Below are positions 1 to 64,000 of a stretch of 64,000 nucleotides of DNA, in pieces. Source of the stretch: Astropecten irregularis (taxonomy: Eukaryota > Echinodermata > Asteroidea > Paxillosida > Astropectinidae); assembly GCA_963971285.1 (NCBI GenBank), contig OZ020257.1, positions 15,390,602 to 15,454,601 of the forward strand, in the 5' to 3' direction. Position 1 is the stretch's first letter. Each line of letters opens with the position of its first letter. Under the pieces are notes generated by a model, which was given only the letters and a program-made list of their open reading frames with translations, was not told the origin of the DNA and made no database searches. Both the position numbers and the translations under genes were made by a program.

Positions 1-120
1 TTGCCTTGCCGACCGTGCTCGCGGGTTTGGGGTTAGTCAATGGCGGTTTCCTGTCGTTGCCATGGCAACGGGATGAGCGCTACGCGCGAGACTATAATGG
101 CTGGCGTCTCTATATATACC
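1..120. promoter_or_regulatory. GC-rich edge segment with perfect X-box
   Basis: This segment is richer in CpG than the following kilobases. Bases 56-69 read GTTGCCATGGCAAC, a perfect 14-base palindrome identical to the RFX-factor X-box consensus typical of ciliary gene promoters. No coding sequence is recognisable beside it. I infer it may belong to a gene starting beyond the left edge. A chance palindrome is possible. Confidence 0.45.
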
Positions 121-739
121 TGTATACAAAATAAAATGCTCCATGATGTTTATTTTCATGTCGCCATGTAGGAAATCATCACGATGAAAAAAAAGGAGCG
201 AGATTATTGATATAGAAACTTGAATTGTAAAATAAAATCGATTCCAAAACAACAGAAACTACAGACCATAAACTATTCTCGTACACTGAGTGTAATTTCA
301 AATTGTACTTTGTTACATCCAAATAAAAAAGAGGGCTTAAAATAGCCCACTCGTCCCTGTTTTAAACTGTCAATGTAATCATCAATAAGTGTGATAGCAA
401 AACCACTCAGAATTATTGTATTGATTTTTGTGTCAGTTCCCATATCTGGATTGCTCTGTGCGCATTATTACGAGTGCATACTTTGAAATCAAACTGGAAA
501 TAATAACATTTGAAGGAAAAATTTAGACTGTTTACGGTTGAGCAGGATAAAAGCAAATGGAGTGCCTACTTTTGAAGCTATCTTGGTTTGCGTGGGACAA
601 GCTCTTAAAGAGCAAAGAGGTATAGGCCTACATCTGAAGAACGAGTGCAATGGGGAACAACATGAAGTCCTCTGAATCGAAGGGAAAATGGCCCATACGC
701 CTTCACGCCAAACACCTGGCGACGTCAAGGTATTATACA
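121..739. other. intergenic, nothing recognised
   Basis: AT-rich sequence. Open frames on both strands are short, of non-coding composition and show no family resemblance. No RNA gene or clear repeat was seen. Confidence 0.5.
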
Positions 740-1079
740 TGATTGGTAAAGGTCACAGAACAGCACTCACACTTTGTGTGGTCCAGCATGTACATGGCAA
801 TTTGTGACAATTTGAGCTCAATCGGACATCTGAGTCACGAGAAAATAGCGAAAAACCTGTCTCAATTTGTCTCATAAAACATAAAGAATGGTTTTGATCT
901 TATCCCGAGATCAAAACTGTTTTCGGTCTTTGTTTGACTAATTTATTGATAAATACAGCATTTCACTTTTTTAGGCGGAAATGTTTTAACGGTATGTTTC
1001 TACTAGCACCATCTCCATACCCTGAAAGTTATACGTAAAACTGTGAACATTTTTGTTTGGGTATGTTACCAATCCTGTG
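740..1079 (-). repeat. TTAAAGGTA-family MITE copy
   Basis: Reverse-orientation member of a family repeated through the window. Other copies or parts are near 9384-9753, 10970-11306, 28505-28620, 35558-35750, 52075-52260 and 63504-63893. Shared landmarks are a stretch beginning CACAGAACAGCACTC, an internal palindrome around GATCTT, and an end resembling GGGTATGTTACCAATCC. Better copies are bounded by inverted TTAAAGGTA termini, so this is probably a non-autonomous DNA transposon. Confidence 0.65.
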
Positions 1080-1215
1080 GTCGATTTCACAAAGATTTGC
1101 GATTCATCTTTTAGATGAGTTGTTCATGTTTCCATAGCAGCTTTAGTATTGTGACATCACACTTTGCTTAGCAATTAAGATTGATACGCATGTTGCGATC
1201 TGTCTTAGCCTTAAG
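1080..1215. repeat. short repeat shared with 2699-2816
   Basis: Begins GTCGATTTCAC and contains GTGACATCACACTTTGCTTA followed by GCAATTAAGATTGA. Both strings recur in the same order at 2699-2816. The ends resemble the GGGTCGATTTCAC inverted-repeat family seen at 1997-2148 and 57864-58004, so it is probably a related MITE. Confidence 0.55.
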
Positions 1216-1936
1216 TAAAATCGAGCTATGTACTGTAATACAGCCGGACACCCCAAGAATCAGCAACGGTTGACCAGCATGTATTGTCTGCATGGCGCAT
1301 CCGAAATTATGAGACGAAATATGGCGCGATTAACTCCATTTGTAACGCCGACACGACAACCTGCTATATGCCTAATACCCGTAGTACGGCACATTTCGGT
1401 TGACAGAATAATTCATCGCTTTCAATGCTGGCTCAGATCAAACGCTCAAGTTACACACAATAAAAATTTCACGAATAATCCAATATAAGAAATACGACAG
1501 ACTGCATATTTATAGTATGACTGCGTAGATCTGTCTTATATTTAATAATAATTGATAGGCGTGCTGCGAGATACAAAAGCAAAAATGATATGCGACTTAT
1601 TATTTAATAAAATGATAAGATCTTTACTGTAGACATACAAAATGATAATCCTGAAACATGACGGGTGCCACAATCTTGGACAGATATGAACAATTTATTG
1701 ATGCAATTTGTGCTGGAAAATAATCAGGCTATGATGTTTTATGATCATTACGATCATGTGTTATGATCATTACGATCATGTGTCATGATCATAAGAAAGA
1801 AAATAGTGTATAGAGTACCCTGATTAACAACAGTTTTTTGTGAAAATCTGAATTTATGATCCATCTGAAAGAAATGTACATAATTATTAAAGGTATCATT
1901 AATGTGGCCTATGGTGCATGTCATATTCAATATACA
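1216..1936. other. intergenic, small tandem repeat
   Basis: No gene seen. Around 1737-1795 a roughly 21-base unit built on ATGATCATTACGATCATGTG is repeated about twice and is rich in GATC palindromes. Confidence 0.45.
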
Positions 1937-1939
1937 TGT

Positions 1940-2320
1940 ATTGTGGTCATGCTACATATTGTGGGTTCGAATCCAGCCATGGGTTAGAGTTGTTGGGGTC
2001 GATTTCACGAAGCAATACGATCGATCGCAACTCCGAAGGATAACTCATCGTAGGGGGGGGGGGGCTATCCTACGTATAGGGCTGCAATGCATCATAAGTC
2101 CTACGATATTGATAGAACGGTTACGATGAGTTTGGTGAAATCGACCCATGGCGTCCTTGGGCAAGACGCTTTGTCACATAATTATTGCTTCTCTTCACCC
2201 AGGTTTAAATGGGTAGCTGTGAGGGTAGAGATGGCTTTGTGGTTTGATTAGCTTCTGTGCATTCTATAGCACGCAGAGGGAAAATGACATGGTTTATGAT
2301 AATTCGCCTGTAATAATGTC
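1940..2320 (+). repeat. tRNA-derived SINE interrupted by a MITE
   Basis: The left part ends in the tRNA B-box-like string GGGTTCGAATCC. The right part, from 2149, continues with the SINE body (GTCCTTGGGCAAGACGCTTT, then a TTCACCCAGG block). The same body is uninterrupted at 28630-28960 and 30663-30965. Comparison with those copies shows that bases 1997-2148 are an insertion. Confidence 0.7.
1997..2148. mobile_element. GGGTCGATTTCAC MITE nested in SINE
   Basis: About 150 bases bounded by inverted ends GGGTCGATTTCAC and GTGAAATCGACCC, with a G10 tract inside. A second copy lies at 57864-58004 with the same ends. It splits a SINE, so it is younger than that SINE. Confidence 0.7.
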
Positions 2321-2698
2321 GCTCTCCCTGACTATAGATATGGACTGTTTTAAATGTTACGTTTTTTGATCAATGATTCTCATTTTCTTCCTTTTCCTTT
2401 TGATTTGACAGATGAATTAATACGAGTCACCTCCATACACAGGCAAGGTAGTCTGGTTCGGTTACGGAGGAGGATTCTATGCTGCTGTAGCAGACCAAAG
2501 CACATCAAGCCTTAGGATACATGGACTGCAATCTACAGTATCATACTGTATAACAATTCGGCTTCTTTTTGCAATAACGAACAAAAATGGCTCTCCTTTC
2601 ACCGCTCTTGAAATAACCTGGAAGTACTGTGACTGATGCAGGCGGTTTATATACTTTCACTGTGTAAAGTGACCAGAAACTGACTCGGAAAATGACCG

Positions 2699-2816
2699 CT
2701 GGGCTGGATTTCATGAAACTTTAAAATTAATCTTAAGATGAGTTGTCCGAGTATCACCATAGTGATTTCTTTTGTGACATCACACTTTGCTTAGCAATTA
2801 AGATTGATTCATGATT
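2699..2816. repeat. second copy of the 1080-1215 repeat
   Basis: Shares GATGAGTTGT and the GTGACATCACACTTTGCTTA block with 1080-1215. The remainder to 4660 shows no gene. Bases 3340-3745 contain AGGGAGAC-type blocks and a GTGCACGACC string, related in inverted form to 33190-33420. Confidence 0.5.
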
Positions 2817-4663
2817 TCAGCTTGGCGGAAATCTACCACAGAATCTACGTGATATCACATCATAGTTCTACGCGTTCCTTGATGTCCAGCTCTGACTCAT
2901 GGACCCATGAGTAAATAAATTACCGTCAAACCACGATGGGGTTTTGATCGAATGCGTCATGATTATGCCTTGTGAGCTCCCATTCGCGAATGTTCTTTAT
3001 ATAATTCAAGAATGTTCAAGCTACAGCATTGTGATCAACCTTGATAAACCGTCTCATCGGAGCTCTGCCAGCGCCATGTCCGACTCAAGGAAATCTGTGC
3101 ACGAATTACACAGTGTGAACAATGGGAGGCAGCCGCAACGTAGCCGGTGAAACGATCTGGAATTATGGCGGGAAAAACTCTGCACTGATAAAATGATATC
3201 CGTGACTTTCACAAAAGATGAGACTCGCTCACGCCAGTCAGTATGATAGACATTTGAATGTATGACGTTTTAAATCACTCTTATTCATGTATATGATTCA
3301 TTTTACCGATTAAAGGTAGAGTCCACGATTGGTAAAGATTACCATAATTTATCTAAATTGCATATTAGGGAGACACTATAGCGTCTAAAAGTGAAAATTT
3401 TGGGAGACATCTGCAAATAGGGAGACTTTTCGATGTCTCCCTATTATACCAGCTACCTTTGAACGACATTCCTACTGTCCATAGAAGACAGAGAATGCTC
3501 TCAATATGAACATAAGTCAATTTCAGGTTCATTGGTTTGGAGGATGTTTAGAAATAGGTAAGTAAAGTTTGTGCACGACCCAATAAGAAAGTCTCCCTAA
3601 TGACCCATTCCTTTTATAATAATTTAAAGTTTCAGACCAACAGCTAAATGTTTCACAAACCAACCGATATTTTATGTCAAATGTTTCTCTCATGAAATTA
3701 TATTCGCCTAAACTGCATTTCAACAACCCACCCCAAACAAAAGACACATTTAATTAGCTTGATAAAACACACTAGCAATGCACTGAAACGCGTATATAAA
3801 AACACATCGTTATTTGTTTTTGCCCCAGGCCATTTTGTGATGAAATCCTCACAAGTTAGTGTCGCCATTTTGCATTTGGGAAAACTAGATTTAAGGAAAG
3901 AACATTCGTTTCAAAAATAACATAATGGTATAATTATGAAGGCCTACTTAATCTTTAATGTTATTTTGCACTTTGTGTACATTAACAATGAGAGAACGAA
4001 TCCTTAAAAATGCATATAGAAATGCAGCTGACATTTGAGTAAAAAATTGTGTTTAATGCAGCAATTTTATTGAATTATTTTCTTTGCTGTTTGCTTTTTC
4101 AACTTTTAATGTCATTTCAATGCTGTTTTAATTAATCTTCAATTTAAAGTGTATTTTTTAAAACGTTTTTGTTTTGTTTTTTAAAACCAAAATATATTTA
4201 TATTGGTTGATTAATTGTACGTTGGAATGGAAATGATAGGCAATTTCCGCCCGAGGGTTAGCCTTTCGCCAAGGCTTTTTGGCGTTGTTGGCCTAATGGA
4301 CTGAGCAACGGACGAGTCAATTTAGCCTTATTGAAAGGCTATGCACACAACATGTTGGTCCCCGCTACCGTGTAAATGTCAAAGACGAACAAATTAAGGA
4401 GCCAGGTAACATCGTATATAACTTTTTGCAATTGATCGTATCTTTCCTTAATAGAAGCAGGCCTATACATGACATTTCTACAGATGATGATATTATATGG
4501 AGTTTGGCAAGACTCGTGATGTTATCTTTGTTTTTTTTGCAGCCAAGGGAAAACCACAAGTCAGTGAGATAAGAATCTTACAATTAGAGATTAACCCAGC
4601 ATCCTGAAAAAAAAAACAGTTGCTGTAATATCGTACCAATGAAAACCGATGCACAGACCCAGG

Positions 4664-4922
4664 GGCCAATTTCATAGAGCTGCTTAGCACAGAAAATTGC
4701 TTAGCACAAAAATGGCTTGCCCAATCCAATAAAACAAACCACCATTGAAAATTCGGTTTGATATCCATGATCAGCAGCCAACAACAGCCAAAGAACAATC
4801 ACAAGTGATACACAACACATGGAAATTTGGTTGTTATTTTTTTTCAATCCTGTTTTTACTAAAAAGACAGAAATGTCATGCTTAGTGAATTTTTGTGCTA
4901 AGCAGCTCTATGAAATTGGCCA
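4664..4922. mobile_element. MITE with ~26-bp inverted ends
   Basis: Ends are a near-perfect inverted pair: GGCCAATTTCATAGAGCTGC at the left and its complement at the right. The interior has no coding capacity. Related copies or fragments occur at 25373-25520, 26453-26717 and 48068-48120, so the family is widespread here, including in introns of the hexosaminidase and FKBP genes. Confidence 0.8.
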
Positions 4923-5188
4923 CTGTCATATCCTTAGCACTAGATAACTATGAAAAAAGCTATTAGGATTTCATTTACGTTTTTAAGTTTAATTAGTTTC
5001 GTTGATATATTGCATGAAATATTTCGAGCTTTCGGGCCGGAAACTTGATGGTGAGAGAACCGTAAAACAAAATGCAAATAATTTATTTCTCGGGTTGACC
5101 TTTTGGCGCCAAATCGGTGTTTTTTTCCACAATAATTTGTTTCTAATTGTAGGATTTGAAGTTTTGCATGGTGGAGAAACTAGTACTA

Positions 5189-5326
5189 AGGCCGGACGTG
5201 TCCCAATTTATTCTCTGGCTGCGACCGCAAATAACACACGAGTCTATGGGCTGCAGTCACTGGCTAGTGGCTGCCATAGGTACATGTAATTTGCATCCGC
5301 AGCCAGAGAATTGGGACACGGCCTCA
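5189..5326. mobile_element. short palindromic MITE
   Basis: Inverted arms of about 35 bases, beginning GGCCGGACGTGTCCCAATTT and ending with the near-complement, flank a small loop. A related but diverged element is at 7424-7552. It could fold into a long hairpin. No coding capacity. Confidence 0.65.
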
Positions 5327-5970
5327 GTAAGGCTTGATAAGACATCGTTTATACTCTTTTTGGAAGGTGTGTGGTTCTGAAAACGACCGATGAGAGTAAA
5401 TTCTCGACGTTTCGACCAGTGCGCTCTGACCGTCCTCATAAGAGTTTATAATTGGTTTTTCACCATCAGGTTTATTGTTAATTCTTTGATGTAAATGTTT
5501 CTTTATGAAGGAGGGGCTTACGTTTCAATCCCAGTAGGATCATTCTCCAATGTATTTAGCTTTTGAGAAAGATCCTGGTAGGATAAAAAGTCAGGCCTTT
5601 TCCTAACTCTGAGCATTGCTATATTTCAGGTCATTATTGATTAATGAGCACTTTGCAGCAGGTTATTACTTGTAGTGTTTCTTTAGGAAAATTATTTCGA
5701 AGGAAGATGTGTACGTGCTTCGTATGTATGAACATTTCAGATTAAATCAATGTGCAATATATTGGATCTATGCTTAAAAACGAAAAACAAAGAAACTTAG
5801 AGAAATTAACACAATTGCCTTAATTTATGTGGCAAATTTTGTATTTTATTCACGATATGTAAAGGATTATGATTATACACACAAAACTTATAGATCTATT
5901 TTTATTTATTTGTTTCTTATAGTATTGATTTCAAGTCATTTTCGCACCAGGACAATAGTATATTATTTTG

Positions 5971-6130
5971 TTACATTTGCTAGGGACACTGAATATTACG
6001 GATTACCGTCAATGAAGCACGGTGGGCATACAGCCCGTGACGGTTTTTAGATTTGTTACATTTGCTCACTGAATATTCCGGATTACCGTCAATGAAGCAC
6101 GGTGGGTATGCAGCCCCTGACGGTTTTTAG
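5971..6130 (+). repeat. two tandem copies of an ~80-bp unit
   Basis: The block GATTACCGTCAATGAAGCAC followed by GGTGGG occurs at 6001 and again at 6081, so the period is about 80 bases. The copies differ at a few positions. No coding role is evident. Sequence from 5327 to 5970 holds nothing recognised except a fragment near 5585-5680 shared with 12555-12625 and 20375-20500. Confidence 0.65.
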
Positions 6131-6354
6131 AATTTGGGCCGAAAAGTTTAGCAATTGCACGGTGGAAGAAGAGCCCATATAGACGAAGTGTTTGGAGTTT
6201 CTGTAGGCGTATACAGATCACACATTTTCACTTATTGCTACCAGTTGTGTATCTGTACATTCACAAACATTATATTTTGTTTTGTGTTTTTTTTTATTTA
6301 ATGACTAGTTCTATCGGTTGTTGGAAAACAAGTATTGTCCTGTGGTCCAGACAA

Positions 6355-6985
6355 ATGCATTAACCAAGTTTAGCCCAACAAAGCCTATAAAACAGCCCAG
6401 TTAAGCCTAGTCCATCCCCCAGTCCAACCCTTAGTCTAACCCAGTTCATTGCCAGCCCAGTACTGAGTCCAGCTCAGAGTACAGCCTAGTCTAGCCCATC
6501 CCAGCCCGATCAAGCCCAGCCAAGCCAAGCCAAGCCAAGCCCAGCCCAGCCAAGCCAAGCCAAGCCCAGCCCAGCCCAGCCCAGCCCAGCCCAGCCCAGC
6601 CCAGCCCAGCCAAGCCAAGCCAAGCCAAGCCAAGCCAAGCCAAGCCAAGCCAAGCCAAGCCAAGCCAAGCCAAGCCAAGCCAAGCCAAGCCAAGCCATGC
6701 CCAGCCAAGCCAACCCAGCCCAGCCCAGCCCAGCCCAGCCCAGCCCAGCCCAGCCAAGCCAAGCCAAGCCATGCCCAGCCCAGCCAAGCCAAGCCAAGCC
6801 AAGCCAAGCCAAGCTCAACAAAGCCTACGCTAGCTCAGCCTTACCGAGCCCATAGCCTAGCCAAGGTAAATCAGGACTATAGCCCAGCCCAGACGGCTCA
6901 GTTTGACCCATCTCAAGGTCCCGTCCGGTCTAATCCGGTTCACTCCAGTTCAGCCCAGTCTAGTCCCATCCAATCAAACCCACAG
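6355..6985. repeat. AGCCC/AGCCA pentanucleotide minisatellite
   Basis: The core at 6500-6815 is an almost pure mixture of the five-base units AGCCC and AGCCA. The flanks out to about 6355 and 6985 are decayed versions. Runs of one unit type alternate with runs of the other, as expected from slippage and unequal exchange. The long open frames on the minus strand (Leu-Gly-Trp-Ala repeats) exist in all three frames and are a by-product of the repeat. Confidence 0.9.
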
Positions 6986-7423
6986 AACAAGTCAAATCTT
7001 ACGAATGTAAAGAACTGGAAAAGAAACATTTACTCGGTCATTATTATTGATTTTCACTCTAAAGTTGAAATTTGTTTCCCTATAGAAATAAAAATACGAT
7101 CTACGTTCATTTTTTGTCAATCCCCTACACAAAAAGGGGAAGGGCGGGCTAAGCCACGCCCACAATTAAAACACGAAGCACCACTAGCCGTAGACATTAT
7201 ATTTCTTGATATAATAGCAGTTAATCCCTATGGATTATGATAATATTAATATCTATAAAATGTACACTTTTCAGGAAGGACATATGTTGGTTGTTTTTGC
7301 TGGATAACTAAACGGACATTAAATTTCACACTGAAGAGAAAGATAAAAGTGCCCTTTGTTTATGTTCGGTTTTTATAAAATATGCAATATCAAATACACT
7401 GCCAGATGTACCTTGTGTGAAGC

Positions 7424-7552
7424 TAAGGCTGTGTCAAAATGACTGGCTGTGGCTTACAACTGCACACGAGTTTATGATGGTAGCTGTAGCCGTTTCCAAT
7501 ATAGACTCGTGTGTAATTCGAAGCCGTAAGCAAGTAATTTGGGCACAGTCTA
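7424..7552. mobile_element. diverged palindromic MITE
   Basis: Opposed arms, AAGGCTGTGTCAAAATGACT at the left and a related complement ending near 7552, enclose two inverted ACTCGTGTG-like strings. It resembles the element at 5189-5326. No gene is seen from 7553 to 8690. Bases 7960-8230 are GC-richer and carry an X-box half-site-like string GTTGTCATGGCACC near 8154. Confidence 0.5.
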
Positions 7553-8693
7553 AGTTTAATGTTCATGCTACTTCAGTTCGTAATGCTACAAATCAGGTTT
7601 GAGAAGACTTATGAGCTATCCAACCCTACATTGGTGGTATCCCTAATAGTCAATTATCTTTGTTCGTTTGACATTCAGAAGTCAGACATTCTGCTAAGAA
7701 AGATCTGGTAATTGTCATTGATGCACAGCTTGCCAGGATTGCATTTGAGCAATCGCAACTATACTCGTTCGAATTGCACTTTATACAAGGTCCAGGTAGA
7801 AGGTAGAGAGGCGGAGACAGGGACTGCATTGGCAATTTATTTCATGTTTGATCTGCTGTTCTGCCTTTTCCCCTGTCTAAATTCAGAGCAGCGTGACTGT
7901 GTGCACATGGGCTACCGTAAGATGTGAGAAAATCACCGCCACTATGTGAGAGTTTTTCCCGCTAGAGGCGAAACGACATGGTGATGTGATATGCCTTTAG
8001 TCCGCAGCGGATGCGTTGGCTGAACAGGAAATCGACACCTCGGGGTAAAAAAAGGAGAAGAAGAAGAAAAACCGCGGTAAACGGATAGCACAATTCAAAA
8101 ACCAGTTACCGCGCACGAGCTCACTCAGTAGAATTCCATCCGGCGGGGTTTGCCGTTGTCATGGCACCCGCGACGGTATCCAATGGCGACGATTAAAGGG
8201 GCACTTTACTCACAGGTACACCCCGCCACCTAAAACGCATATAATAGAGCAATTTAATTTTATACTTAATGGACACTACGGAAGCAAGTTTGCAAAATAT
8301 AAGCCGTGACTTTTCGTATTAAGTTGAGGCTCTCGTTTCTTATTTACAGAGTATCTACTTCTAAACAGTACCCAAAAAACTCTATTTAGATACCTCAGTT
8401 TGTTAATTTAAAACGGATAATTTATGCGAAGCTGACAAATCGAAACGGCCCAATATTTCACAAAGCAATACAGTAGGCTACGACCCTTGATCCCAAAAGA
8501 TGTCTGAATTGCGGCTGAATTTCACAGTCTTTTCTGAAAATGTCCATCCTTTATGAAACAAAACTGAAATTATGATCAGTGCAGAATTGTTCACATACCA
8601 GAAGAAATATGTAACTATAGGCTTATCATTTAGGCCTTCACCAACGTTTACTTTTTGTATGAGCAATGCATACATGAAAAAAAATCATGCGCT

Positions 8694-8785
8694 GGATCAG
8701 GTGGGATTCGAACCCACGACCTCCTCCTTAAATGAATTGTTCAAGTGCTCTCAACAAGCAACGCTGAGTATGCAGTGCTCATCTA
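8694..8785 (-). repeat. tRNA-like SINE head or tRNA relic
   Basis: On the minus strand a B-box/T-arm string, GTGGGTTCGAATCCCAC, is preceded by a decayed D-arm region with AGAGCACTTGAAC. The 3' end could be CCTGATCCA, but I cannot find a pairing 5' acceptor strand, so it is not an intact tRNA gene. A tRNA-derived SINE head is the likeliest origin. Confidence 0.55.
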
Positions 8786-9383
8786 CGTCGGTGAAGGGCA
8801 AGCCTAGTTTGCATATTTCTATCTTCCGACGAAAAACCATTAATATTAACGAAGATCTAAATCTTCGCCAAAAGGTCTCATGCCACTCCACAAGACGATT
8901 AAATAAGGGTCATTCGTCCACATAGCCATAGACCTTTTTGATTTTCTACTTTTTCGCAAAAAGGTCCGGGACCTTTTACAAGATAATTCTGCAAATTCAA
9001 AATGCAAAATTTGAGCAGCGCCTTATGGCATAAGTTCAACGAAGCGTCTTTTTTTTATCGTGTCATACCTGCGATTTGTTCGACTGATAAGCCCGTCTCG
9101 TATTAAGTCGCCGCGGAGGGAACAAGGGGGGATCTCCAGTAGACGGACTGATATATCCTCCGACTGCCAAGCATGGGACTCGGCAGCTTAAATATAGCTA
9201 TAGGGGATACAACATTATGATTGGGCATCATGCCACTTTCCGGAGCTTCAAATAACAGAACTTAAAGAATGGCTCAAGCGGCCGAGGTTTCAGACTGAAA
9301 AACAAATCTTCAGGATCTGCACTTCAAATCCGTTTGGAAATTGAGATTTTGATTATGCGTCTCGATGACGACTTCACATATTA

Positions 9384-9753
9384 TTAAAGGTAGTATCATA
9401 CTTTGGTATGAAACCAAAACAGACGGTTCACAGATTTACCTAATATGATAACTTACAGGCTATAAAGATGGTGATGGTAGAAACATACCGTAAATTTGTC
9501 TGCTTGAAATGGTGTATTTATCCAGAAAAGAGTAAAACCAGTGCTCAATATTAGTGATCTTTTAAAGATCAAAAATAAAAGAGAAAAGACTTAAGAAATA
9601 CTGTGGCCGTTTTTCGCTGTTTTCTCAAAAAAAAAGTGAGCACCGTATGGGACTGACATTTTCACAGATGACAGTTACTGTATCTTCCTTGATATTTTTG
9701 CACATGAATCTGTATTTCTATTACCAAAAAAAACAAAGTATGCTACTACCTTT
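9384..9753 (+). mobile_element. TTAAAGGTA-family MITE, full copy
   Basis: Bounded by inverted termini TTAAAGGTAGTATCATACTT and its near-complement ending CTACTACCTTTAA. The interior carries the palindrome GATCTTTTAAAGATC. Very similar to 10970-11306. No open frame of note, so it is non-autonomous. The stretch to 10969 holds an (AAT)n run near 10695-10719 and no gene. Confidence 0.8.
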
Positions 9754-10969
9754 AACACGCAGCAGAATGCTATGGATATAAGGCATTTGTTCGGGTTTTT
9801 TTATCAGGAGGCTGGAAATCTTGGAAATACATGTTCGAGCAGTCTTGCCAAGAGCGAGAATTAACTTCGTTGCTTATTGTTAATCTATAAATCTCTGTTT
9901 ATTCTGAAGTCTCTCTCGAAGACCGTTCCCCATTCATGGAAGGCACACGTTAAGCAAACAGCCAAACAATTTGATGTTCTTCTCAAAACAAAAAAAGCCG
10001 CTCTTGACATTTGCATTTCCAAATGTCAAGTTAATACTCAGACGCAATATAATGCCTGATAAAAAACGGGAACTCCTTGGATGGAGTCTGCTCCGTTTCA
10101 GAGAGGCGTTAAGATCAACATTTGGACTCTTGCAGCTAGGCTGGGAGCAAATCGAATCAAGGTTGGAATAAACAGAAGTCATTATTTGTGAGTGAATGAC
10201 ATCTTCTTTTCTTTTTTTAAATGTCATATGAATATTGACAATTGTCCCACGTACTAGCAGTCTAAAAAGCAAGAAGCCTGCAAAGCAACGGCTACCATGG
10301 GATACATTTGCTTTAATTCCTGTTCTTGTAAAAAGGTTATGTTGAAGACCATTATTTTCAATTGCTGAATGACTGACAATCAGAATTTTCTTGCAATAAA
10401 ACTTTTAAACATCAACTTGAAGACAAAACGGTTTTAAAAGCGAATTACACCAATGGAGATCCAACATATATACACATACATAAGTATGTATAACATTTTA
10501 TTCCTACATCTATTACATCCTGCTTAAGGATGTTACAAATACATAAACGCTTCATCCTTTAATTTCATTAACGATTATAATTACGATTATAATTTATCAA
10601 TTTTTATGTTCCTTTGCTTGTTTTTTTTGTGCTTGGGTTTTGTTTCAACATCAATGTTCTTGTTCTGTATTGTACTTGTTTTTGAGGTCGAATAAATAAT
10701 AATAATAATAATAATAATTCTTTCGATATAGAAACCACTGTACTCTAAATTTGTGGGATCCCCAAAAGACATGGGAGGGCGCTGTTGTCCTGGTTTGTGG
10801 GCTCAGTGAAAGATTTCAAGTTCAAGGTCAAACATGTTTCTTCTTCTTTAAACCATTGTCTTACAATCCGCTCGTAAAATTTATTATTTAATGCCGTAAA
10901 CCATAGCATTTTTCCGATTGTCAAGGTCACTTATTGCCATGTTTCTGATTTGTATGTATCGAGGTTAAA

Positions 10970-11306
10970 GGTAGTATCATACTTTGGTAAGAGACCAAAA
11001 CAGAAATGTTCACAGATTTACGTATAACTTACAGGGTATGAAGTTGGTGGTGATAGAAACATACTGTTAAAATATCCAGAAATTAGTAAAACAACGACCG
11101 AAAATCTTTTTGATCTTTTAAAAGATCAAAAATAAAAGAGAAAACACTTAAGAAATACTGTGGCTGTTTTTCGCTCTTTTCTCATAAAGTGGGCAACGTA
11201 TGGGACTGAAATTTTCACAGATGACAGTTACTGTATCTTCCTTGATATTTTTGCCCATGAATCTGTATTTCTTTGACAAAGACCAAAGTATGATACTACC
11301 TTTAAT
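10970..11306 (+). mobile_element. TTAAAGGTA-family MITE, full copy
   Basis: Second full-length plus-strand copy, with the same termini and internal palindrome as 9384-9753 and a few small differences. It sits about 800 bases beyond the snurportin stop codon. The following AT-rich stretch to 12106 contains no gene other than the probable snurportin 3' UTR. Confidence 0.8.
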
Positions 11307-11867
11307 TTGTGTGGTTTGTTCCTCTGTTTCAGGATTTTGTTTCTGACATATTTCAATTGGTTTCTGGTTCTACACCATTATCTCCACAAAACAAGCAATT
11401 TTTTACAATGTCCGGAATTGTCCACTTTCTGAAGTGTGGGTATCATTTAGTAAAACAAGAAGGCCTCATAATGAATTCCCAACTTTGAAAAAACAATAAA
11501 TAAACAAATAATTATTAATAAAGAATTATCGTGTGATAACAAATAAGTAAATTTGATTTTATTTGATATCAAGCCTGATGAAAATCTTTTTCAAATTTGT
11601 TCACTTAAAAAAAAAATTAATCAAAGCATAAATAAATAAAACATATTGTTTGTAACTTTAATAATTTGGGTAACAATCCTTCTTTTTTTTTCATACCCCT
11701 GCTGCGTGTAACCAGTTGTGTAAAATGAGTTTGAATATGATCAGACAGAGTTTGAAATTAATGTTTAAGCTGTTCATCTTCTTCATTCTCTATTGAATAT
11801 TCTCCTTAGTGTCTGTTGAACCACGGGTTGCATTGACAAGTGTTTAATCTTATTTCATTTATTCCTT

Positions 11868-11873
11868 GAATAG
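11868..11873 (-). terminator. candidate poly(A) signal of snurportin-1
   Basis: AATAAA on the minus strand, 234 bases downstream of the snurportin stop codon. It is the first canonical hexamer I see after the stop. Other AATAAA strings follow around 11500-11640, so the site actually used is uncertain. Confidence 0.4.
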
Positions 11874-12106
11874 TTTGGAGAATATGCAGCCATCAAACCT
11901 ATGAGTTCAAACTGTGATGGAGAAAGGAACTGAAGAAATACGCAACTTGTCTAAGTCGGTTGATAACAGTTGTATTACAAAGTGACATATCATAGACAGC
12001 AGAGGCATTACAAAGTGATTATGTATTATGTGCATAAAACCACAGGAAAGTCTGTGTTTTTGTGGTGCAGCGACTATCCACGATACAACATACCTTTAAT
12101 AAATCC

Positions 12107-15100
12107 TCAAACGTTTTCTTGGTTCTTGTGTTCTTGAGCTTTGGCAATCTCGTCGGCCTCCATGGATGGGTCAGGAGGTTTCAGGTCGGCACCGGGGGGT
12201 CTGGAGGCCATGATGGCATCAGGGAGGGGCACACCCAGCATGTCTTGTAGCATCCAGGGCTTAAGCCAACCAACCAGTGGGGTACTGCCAGGGGTGTAGT
12301 GAGTCTCCTTGTGGTAGAATAGGACGCCATCAAGATCGGCCTGCAAGGCAACGAAACAATTAACCTATCAAATAAACTGAACTAATGAAGCAACTAAAAC
12401 CTGAAGAAGCGTCCCACTTCCTACAAAATATTTTTGTCTACCATAAATTTCCTATTTCCATTTGTATTGGGCCCTTTGTAAACAAAATTAAACAGATCCT
12501 AAAATTAAATAGATCCTACAGACCCTGCTAGGATCGAAACGCGTCAGGCCCCCCTGCATTATATAAATTTCAGGTCATTATTTTGGCTGATGAGCCGTTT
12601 GCAGCAGTTTATTACTTGTAAAACTTTAATAGATTATGAAAGTCAAAGGTGACTGTTAAAGGTAGTATCTTTACCCAGCCCCTTACAAAGAGGAAGGAAT
12701 AATTTTTAAAAGTCGAACCTTACCTCAAATGGTTTTGGTTTGGCCATGGCCTCCTGCATTGCACTGAGTTGACAAGAGTAGTTTGGCAAGGGAAGGAATT
12801 TATACTGTAAAAAGAAAAATAGCATTTGAAATAATTTGATAAAATTAAATAAACTCAAATCAACAAATATGGAATATATAAAATAAGGATGTGTAAAATG
12901 GAATATTGTGATGAGTCTGATGACTAAAGGGTCTCTGACTTAATTTGGAAGGTAGAATATTAGAATGGTGCAATAATAGCGCTAGAACTTTAAACGTTTG
13001 ATTTGACTTATACTGAATCATAAACTTCTCTACAAACAGGCTTTACAGAGCTGCTGCCCAATTTTATCCAGAAGGATGTATTTTGAGTGATATTTCATTA
13101 AAAAGCTCATAGCTTGGATGATTTGTTCCATCAACCACGCATTTTTGTTCCATCCATTTTGTTCCAAGGGAATTCAATACACAATTGGGCAACAGAGGGC
13201 GCTTGTTATGCCCGTGAATGGCAGTGGAAATTGCCGGTCTGCTTGACGGTATTATAGATAAAACAAATAATTAATGTTTTTCATTCGTGCAATGCAATGA
13301 ATATTTTCATTTGTTAAAAGATGAAAATATTCTTACCATCGCACTCATAAACATTCATTATTTGAATATCATATCGTAATGAACTTACAGGGTTTATACT
13401 TGTTTTTACAGCTAGTTCTGGTACTTCTGATATCTTGGCTTGTAGCCAATAGAAGCGGAATTCTGTGTCACTGTCATATACAGGATGACCCCTCCAGCAC
13501 ATGATGTCAAGGACGTAGAACGTCTGCAAGGCTTCATCAAAGACACAGTCTAAGAGGGTATAGTCTGTTAAAAAATAAAATAGGAATTAGAGGACCATCA
13601 AGGTAGAAGGCAAGCCACTAATTAAGAGGGCTTCAGAAGACAATGCATAAATGACAGGTCTTTCAAGCCTTGAATTTAACGGAGGCCACGGAGGCCATGG
13701 ACTTCATTGCCCTTGTTCTTGGCCTTGGTGCCCGTTCAAATGTTTCCATAGACATTATGATTTTCTAATGGAAGTGCCCCTTGCAATGGAAAAGTGGCCC
13801 TGCCCCTTTCAGAACCCAATTCAAGGCCTGGTCTTTTAAGACTTAGGCTAATACTAGTGCCAGTAGTGGTTTACTGTGCCGTAGTTTACCTAGTAAAATA
13901 GATGGCTGGGGTATACTTTTGATAAGACAATGTTTATCATAACAAATTTACTAATCCTTGTTGAGACTATAAGCAACATCCTATATAGGGTGAAGAGAAT
14001 GATTTCATTATAATTTGAAGAATAGGAGGAAACTTGCTCTCACGATAAAGGAAAACAGGCAAACAAAATCCTGTGTAAAAATATAATTCTGTCCGAAAAT
14101 CATGACACTCAAACTTAATGAAATAACTGGTTAATAACAAGTTCTGTATCATGAGTAAAATGTTTTAACGAGGCTATCTCTTCTACATAATTCATTACCT
14201 GTGTTGTTGTGTCTGTGTTTCCTACATCCACCAGGTAATAAAGAAGGGAATACTGACCGACGATAGCCACTCTTGCTGTAACTGGATGTCTTTCCCTGCA
14301 AGAGCCAGGCAATGAATTAAATCAAATTAAGTTCAATCCATCATTAGCAATCAATTCAAACAATAAAATGGGTTTAATTGTAATTCTATCATTCTAAGGC
14401 AGGTTTTCATTTTGTGAATGTGAAGAAAATTATTACTGACGACTGGCAACCCTTAAAAAGATGACTGGAGGTATTCCTCCTCATTAGATCAGATGGGAGA
14501 GCACTAGTTGCATAAATCCAGAGGTCCCGGGTTCAACTCCCAGCTCAGTACATCAATTACCTTGGCAGCTACAACCAAGTTTCTCTTCCCAACTGGGCAC
14601 AGCACCATCAGCCAATCAGGTGCCAAGGTTGCAGGTACATCAACTAACCACTCAGATAACATCAGCTACAAGACACAAGAATAAAAGGAGCAAATGATAA
14701 ACTCAAGAATATTTCAATTCGAATTCGAGGTACTGAAGATTTCATTCTGACATTTCTTCCTTTGCATTATCACTCAGGTAATGCGCTCCAAGGTTATGGA
14801 TCAAGGCCACTGCCTCTGCCTCAATACAACATGACAAAACTTCACATTTTATTTTTATACATTGTAATAGTATCTGATTTTTGGAAAGAATTCCACTGAC
14901 GGCCATTACGGAAAAGGGGTTATTTCCTCCAAGAGTTAACTTATTGGATGCAAGTCATAATGAACTTAAATTTCAGGTTTATAACACTGAGGTACCATAT
15001 CTGAAAAGTGAGATTTTCACAGTATTTTTTTACCTACAGTGATTCCCCCTCGAATGCAGTGGTAGCCACTTTTCTCAAAACGCCCTCTGTCGGTCCCATA

Positions 15101-16750
15101 GGTTTGTGCACAAGTGATGGCCGTCAGTGGAATTCTTCCCCAATTGTGTTTTTTAAAAAGGACAGCAAATGCATCAAATATCTTCTTCTCCTTTTTTTTA
15201 TTTATTAGGACTGCAATGATTTATGCCAACCTGATTCCTATAATATTTTGGTCGTCTCTTCTTCTGTTTAGCTCCTGCATTTGAGCTTTCCATCTCCACT
15301 TCATCCTCGTGCTCATCATCTTCATAATTGCTCCAGTCCTCCTCTGCCAGACAACGAGCTTTGTTGACATAGTCTAATCTCTTTCTGTAATGAAACAACA
15401 ACCAGGTTCAGTCATGTCTCAGTCAATGATTGACGTGACTGAAATTTGAAAGGGAACAGAGTAAATATGATTCACTTATTTTCGTTGAGCGCAATCTTTC
15501 AACCTGTGCAATCTTTAACCGTTTGTCTGAAGTGACTTGTTTTTAATTTTAAAGAAAACCTGTGAGGCTGTATCCAACGCCTTTAACCTAGGCCTAACTG
15601 AAGTGAACACAGCGAAAAATCCCTTACACGAATTGGCACGAAACGGTCGCAAGAGGGCGTCACGATCATCTCATTATGTGACGTCATCGCACTGACCAAA
15701 AATGGAAGTTTTCATGAATGAAACTGACGCGCATGGGCACATACTCAGCGATGCCCACTCTAACCATAGTTACTTCGACAGACCTCGCCACGATCTTTCG
15801 AATGGTACCAAAAACATACAAATTTGTACATTTCTTCGACCTTTTGGCCATTTTTGGTGGTGTCACCCGACGTTCGAGAACTCACGGACACCGCGATCGT
15901 ATTTGAACTTTGGTGAGCTGTATTTTTGTTGTCATTTTACCGCGAAACCGCGCCACCGTCTGAGTGTGATTGTTGGGTCGTTGAATATTCATATAACGTG
16001 TGTTGGGTCTATTGGTTGTGTATGCTGAGAGCGCCACATGAATATGCATAGAATTGCATGGTCATCCGGAGATGTCGTACGGCCGACTGTTGATCGTTGC
16101 GTAGTCGTACACCGCGTGTGTTTGAATAGGCACATCGCGTAATGCGTGCCCCGTACGTGTCTGCAACGGCCCTGCGTGCGTGCGTAACGAGTTGGGCCAG
16201 CACATGGTTTCCGTGACGTCACGAGCACGGCCTCGCGCGTTGACCAATCAGCACGGCGCTTTTTACACACGGCACTGTTTCCATCCGTGTTACAGTGCAT
16301 ATGGGGAATTTTTCGCTGTGGTGAAGGTAGCTACGTGCTGCATGTTGCAGTTAAAAACAAGTCCCAAATGAATGTTAAATTCAAAATTGCACAACCCATG
16401 GCCCCAGTTTGAAATTTGCGCAGGCATCAAAATTGCGCTCAACACAATTATTTGTTTTCACTATAGGCCCTACAACTATAACTTAAGGCTATGGCCTAGC
16501 TATGCTGAGCCCTGACATGAGGGTGAGACCTTATTGAGTATATATCTAATATTTGAAGAACTCTTTTCAACTGCTAATTCAATTTGGCCTACTTTTTTTG
16601 CGATTCCAACTTTCTAAGGCGCCTTTCATCTTGACTTGACCGGTCAGTTTTCTGCTTGAATTGGCGTAATCTCGGATGCTGAGCTGCGGTGTCATTGGGC
16701 GTGTTACCGACGCTGAAAGATCCAGCAAATACTTCTTCTAGCTGCTCCAT
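12107..16750 (-). CDS. SNUPN: snurportin-1 (m3G-cap snRNP import adaptor)
   Basis: Snurportin-1 binds the trimethylguanosine cap of U snRNPs and importin beta to bring snRNPs into the nucleus. Seven coding exons on the minus strand, all with GT-AG borders and matching phases: 16750-16593, 15384-15231, 14665-14561, 14295-14199, 13564-13389, 12804-12724, 12340-12107. They give 334 residues; the human protein has 360. Residues 1-65 form the importin-beta-binding region (HPRL, then basic residues and [10 protein letters not shown]). An acidic linker follows, then the cap-binding domain from [10 protein letters not shown] through [10 protein letters not shown] and [10 protein letters not shown]. 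The last of these keeps the Trp expected to stack on the cap (human Trp276), and LMLSEW keeps the human Leu104/Trp107 region. The ATG at 16750 fits the family start MEQLEE. No breaks were seen. It diverges from the hexosaminidase gene, with 582 bases between the two starts. Confidence 0.95.
14484..14555 (+). repeat. tRNA-derived SINE head in snurportin intron
   Basis: An A-box-like string GATGGGAGAGCACTAG is followed 30 bases later by the B-box-like GGGTTCAACTCCC. Spacing and composition are those of a tRNA-derived SINE head. It lies in the intron just 3' (minus sense) of the exon at 14665-14561. No acceptor-stem pairing was found. Confidence 0.6.
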
Positions 16751-17332
16751 GATATATATCAAGATGTAGTCCAGCAAAAGGAGTATTTCCTAGTACCGTG
16801 GTACTTAGTAAACTAGCTTTTCGTTTTCCGTTTCTCATTCACTTCTCTTTCCATGGGCGCTGCCATTTTGTTTCACGCAAAGCACTGTGGGAATTGAAAG
16901 CTTGAACCAAAATCACAATGGGGGTTAATTCTAGCAATGCCAAAAATACCTTTAGAATTTAGAATACATTAAGAGGTAAATCTAGAATAAAATACCTCTA
17001 AAGATATTATAAATCTCGGTATTTTAACATACATTTTGCAAAAAAAAATTCAATTTATGGATAAAATCTTGCATAATTTAATTCTAAATATTTATTCCTT
17101 AGATTTCGAAGCCCCTGTAAATAATAATGGAATATCCCCAAGGCATGTGACTTGAATCAGGTGACCCTCATCCATCCATCAATCAATAATAATTCATAAC
17201 ACTGCATGCAGCGGGCGCGTACGATCGTATAAATGCATCCGCACTTTTATTTTTGAAACAGAAGGCCTAGCTATTGGTACTACTGCTAACGTTCTATTTT
17301 TTATAGATTTTGTGTGGAAATTTAAGTCAAAG
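16751..17332. promoter_or_regulatory. divergent promoter, snurportin / hexosaminidase
   Basis: The two start codons are head to head 582 bases apart. Read on the minus strand, bases 16859-16905 contain AATTCCCACAGTGC, similar to the ZNF143 core, and CAAAATGGC, a YY1-type motif, about 115 bases upstream of the snurportin ATG. On the plus strand TATAAAT at 17228-17234 lies about 100 bases upstream of the hexosaminidase ATG. Motif assignments are by eye. Confidence 0.55.
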
Positions 17333-20300
17333 ATGTGGAATTTGTTAATTTATTGGATGGTTTTTGCCGTGGGTGTGTATGGCGACAGTCAGATTGGAGG
17401 TTTTAAAGACGGAAATCCGTTTTTCAAACCAGTGGAGGTTCAATCGAAAGGTGCGCCATGGCCGAAACCCCAAGTGATGAACACAACAATGACTGCGTTT
17501 CCATTGGCCCGTCCGGACACATTCAGGTAAATAAAGAATCAAAGATTAGTTACATATTTGGAGAGATATCCGAGAGATATCTTCACTTTTCTGCTTGAAT
17601 TGTATATTTTGCAACAAACATTTCTCAGCTAGTGCTAGAATAAGAATGTTGTTGTTGTTCCAGTTCAGTTGTTCCAATATTTTTCAGTAAATTTTATTTG
17701 AAATGCATTAATCTAAGGAAGTGTATTTTTGGCCGGCAATGCCATTCTTCTGATTGGCCAATTCTTGATATGTCATAGGGCCTACTGGCCTTCTTTCTCT
17801 AATGGGTGTTTTGCCGGAGGTACGATTACTACAAATAAGGTAATCAGAGTAAGGGAATGGCAAAATAGCGTTTGCAGGAAGAATGCCGGCGCGGCGCTGA
17901 CAAAATATACACTGCCTTAATCTAAGGCTGCAGTTTGTATCCGGTTAACCGGTTAACCGACCGTTCAAAAGGGTACCCGGGTACATTTTCCCAGTTAGGT
18001 TAAGCGAAAAGTATCTTTTTAATGGCCTCTTCTTTTTGAAACATAGACACTTCTAGAGTTCTCAAAGAAAAAATCAATGATCTTTTGAAAATTGGACCAG
18101 CAGGCTTATGCAAAGCAAAGGCCAGACATTTTGCTATGTCTCCCACTGCCAAATGTGGTGACAAAAGAATGTTGTCAACCAAGTTCCTGAAAGACCCAAA
18201 CTTACTATTTCTTTGTTTTTCTTTGTTTTCTTTGTGATAAGGGTAATCGTAACCGTAGCCGAAAAACAGACGGGTAACCGGTTACAAAATTATTCGTAAA
18301 CTTACAGCCCTACCTTAACCTAATTACGGAACATTTTCCCTTTTATAAACACGAAGGAAAAATGACAAATATTAGGCCTACCATAAATGGCCTATAGGCT
18401 GACACAATTGTTGTAATCATTACGATTAAATCGCAATGAATGATCATCAAACATCTTTGATGACGTAAGTTTTAAAGTTGGTTGCGATGATCGTAACCTT
18501 TGGTCTACATGGATCTTTTATTCCTCCTGAAATCTGAATGGCATTTGTGGCTAAACTATTGACAAATTTCTTGCAGGATTTACCAGAAAACCAGTTTGAC
18601 GTGCCTTATCTTAGATCAGGCATTTACCCGTTACTTCAACATGATTTTCTTCGGTGAGCCTGAGGTATCTGACAAAATGAAGTTACTAAAACTCAAAGAG
18701 ATGCAACACTCGGCCCAAGCCATCAACACCACAAGACCTCTAAAGGATGCCCAGATTCTGACTGGTCTGTCAGTTAGCATTAGCGACTGCAGTGAAGTCT
18801 ACCCTTCCTTGTCTTCCTCAGAAAACTGTAAGTCACTCAAACTCATTATCCAACTCCAAAAATAAATCTGTGCAAAAACCAGTGAAGGAAGTAAGGCCAC
18901 ATAAAAAAAATTACTTGTTTAGCGTCCCCGCCCGACCTCCGATATGAGCCCGACCTGTAGTTATTTTTTTTATTTGTCTCAAAAAAAATAAATATTGGGG
19001 GAAACAATTATTTCTTGTATGTAAAAGCAGTGTGCGCTAATATCTACCGTAATTTTCGGACTAAACATCATGAAGGCCACCTGGGGTAGAAGCCGCAGCA
19101 TGCGAAAAATGTACAAATTTAAGTGGAAGGGACATTTGATAATCAACGTTCCGGAAATTTGTACCGATGTGGCGGACTGAAGGAATATCAGCTGAGCGCA
19201 TGACTAGAACTACCGTAACCCGACTTGAGTCAAGTCTACATACTTAGGTTTCTCTAGTCTACTGAAATTTCCAATGGTCAGATATCTAGCTTGAAAGCTT
19301 CTATGGTCTTCAGTATCTTCCTAACATGTTTTCTGACCATGAATACCATGTATCTTTTCTTCCACAGGCATGTTGCCATTCTATCCTTAAAATAAAAAAT
19401 AAAAATAAAAACCTCCCTCCCTACCTAGAAAATTTCGAAGAGGTGGACGCTAAACAATTTTTTTTTTATGTGGCCTAATGGGAACCAGTCAATCGGTGCC
19501 TGCTTGTGAACTGTGACCAACAGCTCTATATATGTCTCATACATTTGTATACTCCCCAGTTGCCACCCCAATTCCATCCATCCCTGCCCCCGCCCATCCC
19601 CATTCCCCACCCCTATTCAACCTCACCCCACCCCTTCTACAAGATAAGCTTTTCAATACTTCTAAATGATCAACCATCCAATCAGTGAAAAAGACATTTC
19701 AATGCAATATCAATACAAATCTTGGCTGTTTGATGATTACGTTCCTTTTGTGCTTGTGGATGTACAAGTACTACCCTTTGACTATGCAGTGCATGATGTG
19801 CTCTGCAATTTTAATACAAGTAATAAAAACTGTTCAGCCAGAATTTATGATTTGAAATACATAAAATGCTTGGAGTTATGAGGGCTTAATTTTTTATTGA
19901 AGGCTCCTGCATTACTCCAAGCATTAAATAAAAATGTCAATAAAAACTGAAAAAAGCAACTGCCAAAAGCCAAAAATAGAAAAACGCTTACTAAGCTGAT
20001 GAATATCGTAATTACTTTGTAATTCACAGATACGCTGGATGTAGCTAGCCCGAATGCTGTAATTTCAGCCCATTCCGTGTGGGGAGCGTTGAGAGGTATC
20101 AGACAAAAATAAACAGACATATCAAATCAAATGAATAGCATAAAAACAATTTTATACAATGATTTATGGTATCAACTCAGAGATATTAATGCAGGGCTTG
20201 AAATTCACACTGAAATACATTGAGTGATTTCTGCATCCTTTAAGGCTGTAGGATATTCCCTGAATACTGACACTGAAACAATGCCACACTGTATAAGCAG

Positions 20301-23300
20301 ATCAACATTTCTTTGAATGAGGTTGTTTTATGTTTTTCTTGAACTTATATGAATACTAGTGTAACATTATGAATACAAGTAATTAACTGCTGCAAACTGT
20401 TCATCAACCAAAATATTGAACTGAAATTTATAACATGCTTGGAGTTAGGAAGGCCTGACACGTTTCGCCGATCCTAGCAGGATCTTTATCTAAGGCTGAA
20501 CATTATGAAGACTCAATATGGAACAGTTTAACATTTAAATCTCTCTCTATTTAGGATTGGAAACGTTCAGCCAGCTTGTGTACCAGTCATCTCTTGCATG
20601 GGTAAGGCTGCAGTTTATATCCGGTTAACTGGTTAACCGACCGTTCAAAAGGGTACTCGGGTACATTTTCCCAGTTAGGTTAATCGAAAAGTATATTTTT
20701 AATGGCCTCTTCTTTTTGAAACATATCTATAGACATATCTAGAGTTCACAAAGAAAACAATTTCAATGATCTTTTGAAAATTGGACCAGCAGGCTTATGC
20801 AAAGCAAAGGCCAAACATTTTGCTATGTATACCACTGCCAAATGTTGTGACAAAAGAATGTTGTCAACCAAGTTCCTAAAAGACCCAAACTTACTATTTC
20901 TTTGTTTTTCTTTGTTTTCTTTGTTATACGGGTAACCGTAACCGTAACCGAAAAACAGACGGGTAACCGGTTACAAAATTATTCGTAAACTTACAGCCCT
21001 ATGCATGGGTAAGCTATTCTGTTTGAAGTACTTGTCCCTCTGGAATGATATGGAAAGAATTAAGTCATAGGGTAAGGGTACTTTCAAATAGGCTTGGCAT
21101 GCTTATAATTGTTGTGACTGGTTCCTTGCTAAAGGGACTCCTGGCCACGAATTTTGCATGAATTTCCACATTTCTCAATGGTGATCTTGAGCGCAATTCT
21201 CAATCCCTGCCCAAGTTTTAAACTGGGGTGTGCAAAATTTTGAACCGCTAGATATTTTCTCCTGTTTTAAAATTGCGTACTGTATATGCTGAAGCCAAGA
21301 CGTCCGTGCTTCACAAACTGCCTTTGCTGATATGAACTACACGGTGCGAATAATTTTCCCCAAGTGATTACGTGAGTCGCTTGCACTCTTCACAAGGTCA
21401 AAAGTTGCGCTATTTTACTAAATCTAGATGTTGTTAAAGTTCTGATAATCCTCAGTTAACTTCACTTTTGTGTAATTTCTTTTAGTTTGTTGTCAACAAG
21501 ACGAGTATTATCGACTTTCCACGCTTTCCACATCGCGGGTTCCTCGTTGACACTTCTCGGCATTTCCTCCCAGTCAAAATGCTCTTCAAATTTTTGGTGA
21601 GATTATTTTTCTCTTGAAGAGTTCAGCACCCTAGCTGCCAGTAAGCAAATGAACCTTAGAAATTGCTTGATTGTGTCTCTGCTTATAACCAGTGGAACAT
21701 TAAATGTATTTCTACTAACACAGGATGCAATGGCTTACAACAAGATGAATGTCTTCCATTGGCACATTGTGGATGATCAATCCTTCCCATACGAAAGCAC
21801 AACCTATCCCTACTTGAGTCAACAGGTAAAAAAAGCTTACAATAAATGTTTCATTTCATTAGCTTTGTGGTATGGCATAATATCAATTAAAAAAGGTTGG
21901 GCTTAGATGATGTAAACGCTTTGGAGAAAGTTACAGATGTAAAATCTGAAATATGTTATATAAACTATCCCAATTTTCAATCCTCTTTTTTTTTATTAGG
22001 GAGCCTATACGCCATCTTATGTCTACAGCCAGGGGGACGTGAAGAGGGTCATCGAATATGCCCGCGATCGCGGCATCCGAGTCATCCCAGAGTTCGACAC
22101 GCCCGGACACACCCAGTCTTGGGGATCGGTGAATGGTCTCTTGACGCCCTGCCAAGACAAGACGGGGAAACCCACCGGTCTGTTCGGCCCCATCAACCCC
22201 ATACTGAATTCAACCTATGAGTTCCTAGAGCCGTTCTTTCAAGAGATTTGGAAGACGTTTCCTGATGATTACATCCATGTTGGTGGGGATGAGGTTTCAT
22301 TTAGTTGCTGGTGAGTTGACTTCCAAACTCATTTATCTCCAAAAAGCTTTTACATTGTATCTGTCTTTAATTTTCTTAAATTTTTGTGGCTGACATCAAA
22401 GATCACCCATGTTTGAACGAGAACAAATTCTCTGGCCTTTTTCTGCCCAGGGAGAGCAACACAGACATCCAGGATTTCATGAGTCAGATTGGATACGGCA
22501 AGAACTACTCCAAACTTGAAGCTTACTACGAGAAGAAGTTCCTGAAGATTGTGCAGGACCTGAAAGCTACACCCATCGTATGGCAAGAAGTCGTGGATAA
22601 TGGAGTCGAGGTAGGCACTCGTCATGTCACTGATGTTTTAGCCCTTCCTCGTAGTTGGAACAACACTTGATCTGATCGATATTGTCCTCTTCTGTTTGGT
22701 TGTTTGGCTTTCTTCTGAGAAGAACTTGACATTTCAAACTTCAGGAGAAAATTGTAATTACAGTACTCTGGACTTTCAATATAAACAGGCCCCGCTGTGT
22801 TTGTCACATGAATACACCGATCCAATAGGCCATGCCAATTTACAAAATTGACCAATCACAAGTAACACATTATTTAAGGTCCGACAAATTGCCGCCATTT
22901 TGTCTGACATAACGTTAATCAATTTTGTATTCTTAACTACACATTTTTCGTTGTTTTGTACATACAAGGCACTTATTTTAAAAACCATGAGTTTTATTCA
23001 TAGCCATGGTCAAGCAGTGTTTATATTTTCATTGTAATTCTGACTCTCGCTGCCCTGGCTATAAAGAGGAAATGTACATTGTTTGCCTTTTCCAACTCCA
23101 AACAGAGAGAAGTATTTTCGGTGGTTGATGGTGTGCAACGTGTCGTGTGTGGGCGATCGTGACACGTTGTGTGTGTGGGCGTGTGCATTGTTGCTTGGCC
23201 ATTGCTATGGTGGGCGTGGCCTACTGTATCGGTGTATTGTGTGAAAGACACCACAAAGTATAAGTCAGCTTATGAATAATTTAATCATAAAAATGGATAT

Positions 23301-26300
23301 TTAAACTTGATTATCTGTGAATGCTTTTTACCGCAATGATCGACTCAAGGTGAATCTGGACACCGTGGTGCACGTTTGGAGACAGCCTTGGGCTTCTGAG
23401 CTTTACAATGTCACCAAAAAGGGCTATAAGTCCTTGGTGTCATCCCCCTGGTATCTGAATTATGGTGGCAATCCTTATGGCCAGCCATGGAAGTCAATAT
23501 ATGATGTCGAGCCTTTAAAATTCAACGGTAAATCTCCGCTGTTCGACCATTACCTACCTTTTGTGCTTGTGGATGTAGAAATAGTACACCTGCATGCTCT
23601 GCACCATGATTTTATTTTCATCTACCTGACTAATGACTAATTCCAGGTGCTTAGGTTATGGTTTTGCACTAACATATCATTGCACAGTGTATTATTGAGT
23701 TTGATTTTAAAATGACTTGTTACTGCAAGTAAAGTCACAAAATGAGACAGGTTTTCCTGCTACAGTGGTGTTGCTGACTTTGTGTAAACAAGGAGTACGC
23801 TGTGTCATGTGATACAGTGAACATTAGTGGGTCCATGTACTGCATTCATTTGAAGGACTGGGGATTAATTACTATTCAAATGGCAAGCCTATGGATGCGT
23901 TCGTTTGGCTTCCAAGGGGCAGCCCTGACATGGGAATGGTCGTGCTTACTGCACAAAACAAGCGAGAGGGTGAGGATGAGGTTGGCTGGTGTCGACTTTT
24001 GGAAGCTAAGCGAACGCACCCTATATACGTGGGTCTAATTAACATAAGATTACTTGCAGCTTTACTTGCAGCTCCATGTAGTTTGCTCAGGATACCTGTT
24101 TTGCACTAAACAAACTTTTGTATTGTCTGTTCTTGAAGGTAGCTTAGCTGGCCGTTTGGTTACTACACTTACACTGTGCTGATTTATTTCAGAAACAAAA
24201 CGATTAATACAAGTGCATCAGAATAGAGCGTGATTCATCTATAAGAAGCAATATACTGGGTTTCAATTAAAAATGCCACCGACTTGTAGAATTGAGACCT
24301 TGTAGACCTATTGGTAGCAATATCAGCTCGATCCTTTTCCCCTTTGAAGGTTGTATCTGATGCAGTCGTCAATGTCTGGAAAGGCTTGTGGGAGCTTGAG
24401 CTTTCCAAGGTTACCCGTCTTGGCTACAAGACTCTGTTGTCCACCCCGTGGTATCTGAACAATGTCGGTAACCCGTACAGGCAAGACTGGCAGACTGCAT
24501 ATACTGTTGAACCCTTGAACTTCATTGGTAACGTTCACTTTATCAATAAAGGTCACTAGCTGTTTCATCAAACATAGTGATCACCAGCACTGTGTTGTCA
24601 TATTGCGCCTGCTCGTTGCTGCCATGGACTGTCTCAGCTCCCTGGGGAGTACGCCATCCGGCGTGACAGTCACGCCTCTTGGCTCTCTCTCACGCTCACA
24701 CGCCCAGCAACCATTTTCTCACGCCTCAGGACCAGACTGGGGAAACAGCAATTAAAAGCGTGTGCTTGGCCCGGACGGCCACCTATACTAGCTAGCCGTC
24801 ATGCACTGCACTATTTGAAATGAGTAATTTTGTTCCTTTCCGGCTGATTTCATGCACATGTTATTTTTGAGACCCAGCTGTTGTTTGTAAGAATATGTTA
24901 AAAATGGAGGAATTGTTTAGATTTCTATATTTCAGTATGCGCCAGATTGCGCAAATTTCTGCTTAAAAATGCCTCCTACATCACTTGGGTCCCTTGCATT
25001 GCACGCGCTCACTCGGGAAAATGAAGACAAATTTCACGCCCAGTTGGTCTCTGACCTTGGCTTCTCTGACAACCCTAGATGCTGCAGTCAAGCATATCCC
25101 TACCCAGGGTTGTTGATTTTTTTATTTAAAAAAAAAGAAAAAAGAAATCGGATTTATTTGATTTAAATCAAATAATAATTTTTTTAATTTAAATCGCATT
25201 TATTTGATTTTTTTTAAATAAAAAAATTATGTTCACTCTTAACATGTTGTAAACTATAATTAGACTGCTTTTAGACCAATGATAGTGGTCAATCACACTT
25301 TTGAACATTGTGTATTGTAAAACTTCAAGAAGCAATTTTGATGCTTAAGCACGTCTATGAAACTAGTTCCTGTGGCCAATTTCATAAAAGCACAGAAAAA
25401 GAAAATGCCTAGCACAAAATGTTTTGCTCAATAAAACAAATCACCATTAAAAATTCTATTTGATATTCTGGTCAGCGGAGAACAGCCAAAGAACAATCAC
25501 AAGCGATACACAACACATAACCGTCACAGCATGTATGGTGGTATTCTCTTTCATATAATGTAGTGCTACTGCCGCTTATATGTCTTTTTGCACAATATGT
25601 TTACTTCCTGTTTCGTTTCTCTTAAATTGCTTTTCCAGTCCTTGATACCGCACTCTTCCTGTCCGCACCTAAACAACACTAACACATTCCAGAGAAAATG
25701 CTGAGCTTTCATGCATGCCCCTCTGTCCTGAACTTTCGTTTTGCCAATTTCAGTATCAGCTTTCCTGTCAAAACATTTCTCCTCCTCACTAAACTTGTAT
25801 GATTTTCTACCCCACTGGTTTACTGTGATGTTTAGATTAAAAGCGCTTAACTCTAGCTTCCCCCAAATCACAGATGTATTTGAATCGATATTAAAAAGAT
25901 ATGTCAGCCTGAGGAATAGGAATCAGATATTTGTATTTACAACAAAGATTGAAAAAGTTAAATTCAAATGTAACTTTGAAATTTTCTTTAAAAAAAAAAA
26001 AAAAAAAACCTGACGCTTTTTATGGAAAAATTCAACTAAATTCAGCTTTGATGTTTATGTGAATCTGGCTAATTTTATAACACCCTTTTGATGGCATCTT
26101 GATTACCCAAAAAGATTTGATTGTCTTTTGCACATAGTACATAATGCATAATTAATACAACCAAAGACTAATAAGCTGTTTAAGTCTTGTTAACCACCAA
26201 CATAAATCATAAATTGCCCCCTTTGTCTTTATCTTTGTAGGTACGAAGGCCCAGCAGGATCTGGTATTTGGAGGTGAAGCCTGCATGTGGGGAGAATACG

Positions 26301-27719
26301 TTGACGCTACTAACCTGATCCAAAGGAGCTGGTAAATAATAATACCTTGTTCTTTGCTAGTACAGGTTCTTTACTCATACGGGTTGGTTCTTTTTGTGGG
26401 TTCAGATAAGACCTGTCATCAGCTCACAGTGTGAGAGATGTCACCAGGGGTCAATTTCATAGAGCTGCTTAACCACAAAATTTGCTCAAGCATGAAAAGT
26501 CTTCCTTGATCAAGCTGTCTTACCAACCAAATTTTCACACATGCGATGTTTACTCAGTAAAAAAGCAGTAATACTGCTTTTGACTTGTATTCGGCCATTG
26601 GTTGCTGAGTACAACAACATTCACAAGGAGTTTTGGATGACATACTGATTTTATTTACCAAGGTTTTTGGTGTTTAAGCCAATTTTGGTGCTTAAGCAGC
26701 TCTATGAAATTGGCCCCTGGTGTTATGAGCCCGTCCTGTGATTCAAAGATGAAATTGACAAAATGTCACAAATTGGGCAAACAGAGATATTTGTATGATG
26801 AAGAAGTACACAATGAACGTTTACATGGCACATGTAGGAGGTTTGTAATGCAGGATTGTGGAGGTGTACCCACTCCAAAAACACAATGTTAATATTGCTT
26901 GATGAAATATTTCTCATGTTTTAATTCGCATAAATACTCGTAAAAGTGCTGAGTGACATTTAATTTTCACATAACAGGTCACATAATTTTTTTTATATAC
27001 TTTGGCTTTTTTTGAAGGCCCCAAGGCTGTGCTGTAGCAGAGAGACTGTGGAGTGCAAAGAATGTGAGGGATGCTCATGAGGCAGCACCCAGACTTTCTG
27101 AGCAAAGATGCCGCATGGTCAGGTACGAAACCAGACTATAGTCATTGAGTAGTCTATGGACGTTTACGAAACGGAGGCTCAGGCTCCGTCTCAGGCTCCG
27201 GCTCCATTTCGTGAATCCATTCTGAAATAACTGGTCTCAAAATAGAGGCTTTTGGCTGCGGTTTGGAAGTAGATTATCTGGTTTGCATATCAGAAAACAT
27301 CTTCAATGAAAAACCACAACCTATATTTTCAGCATACCTGTATGGATGTCAGGGCTGGAGCTTGAGCCTGAGCCTAAGCCTCCGTTTTGTAAACGCCCTA
27401 CTTCCCATTCACATTCTATAAGTCATTAGATAAAACCAATATACTGGCTGTAATAGCCCCGCCCCTGCCCCCCAATAATAATAACAACAAATAAATAAAT
27501 TGATTGGATTTAGGAAGCTCAGATGTTTTAATCCTAGCAGGATTTTTCTCAAAGGCAAACTCCCTATGAAGAAGAAAAACATAAAAGTAGGAAAGACAAA
27601 TCAACAATAATTGTGATTACCATCTCATTGAAACCTGTTATTGTTTTATCAACAGGCGCGGGTTGCAAGCGCAGCCAGTGACTGGTCCAGGATTCTGCAT
27701 GTTACCAGGAAGTGGATAG
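17333..27719 (+). CDS. lysosomal beta-N-acetylhexosaminidase (GH20)
   Basis: Family GH20 enzyme, alpha/beta-subunit type like human HEXA and HEXB; removes terminal N-acetylhexosamines in the lysosome. Exons: 17333-17526, 18577-18827, 20030-20095, 20555-20601, 21486-21596, 21724-21825, 22000-22310, 22451-22610, 23350-23527 or 24350-24527, 26241-26331, 27018-27122, 27656-27719. All phases match and give 559 residues. Residues 1-19 are a signal peptide; the ATG at 17333 is the first in frame. By alignment to human HEXA the active site is complete: Arg211 (SRH), Asp240 (HWHIVDD), His294 (DTPGH), the catalytic Asp354-Glu355 pair (GGDEV), Trp405 (VWQEV), Trp424, Trp448-Tyr449 and Glu492 (MWGEY). 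Several N-glycosylation sequons are present, as expected of a lysosomal protein. Position 9 has two tandem versions. Whether it is HEXA- or HEXB-like, or predates their split, cannot be told here. Confidence 0.95.
17923..18312. mobile_element. hAT-like non-autonomous element, older copy
   Basis: About 390 bases in hexosaminidase intron 1. It starts TAAGGCTGCAGTTT and ends with the near-inverted AACTTACAGCCCTA. Flanking 8-base strings CCTTAATC and CCTTAACC differ at one base, fitting an old hAT-type target duplication. It contains GGTTAACCGGTTAACC near the left end. A younger copy is at 20603-21001. Confidence 0.75.
18894..19476. mobile_element. DNA-transposon-like element, ~32-bp inverted ends
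   Basis: Lies in hexosaminidase intron 2. Left end AGGCCACATAAAAAAAATTA, then CTTGTTTAGCGTCC. The right end is its near-complement (GGACGCTAAACAA, then the poly-T and ATGTGGCCT). The 580-base interior has no credible transposase. I could not define a clean target duplication. Confidence 0.75.
20603..21001. mobile_element. hAT-like element at a splice donor
   Basis: A 399-base copy of the element at 17923-18312. It is flanked by a perfect 8-base target duplication TGCATGGG (20595-20602 and 21002-21009). Its left end TAAGGCTGCAG directly follows the last bases of hexosaminidase exon 4. The exon ends at 20601 and the donor now reads G|GTAAGG, in which TAAG is transposon sequence. The original donor, G|GTAAGC, is still visible after the right target duplication. 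Confidence 0.85.
23350..23527 (+). CDS. hexosaminidase alternative exon 9a
   Basis: 178 bases, phase 0 in and phase 1 out, encoding [10 protein letters not shown] through DVEPLKFN. It carries substrate-binding Trp424 and the PWYLN loop (Trp448, Tyr449), with Asn451-Tyr452 where human HEXA has Asn423-Arg424. It also has an N-glycosylation sequon NVT at 434-436 that exon 9b lacks. The acceptor polypyrimidine tract is weak, ending ACTCAAG. Confidence 0.93.
24350..24527 (+). CDS. hexosaminidase alternative exon 9b
   Basis: Also 178 bases and exactly 1000 bases downstream of exon 9a, with the same phases. By my alignment it is about 33 of 59 residues identical to 9a. It encodes [12 protein letters not shown] through TVEPLNFI and keeps both tryptophans and the PWYLN tyrosine. 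It has Asn-Asn at the position of human Asn423-Arg424 and no NVT sequon. Its acceptor tract (CCTTTTCCCCTTTGAAG) is stronger than that of 9a. The frame is fully open, so it is unlikely to be a dead copy. Confidence 0.9.
25373..25520. repeat. truncated copy of the 4664-4922 MITE
   Basis: Starts GGCCAATTTCATAAAAGCAC and follows the interior of the 4664-4922 element through AACAGCCAAAGAACAATCAC, then stops without the right terminus. It lies in the long hexosaminidase intron after exon 9b. That intron also holds AT-rich TTTAAAT strings near 25130-25220 and an A18 run near 25990. Confidence 0.65.
26453..26717. mobile_element. MITE of the 4664-4922 family, intron 10
   Basis: Inverted ends CAGGGGTCAATTTCATAGAG and its complement, ending AAATTGGCCCCTGG. 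The interior differs substantially from 4664-4922, suggesting a sub-family that shares only termini. Confidence 0.7.
27156..27399. mobile_element. MITE with GTTTACGAAACGGAG ends
   Basis: Left end CGTTTACGAAACGGAGGCTC and right end its near-complement, with AGGCTCCG-rich inner arms. Similar elements are at 58871-59110 and, reversed, at 62917-63147. All share ATTTTCAGCATA and an AGAGGCTTTT block. It lies in the last hexosaminidase intron. Confidence 0.7.
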
Positions 27720-28629
27720 AAGCAATAGAAGGTTGCTTGTGCACTTAAGCACCCATCACTTATATTTGAAGCAGTATACAGCGTGTCCTCCAAAAAATGC
27801 AATACTGTACTTTGTGTTGGGAGCCAGTATGTCCAAATTAAACTGTTTTATCACTTCAAGATTCAGATATATGATACAGCCATGTCTTGACTATCACCAT
27901 GTATAATTTAAGCAAAATCGGGCTGAAATTGGCGAAAATATGACAAATTGAAAGAGTTCTCTCTAAAAACAAATTTGCAGTATTCCAGAATAAGTGTTCA
28001 ATGCACACATAATGTATATGAAAGATAGATGAAAATCGGGTTTTGAGGTTAGGTAATTCAATCTTTGTTTTTTTCATCAACTTCAGTCCAATTTTGCTCA
28101 AATTCTACATGGTCACGGTGATGGCCAAGACATAGCTGTATCACATTATCTGAATCTTGAAGTGATAAACAGTTCAGTTGTAATATAATGGTTCTCGACA
28201 CAAAGTGTTGCGTTTTTGGGGGGGATACGCTGTACAGTAGTTCGAAATTTTATCATTATTATAATTCCTGAAATATTTTGTGATTTTTAGTGACAATGTT
28301 TACTTTTGTCAGTACTTTGAATAATTTTGGAAACAAAAATGGTATATTTTGGTATACCCACCGTGTACTGTTTATATTGCCAACTTAATGTTCTACTTAA
28401 AGGGTTCCTTTGCTTTATACGTGTTGTTACCCTTTCAGTGGTATCCAAGGATTTAGACATTTTGGGAGAATTCAAAGACAAAAAGAGTTCAGGAAAAAAA
28501 ATTGAGTTTAAGGTTCAGTACTGGATACCCAAACAGAAATATTCACAGATTTATGTTTAACTTTCAGGATATGAAGAAGATGGTGCTGGTAGAAAAATAA
28601 TGTTTAAATATTTCAATGGATACTGTACT

Positions 28630-28960
28630 TGGTCTGGCATGTTGAACTCAAAGTCTTGTGGTCAATTTACAGATTGTGGGTTCGAATCCAGCCATGGGTT
28701 AATGGTGCTTGTATCCTTAGGCAAGATGCTTTGTCACATATTGCTCCTCTTCACCCAGGTGTAAATGGGTACATGTGAGGGTAGAAATGGCTTTGTGGTT
28801 TGATTAGCCTCTGTGCGCTGAATACGGCAGCCAGGGCTGTATACTCCCCAGGGAGTTGAGATGGTTTCAGGAATGTAAATTATGGCCCGATGACCAGGGA
28901 TAATGATTAATTTGCGCCATGAGCGTCATGCTTGGCGGATATCGACTCATTATAAATTTA
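28630..28960 (+). repeat. tRNA-derived SINE
   Basis: Contains GGGTTCGAATCC (B box), then the GGCAAGATGCTTTGTCACAT and CTTCACCCAGGTG body blocks, and a GATAATGATTAAT tail. Same family as 1940-2320 and 30663-30965. The A-box region is decayed. Between the hexosaminidase stop and here (27720-28629) I see no gene; a partial TTAAAGGTA-family copy lies at 28505-28620. Bases 28961-29538 are AT-rich with nothing recognised. Confidence 0.75.
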
Positions 28961-29538
28961 TAAGTGTCCATTTTTATTAATATTATTAAAATTGACCCTC
29001 TCATACAAGACTTTCTAGCAAGTAGCTAGAGTATTCTAAATGGGGTACGGTAAATTAAATAGCTTTTTTCTAATTATCTGGATTGTAATTATCATGTTAA
29101 GATATCTATTATATTTTTTATGATTCATTCCTTATATTAATTATATCTTGGGTATTAAATCAAAGCATTTTTAAATTGTCCTTTACAGAAATGAATAAAT
29201 TATAATCTAGCGAGATATTTCGTGTCGAAGGTGTTATATGTTTATTGAAATTACCAAAGGCACACAAAAAATGTATGATGTTAAAACTTTAAGTACATTA
29301 CAAGTGGCAGAACACTTTAATTTTATGGCAGCTGCATAAATACTAAACTGTTTCTCGGAAATGTCGAAAAGGAAAAGTTTGTGTGAAAAACGAGCCGTCA
29401 CATCCGTTGATGTTACCAGTATACTCTGGTAGTGTCATGTATTTAGCAAAATGGTAGAGACTGGTTCTGAAATGATATAGACTATAAACCATGGCGAAAA
29501 TCAAGCTCAGAGCTTCCGCAATTTATTTATAGCATTTG

Positions 29539-29546
29539 TATAAAAT
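29539..29546 (+). promoter_or_regulatory. TATA box of the GPCR gene
   Basis: TATAAAAT, 71 bases upstream of the GPCR start codon. A transcription start near 29570 would give a very short 5' UTR, as is common for intronless receptors. Confidence 0.5.
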
Positions 29547-29609
29547 GCGGCACCGTGTTTGTTTCTGCCACATTTGATTCTCTACCGTGCATCTAGACTC
29601 TGTGCCACC

Positions 29610-30626
29610 ATGGATGTTGAACAGAAAGCAGAAACTCTGTCGGAAGCCGCTGTCATCGGTCTGGCCTGTGCCTGGGTCCTCTTGACGGTCACTAGTCTCG
29701 TGGGGAATAGTCTCGTCATCGTCGCCGTCCTCCTGTCTCAAAAACTCCGCACTGTCACCAACGCCTTCGTGGTCAATCTCAGCGTGGCCGATGTCTGGAT
29801 GAGCCTGTCCTATCCCTGGATGGTGGTGGCCATCACGGGCCGAGGCAAATGGCCCATGGAGTCTGAGATACCTTGCACGTATGCAGCTGCCCAATTCTTC
29901 ATCGGCCTTGGCGCCCACATGTACTCGCTGGCTGCCATAGCTCTCAATCGAATGATGCTCACCTCAGAGACTCTAGATACCTACAGGTGGTGGTGCAATG
30001 TCAATAAAGTTAGCCTGGTGATCTTTGCAACCTGGTTGGCCGTCCTCTTACCGGTGATGTTCAACATCGGAGTTCTCGGTTATGACGCAGTTGATAACAC
30101 GTGCACTGATAAGGGTGACCACGGCCGCGCTGATGCGTTCCATCTCATCCAGCTCATCGTCATGCTTGGCATGCCCATCGCCATCTGTATCGTGGCCTAC
30201 TTGTCTCTCTACGTGACTAACTTGAGGAGGAATGCTAACAGGAGAACCGAGTCCAACATCGAACCAGACTCGCCCATAGAAGCAACTGCGAGCTTCACTT
30301 TGGAGCTAAGCAGCAATGCCAGCGAACTGTCATCCCGAGTCAGAAGTGACGACCAGGCCATCACAAATTGCATGCTCATCGTGTCTTGCGTCGCCTTGGT
30401 ACTGGTTTTCCCCTATGGCATATCGCTCGGTGCAAGAACGAGTGGCGAGTTTGACATCTATGGCATGACGCTAGCCATCCTGACTTCCACCGTCAACCCC
30501 GTCATCTACACGGTCTATCATCCTCATTTCAAAGTGGTTATCAGGAACATGATTCGGTGTCGTTTCTCGGACATTCCTGAGCCTAGCATCATCCTGTCCC
30601 ATGGATGTTGCAAAAGATTTCTCTAG
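29610..30626 (+). CDS. intronless rhodopsin-class GPCR, orphan
   Basis: A single open frame of 338 residues starting in a perfect Kozak context (GCCACCATGG at 29610). Seven hydrophobic segments are visible. TM1 has GNSLVI (Asn33). TM2 has NLSVAD. TM3 is preceded by the conserved Cys (EIPC) and ends in NRM where most receptors have DRY. TM4 has Trp (FATWLA). Extracellular loop 2 has the partner Cys (NTCTD). TM5 contains a Pro. TM6 has VFPY in place of CWxP. TM7 ends NPVIY. The C-terminus HGCCKRFL has two cysteines that could be palmitoylated. Overall shape is closest to the melatonin-receptor/Moody-like branch, but the ligand cannot be inferred. It may belong to a lineage-specific expansion of intronless receptors. 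No truncation. Confidence 0.93.
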   Translation: MDVEQKAETLSEAAVIGLACAWVLLTVTSLVGNSLVIVAVLLSQKLRTVTNAFVVNLSVADVWMSLSYPWMVVAITGRGKWPMESEIPCTYAAAQFFIGLGAHMYSLAAIALNRMMLTSETLDTYRWWCNVNKVSLVIFATWLAVLLPVMFNIGVLGYDAVDNTCTDKGDHGRADAFHLIQLIVMLGMPIAICIVAYLSLYVTNLRRNANRRTESNIEPDSPIEATASFTLELSSNASELSSRVRSDDQAITNCMLIVSCVALVLVFPYGISLGARTSGEFDIYGMTLAILTSTVNPVIYTVYHPHFKVVIRNMIRCRFSDIPEPSIILSHGCCKRFL

Positions 30627-30662
30627 TGACCCACTGGATGGACTGATTCACTGTTAGATCGT

Positions 30663-30965
30663 GGGGAGTTGTGGCCTAGTGGTCGGGCTCAAGGTCCAAG
30701 TTGTGGTCAATCTACAGATCGTGGGTTCGATTCCAGCCATGGGCTAGTGGTGCTTGCTTGCGTCCTTGGGCAAAACGCTTGGTCACATATTGCTCCTCTT
30801 CACCCAGGTGTAAATGGGTACCTTCGAGGGTATAGCAAGGGATTTGTGGTTTGATAAACCTTCGCTAACCTTACGGTAGCCGAGGCTGTATACTTCAGAG
30901 GAAGTTGAGACGGTTGAAAGGAATATAAATGACCCGATGAGCAGGGATAATAATAAATTTGTAAT
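30663..30965 (+). repeat. tRNA-derived SINE, best-preserved copy
   Basis: Starts with an A-box-like TGTGGCCTAGTGGTC, then B box GTGGGTTCGATTCC, the GTCCTTGGGCAAAACGCTTG body and TTCACCCAGGTGTAAATGGG, and ends in a (TAA)-type tail. The tail supplies AATAAA at 30952-30957, about 330 bases past the GPCR stop, which could serve as its poly(A) signal. Confidence 0.8.
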
Positions 30966-31109
30966 GCTCAGTAGAGTAGCCCTATAATTATCTAATATAG
31001 TAGCTTCGCAATATAAATGTCCTGTATTAGATGACTTTTTCAATTTCAATCTACCTTGCATCAATAATTATTTTGCTCTCTTACAAATTATGGTATAATG
31101 TTTGGGAGT

Positions 31110-31350
31110 TTGATCAGCGGCGTATCAAGGGAAAACGGCTCCCGGGGCAAGCACTAAAAGTACGCCCCCAATTCCAACTAATTGTGCTGCCAATGAAAAA
31201 AAATCCGACATTTTGAAATTGGAATCTTTCTTTTATTGTTCATTGAATGATTTCCAGTATATCTTCAACAGTATACAAATACCCTTTTTTCTCCCTTTTT
31301 TTGCCTCTGCATTTTTGTGCCAAAAGTGACACCCGGGGCACGTGTTAATG
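31110..31350. repeat. dispersed repeat shared with 59410-59640
   Basis: Both copies run through GGGAAAACGGC, GGGCAAGCACTAAAA, AATTCCAACT and CTTCAACAGTA in the same order, and end in T-rich then GC-rich strings. Type not identified. No gene from 31351 to 32246. Confidence 0.6.
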
Positions 31351-32246
31351 TATCACAATCATAATGATAAAGTTGTTTTCAAACTTGGAATGATTTAAAA
31401 GAATCTTTTATTAATATGATGCATTGATGGGACCTTTCGTATATATCTGTAGTTTATGATGTAGTAACAAACATATCAGTGTGCACAGAAGTAGCCTAAT
31501 AATAAATTGCCGACTGATAATGAGCTTCCATTTTTAAACTGAAGGTATAATGTTTAAAATTGTACAATAATGTCAGTATAATAATGACAGCTGTTAAAAT
31601 ACTAAACTGCTTCTGGGAAGTGCAGAACTATAGGAAACGGGAAATGTTTAATTGTTTATATGAAAACGGCATCTCCATATTCGGTGTTGTGAGTTTTTAC
31701 TGTGATCATGCAGGAGCGGATCAAGGATCATTCCAAAAAGCGTGAAAAAATAAAAAATAATGAGCCAATTCAAGTTCAAGAAATGTTTTCGAGTTCACGA
31801 AATTATTTCAACAAAAGATGATTTTGAGGGGGTGTCTGGTAGGCCTTTCTTTGCAGCAGACAATTTGCTTGCATGGGCGGGATCTGACCGTTCGAAAGCT
31901 CATTGATGCCTTGAAGGTGATTCAACGCTGCATTATTACCTTAGGCTAGTACAAGCCAGACACAGCGGTCGTAACTTAGCCGCCTACCATCAAATTTATA
32001 TTCCAAGGAACAATCTCACGAAATGTCTGAAATCAAGTCAAACCATTTTATAAATCTTCTAAACATGTCAAAGATGAACAAGTGGTAGGCCTACTTCAAT
32101 GGTACTTGCGATTATTTTGGGGATTGCAATTTCGATAAATTTGTCGCATGTCACTTCGAACATTACATGCACATAATAAAATTCTTGAATGTTTGTGGGT
32201 TCAAGCCACTGAATTAGGCCCAAATCGGTCAGCGGAGCTCATTAAT

Positions 32247-32620
32247 TTAATTGGCTTTTTCGCGCAAGCGAAAAGCCTTTGTTTTTGTTCTTTTTTTTAT
32301 GGAAGTCGCCCAACACAAGGCACAAAGGCCACTCGAGGTGAGGGCTAAAAAAGAAAGAGAAAGGAAAAGAAAGTGTACAGAATTAGGATAACAGAAGCCT
32401 ATTCACATTGCACTTGAACTTGGACAAATTATATACAGCAGGGAAACAGGATGCAGGTAAGGAGTTCCAGAGTGAAGCAGTACGTGGAAAGAAACTCATA
32501 GCATACCCCTTGGACCTGCATTTGGGAGTCACGACTGTATGAGGATGGGATTTGACTGAGAGGCGAGTGGTTCTGTTATTTTTTGGCTTTTTCGCGCAAG
32601 CGAAAAGCCTTTGTTTTTGT
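32247..32620. repeat. paired palindrome-bearing repeats around a LINE tail
   Basis: The string GGCTTTTTCGCGCAAGCGAA followed by AAGCCTTTGTTTTTGTTC occurs at about 32252 and again at 32584. Each copy contains the inverted pair GGCTTTTCGC/GCGAAAAGCC. The two copies flank the LINE remnant. Confidence 0.7.
32383..32580 (-). pseudogene. non-LTR retrotransposon 3' fragment
   Basis: On the minus strand the frame encodes AMSFFPRTASLWNSLPAS, then VYNLSKFKCNVNRLLL. FFPRT..LWNSLP is the hallmark C-terminus of reverse transcriptases of CR1/L2-like non-LTR elements. Only this tail is present; no polymerase motifs occur upstream, so it is a 5'-truncated dead copy. Confidence 0.75.
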
Positions 32621-32793
32621 TCTGTTTTTGATCTTAACCAAACTTGGCCCAACAAAGTCCCTATAGAGGAGTTGTCTCCCGAAACTTTTCGTCATCATGA
32701 CGTCATCAGGTGTCACGTGACCAGCGATTTGAATTTAAAAATCAAAATCTTTAAAAATCAACAAAAAATCAACGGTTTGAGATATTAGGTTGA

Positions 32794-33051
32794 TTCTTTC
32801 ACCAAAAGTGATTGTTAGGAAGGGTCTTTCTTTGTGAAACACTGCTTGACCTTTGTGACCTCTACTTCCGGTCAAACAGGAAGTAGCTCCTCATTTAAAA
32901 GTGGTAAGAGCTAGGATCATGATTTTTTCACCAAAAGTGAACGTTAGGCAAGGTCTTTCAATGTGAAACATCGCTTGACCTCTGTGACCTCTACTTCCGG
33001 TCAAACAGGAAGTAGCTTCTCATTTAAAAGTGGTAAGAGCAAGCATCATAA
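32794..33051 (+). repeat. two tandem copies of a 129-bp unit
   Basis: ACCAAAAGTGA occurs at 32801 and 32930. Each unit carries TGACCTCTACTTCCGGTCAA followed by ACAGGAAGTAG (32862-32886 and 32991-33015), an inverted pair of ETS-type GGAA cores. The copies are about 90 percent alike. No coding role is seen. Confidence 0.75.
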
Positions 33052-35557
33052 TTCTAGTGGTAAATAAGTGGAAACAAGCTGGAAAGTTTGATTTGATTAT
33101 TTACCATAAGGGCATGGAGAATGAATGGCACTTATGATACAGCATCAATTTAAAAGAGAAATACTGTCTACGCAGTTCAAAGGTACACACTACACGAATT
33201 ACGGGTACTTAGGGAGACTTTCCCATAAGGTCGTGCACAAACGATTCTTTCCTATTTCAAAATATCCTTCAAACTAATGAGCTTGAAATTGGCTTATCTT
33301 CTTATTGAGAGCATTCTATGTCTTCTATTAAAATTATGGACAGTAAACATATGTCTTTAAAGGTAGCTGATACCTTAGGCAGATATCGAAATGTCTATCT
33401 AATACCCGAAATCTTTTAAATGTCCAGTTTCAGAAGCTTACGTGTCTCATTTTACCCTTTTTGCAATTATAGGTGAAACCTATTTACTCCTGTTTGTTCT
33501 GATCGAGGAGTGGACTCTTTTTGAGATGATTTCCTTTTTGGGAGGTCGACATGTAGTTGTTTTACACAAATAATGAGAGCGGACCCAAATAGTCTAGCCA
33601 CAATGCCAACAATTTGACAGACATGTAAATAGTAATAACTCGTCATCTTGATTTTCTATTTCTACCTATAAAAAAAGAACATGATTTATATGTCTGAAAA
33701 TCAGTTAATTAACCTTCCAACTGAGAAGAACAGGGGTGTTCCTCTGCCTTGTATTAAGCAGTCAGAAAATGTCAATCAAGCAGATTGATATATGTGAGTG
33801 TAAAACAACTTTATTCCGGAATAAAGTTGTTATATTCTCTCCCCTCTTATTCCAAGGGAAATATGGTTGTTAACATTATTCGACCATTGTGCAAGACAGA
33901 GACCTTCTGACCTGAATAGTTCGGTTATTGCAAACATCATACCGTGACTTCAATGTCAGATGAAATTATCCTTGGATAACTTTAGAAACTTTAGTAATAA
34001 GAAATGCACATGGCCCACTTTCAAATAACCCCGACTGCTAACGGATTGGTAGAAGGTGCATGGCTGGCGTGAAAAACTCTTGACAAAGCCTCAAAATAAT
34101 GAGGAATTCTGCCTGGCATAATGCATAATGCCAAAACAGGTGTTGCATGGCAATTACTGTTGTTCTAATCGATGTTTCCTGAAAACGCACGTGCCAGTAA
34201 GATCCTGTTTCGTTTTGTTTATTTTATATTTTATCGAATTGTATATGCTGCTAGTAATATTTCTTTATATGATTTGGGAAATGTTATGGTGATCCTTGTA
34301 ATCGTGTGTTGTTTTGTTGACTGGGCCACCGTATGTGATGTTTTTCATAATTAAAAATGAAGCACAACAGTGCCGGTAGGTTGACAAAGTGCAAGTCGAT
34401 AGATAAATTTAGCGCAGTTTGCAGTGTAGAGCTATTAGCGTTGGTGGAAACACAGGGACTAATGTGTTTTACTGTTTCCGTCGATTAAAACACACCGTTG
34501 CAAATGTCACTGCCATACATTCTTGCGCCGTGATCTCCCATCATCCCTGGGTTCGACGAGGGAGATTTATGGTTTTTTTTACTCGGCCACTTATCATCGG
34601 ATGAAGATGAGTCTAGGTCGGAATTGGAAGACAATGCCACCTATCAAGAGTGGCTGGAAGAGGAGTAAGGAGCCAATGAAGAGATGTGGACTGAAAAATA
34701 TGAAAAGTATCTCAACGAGAATGTATGAAGATGAAAACCTTCGAGTCTCTTACATAGAAAATGTGAAAGTACCATATGAACATCTTGCCTATTAATGACA
34801 CTGTGTTATATATAAGTTTTATGCACATTTTGCCAGTTATAAAGACAAGTGTATTTTTGGTTTATAGTTACAAAAATGGGACATACGGACTAATGCATGT
34901 CTTTGCACACAACGTTTCCTCAAACAGGATAGTGCTGAAAAAGTATAATATTGATATTATTAAAATTAATATGTACCAGTAAGTAACTTGGAAGAAAAAT
35001 GTTTGAAATATTAACCTCAGAACAATATTGCAAAAACCGACTAATTTGAAAATTTGAAATAGCATCACGGTTGTTTGATCTCGGGTGATTTTTTTTTCAC
35101 CAAAGCAGCTCAACAGGGCGAAGCTAATTATTATACTGATGAGCATACTCAGTGCACGTTGTATAGTGTGAGACATTAAACTTTCTCATGTGTAATAAGG
35201 GACATTAATGAGGAAATATAATAGCAGTTTAATCTTCCTGATTAATCCAGAAACATTACAACCCTGCTGGCGTTGGAAGAGCCTGGAAATTAGAATAAAC
35301 GTGATAGGCCATTATAGTGTTTGGTACGATATATTTTCGTACTTTCCCTACTGATTGGCTAATAAAAATGTGACGTCGTTTTAAGCTGTTCTTATTCCAG
35401 TGTGTATTGTACTTTTTCAGTAACAGGAGAATTTGCATTTGCCTTGTGTACATTTAAATGATTTTGGCAGCTCAACAGAGCGACGCTAATGATTAGGCTG
35501 ATAAACACATTGCACGTTGTGTGAGACAATAAACTTTCTCATGTGTAATTAGGGACA
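33052..35557. other. intergenic, no firm gene
   Basis: Nothing is supported here as a gene. Bases 33190-33420 share GTGCACAA and AGGGAGAC blocks with 3340-3745. Around 34599-34740 a plus-strand frame reads SSDEDESRSELEDNATYQEW, then LEEE, a stop, then EEMWTEKYEKYLNENV. This acidic, protein-like composition may be a decayed exon, but there is no family match. Confidence 0.4.
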
Positions 35558-35750
35558 TTAAAGGTAGTATCTTACTTTGGTAAGAAACCAAAAACAGAAA
35601 TGTTCACAGACTTACGTATAACTTACAGGGTAAGGACTATGGAGATGGTGATAGTAGTAACATACCATTAAAAATTCTCCGCCTGAAATGGTGTATTTAT
35701 TCAGAAATTGGTAAAACAGACCGAAGATCTTTTTGATCTTTTAAAAGATT
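35558..35750 (+). repeat. truncated TTAAAGGTA-family MITE
   Basis: Begins ATTAAAGGTAGTATCTTACT and follows the family through GATCTTTTAAAAGAT, then switches to unrelated sequence, so the right half is missing. From here to 36423 there is no gene. Bases 36040-36270 contain inverted blocks around CCATGCACAAACCTATGC. Confidence 0.65.
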
Positions 35751-36423
35751 TTTTTGGGGGAGGTTCTGGGGACGTCTGCCGAGCCCCTTTGCAGCAGAAG
35801 ATTGCACGGGTTGCATGTGCCATTCCATACTTTGTGTGTTGTACCTGTTTATTTGAATGTGGTTTCAAGTGGTACCTTTGATAATGTAAATTTTGAGGCC
35901 TGGTTTTTGGGGCCCGATGGGCCACATGCAGCAGGGGTCGGGATATCTTTCTAATGGAGATGTAGATGCCTATGTAGAATTGTTTAATGGTATGCACCCT
36001 TGTACACTGAAAAAAAAATCCCCACGCGCTTTGGCAATGGTCCCATGCACAAACCTATGCACGAAGTCTGGAAACTTTACCGCATTTTACTGACTATGTC
36101 AAACATAATCAATAACCATTTCGTGTCTGAACTCATGTTGGTCCACGCAAACTCTGAGGGCTTGCCTATAAGCGTGACAGAAACAGTCGTTTGGCATAGT
36201 CAGTGATATGCGGTCAAGTTCCCAGCTTCGCGCATAGGTTTGTGCATGGGACCATTGCTTAAGCGCATGATATTTTTTTTCAATAAGTACAAGGGTGCAG
36301 ACCACTAAATATAAATGCTCTGGTCATCGGTTAACCTATACAAAATTGAAAAGAAAATGAAAATTGAAGTTTTCACCTTTATTTTTCCGTATTGGTCGAT
36401 TGCCTCAGAAACTTATGAGTATT

Positions 36424-36672
36424 TCTGATGATTTTTTTAATTGGCCATTTTGCGTGGCCGGATGCCTATGGAAAATTACGGAAAAAGGACATTTCGGGGG
36501 TGTTTTTTTCTTGGGGCAATTTAAAAAAAAATATTGATGGGGTAAGAAACCAAAAATTGAAAAGAATTGGGTAGACGAGGGTTCAAAATACCATTTTACA
36601 GTATTGCACCAAAAACTGAGATACTCCTGGCTGGATGAGGTTTTTTTTAAACTGTGAATGCACCCAACAGGG
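36424..36672 (-). repeat. diverged inverted copy of the array element
   Basis: Its reverse complement matches the left half of the 483-base array element: CAGTT..AAAAAACC, CTCAGTT.TTGGTGCAATA, TTCTTTTCAATTTTTGGTT, GCCCCAAGAAAAAAACACCC and CCGAAATGTCC. It has many substitutions and lacks about 46 bases near the terminus. It abuts the array head to head, making a large imperfect palindrome centred near 36672. Confidence 0.8.
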
Positions 36673-39600
36673 GGGTGCACCACACTAAATAAACTCCCAT
36701 TGACCTTAGTGTAAAATCCCTCAACTTCACAGTTCAAAAAAACCCATCCAGAAGTTTCTCAGTTGTTGGTGCAATAGTGTAAATGATAGTGTGAACTCTC
36801 ATCTACCCATTTCTTTTCAATTTTTGGTTGGGTAACCGATTGGATTTTTTGCTAATTGCCCCAAGAAAAAAACACCCCCGAAATGTCCTTCTTCCGTAAC
36901 CGACTTGCTACGAGTTTTCATGAAGCAACCCTCCACGTTCAAGACAATGTAGGACCGGATTTTAAACCAAAATATCTCAAGTCTCCACAACAGGCTGAAA
37001 CACTGAACCCCCAGGTTGTCATAACCAGTCAAAACTACACAATATATTAATTGCACGACCCCCCAAATTGCATATTTAAAAAACATTTGAGGGTACACAC
37101 ATTATGATAATCAGCTCGGCGCATTGATTTTTGGGCTATTTAGTGTGGTGCATCCTATAAGGGGGGTAAACTTTTTTAATTGGTTGTCCAATTAGGCTCA
37201 AAGTGTAGAGTTTATGACACTGAGCTCATATGTGAAAACAAAATTGAAAAATATTATTGCGTTTTTCTACGGCACGGCTTAATGTGTTAGGTCGTTGACC
37301 CGTGGTGGCCATCCAAACGTGCACATTCTCCCTTATAATATTGTGTACACCCCATGGAAAGTCGGGCTCTGAATCCACATATTATTTCCTCACAAAGTTA
37401 TCTTATGGCTATTTTAGGATGCAATGATGCTCAGACCATTACATATAGTTTAATTAATCAAGGCGAGGGTGTCATTTCACATGGAAAAGTGGTGTAAGGT
37501 CAGGGTTGGCCTGTTTGGTTGTGGGGGGGGGGGGGGGGGCGTTTAGGCTATTCCGTGGAATATTTCTGCCCCAGTATCCATATTAAGACATAATGATGAA
37601 CTTTTTTTTGGATTATTCAATGCATATTACATTTCACCAAATTTCGCTGTCCTTGAGAATAATCATTTCCCCTCTGAAAAGTGAGAAAGAGGCGATTAGG
37701 GTTGTCAGCGTGTGGGCGGGGCTTGCTAGGGTTGGGTCTAGGTCTGGAGCCCCGGCTGGGGTTAGGGTTGGAATCAGAGCGATTTAGGGTTAAGAATTGG
37801 TCTTAGGGTTGAATTTTGGGGGCTAGGTTTACAATTTAGGGGATTGGGTTGGAATTTCGGCCGGCTAGGGTTACAATTTTGGGTCTAATGGGGTTAAAAG
37901 TTGGGCCACCTTCGTCTAAACAAAACTCGTAGGATGTAGAAAAGACAATGTAAGTTGAGTAATACAAGGTTTTATGCATATTAGGATTGATGTTTTCAGG
38001 AAATAATTAACAAAATCTGATGAGAAACTTGGTCTTATACAGTTTCTTTTCGTTCTCGCCTCTCACAACAGAGTGGTGGCGCTATCACAAAATGGCTACC
38101 GATGCGCCGCCATCTTGTGACCTATAGGGTGCACCACACTAAATAAACTCCCATTGACCTTAGTGTAAAATCCCTCAACTTCACAGTTCAAAAAAACCCA
38201 TCCAGAAGTTTCTCAGTTGTTGGTGCAATAGTGTAAATGATAGTGTGAACTCTCATCTACCCATTTCTTTTCAATTTTTGGTTGGGTAACCGATTGGATT
38301 TTTTGCTAATTGCCCCAAGAAAAAAACACCCCCGAAATGTCCTTCTTCCGTAACCGACTTGCTACGAGTTTTCATGAAGCAACCCTCCACGTTCAAGACA
38401 ATGTAGGACCGGATTTTAAACCAAAATATCTCAAGTCTCCACAACAGGCTGAAACACTGAACCCCCAGGTTGTCATAACCAGTCAAAACTACACAATATA
38501 TTAATTGCACGACCCCCCAAATTGCATATTTAAAAAACATTTGAGGGTACACACATTATGATAATCAGCTCGGCGCATTGATTTTTGGGCTATTTAGTGT
38601 GGTGCATCCTATAAGGGGGGTAAACTTTTTTAATTGGTTGTCCAATTAGGCTCAAAGTGTAGAGTTTATGACACTGAGCTCATATGTGAAAACAAAATTG
38701 AAAAATATTATTGCGTTTTTCTACGGCACGGCTTAATGTGTTAGGTCGTTGACCCGTGGTGGCCATCCAAACGTGCACATTCTCCCTTATAATATTGTGT
38801 ACACCCCATGGAAAGTCGGGCTCTGAATCCACATATTATTTCCTCACAAAGTTATCTTATGGCTATTTTAGGATGCAATGATGCTCAGACCATTACATAT
38901 AGTTTAATTAATCAAGGCGAGGGTGTCATTTCACATGGAAAAGTGGTGTAAGGTCAGGGTTGGCCTGTTTGGTTGTGGGGGGGGGGGGGGGGGCGTTTAG
39001 GCTATTCCGTGGAATATTTCTGCCCCAGTATCCATATTAAGACATAATGATGAACTTTTTTTTGGATTATTCAATGCATATTACATTTCACCAAATTTCG
39101 CTGTCCTTGAGAATAATCATTTCCCCTCTGAAAAGTGAGAAAGAGGCGATTAGGGTTGTCAGCGTGTGGGCGGGGCTTGCTAGGGTTGGGTCTAGGTCTG
39201 GAGCCCCGGCTGGGGTTAGGGTTGGAATCAGAGCGATTTAGGGTTAAGAATTGGTCTTAGGGTTGAATTTTGGGGGCTAGGTTTACAATTTAGGGGATTG
39301 GGTTGGAATTTCGGCCGGCTAGGGTTACAATTTTGGGTCTAATGGGGTTAAAAGTTGGGCCACCTTCGTCTAAACAAAACTCGTAGGATGTAGAAAAGAC
39401 AATGTAAGTTGAGTAATACAAGGTTTTATGCATATTAGGATTGATGTTTTCAGGAAATAATTAACAAAATCTGATGAGAAACTTGGTCTTATACAGTTTC
39501 TTTTCGTTCTCGCCTCTCACAACAGAGTGGTGGCGCTATCACAAAATGGCTACCGATGCGCCGCCATCTTGTGACCTATAGGGTGCACCACACTAAATAA

Positions 39601-42600
39601 ACTCCCATTGACCTTAGTGTAAAATCCCTCAACTTCACAGTTCAAAAAAACCCATCCAGAAGTTTCTCAGTTGTTGGTGCAATAGTGTAAATGATAGTGT
39701 GAACTCTCATCTACCCATTTCTTTTCAATTTTTGGTTGGGTAACCGATTGGATTTTTTGCTAATTGCCCCAAGAAAAAAACACCCCCGAAATGTCCTTCT
39801 TCCGTAACCGACTTGCTACGAGTTTTCATGAAGCAACCCTCCACGTTCAAGACAATGTAGGACCGGATTTTAAACCAAAATATCTCAAGTCTCCACAACA
39901 GGCTGAAACACTGAACCCCCAGGTTGTCATAACCAGTCAAAACTACACAATATATTAATTGCACGACCCCCCAAATTGCATATTTAAAAAACATTTGAGG
40001 GTACACACATTATGATAATCAGCTCGGCGCATTGATTTTTGGGCTATTTAGTGTGGTGCATCCTATAAGGGGGGTAAACTTTTTTAATTGGTTGTCCAAT
40101 TAGGCTCAAAGTGTAGAGTTTATGACACTGAGCTCATATGTGAAAACAAAATTGAAAAATATTATTGCGTTTTTCTACGGCACGGCTTAATGTGTTAGGT
40201 CGTTGACCCGTGGTGGCCATCCAAACGTGCACATTCTCCCTTATAATATTGTGTACACCCCATGGAAAGTCGGGCTCTGAATCCACATATTATTTCCTCA
40301 CAAAGTTATCTTATGGCTATTTTAGGATGCAATGATGCTCAGACCATTACATATAGTTTAATTAATCAAGGCGAGGGTGTCATTTCACATGGAAAAGTGG
40401 TGTAAGGTCAGGGTTGGCCTGTTTGGTTGTGGGGGGGGGGGGGGGGGCGTTTAGGCTATTCCGTGGAATATTTCTGCCCCAGTATCCATATTAAGACATA
40501 ATGATGAACTTTTTTTTGGATTATTCAATGCATATTACATTTCACCAAATTTCGCTGTCCTTGAGAATAATCATTTCCCCTCTGAAAAGTGAGAAAGAGG
40601 CGATTAGGGTTGTCAGCGTGTGGGCGGGGCTTGCTAGGGTTGGGTCTAGGTCTGGAGCCCCGGCTGGGGTTAGGGTTGGAATCAGAGCGATTTAGGGTTA
40701 AGAATTGGTCTTAGGGTTGAATTTTGGGGGCTAGGTTTACAATTTAGGGGATTGGGTTGGAATTTCGGCCGGCTAGGGTTACAATTTTGGGTCTAATGGG
40801 GTTAAAAGTTGGGCCACCTTCGTCTAAACAAAACTCGTAGGATGTAGAAAAGACAATGTAAGTTGAGTAATACAAGGTTTTATGCATATTAGGATTGATG
40901 TTTTCAGGAAATAATTAACAAAATCTGATGAGAAACTTGGTCTTATACAGTTTCTTTTCGTTCTCGCCTCTCACAACAGAGTGGTGGCGCTATCACAAAA
41001 TGGCTACCGATGCGCCGCCATCTTGTGACCTATAGGGTGCACCACACTAAATAAACTCCCATTGACCTTAGTGTAAAATCCCTCAACTTCACAGTTCAAA
41101 AAAACCCATCCAGAAGTTTCTCAGTTGTTGGTGCAATAGTGTAAATGATAGTGTGAACTCTCATCTACCCATTTCTTTTCAATTTTTGGTTGGGTAACCG
41201 ATTGGATTTTTTGCTAATTGCCCCAAGAAAAAAACACCCCCGAAATGTCCTTCTTCCGTAACCGACTTGCTACGAGTTTTCATGAAGCAACCCTCCACGT
41301 TCAAGACAATGTAGGACCGGATTTTAAACCAAAATATCTCAAGTCTCCACAACAGGCTGAAACACTGAACCCCCAGGTTGTCATAACCAGTCAAAACTAC
41401 ACAATATATTAATTGCACGACCCCCCAAATTGCATATTTAAAAAACATTTGAGGGTACACACATTATGATAATCAGCTCGGCGCATTGATTTTTGGGCTA
41501 TTTAGTGTGGTGCATCCTATAAGGGGGGTAAACTTTTTTAATTGGTTGTCCAATTAGGCTCAAAGTGTAGAGTTTATGACACTGAGCTCATATGTGAAAA
41601 CAAAATTGAAAAATATTATTGCGTTTTTCTACGGCACGGCTTAATGTGTTAGGTCGTTGACCCGTGGTGGCCATCCAAACGTGCACATTCTCCCTTATAA
41701 TATTGTGTACACCCCATGGAAAGTCGGGCTCTGAATCCACATATTATTTCCTCACAAAGTTATCTTATGGCTATTTTAGGATGCAATGATGCTCAGACCA
41801 TTACATATAGTTTAATTAATCAAGGCGAGGGTGTCATTTCACATGGAAAAGTGGTGTAAGGTCAGGGTTGGCCTGTTTGGTTGTGGGGGGGGGGGGGGGG
41901 GCGTTTAGGCTATTCCGTGGAATATTTCTGCCCCAGTATCCATATTAAGACATAATGATGAACTTTTTTTTGGATTATTCAATGCATATTACATTTCACC
42001 AAATTTCGCTGTCCTTGAGAATAATCATTTCCCCTCTGAAAAGTGAGAAAGAGGCGATTAGGGTTGTCAGCGTGTGGGCGGGGCTTGCTAGGGTTGGGTC
42101 TAGGTCTGGAGCCCCGGCTGGGGTTAGGGTTGGAATCAGAGCGATTTAGGGTTAAGAATTGGTCTTAGGGTTGAATTTTGGGGGCTAGGTTTACAATTTA
42201 GGGGATTGGGTTGGAATTTCGGCCGGCTAGGGTTACAATTTTGGGTCTAATGGGGTTAAAAGTTGGGCCACCTTCGTCTAAACAAAACTCGTAGGATGTA
42301 GAAAAGACAATGTAAGTTGAGTAATACAAGGTTTTATGCATATTAGGATTGATGTTTTCAGGAAATAATTAACAAAATCTGATGAGAAACTTGGTCTTAT
42401 ACAGTTTCTTTTCGTTCTCGCCTCTCACAACAGAGTGGTGGCGCTATCACAAAATGGCTACCGATGCGCCGCCATCTTGTGACCTATAGGGTGCACCACA
42501 CTAAATAAACTCCCATTGACCTTAGTGTAAAATCCCTCAACTTCACAGTTCAAAAAAACCCATCCAGAAGTTTCTCAGTTGTTGGTGCAATAGTGTAAAT

Positions 42601-45600
42601 GATAGTGTGAACTCTCATCTACCCATTTCTTTTCAATTTTTGGTTGGGTAACCGATTGGATTTTTTGCTAATTGCCCCAAGAAAAAAACACCCCCGAAAT
42701 GTCCTTCTTCCGTAACCGACTTGCTACGAGTTTTCATGAAGCAACCCTCCACGTTCAAGACAATGTAGGACCGGATTTTAAACCAAAATATCTCAAGTCT
42801 CCACAACAGGCTGAAACACTGAACCCCCAGGTTGTCATAACCAGTCAAAACTACACAATATATTAATTGCACGACCCCCCAAATTGCATATTTAAAAAAC
42901 ATTTGAGGGTACACACATTATGATAATCAGCTCGGCGCATTGATTTTTGGGCTATTTAGTGTGGTGCATCCTATAAGGGGGGTAAACTTTTTTAATTGGT
43001 TGTCCAATTAGGCTCAAAGTGTAGAGTTTATGACACTGAGCTCATATGTGAAAACAAAATTGAAAAATATTATTGCGTTTTTCTACGGCACGGCTTAATG
43101 TGTTAGGTCGTTGACCCGTGGTGGCCATCCAAACGTGCACATTCTCCCTTATAATATTGTGTACACCCCATGGAAAGTCGGGCTCTGAATCCACATATTA
43201 TTTCCTCACAAAGTTATCTTATGGCTATTTTAGGATGCAATGATGCTCAGACCATTACATATAGTTTAATTAATCAAGGCGAGGGTGTCATTTCACATGG
43301 AAAAGTGGTGTAAGGTCAGGGTTGGCCTGTTTGGTTGTGGGGGGGGGGGGGGGGGGCGTTTAGGCTATTCCGTGGAATATTTCTGCCCCAGTATCCATAT
43401 TAAGACATAATGATGAACTTTTTTTTGGATTATTCAATGCATATTACATTTCACCAAATTTCGCTGTCCTTGAGAATAATCATTTCCCCTCTGAAAAGTG
43501 AGAAAGAGGCGATTAGGGTTGTCAGCGTGTGGGCGGGGCTTGCTAGGGTTGGGTCTAGGTCTGGAGCCCCGGCTGGGGTTAGGGTTGGAATCAGAGCGAT
43601 TTAGGGTTAAGAATTGGTCTTAGGGTTGAATTTTGGGGGCTAGGTTTACAATTTAGGGGATTGGGTTGGAATTTCGGCCGGCTAGGGTTACAATTTTGGG
43701 TCTAATGGGGTTAAAAGTTGGGCCACCTTCGTCTAAACAAAACTCGTAGGATGTAGAAAAGACAATGTAAGTTGAGTAATACAAGGTTTTATGCATATTA
43801 GGATTGATGTTTTCAGGAAATAATTAACAAAATCTGATGAGAAACTTGGTCTTATACAGTTTCTTTTCGTTCTCGCCTCTCACAACAGAGTGGTGGCGCT
43901 ATCACAAAATGGCTACCGATGCGCCGCCATCTTGTGACCTATAGGGTGCACCACACTAAATAAACTCCCATTGACCTTAGTGTAAAATCCCTCAACTTCA
44001 CAGTTCAAAAAAACCCATCCAGAAGTTTCTCAGTTGTTGGTGCAATAGTGTAAATGATAGTGTGAACTCTCATCTACCCATTTCTTTTCAATTTTTGGTT
44101 GGGTAACCGATTGGATTTTTTGCTAATTGCCCCAAGAAAAAAACACCCCCGAAATGTCCTTCTTCCGTAACCGACTTGCTACGAGTTTTCATGAAGCAAC
44201 CCTCCACGTTCAAGACAATGTAGGACCGGATTTTAAACCAAAATATCTCAAGTCTCCACAACAGGCTGAAACACTGAACCCCCAGGTTGTCATAACCAGT
44301 CAAAACTACACAATATATTAATTGCACGACCCCCCAAATTGCATATTTAAAAAACATTTGAGGGTACACACATTATGATAATCAGCTCGGCGCATTGATT
44401 TTTGGGCTATTTAGTGTGGTGCATCCTATAAGGGGGGTAAACTTTTTTAATTGGTTGTCCAATTAGGCTCAAAGTGTAGAGTTTATGACACTGAGCTCAT
44501 ATGTGAAAACAAAATTGAAAAATATTATTGCGTTTTTCTACGGCACGGCTTAATGTGTTAGGTCGTTGACCCGTGGTGGCCATCCAAACGTGCACATTCT
44601 CCCTTATAATATTGTGTACACCCCATGGAAAGTCGGGCTCTGAATCCACATATTATTTCCTCACAAAGTTATCTTATGGCTATTTTAGGATGCAATGATG
44701 CTCAGACCATTACATATAGTTTAATTAATCAAGGCGAGGGTGTCATTTCACATGGAAAAGTGGTGTAAGGTCAGGGTTGGCCTGTTTGGTTGTGGGGGGG
44801 GGGGGGGGGCGTTTAGGCTATTCCGTGGAATATTTCTGCCCCAGTATCCATATTAAGACATAATGATGAACTTTTTTTTGGATTATTCAATGCATATTAC
44901 ATTTCACCAAATTTCGCTGTCCTTGAGAATAATCATTTCCCCTCTGAAAAGTGAGAAAGAGGCGATTAGGGTTGTCAGCGTGTGGGCGGGGCTTGCTAGG
45001 GTTGGGTCTAGGTCTGGAGCCCCGGCTGGGGTTAGGGTTGGAATCAGAGCGATTTAGGGTTAAGAATTGGTCTTAGGGTTGAATTTTGGGGGCTAGGTTT
45101 ACAATTTAGGGGATTGGGTTGGAATTTCGGCCGGCTAGGGTTACAATTTTGGGTCTAATGGGGTTAAAAGTTGGGCCACCTTCGTCTAAACAAAACTCGT
45201 AGGATGTAGAAAAGACAATGTAAGTTGAGTAATACAAGGTTTTATGCATATTAGGATTGATGTTTTCAGGAAATAATTAACAAAATCTGATGAGAAACTT
45301 GGTCTTATACAGTTTCTTTTCGTTCTCGCCTCTCACAACAGAGTGGTGGCGCTATCACAAAATGGCTACCGATGCGCCGCCATCTTGTGACCTATAGGGT
45401 GCACCACACTAAATAAACTCCCATTGACCTTAGTGTAAAATCCCTCAACTTCACAGTTCAAAAAAACCCATCCAGAAGTTTCTCAGTTGTTGGTGCAATA
45501 GTGTAAATGATAGTGTGAACTCTCATCTACCCATTTCTTTTCAATTTTTGGTTGGGTAACCGATTGGATTTTTTGCTAATTGCCCCAAGAAAAAAACACC

Positions 45601-45879
45601 CCCGAAATGTCCTTCTTCCGTAACCGACTTGCTACGAGTTTTCATGAAGCAACCCTCCACGTTCAAGACAATGTAGGACCGGATTTTAAACCAAAATATC
45701 TCAAGTCTCCACAACAGGCTGAAACACTGAACCCCCAGGTTGTCATAACCAGTCAAAACTACACAATATATTAATTGCACGACCCCCCAAATTGCATATT
45801 TAAAAAACATTTGAGGGTACACACATTATGATAATCAGCTCGGCGCATTGATTTTTGGGCTATTTAGTGTGGTGCATCC
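36673..45879. repeat. tandem array, 1454-bp unit, 7 elements + 6 spacers
   Basis: Seven copies of a 483-base element start at 36673, 38127, 39581, 41035, 42489, 43944 and 45397, separated by six 971-base spacers. The element has inverted ends GGGTGCACCACACTAAATA and its complement (one mismatch), and every internal copy is flanked by TATA on both sides. The array both begins and ends exactly on element termini. By eye the copies differ only in a G run within the spacer (17, 17, 17, 17, 18 and 16 G), giving periods of 1454, 1455 and 1453. Small open frames recur identically in every unit but look non-coding. Confidence 0.95.
37156..38126. repeat. array spacer (first of six)
   Basis: Representative of the six 971-base spacers. 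It holds a G17 run near 37523-37539 and, over about 37695-37880, six TAGGGTT motifs within GGGTT-rich DNA that looks like decayed telomeric repeat. It ends CCATCTTGTGACCTATA. No protein homology was seen in its frames. Confidence 0.85.
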
Positions 45880-46083
45880 AGGGAGCATGCAGCTGCTGCG
45901 GAACAGCGCCCTCTATTATTATGGCGTAAATGGTAATAGTCTGGTGGTATCACTGAGGCATGCTTCTTCGTACTGGAGAAGTATGTGTTTAACGTCTAGG
46001 TACAATACCGTGATCTAGCATGTGTTGTTGGGAACCAAAAAAAAAAGGAATTCCGAACGGAAAGGTGACTCGCAATATTCAAG

Positions 46084-49000
46084 ATGTTTTGGGGTAAGTA
46101 TTCATTTCCAAAGTGGAATTTAATGGTCGTGAGAGACTTGATAAAACGTCATCACAAAGTTAATCCGGTAACCCTATGTTTTGCAGGTTTTCAGAGAATA
46201 AATGTAGGTAAACGACATTGCATTAGGTCTCCCCAACAAACAAGCATGACATCTCTTTTTCAATTTCAGCACACGTGTTTCCTCATGGCCAGATGGCAAA
46301 CTCGCCCCAATCTATTTATATCAGCCGTATCTATTCTTTCAAACATCTTCGCCCCAGTACTACAATACACACTCGTACAGAATGCATTATACATTATCAT
46401 GGGGGATTGTAGCTTTACGGGTCCTAAAACTATAAGGAAAGGAAACTTCTTTTTGAAAAGTAACTTACCTACTATACTTTGTTGGTCTCCTCCTCTATAT
46501 TACCAAGCTTAAATTTTTGGAAAGAGGGCAGGGCTTTGATTTTTGAGGGAAATTATGGGGTAAAAACGGTAACCGCCGCACGGACGGCCGCAGACGAGAA
46601 TAGTCTGGTTTCCACTCTGACATTTTGAGGACTCTTGGTCTGTTGGGTCTGGGCACTAGACTAATCAGACCAGACAAAATGGCCTCACGCGATCAGACGA
46701 CCGTCTGATCGCGTGAGGCCATTTTAAAGTTTACAAGAAGCGCGCAAGAAAATTGAATTTTAACCCTGAAATGTTTAACAAATTTCTTCAATGTAGGCTT
46801 TGAAGGACCTAGGAACATTTGCTGAAAGTCAAAAGTATCATTTTTGAGGAGTAGAAGTTAGTTCAGAGCCAAAAAAATCAATGTGTTTTGGGATCCCGTA
46901 AACCCACAATCGCCTTATCATGTATGTTTTTATAATAAATTTTTCGTAAATACTACCTAGATTCCTAGAAGCAATTACTAGGCCTTACATTATTACTTAG
47001 CTTTTTTACCAAGACTGGCAAGAGAGGGCGCTTCCGCAAAGCATTGTTGGATACATTTTCGATTTTGGTAGATCTGCATATCTACGTGACACACCCTTGG
47101 GCATCCAACCCGTACCTGTAACTTCCTGCGGTCGGTATTTGAATTTTGAAATATGGTCTACTGAAACCCGCACCCCCTAAACCACCACCCCCCTCCCCAC
47201 CCCATCACCCCCCCCCCCTCACCACCTCACCACCCCACCACCCCACCACAGCTGTTCTAGACTAGAGGCTTACTTTAGGTTTTTTTTCAACTTCAAGTGG
47301 AAATTCAAATTTCACTCTCAGGTTCCAAAGTCCCAACGTGTTCATATGATAACCTTTCTTTTCTGCTTCCCTTAATCTACTGTGTATATTGATTTTTCTG
47401 ATATTTTGTTGATCTTTGACAGGTTTGACTATTGAACCGGGAAAGCACTACACGCAGACAGTCGAGGAGTCCTTCCATGTTTCTATGGTTGCCTTGGATA
47501 CCAGAGATGTTGCCAGTAAGTTCTTGCCACTTGAGAAACCCTAAAAGTCTTGACTCGACAGAAAAGAAGATCTGTGGGGAATTATTTTTAATCCTCTGCA
47601 CCTACCACACGAGACAAGAGTTGGTTACCGCACATTACCGCACTCTCTGCAGGTGAACTGAATCATAAACCATGCATTACCACACAAACCACTCTGTGGT
47701 GTGCTGTGGTATTTTGTGGTATGCAGAATACCACACTAAGCACATTAAGAACCATGGTTGGTAAATTGTGGTATGCAGGTCATGGGTTAGGGTGAAGCAG
47801 TTAATATCTCATGATGGGTTTCTTTCGTCTTTTCATGCCATGTGTTTCCCCATCAGCCACAGAGAGAGAGCAAGCCAAGATGACGCAGTTGATGGTGCAG
47901 CACGACAAGGCAGAGTTCCTCGTCTGCACGCTGTGCTTCGGTAGCGTCTTACAACAGCCGCTGGATCTCAACTTCACAGAGGGGGAAGAGGTGACGTTCT
48001 TTTCCGAAGGAAGAGGTAATTAGAGTCTTCATCATACCAAAAAAGCTTCCCTCGCAAGTGGATCAAGGGGCCAATTTCATGGCTTTGCTAAGCACAAAAA
48101 TATGCCTAGCACAAAAATGGCACCATTTTTGCTCACTTTTTTTTGCCATTTTCAGGAACTCTGCACCTGACGGGTTACCTCGTGAAGGATGAGCCCCTCA
48201 CCCTGGACCCAGACATGATGTCCCTGGAGGAGCTGTCAAGCTTAGACGGGATGGCGAGTGACAGCGAAGGTACGTTGGACCTCAACAGGGTCTGGTCAGG
48301 ATCTGGGTCGAGGTTTAGCCACTCTGGCTTTTTGGCCATTTTTTTGGACAACCTGTTTTTGTTTTGAACATCCTGTTTCAACTTCATTATGAAATTCAAT
48401 TGATTTCAGATTATATATTAAGGCATGTTGTCTTTTTAAAGCACAAACTATTTTAAGTTGGTGACGTTCTATTCCTATATCTTGGTCTCAACTTTTGGTT
48501 GGATGCCCCAGGCGGTGCACAAAAGGAGTTTTAGATTTCACGACACGCCACCATGAAGCGGCCGAGCAGGCATTATTTCCTTAGTGCGCATGCTCACCTC
48601 AGATCTTGTAGCAAGCACGTCGTCCTAAACGCGACGACAGCATTATGACCTTTTCACGTTGTCGTGTTTCACACATGCAAAGCCCATGTACAAAAGCATT
48701 ACAGTGCATGCTGCGTTGTAGCTGAACAAATTCGGTCAGTGGTACCCCATCCGTTTCCCCTTGCGAGATCTTAAATAAGTGCCATGAATTTTAAGGATTT
48801 TTCCACGGATAAACCCTCAGAGCAGAAGCTAGTCAAGTCAAGCCCGAGATATATTACAATGGTAAGTTGAAAATTGGCATTGTCATTCATTTCAAAGGTT
48901 GTTGATTGAAACTAAACTGGAAAATGAATCATTAACTCACTACATGTACCTTCATCAAAGGACTTCATACATATGAAAAATGACACCTTTATTGCATTTT

Positions 49001-52000
49001 ACAAAGATTTCTATGAGACAAGTGATGTTGAGAATGAAACTGTCAAAACATTTGATTTTTTTTATGGGTCTTTCAAGCTGTATTTCAATTTTTGGATTGT
49101 AAAACTTTGTATGTCAAAAGTATTTGACGGTGCCAACTTTCAACTATCATTTGGTGAAGGTACAATGTAGTACAGTAACCACTGTTACTGAATTTTATCC
49201 TGAAAATTAATACAGGGGTTTTCTGGATTTTTGTTTTGTTGTATACATTAAGAAATAGTTTGCTTGAAAATCATGTTCTATTGTTTCCCTGATGAGTAAA
49301 AGTTCTACATTATATTAAATGCTTTTTATGTGGGTTAGATAAATTTACTTGTATCACGTAAGAAGACATCATTTTAATACAGGAAGAGGCATTGATAGGC
49401 CTGTATACATTAGTTTTGTGTTTATCTGTCAAATTTTCAGACATTTATTCCTTTTTCCGGATGCTTCACTCTGGACGTTTGATTTGTTTTTTTGTCACAG
49501 GTTGGGCATCGGGTGAGGAATCATCTCTGGATGACAAGGTCAGAGTTCAGAGGTCACGCCGAGCTCTGAAGAGGAAGTATGCCAGCTTCCTCTCTGCCAG
49601 ACGGAGACACTTTGATCTAGCACTGTACAAACAGCATTTGAGACAAGCAAATGCCTGCACCAAGTTCCCTTGGCGCAAGAGGCGCAAGTTGTCGAGAAAG
49701 CGGACAAGTTCCCTTCCGACCCATTTGGGTAGCGATGATGAAGACTTTTCTGTTCCCATGGGAAAGCTGAGGGCAAGTAGATGGCTGAGTCCAGCACCAG
49801 AACAGCAGGTTGTTTTACGTACTTCAGATAACGTGCGAGCAACACTGACCCTCTCAGAGATTCCTCAAACTGCTCCCAAGATGATGCCCAGAACAGGCCG
49901 TCATCGGGAGAACTTGGTTTTGGCTGGCAACCAAGGAGGTGCCACTTGGAGCCAGGCCCATGACGCACAAAGAAGGCATGCCCAAGCCCAATACACGCTG
50001 CAATCTTCTACAAGGAATCTTGAAGAGCCAGAAGATGTAATGATGGTCAGAAACTCGCGAGATGGAGAGCAGTCCAATCCTCGCTCGCGAAAAATTAGGA
50101 ATTTAGCTGAGAAGGTCAGCCTATTGAAGACAAACTCTAACTCGCTGGTGCGGGACTATGCAGCAGGAAGAAACATGACACCCTCCCGGGGGTTCTCCCA
50201 TCAAGTGCCAATGCACGTCCAGCGATCTGAGCTCCAGTCCTCAGAATCAGCTACGTCTGGGAAACACGCCACTCATGCAGCTCCCAGTGACTCATCTGCC
50301 AAGACCGACAGCCATCAAGTGGAGGATGACTCAGTCTCTCCCACGAAGGGCCGCTCTAGGAAGAGACAGCTTAAAAACAAGCCGGGGATGGCGCGACAAC
50401 CCAAGCGCATGTTGAGCACCGGTTTCGTGCTGCCTCACAAGAAGATGTTTCAGAGGAAAGTGAATCCCAGGGGCCGGGCGAGACGGCCGGGCGTGCAGTG
50501 GAATGAAACGCTTCCTTCAGGTACCGCCTCTGTTGTGGATCAAGAGGCTGCTCAAATGACCGGCTCTCATTTTGATGATGTTAGCTTGGGACAGGGCCTG
50601 ACCGAAGAACAAGGCCAACATCCCTCCGATTATGCAGGTAGGTACTAATTAGCTACAGTAATTATGTCATTTTAAAAGAAAAACAGGGAGAGGACCATGA
50701 AAGCGCAGACAAAAAGTGAAGTTTTGCAAAAGTCACTTTCATTGTGATTAGGAAATATCATCAGAAAAGGCCTATATTAAGGCCACTAGGCTCTATAGTG
50801 TAATTTTTCTTTTGCATCCCCATGTGATCTTGATTCCACCTGTTAGTTTCTAAAAAGAAAGGCCTCCGAGTTTAACTGCACTTTTAAAAACAAAGATAAT
50901 AATAACATTGTGCTCAACTAATTGGACTATTGATGCAAAACCTTATTGATAAATAACCTTTTAATGTGTGAATGTGTGTTTTTGGTTCTCACAGATGCTA
51001 GTGGTCAACAGCCAGGGGTCAGTTTCACCAATCAGGAACAACGGTGTCCCCCTGTTGGCATGATCCCTCAACCTCGCCACACATCGACCGTCAATGACCA
51101 GCCAGGCCCCGGCGAACCCCTTGAGCAGTACCTCATGGACAGTAAACAGGGTCTAGTGCCTACGTCGCTGGCTATGGCTGCAGGCGCTGGTATGGACACA
51201 TCATCGCCGCCAGTCCCTGGGGTTGGTGGTAGTAGCGGTCAGACCATGGCCGTGCGGGACACCAGCGGGGTCTACTGGAGCTGTCTGTCGGATGAGCAAG
51301 CCGAGATGGGTCAAGGGGATGCTGAGAGGTTTGCCTTGAATGCTGGCAGCTCCATACCCGTTGCCACAGACATGGACTTTTTAACAGCTGAAGACATGTC
51401 CTGCAATGGCGTCAATGTAAGTCATATCTCTATGTAAGACTTACCGGTACTCAGTTGATACAACAATCATTAATAATTCATTTGTGGAAGGTTTTGAATG
51501 ACTCACATGAATATTAAAATCTTGATGAGTAACTACCACGTTCTCTGTGAACCAGAACCTTGTACTGACATTCCAGCCAGTATGTCAGCTTCCTGGCCCA
51601 GCCTTGGGTCAGTAGTGAAATTGGTTCTTAATGGTCTGAGTCAAAGTAATAAGTCGTAGGAATACAAGGCAGTGTTGGGTTGGGTTCCACTATGGAAAGC
51701 TTTTTAGCGAGAAGGCCTGTGGGTTTTGCATGGACAATATCTCAAATTCTGAACTTTTAGGTGAGGAGGCTTGCCGTTAGATGAGACAGCTCCTTTAACG
51801 GATTACGCGGGGTCCAATTCTTACCCATCAGATTGGGAATCAGAAAATCCGCCTCTCCCACGGCTACGACGTCTTCGTGACTCGCTTTGATCTCTGGCAA
51901 GCTGAGAAGTCTTCCTCCAAGAAGGGCTGGACCATCCTGACCAGACGTCTGCTGGACATCTTCTTTGATCGGATGACATTGGCCATGGGTAAGCCCACTC

Positions 52001-55000
52001 ACCACGGCAACAGCATGGAGTACATCCCGCTGGATCAGAATGTTGTCGGCGCCATTATATGTATGTATACTTAATGTCACTATCATACATTGGTAGCATA
52101 CCAAAACAGAAATGTATACAGATTTACACTTAACTTTAGGATATGAAGATGGTGATGGTAGAAACATACTGTTTTTTTTCTGCCTGAAATGCCGTATTTA
52201 TCCAGAAAAGAGTAAAACCAATGACTGAAAACAACTTTGATCTTCCGAAGAATCGGACAATTTTACGGAATTTGTTTTCATAATAAGATCATAATATAAA
52301 TTTAGTTTTCTCTTGTTTTGGATCTTTCAGCTTTCATCAAAGCTCGCTATAACATTACTGAAAAGCGTAAGTTGATACAGGCCATCAGTATCTACTGCAG
52401 TGACTGCCGCAAGTCAGGAGTCCCTGGACATTTAATATAAAAGAGGAGAAGAGTCAATAAGTGATAAACATTTGAAGTGATGAGGTGTTAGTGTTACCCT
52501 GGGTGCTAAAAGCTGGACGGTCCTAAAAGTTCTCGACTGAGACATTTCTGCTGTGAAATAACCAAGTTGACACATTTGATGAAGTGTCTGTGATTTCCCC
52601 CGATGATATTATTGTGTGTGAATTTTGAGTGGAAAATGAAAACCCCAAACAAACTACAGTAATCTATATGCCACAGAAGCCATTAGTACTAGATCTCACA
52701 ACTCGTGCATTGAATCCTTTTGAAGATATTTACATTATTTGATTGATTTGTGTATTTATCATTCCTTGATTGCCTACTCAATTAATAACTCCTATAAATG
52801 GTATGTTTTGTGCTCAGAATAGAGACAGTTTGAGAAGTTTGACAGAAACCCCTGAAGTTATACATGTATAGGTAGGAGCTACACAAAAAAACAACCCTTT
52901 ATTGAATCATGAAACTTTGTTTATTTATGTGAGGGAACAGGTTTTTAACTGTGTTGGTTGGTCAAGTACAAAAACATACAACTTTTATCTTCAGTATCTT
53001 ATTCCTCATCCCTATGGCAGAGTCAAAGACTGTAGGATTCTCGTAGCACAGACTTTGGACTTTTTCCAAACTGGGCCAGCAAACCCATATTCGTCTGGGC
53101 TTGCTCTGCAGGCCTACATCATAAAAGTCCAAGTTCTTTTTTTGAAGGGGGAGGGATGGGGATATTTTTTTGTTATCTCATTTGACGTCCTGACTGGCAC
53201 TTTAAGCTCACAAACTTAAATTTTCTTCCTGATAGAGTCATCAAGTATCAATTAAAACAATAAACTAATATTTTTAAACGTATATTTTTGTAGTGTTTCC
53301 CCTTAAACCGCTTTCAATAATTGTTATAATTGTTTGTTTTTCAGTGCAGCAGATTGTTTATGTTTATTTTAACACAATTGAAAAGTGTCGCTACAATTTC
53401 TGATGATTTAATATTTAATTCACATCTATTTTAAATATGTAGGATTCAGAATTTAGAATTCCAGACTGTAGCAGTATTTTTAAGCAGATGGACAAGGAAT
53501 AACTGACTTTTAATAGGAGTGAAAGGACATTGCTCTACAAGTTGTCGAATTTTATATTTAAGATTTTCTCAATGATGTGACATTTTAGCAAAGAGATTAA
53601 TTGATTGTAAAGTAAGTATTCATTTGAATTTATCATGTAGAAGGCAAAAATAATTAAAACATTTGTACAAAGACTGCCACCTATTTTCCAGTAAAACTCA
53701 AATAAATCTTGCCGCTTATTATTATAGAAAAAGAAAAATACATGTGGAGCGTTTGGCTTGCGGTTGTATTCATTATTCATTGTGTGACATAATGATTACA
53801 TATGTACTCTGTAAAACTATTCTGACTTGTGTGTGATAATCATGTAGATAAGGAAATCAAAGGTGATCAATTTTGTGCGATGTCGTGTTGCTGGTAGTGA
53901 CATTTTGGACGCTGGAACTGCTAGCCTTCATCAGGCAACCAGTAGTGTAGACACGTCCTTTAGACCTGGGGGGGGGGGGGGGGGTGATCTTGTAGCTGGG
54001 TCGTACCTCCATATAGGTTTGTGCACAAAATCATTTTTAATATATATAAAAAGTGAAAACCTGGGGGGTTGCAACCCCTAGCCCTGATCTACGCCCATGC
54101 AGGCAACAGTTGCCTGATTAAGGCTAGCAGTTCCAGCAGCCGAAACATCGCTACCAGCAACACGACATCGCATGACATTGATCACCTTTTTTTCCTTCAT
54201 CTGTATCCACCGCGATGAATAACCCTTTCCTTTCTATTGATTCAGATGTATAATTTGGTCATTTTCTTGGGTACTCAGGGCTGTACAGTCCCTAGGCTGT
54301 AAATTTCAGGAGTGACGGTTTCACATCTTATGGCCTGAGATAATTACACAAAGTACATTTATATTTTTCTCTGTTACGGTATGCCCTGTCTATTCATAAT
54401 GGGGACACCAGTCAACCTTGTCCCCACCCTCTAGCTTGTTTTGTGCAGTATACACAACCATTCCCAGGTCAGGGCTGTCCCGTGGAAGCAAAAAACGAAC
54501 CAACCTAGTCTTTGAACATTTTAAACGCCAAAACAATGAATTTGAAAATCCTTATATTATAGCCGTCCTTGAATGCACAACACATTATTCTCCAAAGCCG
54601 GATGACTAATTTGGGAATTTATCAAATGGTAAGTTGAAAATTGGCATTGTCACTCCATCAAACAAAATTAACTCAATTTTTCATGAAAAAAAAACTACTA
54701 ATAAAACCATTGTTTTTCATTGGTACAATAATTGAAACTGTTCTTCTTGTACCAGCATCAAATGATAAACTAAATTTTGGCCTTGCCTCCATGAAATAAT
54801 TTTGCTTGCCTTACCTTTTTGCCATGAATTGAAGTTTTTGTCTATTATGAATCATGCTAGACCTTGTATCTTGGAGGTTATTTCCAATGGACAGTGCCAG
54901 CTTTCACTTTATCATTTGAGGAAGGTTCAGTGTTGTACAGTTCAATAGTTAGTGGAGCTAATGCAGTTTTGATGAAATTTTGTTAATACACAAAGATGAA

Positions 55001-58000
55001 TGCTTGGAGTTTCAACCCTAGCAGGCTTTTGACTTTGCATCCCTCTTTTTTTGATTAGGTTGGGCCTCTGGTGAAGACTCATCTCAAGAGTGTCAGGTCA
55101 TAGGTCAGAGGCAGCGCCATCTTGGGTCTCATCCGAAAAAGGGACACCAGAATCTCGCAAGTTGTCGAAATGTGGAGTCGCGCCGAGGGTTTCCCAGGAG
55201 GGAGACGATGCAGGCCAGGATCCGATGGAGGAAAAAGAGGAAGCTAGCGAGAAAAAGAGCAAAGTCTCGTCAAAAAAGGAGATTCTTGGCCGGCAGTGAG
55301 TTCGACCGGCCTTCCAGGAGAGGATGCAGATGCTGCGGTTCAGCTCCCAGGGAGATGACAGGTGGCGGTCTGCAGATGCATGTTCAAGATGGGCACGTCA
55401 TTCTTCAGACATCGGACAACATGTCGCTAACGTGGAGGCAGTCTCAAAATCCAGACCTCAACTCTGAACCTCCTAGATCTGCTCCAAAGGTGACCACCAA
55501 CTCTCCTCAGCAGTGCAAGCCACATCCTGAGGAGGAACCTGTGAAAGAATCTTCGGACGTTGTCATTGTTGAGGACTTGGATGTCGTAAATGGTCAGCAG
55601 AAAGCAACGTCAAGTACAGCTCGTGGAGTCCGCTCCACGGCAGCCAAACCCAAGCCATCGGCATCACAAACAAGAACACACCCTGAAACCAGTACTGCCC
55701 CTTCATTGCCAAGCCGCTCTGATCCAACTTCGGGTGTCGAAATGCTTTACATCCCCAAAGATGCACGCCAACCTTCCTCTGCCATACAAGCAGAGAGCTC
55801 TAAGACAAACCCCTCATCACGTCCCAAGAAGGTCTCGCATTGTGCGATCACTCCCATCATATCCACGATGAGGCACCCCCTGAAGAGGAAACCGATCAAA
55901 TTGAAAGCTAAATCCAAATCGATGCCCCTGAAATCCAGAATGAGTATTAAGCAGCGGCATGTGGAACGTTCGCAAGGCAAGGGTCCCTTCTTTCCGCAGA
56001 GGAAATTGGCCCAGAGAAAAACAACGACCAATTCAGACACCACCCTCCAGTGGAATGAGGCTTCTACGGTTGACCTAACTAACGAGAATGTTGATTTCAG
56101 CCAGCCAGTTATTTCCAATGTGGTCGGAGGTCAAGATGCTGTTGAAATGACAAGCTCCTGTTTCGACAGCTCCCCCTCTAGACAGGAGATGCAGATATTA
56201 CAGGAGGAATCATACCAACAGAGAGGTACAGTTGGCAGCCCAGAATTTGAGCTTTCATTTCAGAAAAAGCAACTATTTAGGCAGATCATGGCAGATAGTT
56301 TAAAACAGGACAACTTGAGAAAGATAATCCTCAACAGACTTGTTTCATTCCTGAAATGCCATGTGCTAAATCCCAATAATCAGGTTAAGCCTGGGCTGGA
56401 ATTCAGTCTCTCAAAACCTGGATGAAATGGAAATGACAAATATTGCTTAACTTTTTAGCTTTTTTACTTTATTCAAATTTTCGGATTTTTGACTTATTAC
56501 AAATATTGCTTAGGGCATGTAGTTCCATGTTTTTAAATGTCTTTTTAGTATGGTATTATTATTGTGCTCATAATAAACTATTATGAAATTACATTTCACG
56601 GATGGTTTTCATATTTGAAGGATCAAACCAATAGCAACATGAGTTTATAATTACCTCTTATTATCAACTTCTTTTTTCTAAAGATGGAGATGTTCAACAT
56701 GACGTCAGCGCTGCCAGCCTTGAACAAAATGCCGGACCAAGCTCCCAGGCTCATTGCCTTGCAACCGACAATCAGACGGAACCAGACCATAAGCCCGGTC
56801 TGGTAACCTATCCCCTGCCCGTGGCTGTAGGCCCAGCGATGGACACATCATCGGCACAGGTCACTGATGAGGCAGTAGGGGACCAGACTATGATGGTACA
56901 GAATGTTGACGGCGTGTACTGGAGCTGCATATCCGATGACTTGACCGATGTTGGCATGGCAATGGCAGATAATCCTATGGGAGAGGAGGAGGAAGACATA
57001 CCGGTCGCCACTGATATGAGGCCATTGACTACGGCAGACATGACATGCAACGGGGCAACTGTGAGTATTTGCAGGCAATTCTTTGTTGAAGAATTTAATT
57101 GAATACTGCTTTTGATAAAAAATAATAACTTTGTACAAAAATCTTGATTTGTCTATTTTCTAGTACATATCATCTCGGGTATTGGATTTGGAATGAAACG
57201 GCTTAAGTACTTGTCACAGATAAATATGTTATCTTGCAAAGTAGTCAGTAAAGTGTTAGTCCTTTGTGATTCATCTAGTCTATGATAAAGAAAACAAGAG
57301 GTTAAAGACTACTTTCTCTTTGTCTTTTGCGTTGTAGCTGTCCAATCAGAAAATACGCCTCACCAGAGGCTACGACGTGTTCCTCACCCGATACGACCTG
57401 TGGAAAATAGAGAAATGCTCCAAGAACTCCTGGTCCATCTTAACCAGGCGACTGCTGGACGTCTACTTCGATAGGATGACCCTTGCTATGGGTCGGGCCA
57501 GCCATCACGGCAGCAACGGTGACCATAAGCCGCTTGACCAGAATGTGGTCGGAGCCATCAGGGGTGAGTAGTATATCATGGTCATTCTGTGTCATTAATA
57601 CTTTGTTGCTTGCGCTGCTCAAAGCAGACACGCCTTAGTCGAGGGAGGAGCTTAAGTTGATGTATAACAATGATACTGGAAAGCTCTCCCTAAAATTGCT
57701 AGACATGGTGGAGGAGTAAGCCTTTGTAGGAAAACTTTTTCGACCAATGGTCTGATACCACTGACTTCTACCATGTCACATGGACAGCCAACATATGAAT
57801 TCCCCAGACTAAGGACACTGTTGATACATCACATGATTTAGGGCACCTCTTTAACAGAACAGGGGTCGATTTCACCAAACTCATAATAACTTGCTATCAA
57901 TGGTAAGACTATGTGATGCATTGCAGCCCTACGTAGGATACGGCGGGTTATGCTTCGTAACTCGACTTACGATGGATCGTACAGCTTCGTGAAATCGGAC

Positions 58001-61000
58001 CCTGGGCTTTTTATGCAGAACCCAACCACAATAATTCTCTCTGGTTTGAGGTTTATTTTACTATAACTTTAATATCTCTTTGTTTCCAGACTTCATCAAG
58101 ATTCGTTATAACATTGATCGGCGGAGACTGATGCAAGCTATCGGGTTCTATTGCAGTGACAGTCGAAACAGAATGCTGAAAACTCTTCATCAGTGCAACA
58201 TTAAACCTGGCACATTTACAAAATGATTCTCACATGTATTCTTTTTAATGGCAGCATAAGTATTCCACTTAATACACCACAAATATTGCTAATATTATTG
58301 GAGCCACTGTAAAGAAACACAATTTTTTACTTTCCTGCTTGTTGTCAAAGTCTCTGTTGTCATATGTTAAAGAATCGTTTCTTTTTGTGACATCATCTGG
58401 CAGTTAGAGAATCATGTCTTTTTGACAAATTATCAATGTCGTCTTCATTGTCAAGATTTGAAAGAAAAAATGGATTGACTGGTTCATTACGTGTTAGGAA
58501 GCTATATATTGTGGAACCAGCTTGGTTGGTAATCAGCAGAGATTGCTGTACAAGTGGATCCTTTTAAACCAGCTCAACTGGTTCCCTGACAGAGAGGGAG
58601 CCAGCTTGCCTGACTTATTTGCTTATATCCTGTTTACACATTTTTCAGGTTTTGCAATTGTATGCCACTTTTTTGTTGTCATGGCAATACCATGGACATT
58701 CCTGTTTTCTATTTTAAAAAAATGAATATCCTTCTTGTGTCTTTCTTTTTAGGGGATAGGAGAAAAACAATTGCTGTATATTTTATATGAAAAAATTCAA
58801 TTTTTATTAGATCCATAATTCATAATTTTCTACCACATTGAAAGGCAATATAATGGAATTGAGGACTAAGACTGGGGCTTTTTCCAAACCTTGGCTCTGG
58901 CTCAGGCTCTTGCTCTGGTTCTGGCTCCATTTCTGGAATCCATTATAAAATAAAGAGTTTCAAAATAGAGGCTTTTTGGCTGCGGTTCAGAAGTAGATTC
59001 TCTGGTCTGAAAAAGAAAACAGCTACATCTTTTAATGAAAAATCACAACCTATATTTTCAGCATATGGATGCCTAGCCTTAGCCGGAGTCGAGGTTTGGA
59101 AACGGCCCCCTGGAATACAAATCTAGAAAACAAGTGCCTCATATTAAACTTAAACCCCCCCCCCCCCAAAAAAAAAAAAAAAAGAAGAAATTCTTCAAGC
59201 TTTCTAAAAAATGTCCATATTTCAAACTTGGTGTTTTTGCTAAGATTAATTTAGATATTATTGGGATCATTGGATACCACATTTATTTGTTAATATTTTT
59301 AAGTCCGGGTGATAGCAATTTTTATGTAAGGTTTTGCATCTCTCAAGAGATAACTTTTTGTCGGTTGCACTGTACTCTTTATAAAAGTCAGAGATGGTCT
59401 CTGTGTTATATCTAGGGAAAACGGCGCCCAGGGCAAGCACTAAAATTGGGCTCGTAATTCCAACTTGTGATGCCAATGGAACAAAATAACACAATTTGAA
59501 ATTGAATCTTTTCTTTCTTTGTTCATTATATTTCAAGATAACTTCAACAGTACAGCTACCATTCTTTTTTTCCTTTGCATTTTTTGCACCTCACTACAAA
59601 GTGGCCCCCTTGCCCTCACCCCCTAGATATGCCTTATGGATGGAATGAACCAGACAGTATTCAGATACATTTATTACAAGAATGATGGTTATCTGTAGGA
59701 GTAAGAGTAGTCCATTTTGATTTGAGGGATGCGGGGCATCAGAACAATTGCTGACAACGATCAACTTAGGTATACACAGCAGTGCCTTCCCAGATTTTTA
59801 GTGTTTGGTGGCTATAATTTTGTCAATAATGACACAACTTCACTGAAATTACCCCCAAATCGTGATCATCATGAAGGATTTTCCCCCTGATGGAGAATAT
59901 TTCTCGTTGCCTATTATGTAAACATGTGTTTCTCATCTCTGTGTAGAATTAGAATCATAGTTCACTGTGTTTTCGTTTAACTTATATTGTAGAATCATGA
60001 ATGCTTTGTAAATGTGTGCTACAAACCATTAAACTCTGTTTTTAAATTGGTAAATTTGTGTGCATTTCAATTATCTGTTTGTCCATTCAGTTAGTTTGTA
60101 GAACATTACACTACAAAGCTAATGTCTATTAAATTGCTGCAGACTCTTCAAATGAAATGAACTCTTCAACCAAAAATGATGATCTGAAATGTACAATGTA
60201 TATAATGCTGAGAATTATACAAGCCTGATGTTCCGATCCTTTCGGGATTTTTCACAAAAAGGCTAAATGACATAAGTAACGCATGCACCAGTGGATGAGA
60301 GGAGCAGCAACAAATTATCAGTGGGTTTTTGATGGGACAAACCAAGTTTCTCCTGAAATGACAACTTTCCTTCTTGTCTTTCAGATGAGGATGAGATGGA
60401 AGATGCAGACGATGATGATGAGGAGGAGGATGGTGAAGATGAGGAGCCTTCTTTGCAGGAGCTCGCTGTTGCCTCCTTGGAGGAAGAGGAAGATGAAGAT
60501 GATGACGACGATTGGAAGCCAACGGATGGTGAGGCTTTGTTCCCTTGTCTTTAGTGTGGCCTTATGTCCCAATGTCAAGATTTCTTCAGGCTCAACTTGT
60601 TGAAGTTAACTTCTGTATTAAAAATTTCACGAACCCATTTTGTTTCGCATTTTTCCGTAGGTAAAATGAAAAGAAAGAAGAAGCAGAAAGAGAAGAAAGA
60701 TACCAAGCGTCAGCATCTTGAGGATGTAGAATCAGGACCCAGAAAAGCCAAGAAGCTTGCCCTGTTAGGTATGTTGGCTAATCTGTCTCTCTAGCTGTAG
60801 ATGTTCAAGTCAACAATTAATTTGGATTTCTCCTTTGCAAATTGGTGATTAAACTGTAAATGTGCAGGTTGTAAGTGATACGTGTTTATGTGTTAGGATA
60901 CTGCTATGGCATTATTTCTGTTGATTGGTCTTTTGTTCTTTCAGAGATGAGTAAAAGCTCAGGTGATGATGATGATGATGATGAGGAAGATGACATGGAC

Positions 61001-64000
61001 TTTGATCCCGAGAAGGCCGTCGCAGAGAATGCCGAAGATCAAGACGAGGAATCGAATAGCAGCGAAGATGACGATGACGACCTTGACAGTAGTGATGAGG
61101 ATGGTGAGGATTATGTAATGTATCGTGAGTCAGACAGCGATCTTGAAGAGGACGAGGAAGATGAAGAGGTTGCAGATGAAGATGCGAAGACAACACCCCG
61201 GAGCAAGCGAGCAGCCAAAGACAAAAAGCAAATGCAAAGGATTCTGCAGTCCAAAGAGACCAAGGCCAACAAGGTAGAGACTTTAATTATGCAAATTATG
61301 CAAACTATGTAAATTATGCAATTTATGCAATTTATGCAATTTATTCAATTTATGCGATTTATGCAGTTTATACAATTTGTTCAAATTTCACAAATTGGTG
61401 AAATATTGGAAATTTTGGAAATTATGCAAATTGAAAGAAGATATGCAAAGATATGCTTGATTTAGAATGCACATCACAGATGAGTTCAAATGTAAACCAT
61501 GCACAATAGACCAGGTTGAAGTCCAGTCCATAACCTCCAAGACCAAAGCTGAGACCAAGGCCATCCAAAACTGGCCTTGAGGCCTCCGATCCAACACTGA
61601 TTATAGCATGGCAAGTACTGCCACATACACTATAATCCTAACCATTTTCAAAACTCAAGTCAAAATCTGATCTTTTTCAGTCATCAGAGAAGAAGGCAAG
61701 TTTGAGCGACAAGGAAAACGTCGAAAAGCCCCAGAAGCAGCCTCGGAACCAGTCCACACCTAAGACACAGGGAAACAAGCCCGGACAGCAAGGCAAAACA
61801 CAAGGCAGTAAGACACCTGCCGCGGATAAATCCCCAACGAAAGCATCTTTGAAGAAGGAGGGTAAGACACCAGTCGGTAAGAGCAAGGGGAACAAAACAC
61901 CAGGGGGCAAGGTGCTTAGAGATGAAGCAGCGGGCTCTGGAACCCCTGTATTAAAGACGGAACCAACAACCAACAAGACACCAAATGGCAAAAAATCTGC
62001 TGCGAAGACACCAGCTACTCCTGCTGGGACTCCTAACGGCAAGATGCATGGAGATTCTAAGATGGATGGAGGAGGTGATAAAAAGGAATCAAAGACGCCC
62101 AAGGTGAAGTCAGACGGTCTGACAAGCCAAACACCGAAGAGTCAGAAGAAGGAAAAGACCAAGAGCCAACAACCCGTCAAAACACCGGTAAGAGGAATGA
62201 TAATTCAGTTAATACCCCTAAAATGAGGAAGTAACCGGAATGTGAATGTTTTTATCAATAACACAACTGGTAGATAAGTCGTTAAAGTACAATAAAACTT
62301 GAACTTTCCTCTTATATTATGAATGCCTTTTAAAAAAATGTGTGATTTTTTTTTCGGTTTCAGAAGAAAGTGAAGTTACCGGGTGGAACGGTGATAGAGG
62401 ACCTTGAAATGGGAGACGGCAAGGTGGCAAAGAGCGGGAAAATGGTAGGATAGACATTTTTGTTTGTTTGTTGGGGTGTTTGTTTATTTGTTGGTTTGTT
62501 TTCTTTTGGGGTAAGGATGACATTAATGCATGTGGAACCATTCAGCACAATTTTGGTGCAATTTGTTATTTAACCCAAACAGTGTATAGATTTTAGCTCT
62601 TTGTAACCTGATCGTTAAAATAACCAGTACTGGCAGATTTGGAAACAGAGTGGCATTAGTATTTTACACATGAAGCAAACGTTCTCCCTTTGAGGACAGT
62701 AGAAACAAATTCTTTTTCTAACAAATTGATTATTATGATTTACAGGTGCATGTCTACTACCAAGGGTCCCTGGCTGGAAATGGCAAGGAGTTTGACTCTT
62801 GCATGAAAGGCAAACCGTTCAATTTCAGGCTGGGTAGATCGGAGGTCATCTCGGGCTGGGATACTGGCATAGTTGGTGAGTGACCATCTGGCTGATTGAC
62901 CATCTGGCTTCAAAGCCGGGGACTTTCTCAAAGCTCGGCTACGGCTCTGGCTTCATCTCTGCCATCTATATGCTGAAAAAATAGGTTGTGGTTTTTCATT
63001 GAAGCTGAAGCTATTTTCCTTTTCAAACTTGAGATTCTACTTCTGAAGCACAGCGAAAGGTCTCTATTGTAATACCCATAAATTTATAATGGATTCACAA
63101 AATGGAGCCGGAGCTGAAGCTGGAGTCGAGCTTTGAGAAAGGCCTAAACTGTTATGTAATAGTATGTCCTTGAGTAAGAGGTGTTGCTGTGATTTCACAT
63201 ACCGGTAGTTGTATGGATAATGATATAAATTGATATCCAAATATTCTTTGCTCAGGTATGAAAGTGGGAGGCAAGAGGCGTTTGACAGTTCCAGCAAACC
63301 AGGGGTAAGTTCAGTCTTCATTTGGATTTTAATATCTAGATTATTCTAGCCGTCAGTAGAATTATCCTGCAAATTTACAAAGATAACAAAATAATGAAGA
63401 CTTGTGGAGTACCATATTGTATTAATTGTGCTTGTGCTCCACTTGTGACGAGTGCTTTTCTGTACTAAGGTGCACTGGCTGGAATTAGCATAAGTCAACA
63501 GCTTTAAAGGTATAAAACATGGTTGGGAATGGTCACAGAACAGCACTCACACTTTGTATACTAATCCAACATGTTCATAAAATAACACACCTGTGAACAT
63601 TTTAACTCAATCGGACATCCGAGTCATGAGAAAATAGCAAAAACCTGACTCAATTTTTCTTATAAAACATAAAGAATGGTTTTGATCTTACCCCAAGTTC
63701 AAAACTGTTTACAGTCTTTGTTTTACTAATCTCAGGATAAATACACCATTTCAGGCAGTATTTCTTTAACGGTACAGTGTACATGTACACTGTATATGTT
63801 TCTACCATCACCATCTTTATATCCTGAAAGTTATACATAAATCTGTGAACATTTCTTTTTGGGTATGTTACCAATCCTGTACTGTACCTTTAACCGATAA
63901 TATTCTTGATATGCAAAAAATATAACCTAGTACTCGATCCCTCTGTGTTATTCTTGTCAGGTATGGGCAGAGGAAGATGGGCCCTATTCCTTCAAACAGC
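46084..64000 (+). CDS. nucleoplasmin-like FKBP (FKBP39/46 type), 3' partial
   Basis: Nuclear immunophilin: N-terminal nucleoplasmin-like histone-chaperone domain, acidic and basic linkers, C-terminal FKBP prolyl isomerase. Exons: 46084-46093, 47423-47515, 47857-48015, 48156-48269, 60385-60528, 60661-60768, 60945-61273, 61681-62187, 62364-62444, 62746-62875, 63256-63304, 63961 to beyond the edge. Phases all match and give 588 residues in the window. Residues 1-125 read MFWGLTIEPGKHYTQTVEES onward, the family signature, with conserved VALD and PLDLNFTEGE. Then come Asp/Glu tracts (126-173 and within 210-319), a Lys/Arg-rich stretch likely to be a nuclear signal (174-209) and a Lys/Thr/Pro-rich linker (320-488). 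The FKBP domain starts at 489 (PGGTVIEDL) with VHVYYQGSL, FDSCMKGKPF, VISGWDTGIVGMKVGGKR and GYGQRKMGPIPSNS. The 12-kb intron 4 contains two BEN-domain cassettes. The first coding exon has only ten bases. Confidence 0.94.
46676..46725. repeat. perfect 24-bp inverted repeat, 2-bp loop
   Basis: Arms 46676-46699 and 46702-46725 are exact complements (left arm begins AAAATGGCCTCACGCGATCA), separated by AC. It lies in FKBP intron 1 and could form a cruciform or hairpin. A related GACCAGAC/GTCTGGTT context occurs just upstream, so it may be a small palindromic element. Confidence 0.85.
47160..47250. repeat. C-rich low-complexity tract
   Basis: A mixture of CCACC, CCCC and CACC units in FKBP intron 1, ending about 170 bases before exon 2. 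Simple-sequence expansion with no coding role. Confidence 0.8.
48068..48120. repeat. fragment of the 4664-4922 MITE
   Basis: GGGGCCAATTTCATGG is followed by GCTAAGCACAAAA and a second GCACAAAA string, as at the left end of the 4664-4922 element. Only the terminal 50 bases remain. It sits 35 bases upstream of FKBP exon 4 and probably contributes part of its intron. Confidence 0.55.
48780..48885 (+). other. candidate BEN1 leader exon and donor
   Basis: A 28-base block around AATGGTAAGTTG (48858-48885) is identical at 54625-54652. Each copy lies several hundred bases before a BEN cassette. It contains a good splice donor, ATG|GTAAGT. If spliced to the BEN exon at 49501, no upstream ATG is in the required phase, so it could only be a 5' UTR exon. 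Whether it is an alternative first exon, an enhancer or a repeat is open. Confidence 0.35.
49501..52440 (+). CDS. BEN-domain cassette 1
   Basis: Four exons: 49501-50637, 50995-51416, 51832-52060, 52331-52440, with matched phases and stop at 52438-52440; 632 residues without any head. The first exon enters in phase 1 at GWASGEESSLDD and has basic clusters (RRALKRKYASF, WRKRRKLSRKR) likely to be nuclear signals, then Ser/Gln-rich disorder. The second exon carries GVYWSCLSDE. Exons 3-4 encode a BEN domain: RLSHGYDVFVTRFDLW, LTRRLLDIFFDRMTLAMG, LDQNVVGAIISFIKARYNI. BEN domains bind DNA and chromatin factors. There is no in-frame ATG at the 5' end downstream of the acceptor until about 49758. The acceptor phase equals that of FKBP exon 5, so this may be an alternative tail of the nucleoplasmin-like gene. 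A separate nested gene is the alternative. AATAAA at 53259. Confidence 0.88.
52075..52260 (+). repeat. partial TTAAAGGTA-family MITE in BEN1 intron
   Basis: Starts near ACTATCATACATTGGTAGCA and follows the family through GATGGTGATGGTAGAAACAT and the AAAAGAGTAAAACCA block. It begins 15 bases after the donor of BEN1 exon 3. The right half is absent or diverged. Confidence 0.6.
53259..53264 (+). terminator. candidate poly(A) signal after BEN1
   Basis: AATAAA in an A/T-rich context about 820 bases beyond the BEN1 stop. If used, it would end BEN1 transcripts well before BEN2 and before the FKBP tail exons. Usage is not shown by sequence alone. Confidence 0.4.
53862..54188. mobile_element. MITE with ~75-bp inverted ends between BEN cassettes
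   Basis: The left end begins GGTGATCAATTTTGTGCGAT and continues GTCGTGTTGCTGGTAG, GCTGGAACTGCTAGCCTTCA and TCAGGCAAC. The right end is the complement with a few mismatches. The interior carries a G17 run near 53969. It lies between BEN1 and BEN2, with no coding capacity. Confidence 0.8.
54540..54652 (+). other. candidate BEN2 leader exon and donor
   Basis: Counterpart of 48780-48885, sharing the identical 28-base block (54625-54652) with donor ATG|GTAAGT at 54628/54629. In the phase needed to join the BEN2 exon at 55059, a TAA stop lies about 20 bases upstream and no ATG follows it. As in BEN1, it cannot supply the start codon. Confidence 0.35.
55059..58226 (+). CDS. BEN-domain cassette 2, paralogue of cassette 1
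   Basis: Same four-exon plan as cassette 1: 55059-56225, 56684-57060, 57338-57563, 58090-58226, stop at 58224-58226; 635 residues without any head. The first exon begins in phase 1 at GWASGEDSSQEC, with WRKKRKLARKR and ILQTSDNM aligning to cassette 1. The second exon has MDTSSAQV and GVYWSCISDD. The BEN domain reads RLTRGYDVFLTRYDLW, LTRRLLDVYFDRMTLAMG, LDQNVVGAIRDFIKIRYNI, and ends KPGTFTK. A stop codon (TGA) lies just before the acceptor, so translation cannot begin upstream in the same exon. The first in-frame ATG inside it comes after 48 codons, past the conserved GWASGE. This favours splicing from an upstream coding exon; FKBP exon 4 fits in phase. Confidence 0.88.
57864..58004. mobile_element. 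GGGTCGATTTCAC MITE in BEN2 last intron
   Basis: Left end GGGGTCGATTTCACCAAACT, right end the near-complement ending GTGAAATCGGACCC. It matches the nested MITE at 1997-2148, in inverted orientation relative to it. Confidence 0.7.
58871..59110. mobile_element. MITE of the 27156-27399 family
   Basis: Shares AAAATAGAGGCTTTT, GGCTGCGGTT and ACCTATATTTTCAGCATA with 27156-27399, with similar CTCTGGCTC-rich inverted arms. It lies between the BEN2 stop and FKBP exon 5. Just after it (59154-59185) is a C11/A16 run. Confidence 0.65.
59410..59640. repeat. dispersed repeat shared with 31110-31350
   Basis: Collinear match with 31110-31350 from GGGAAAACGGC to the T-rich end. From 59641 to 60384 nothing is recognised apart from a short TCCTTTCGGGATTTTTC fragment near 60236, related to the GATCCTAGCAGGATC strings at 20490 and 27530. 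Confidence 0.6.
61284..61440 (+). repeat. ~10-bp repeat rich in ATGCAAAT octamers
   Basis: Units of ATTTATGCAA, with a period of about ten bases, fill 61284-61375 in FKBP intron 7. ATGCAAAT, the POU-factor octamer, occurs exactly at 61289-61296 and 61424-61431. It begins eleven bases after the exon 7 donor. Confidence 0.7.
62917..63147 (-). mobile_element. reverse copy of the 27156-27399 MITE family
   Basis: Contains TATGCTGAAAAAATAGGTTG and CTATTGTAA-type blocks that are the complement of the family's interior, with GCTCCGG-rich inverted ends. It lies in FKBP intron 10. Confidence 0.65.
63504..63893 (-). mobile_element. TTAAAGGTA-family MITE, full copy, FKBP intron 11
   Basis: Bounded by TTTAAAGGTATAAAACATGG and the near-complement ending GTACTGTACCTTTAA. 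Its interior is close to 740-1079, and it has an extra palindromic GTACAGTGTACATGTACACT string. It fills most of the last intron before the window edge. Confidence 0.8.

Follow-up and report, generated by a model that had tools for sequence, protein, structure and literature searches.

In the sea star Astropecten irregularis, one gene very probably splices a nucleoplasmin-like (NPL) head to alternative, self-contained 3' cassettes, which encode either an FKBP tail or one of two tandem BEN tails, BEN1 and BEN2. The gene lies in what is called here the window, that is, the whole stretch of DNA that was analysed, 64,000 nucleotides of contig OZ020257.1. The window holds this gene structure with its domains and a set of conserved intronic elements, and matching models are present in other species; we infer that this species makes each of the three mRNAs. 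In the explanation that we regard as best the FKBP tail is the ancestral tail, and a single locus would place a histone-chaperone domain on either an enzyme or a DNA-binding domain. As sea stars serve as embryological models, the choice of tail could be traced through development.

Exon structure of the locus

The initial annotation had proposed that NPL exon 4, ending in phase 1 at 48269, faces three phase-1 acceptors on the same strand, at 49501, 55059 and 60385, and that each tail is open to its own stop or to the window edge. Both proposals were borne out by the rebuilt exon models, which are as follows.

46084..46093, + strand: NPL exon 1, coding part (rebuilt model); reads ATG TTT TGG G, and orthologous proteins begin MFWG
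47423..47515, + strand: NPL exon 2 (rebuilt model)
47857..48015, + strand: NPL exon 3 (rebuilt model)
48156..48269, + strand: NPL exon 4, the last common exon; phase 1 end, then gtacgt; junction residue the same in three other sea stars
49501..50637, + strand: BEN1 cassette exon 1 (rebuilt model); opens GWASGEESS
50995..51416, + strand: BEN1 cassette exon 2 (rebuilt model)
51832..52060, + strand: BEN1 cassette exon 3, BEN domain part 1 (rebuilt model and Pfam)
52331..52440, + strand: BEN1 cassette exon 4, BEN domain part 2 (Pfam); stop TAA at 52438-52440
55059..56225, + strand: BEN2 cassette exon 1 (rebuilt model); opens GWASGEDSS
56684..57060, + strand: BEN2 cassette exon 2 (rebuilt model)
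57338..57563, + strand: BEN2 cassette exon 3, BEN domain part 1 (rebuilt model and Pfam)
58090..58226, + strand: BEN2 cassette exon 4, BEN domain part 2 (Pfam); stop TGA
60385..60528, + strand: FKBP tail exon 1, acidic (rebuilt model)
60661-60768, 60945-61273, 61681-62187, + strand: FKBP tail exons 2-4, charged linker (rebuilt model)
62364-62444, 62746-62875, 63256-63304, 63961-64000, + strand: FKBP tail exons 5-8, FKBP domain (Pfam), cut at the window edge

The observation of one NPL head followed by three same-strand, phase-1 tails is confirmed, and every intron used in the head and the three tails is GT-AG. The head is an NPL domain by Pfam (PF17800, E 9.7e-25) and is about 90% identical to the heads of Patiria and Acanthaster. 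The agreement in phase was weighed as evidence for a swap of tails and found to be weak: because every one of the four NPL exons (46084-48269) finishes in phase 1, and BEN1 and BEN2 are homologous duplicates, the match amounts to one event that chance would produce in about 1 of 3 cases. The strong support is found outside the window, in gene predictions from three further sea-star species, whose proteins part at the same residue.

Both BEN cassettes are nested in the 12-kb intron that separates exon 4 from the FKBP acidic exon. The predicted fusions have lengths of 757 aa (NPL-BEN1), 760 aa (NPL-BEN2) and more than 588 aa (NPL-FKBP), and the BEN domains of BEN1 (E 1.2e-5, 25.8 bits) and BEN2 (E 8.7e-6, 26.3 bits) both exceed the curated cut-off of Pfam family PF10523, 23.2 bits. 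The C-terminal FKBP domain, which follows the acidic linker (FKBP_C, E 3.2e-24, profile positions 3-85 of 94, cut at the window edge), is present in the FKBP isoform only and absent from the BEN isoforms. Cis-splicing of exon 4 to BEN1 or BEN2 would use an alternative last exon set with its own stop and with downstream poly(A)-type hexamers (at 53251, 53259, 53653 and 53701 for BEN1, and at 58949 and other positions for BEN2), and the skipping of both cassettes would give NPL-FKBP.

Two repeats were observed among these exons. Directly 3' of an FKBP-tail donor, positions 61285-61432 hold 16 copies of a 9-bp tandem repeat, AATTATGCA, and between BEN1 and BEN2 there is an inverted repeat with 94-nt arms that are 84% complementary (53846-53939 and 54109-54202), which resembles a foldback element or a small transposon relic.

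Matching gene models in other echinoderms

NPL-BEN proteins, which the initial annotation had suggested seeking in other echinoderms, do occur there as predicted models. Two protein searches gave 38 distinct proteins, the sea-star entries all being automated predicted models. An NPL head is joined to a BEN cassette in Patiria miniata (P0001, 757 aa, isoform X2), Asterias rubens (P0002, X1) and Acanthaster planci (P0003, X5), and to an FKBP tail in the same species (Patiria P0005, X4; Asterias P0007, X3; Acanthaster P0004, X4). The NPL-BEN and NPL-FKBP models are identical over their first 125 residues in Patiria, 126 in Asterias and 125 in Acanthaster, and in all three species the point at which they diverge is the window's exon-4 junction, with [E/G][W/L]ASGEESS on the BEN side and DE[D/E]E on the FKBP side. 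The two models of each of these species are also listed on contigs of equal size. From the equal contig sizes, the identical heads and the isoform numbers, the paired models appear to be isoforms of one gene, the FKBP entries being listed without a LOC number. A predicted model from the crinoid Anneissia japonica, P0038, likewise combines NPL (E 2.4e-22) with BEN (E 2.3e-8).

These models bear on the possibility that the NPL-BEN proteins are annotation artefacts, or rare and functionless read-through products. Every sequence is a computational prediction, P0003, the NPL-BEN1 model of Acanthaster, has an out-of-frame end and no BEN domain, and there is no experimental paper. However, the same junction residue in three genera fits the independently modelled sequence of the window, the junction motif [G/E][W/L]ASGE[E/D]SS is conserved as protein, and NPL and BEN are joined in the crinoid too; artefact is for these reasons a very improbable account. 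In Pfam the BEN domains of several models score under the 23.2-bit cut-off (P0001 21.1 bits, P0002 17.3 bits and P0037 20.2 bits). A search with BEN alone gave three matches, all from sea stars, and it missed P0002 and P0038, so that it is no gauge of how widely BEN is spread.

The three products that had been predicted are not equally represented among the models. Patiria (P0001 and P0005) and Acanthaster (P0003 and P0004) each have models of NPL-BEN1 and NPL-FKBP with identical heads, which supports a single locus as the source of both products. The NPL-BEN2 product has less direct support, which consists of the GWASGEDSS opening, shared in conserved form with BEN1 and the NPL-joined models, the lack of an upstream start, and an NPL-BEN model in Asterias (P0002) that is not of BEN1 type. 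In a tree of seven BEN domains the window's BEN1 groups with Patiria P0001 (100/100); the window's BEN2 has no well-supported partner, and Asterias P0002, again not BEN1-type, is not firmly placed. BEN2-type models that lack NPL and begin inside the cassette are present in Patiria (P0037) and Acanthaster (P0008), and these models speak against a purely tail role for BEN2. We read the evidence as indicating that NPL-BEN2 exists, with a BEN2-only form possible beside it.

A related question is whether the BEN cassettes are independent genes with promoters of their own, lying inside an intron of an ordinary NPL-FKBP gene, in which case a 5' non-coding exon would end at the GTAAGT of a conserved intronic element (element A, described below) and translation would start at an ATG inside the cassette. 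The NPL-less models P0037 and P0008 fit such an arrangement, as do in-frame ATGs at codon 87 of BEN1, at codon 51 of BEN2 and at 49461, 5' of BEN1. The last of these also qualifies the earlier claim that neither cassette has an in-frame start before GWASGE, which stands for BEN2, where none lies upstream, but fails for BEN1. Against independent genes, three sea stars and a crinoid have models in which NPL is joined to a BEN cassette, and the GWASGE start, which is conserved as protein, would be untranslated; by eye, BEN1 and BEN2 differ at four sites in their first nine codons, three of them synonymous. We consider nested genes improbable as the whole explanation, and independent transcription is unlikely as the sole mode of BEN expression; as an additional mode alongside the fusions it is quite possible.

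Other combinations were encountered among the listed proteins. In the brittle star Amphiura filiformis, the NPL-FKBP protein P0009 also carries a SAMD1 winged-helix domain (PF21524, E 1.9e-22), a further DNA-binding module for the NPL-FKBP gene family; its near-twin P0010 is listed without the SAMD1 domain. P0035, named Homer protein 1, is listed with NPL and WH1 (PF00568) and could be either a further NPL fusion or a gene-model error.

Conserved elements in the BEN entry introns

When the two cassettes were compared by blastn, two colinear conserved stretches, A and B, appeared outside the exons, in the introns that lead into BEN1 and BEN2, conservation here being that between the two duplicate introns of this window.

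48858..48888, + strand: element A1, 31 nt, docking-like; 30/31 identical to A2
49126..49176, + strand: element B1, inverted partner of A with a conserved 3' extension; about 81% identical to B2 (blastn); predicted to pair with A1 and A2
54625..54655, + strand: element A2, second 31-nt copy; 30/31 identical to A1
54890..54941, + strand: element B2, inverted partner 5' of BEN2; found by blastn to B1; predicted to pair with A1 and A2

B repeats A imperfectly and in inverted orientation. Element A is more alike between the two introns than is coding sequence, because 30 of its 31 positions agree, whereas in the BEN domains of BEN1 and BEN2 only 58 of 110 third codon positions and 13 of 28 fourfold sites are identical. 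There is no compensatory change, as A is invariant between the two introns. No third copy of A's 24-nt core occurs within 3 mismatches on either strand of the whole window, and neither A nor B was found before the FKBP exon by a pattern scan and a partner scan of the window. A 24-nt B pattern allowing up to 3 mismatches matched B1 alone; it missed B2 because B2 carries a one-base insertion (by eye).

The predicted sense-strand duplexes have energies of -33.6 kcal/mol for A1-B1, -35.8 for A2-B2, -29.9 for A1-B2 and -41.4 for A2-B1. In each of four tests that took A's partner in its own or in the other intron, none of 300 dinucleotide shuffles of the intron gave a duplex as strong. Over about 6,400 + strand windows, the two best partners of A were B1 and B2 and those of B1 were A2 and A1; the partners of B2 ranked as A2, an unrelated site at 21351, and then A1. 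The A2-B2 helix is present in the minimum-energy fold of the intron 2 segment.

In the pre-mRNA, the A and B elements ahead of the BEN cassettes may base-pair. Pairing of A1 with B1 or of A2 with B2 would be local, while pairing of A1 with B2 or of B1 with A2 would loop out the entire BEN1 cassette, so that local pairing would compete with pairing across BEN1. Such pairing is the most likely control of tail choice, although we put it forward tentatively; were it to operate, RNA-pairing control would extend from single exons to whole protein ends.

There is an even chance that A and B are instead the inverted termini of an ancient transposon, or two inverted protein-binding DNA sites of an enhancer or alternative promoter, that were copied when the cassette was duplicated and do not form an RNA switch. 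The inverted arms, about 240-270 nt apart, resemble terminal repeats or paired sites, the conservation of B runs past the paired part, and no Rfam family matched in the window at the gathering threshold. Moreover, the A1-B1 helix is absent from the minimum-energy fold of the intron-1 segment, where other pairings are preferred. A transposon relic, however, would be expected to have changed as much as the sequence that separates its arms, and A is more similar between the introns than the coding exons are; and in all four A-B combinations, which are not independent tests, the antisense duplexes are weaker than the sense ones, as the G-U wobble predicts for RNA. Binding of protein to the elements as DNA stays plausible.

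Element A also bears on the idea of nested BEN genes raised above, since it holds a consensus donor, ATG/GTAAGT, at the same place in both introns. A donor there would suit the 5' non-coding exon of an independent gene, but by eye an exon that ends at A joins the ATG out of frame with the cassette, and the conservation of A extends into the intron well past the donor site. A coding mini-exon with its end at A was considered as well, and was rejected because stops in frame occur a short way upstream of it in both introns (by eye).

Domain structure and DNA contacts

The predicted structure of P0001 has a mean pLDDT of 49.5, being good over NPL and poor over the linker and BEN, where the means per block of the BEN part lie between 32 and 78. 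Among the 50 fold matches listed for this model, 49 are nucleoplasmin-type chains, 4ca9 included, and none is a BEN structure. The NPL of the window itself matches chain 4ca9_A of Drosophila FKBP39 (E 4.7e-14), a protein that one paper reportedly describes as a tetramer. In the part of PMC4414354 that deals with FKBP39 and its relatives, their NPL domains are said to form pentamers. An NPL ring of this kind would oligomerise either the isomerase or several BEN domains, and an NPL-BEN ring would accordingly be multivalent. For BANP, another BEN protein, selection of DNA requires oligomerisation according to the relevant portion of PMC11472053.

The closest solved relative of both BEN tails is the BEN domain of NACC1, 8yzs (E 5.7e-5 for BEN1 and 9.6e-7 for BEN2), whose DNA-contact residues, including the base-reading Arg469, were taken from the section of PMC11472053 that names them. 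As judged by eye from the alignments, Arg400, Arg401 and Arg468 of NACC1 are kept in BEN1 and BEN2, and Arg421 and Arg429 are not. The position of Arg469 is occupied by Lys in BEN1 (in the window and in Patiria) and by Asn in BEN2 (in the window, Patiria and Acanthaster), the BEN1 residue having been placed through the alignment with BEN2, as the phmmer alignment of BEN1 with NACC1 ends short of the Arg469 helix. Because the base-reading position differs in this way, the two tails may read different DNA.

With a ring of NPL domains, the locus would alternate between a histone chaperone of general action and one that binds DNA multivalently and is directed by sequence. The fullest version of the argument joins all of these parts: duplicated complementary intronic elements would act as an RNA switch that co-transcriptionally chooses whole protein ends, the NPL ring receiving either the isomerase or one of two BEN sets with different sequence preferences. 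As a whole this RNA switch is rather unlikely; were it true, the choice of tail would direct an otherwise general histone chaperone to particular loci.

Comparison with known systems

In its head, acidic linker and FKBP_C tail, the FKBP form resembles the NPL-FKBP chaperones, such as Drosophila FKBP39, the 46-kDa FK506-binding nuclear proteins and yeast Fpr3/Fpr4. The BEN forms resemble NACC1, a BTB-BEN protein, in placing a domain that oligomerises at the N terminus and a BEN at the C terminus; in NACC1 the former is the BTB domain, and BTB domains oligomerise. Unlike in NACC1 and other BEN proteins, the head here is a nucleoplasmin-like histone-chaperone domain, and BEN is one of several spliced tails. 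The pertinent passages of a 2015 overview name three NPL arrangements (with FKBP, with the plant HD-tuin zinc finger, and with no extra domain; PMC4414354), and NPL-BEN, unlike the NPL-FKBP chaperones, falls outside these and would add to them. No description of NPL-BEN was found in the open-access literature. The earlier statement that no described gene swaps these tails stands for that literature, but not for the automated isoform models at NCBI, which already hold the swap.

The joining of common 5' exons to one of several 3' cassettes recalls mod(mdg4) of Drosophila, where, in the part of PMC12692577 that treats it, splicing is wholly in trans and the 3' exons come from their own promoters. 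Unlike in mod(mdg4), the cassettes here lie in order on one strand, so that cis-splicing suffices, and the folds that are swapped, FKBP and BEN, are unrelated. Insect Dscam and srp offer a likeness of another kind, in that tandem duplicated cassettes are each preceded by complementary intronic elements able to pair competitively (as the portions of PMC6071210 and PMC8042237 on these genes describe), the pairing being predicted in the present case; competing docking and selector elements arise by tandem duplication, in the account given in that part of PMC6071210. The differences from docking and selector systems are that here both arms are duplicated, that the alternatives are multi-exon ends with stops rather than single internal exons, and that the FKBP option has no selector element. 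Because no selector was found before FKBP, the locus is not classed as a member of such systems, and the likeness is one of layout.

Neighbouring features of the window

Upstream of the gene, a tandem array with a unit of 1453-1455 bp runs from 36662 to about 45891 and ends about 200 bases 5' of NPL exon 1. It comprises about 6.3 copies, with neighbouring copies 98-99.7% identical, and a 94-aa minus-strand ORF recurs in it seven times, the last copy having no Pfam match. Further upstream, on the + strand, an intronless open frame of 360 aa at 29544-30626 encodes a rhodopsin-type 7TM receptor (PF00001, E 8.7e-27), and exons of a glycosyl hydrolase of family 20 (beta-hexosaminidase type) lie on the same strand between about 21600 and 23640 (PF00728, E 1.8e-26 for 22000-22314).
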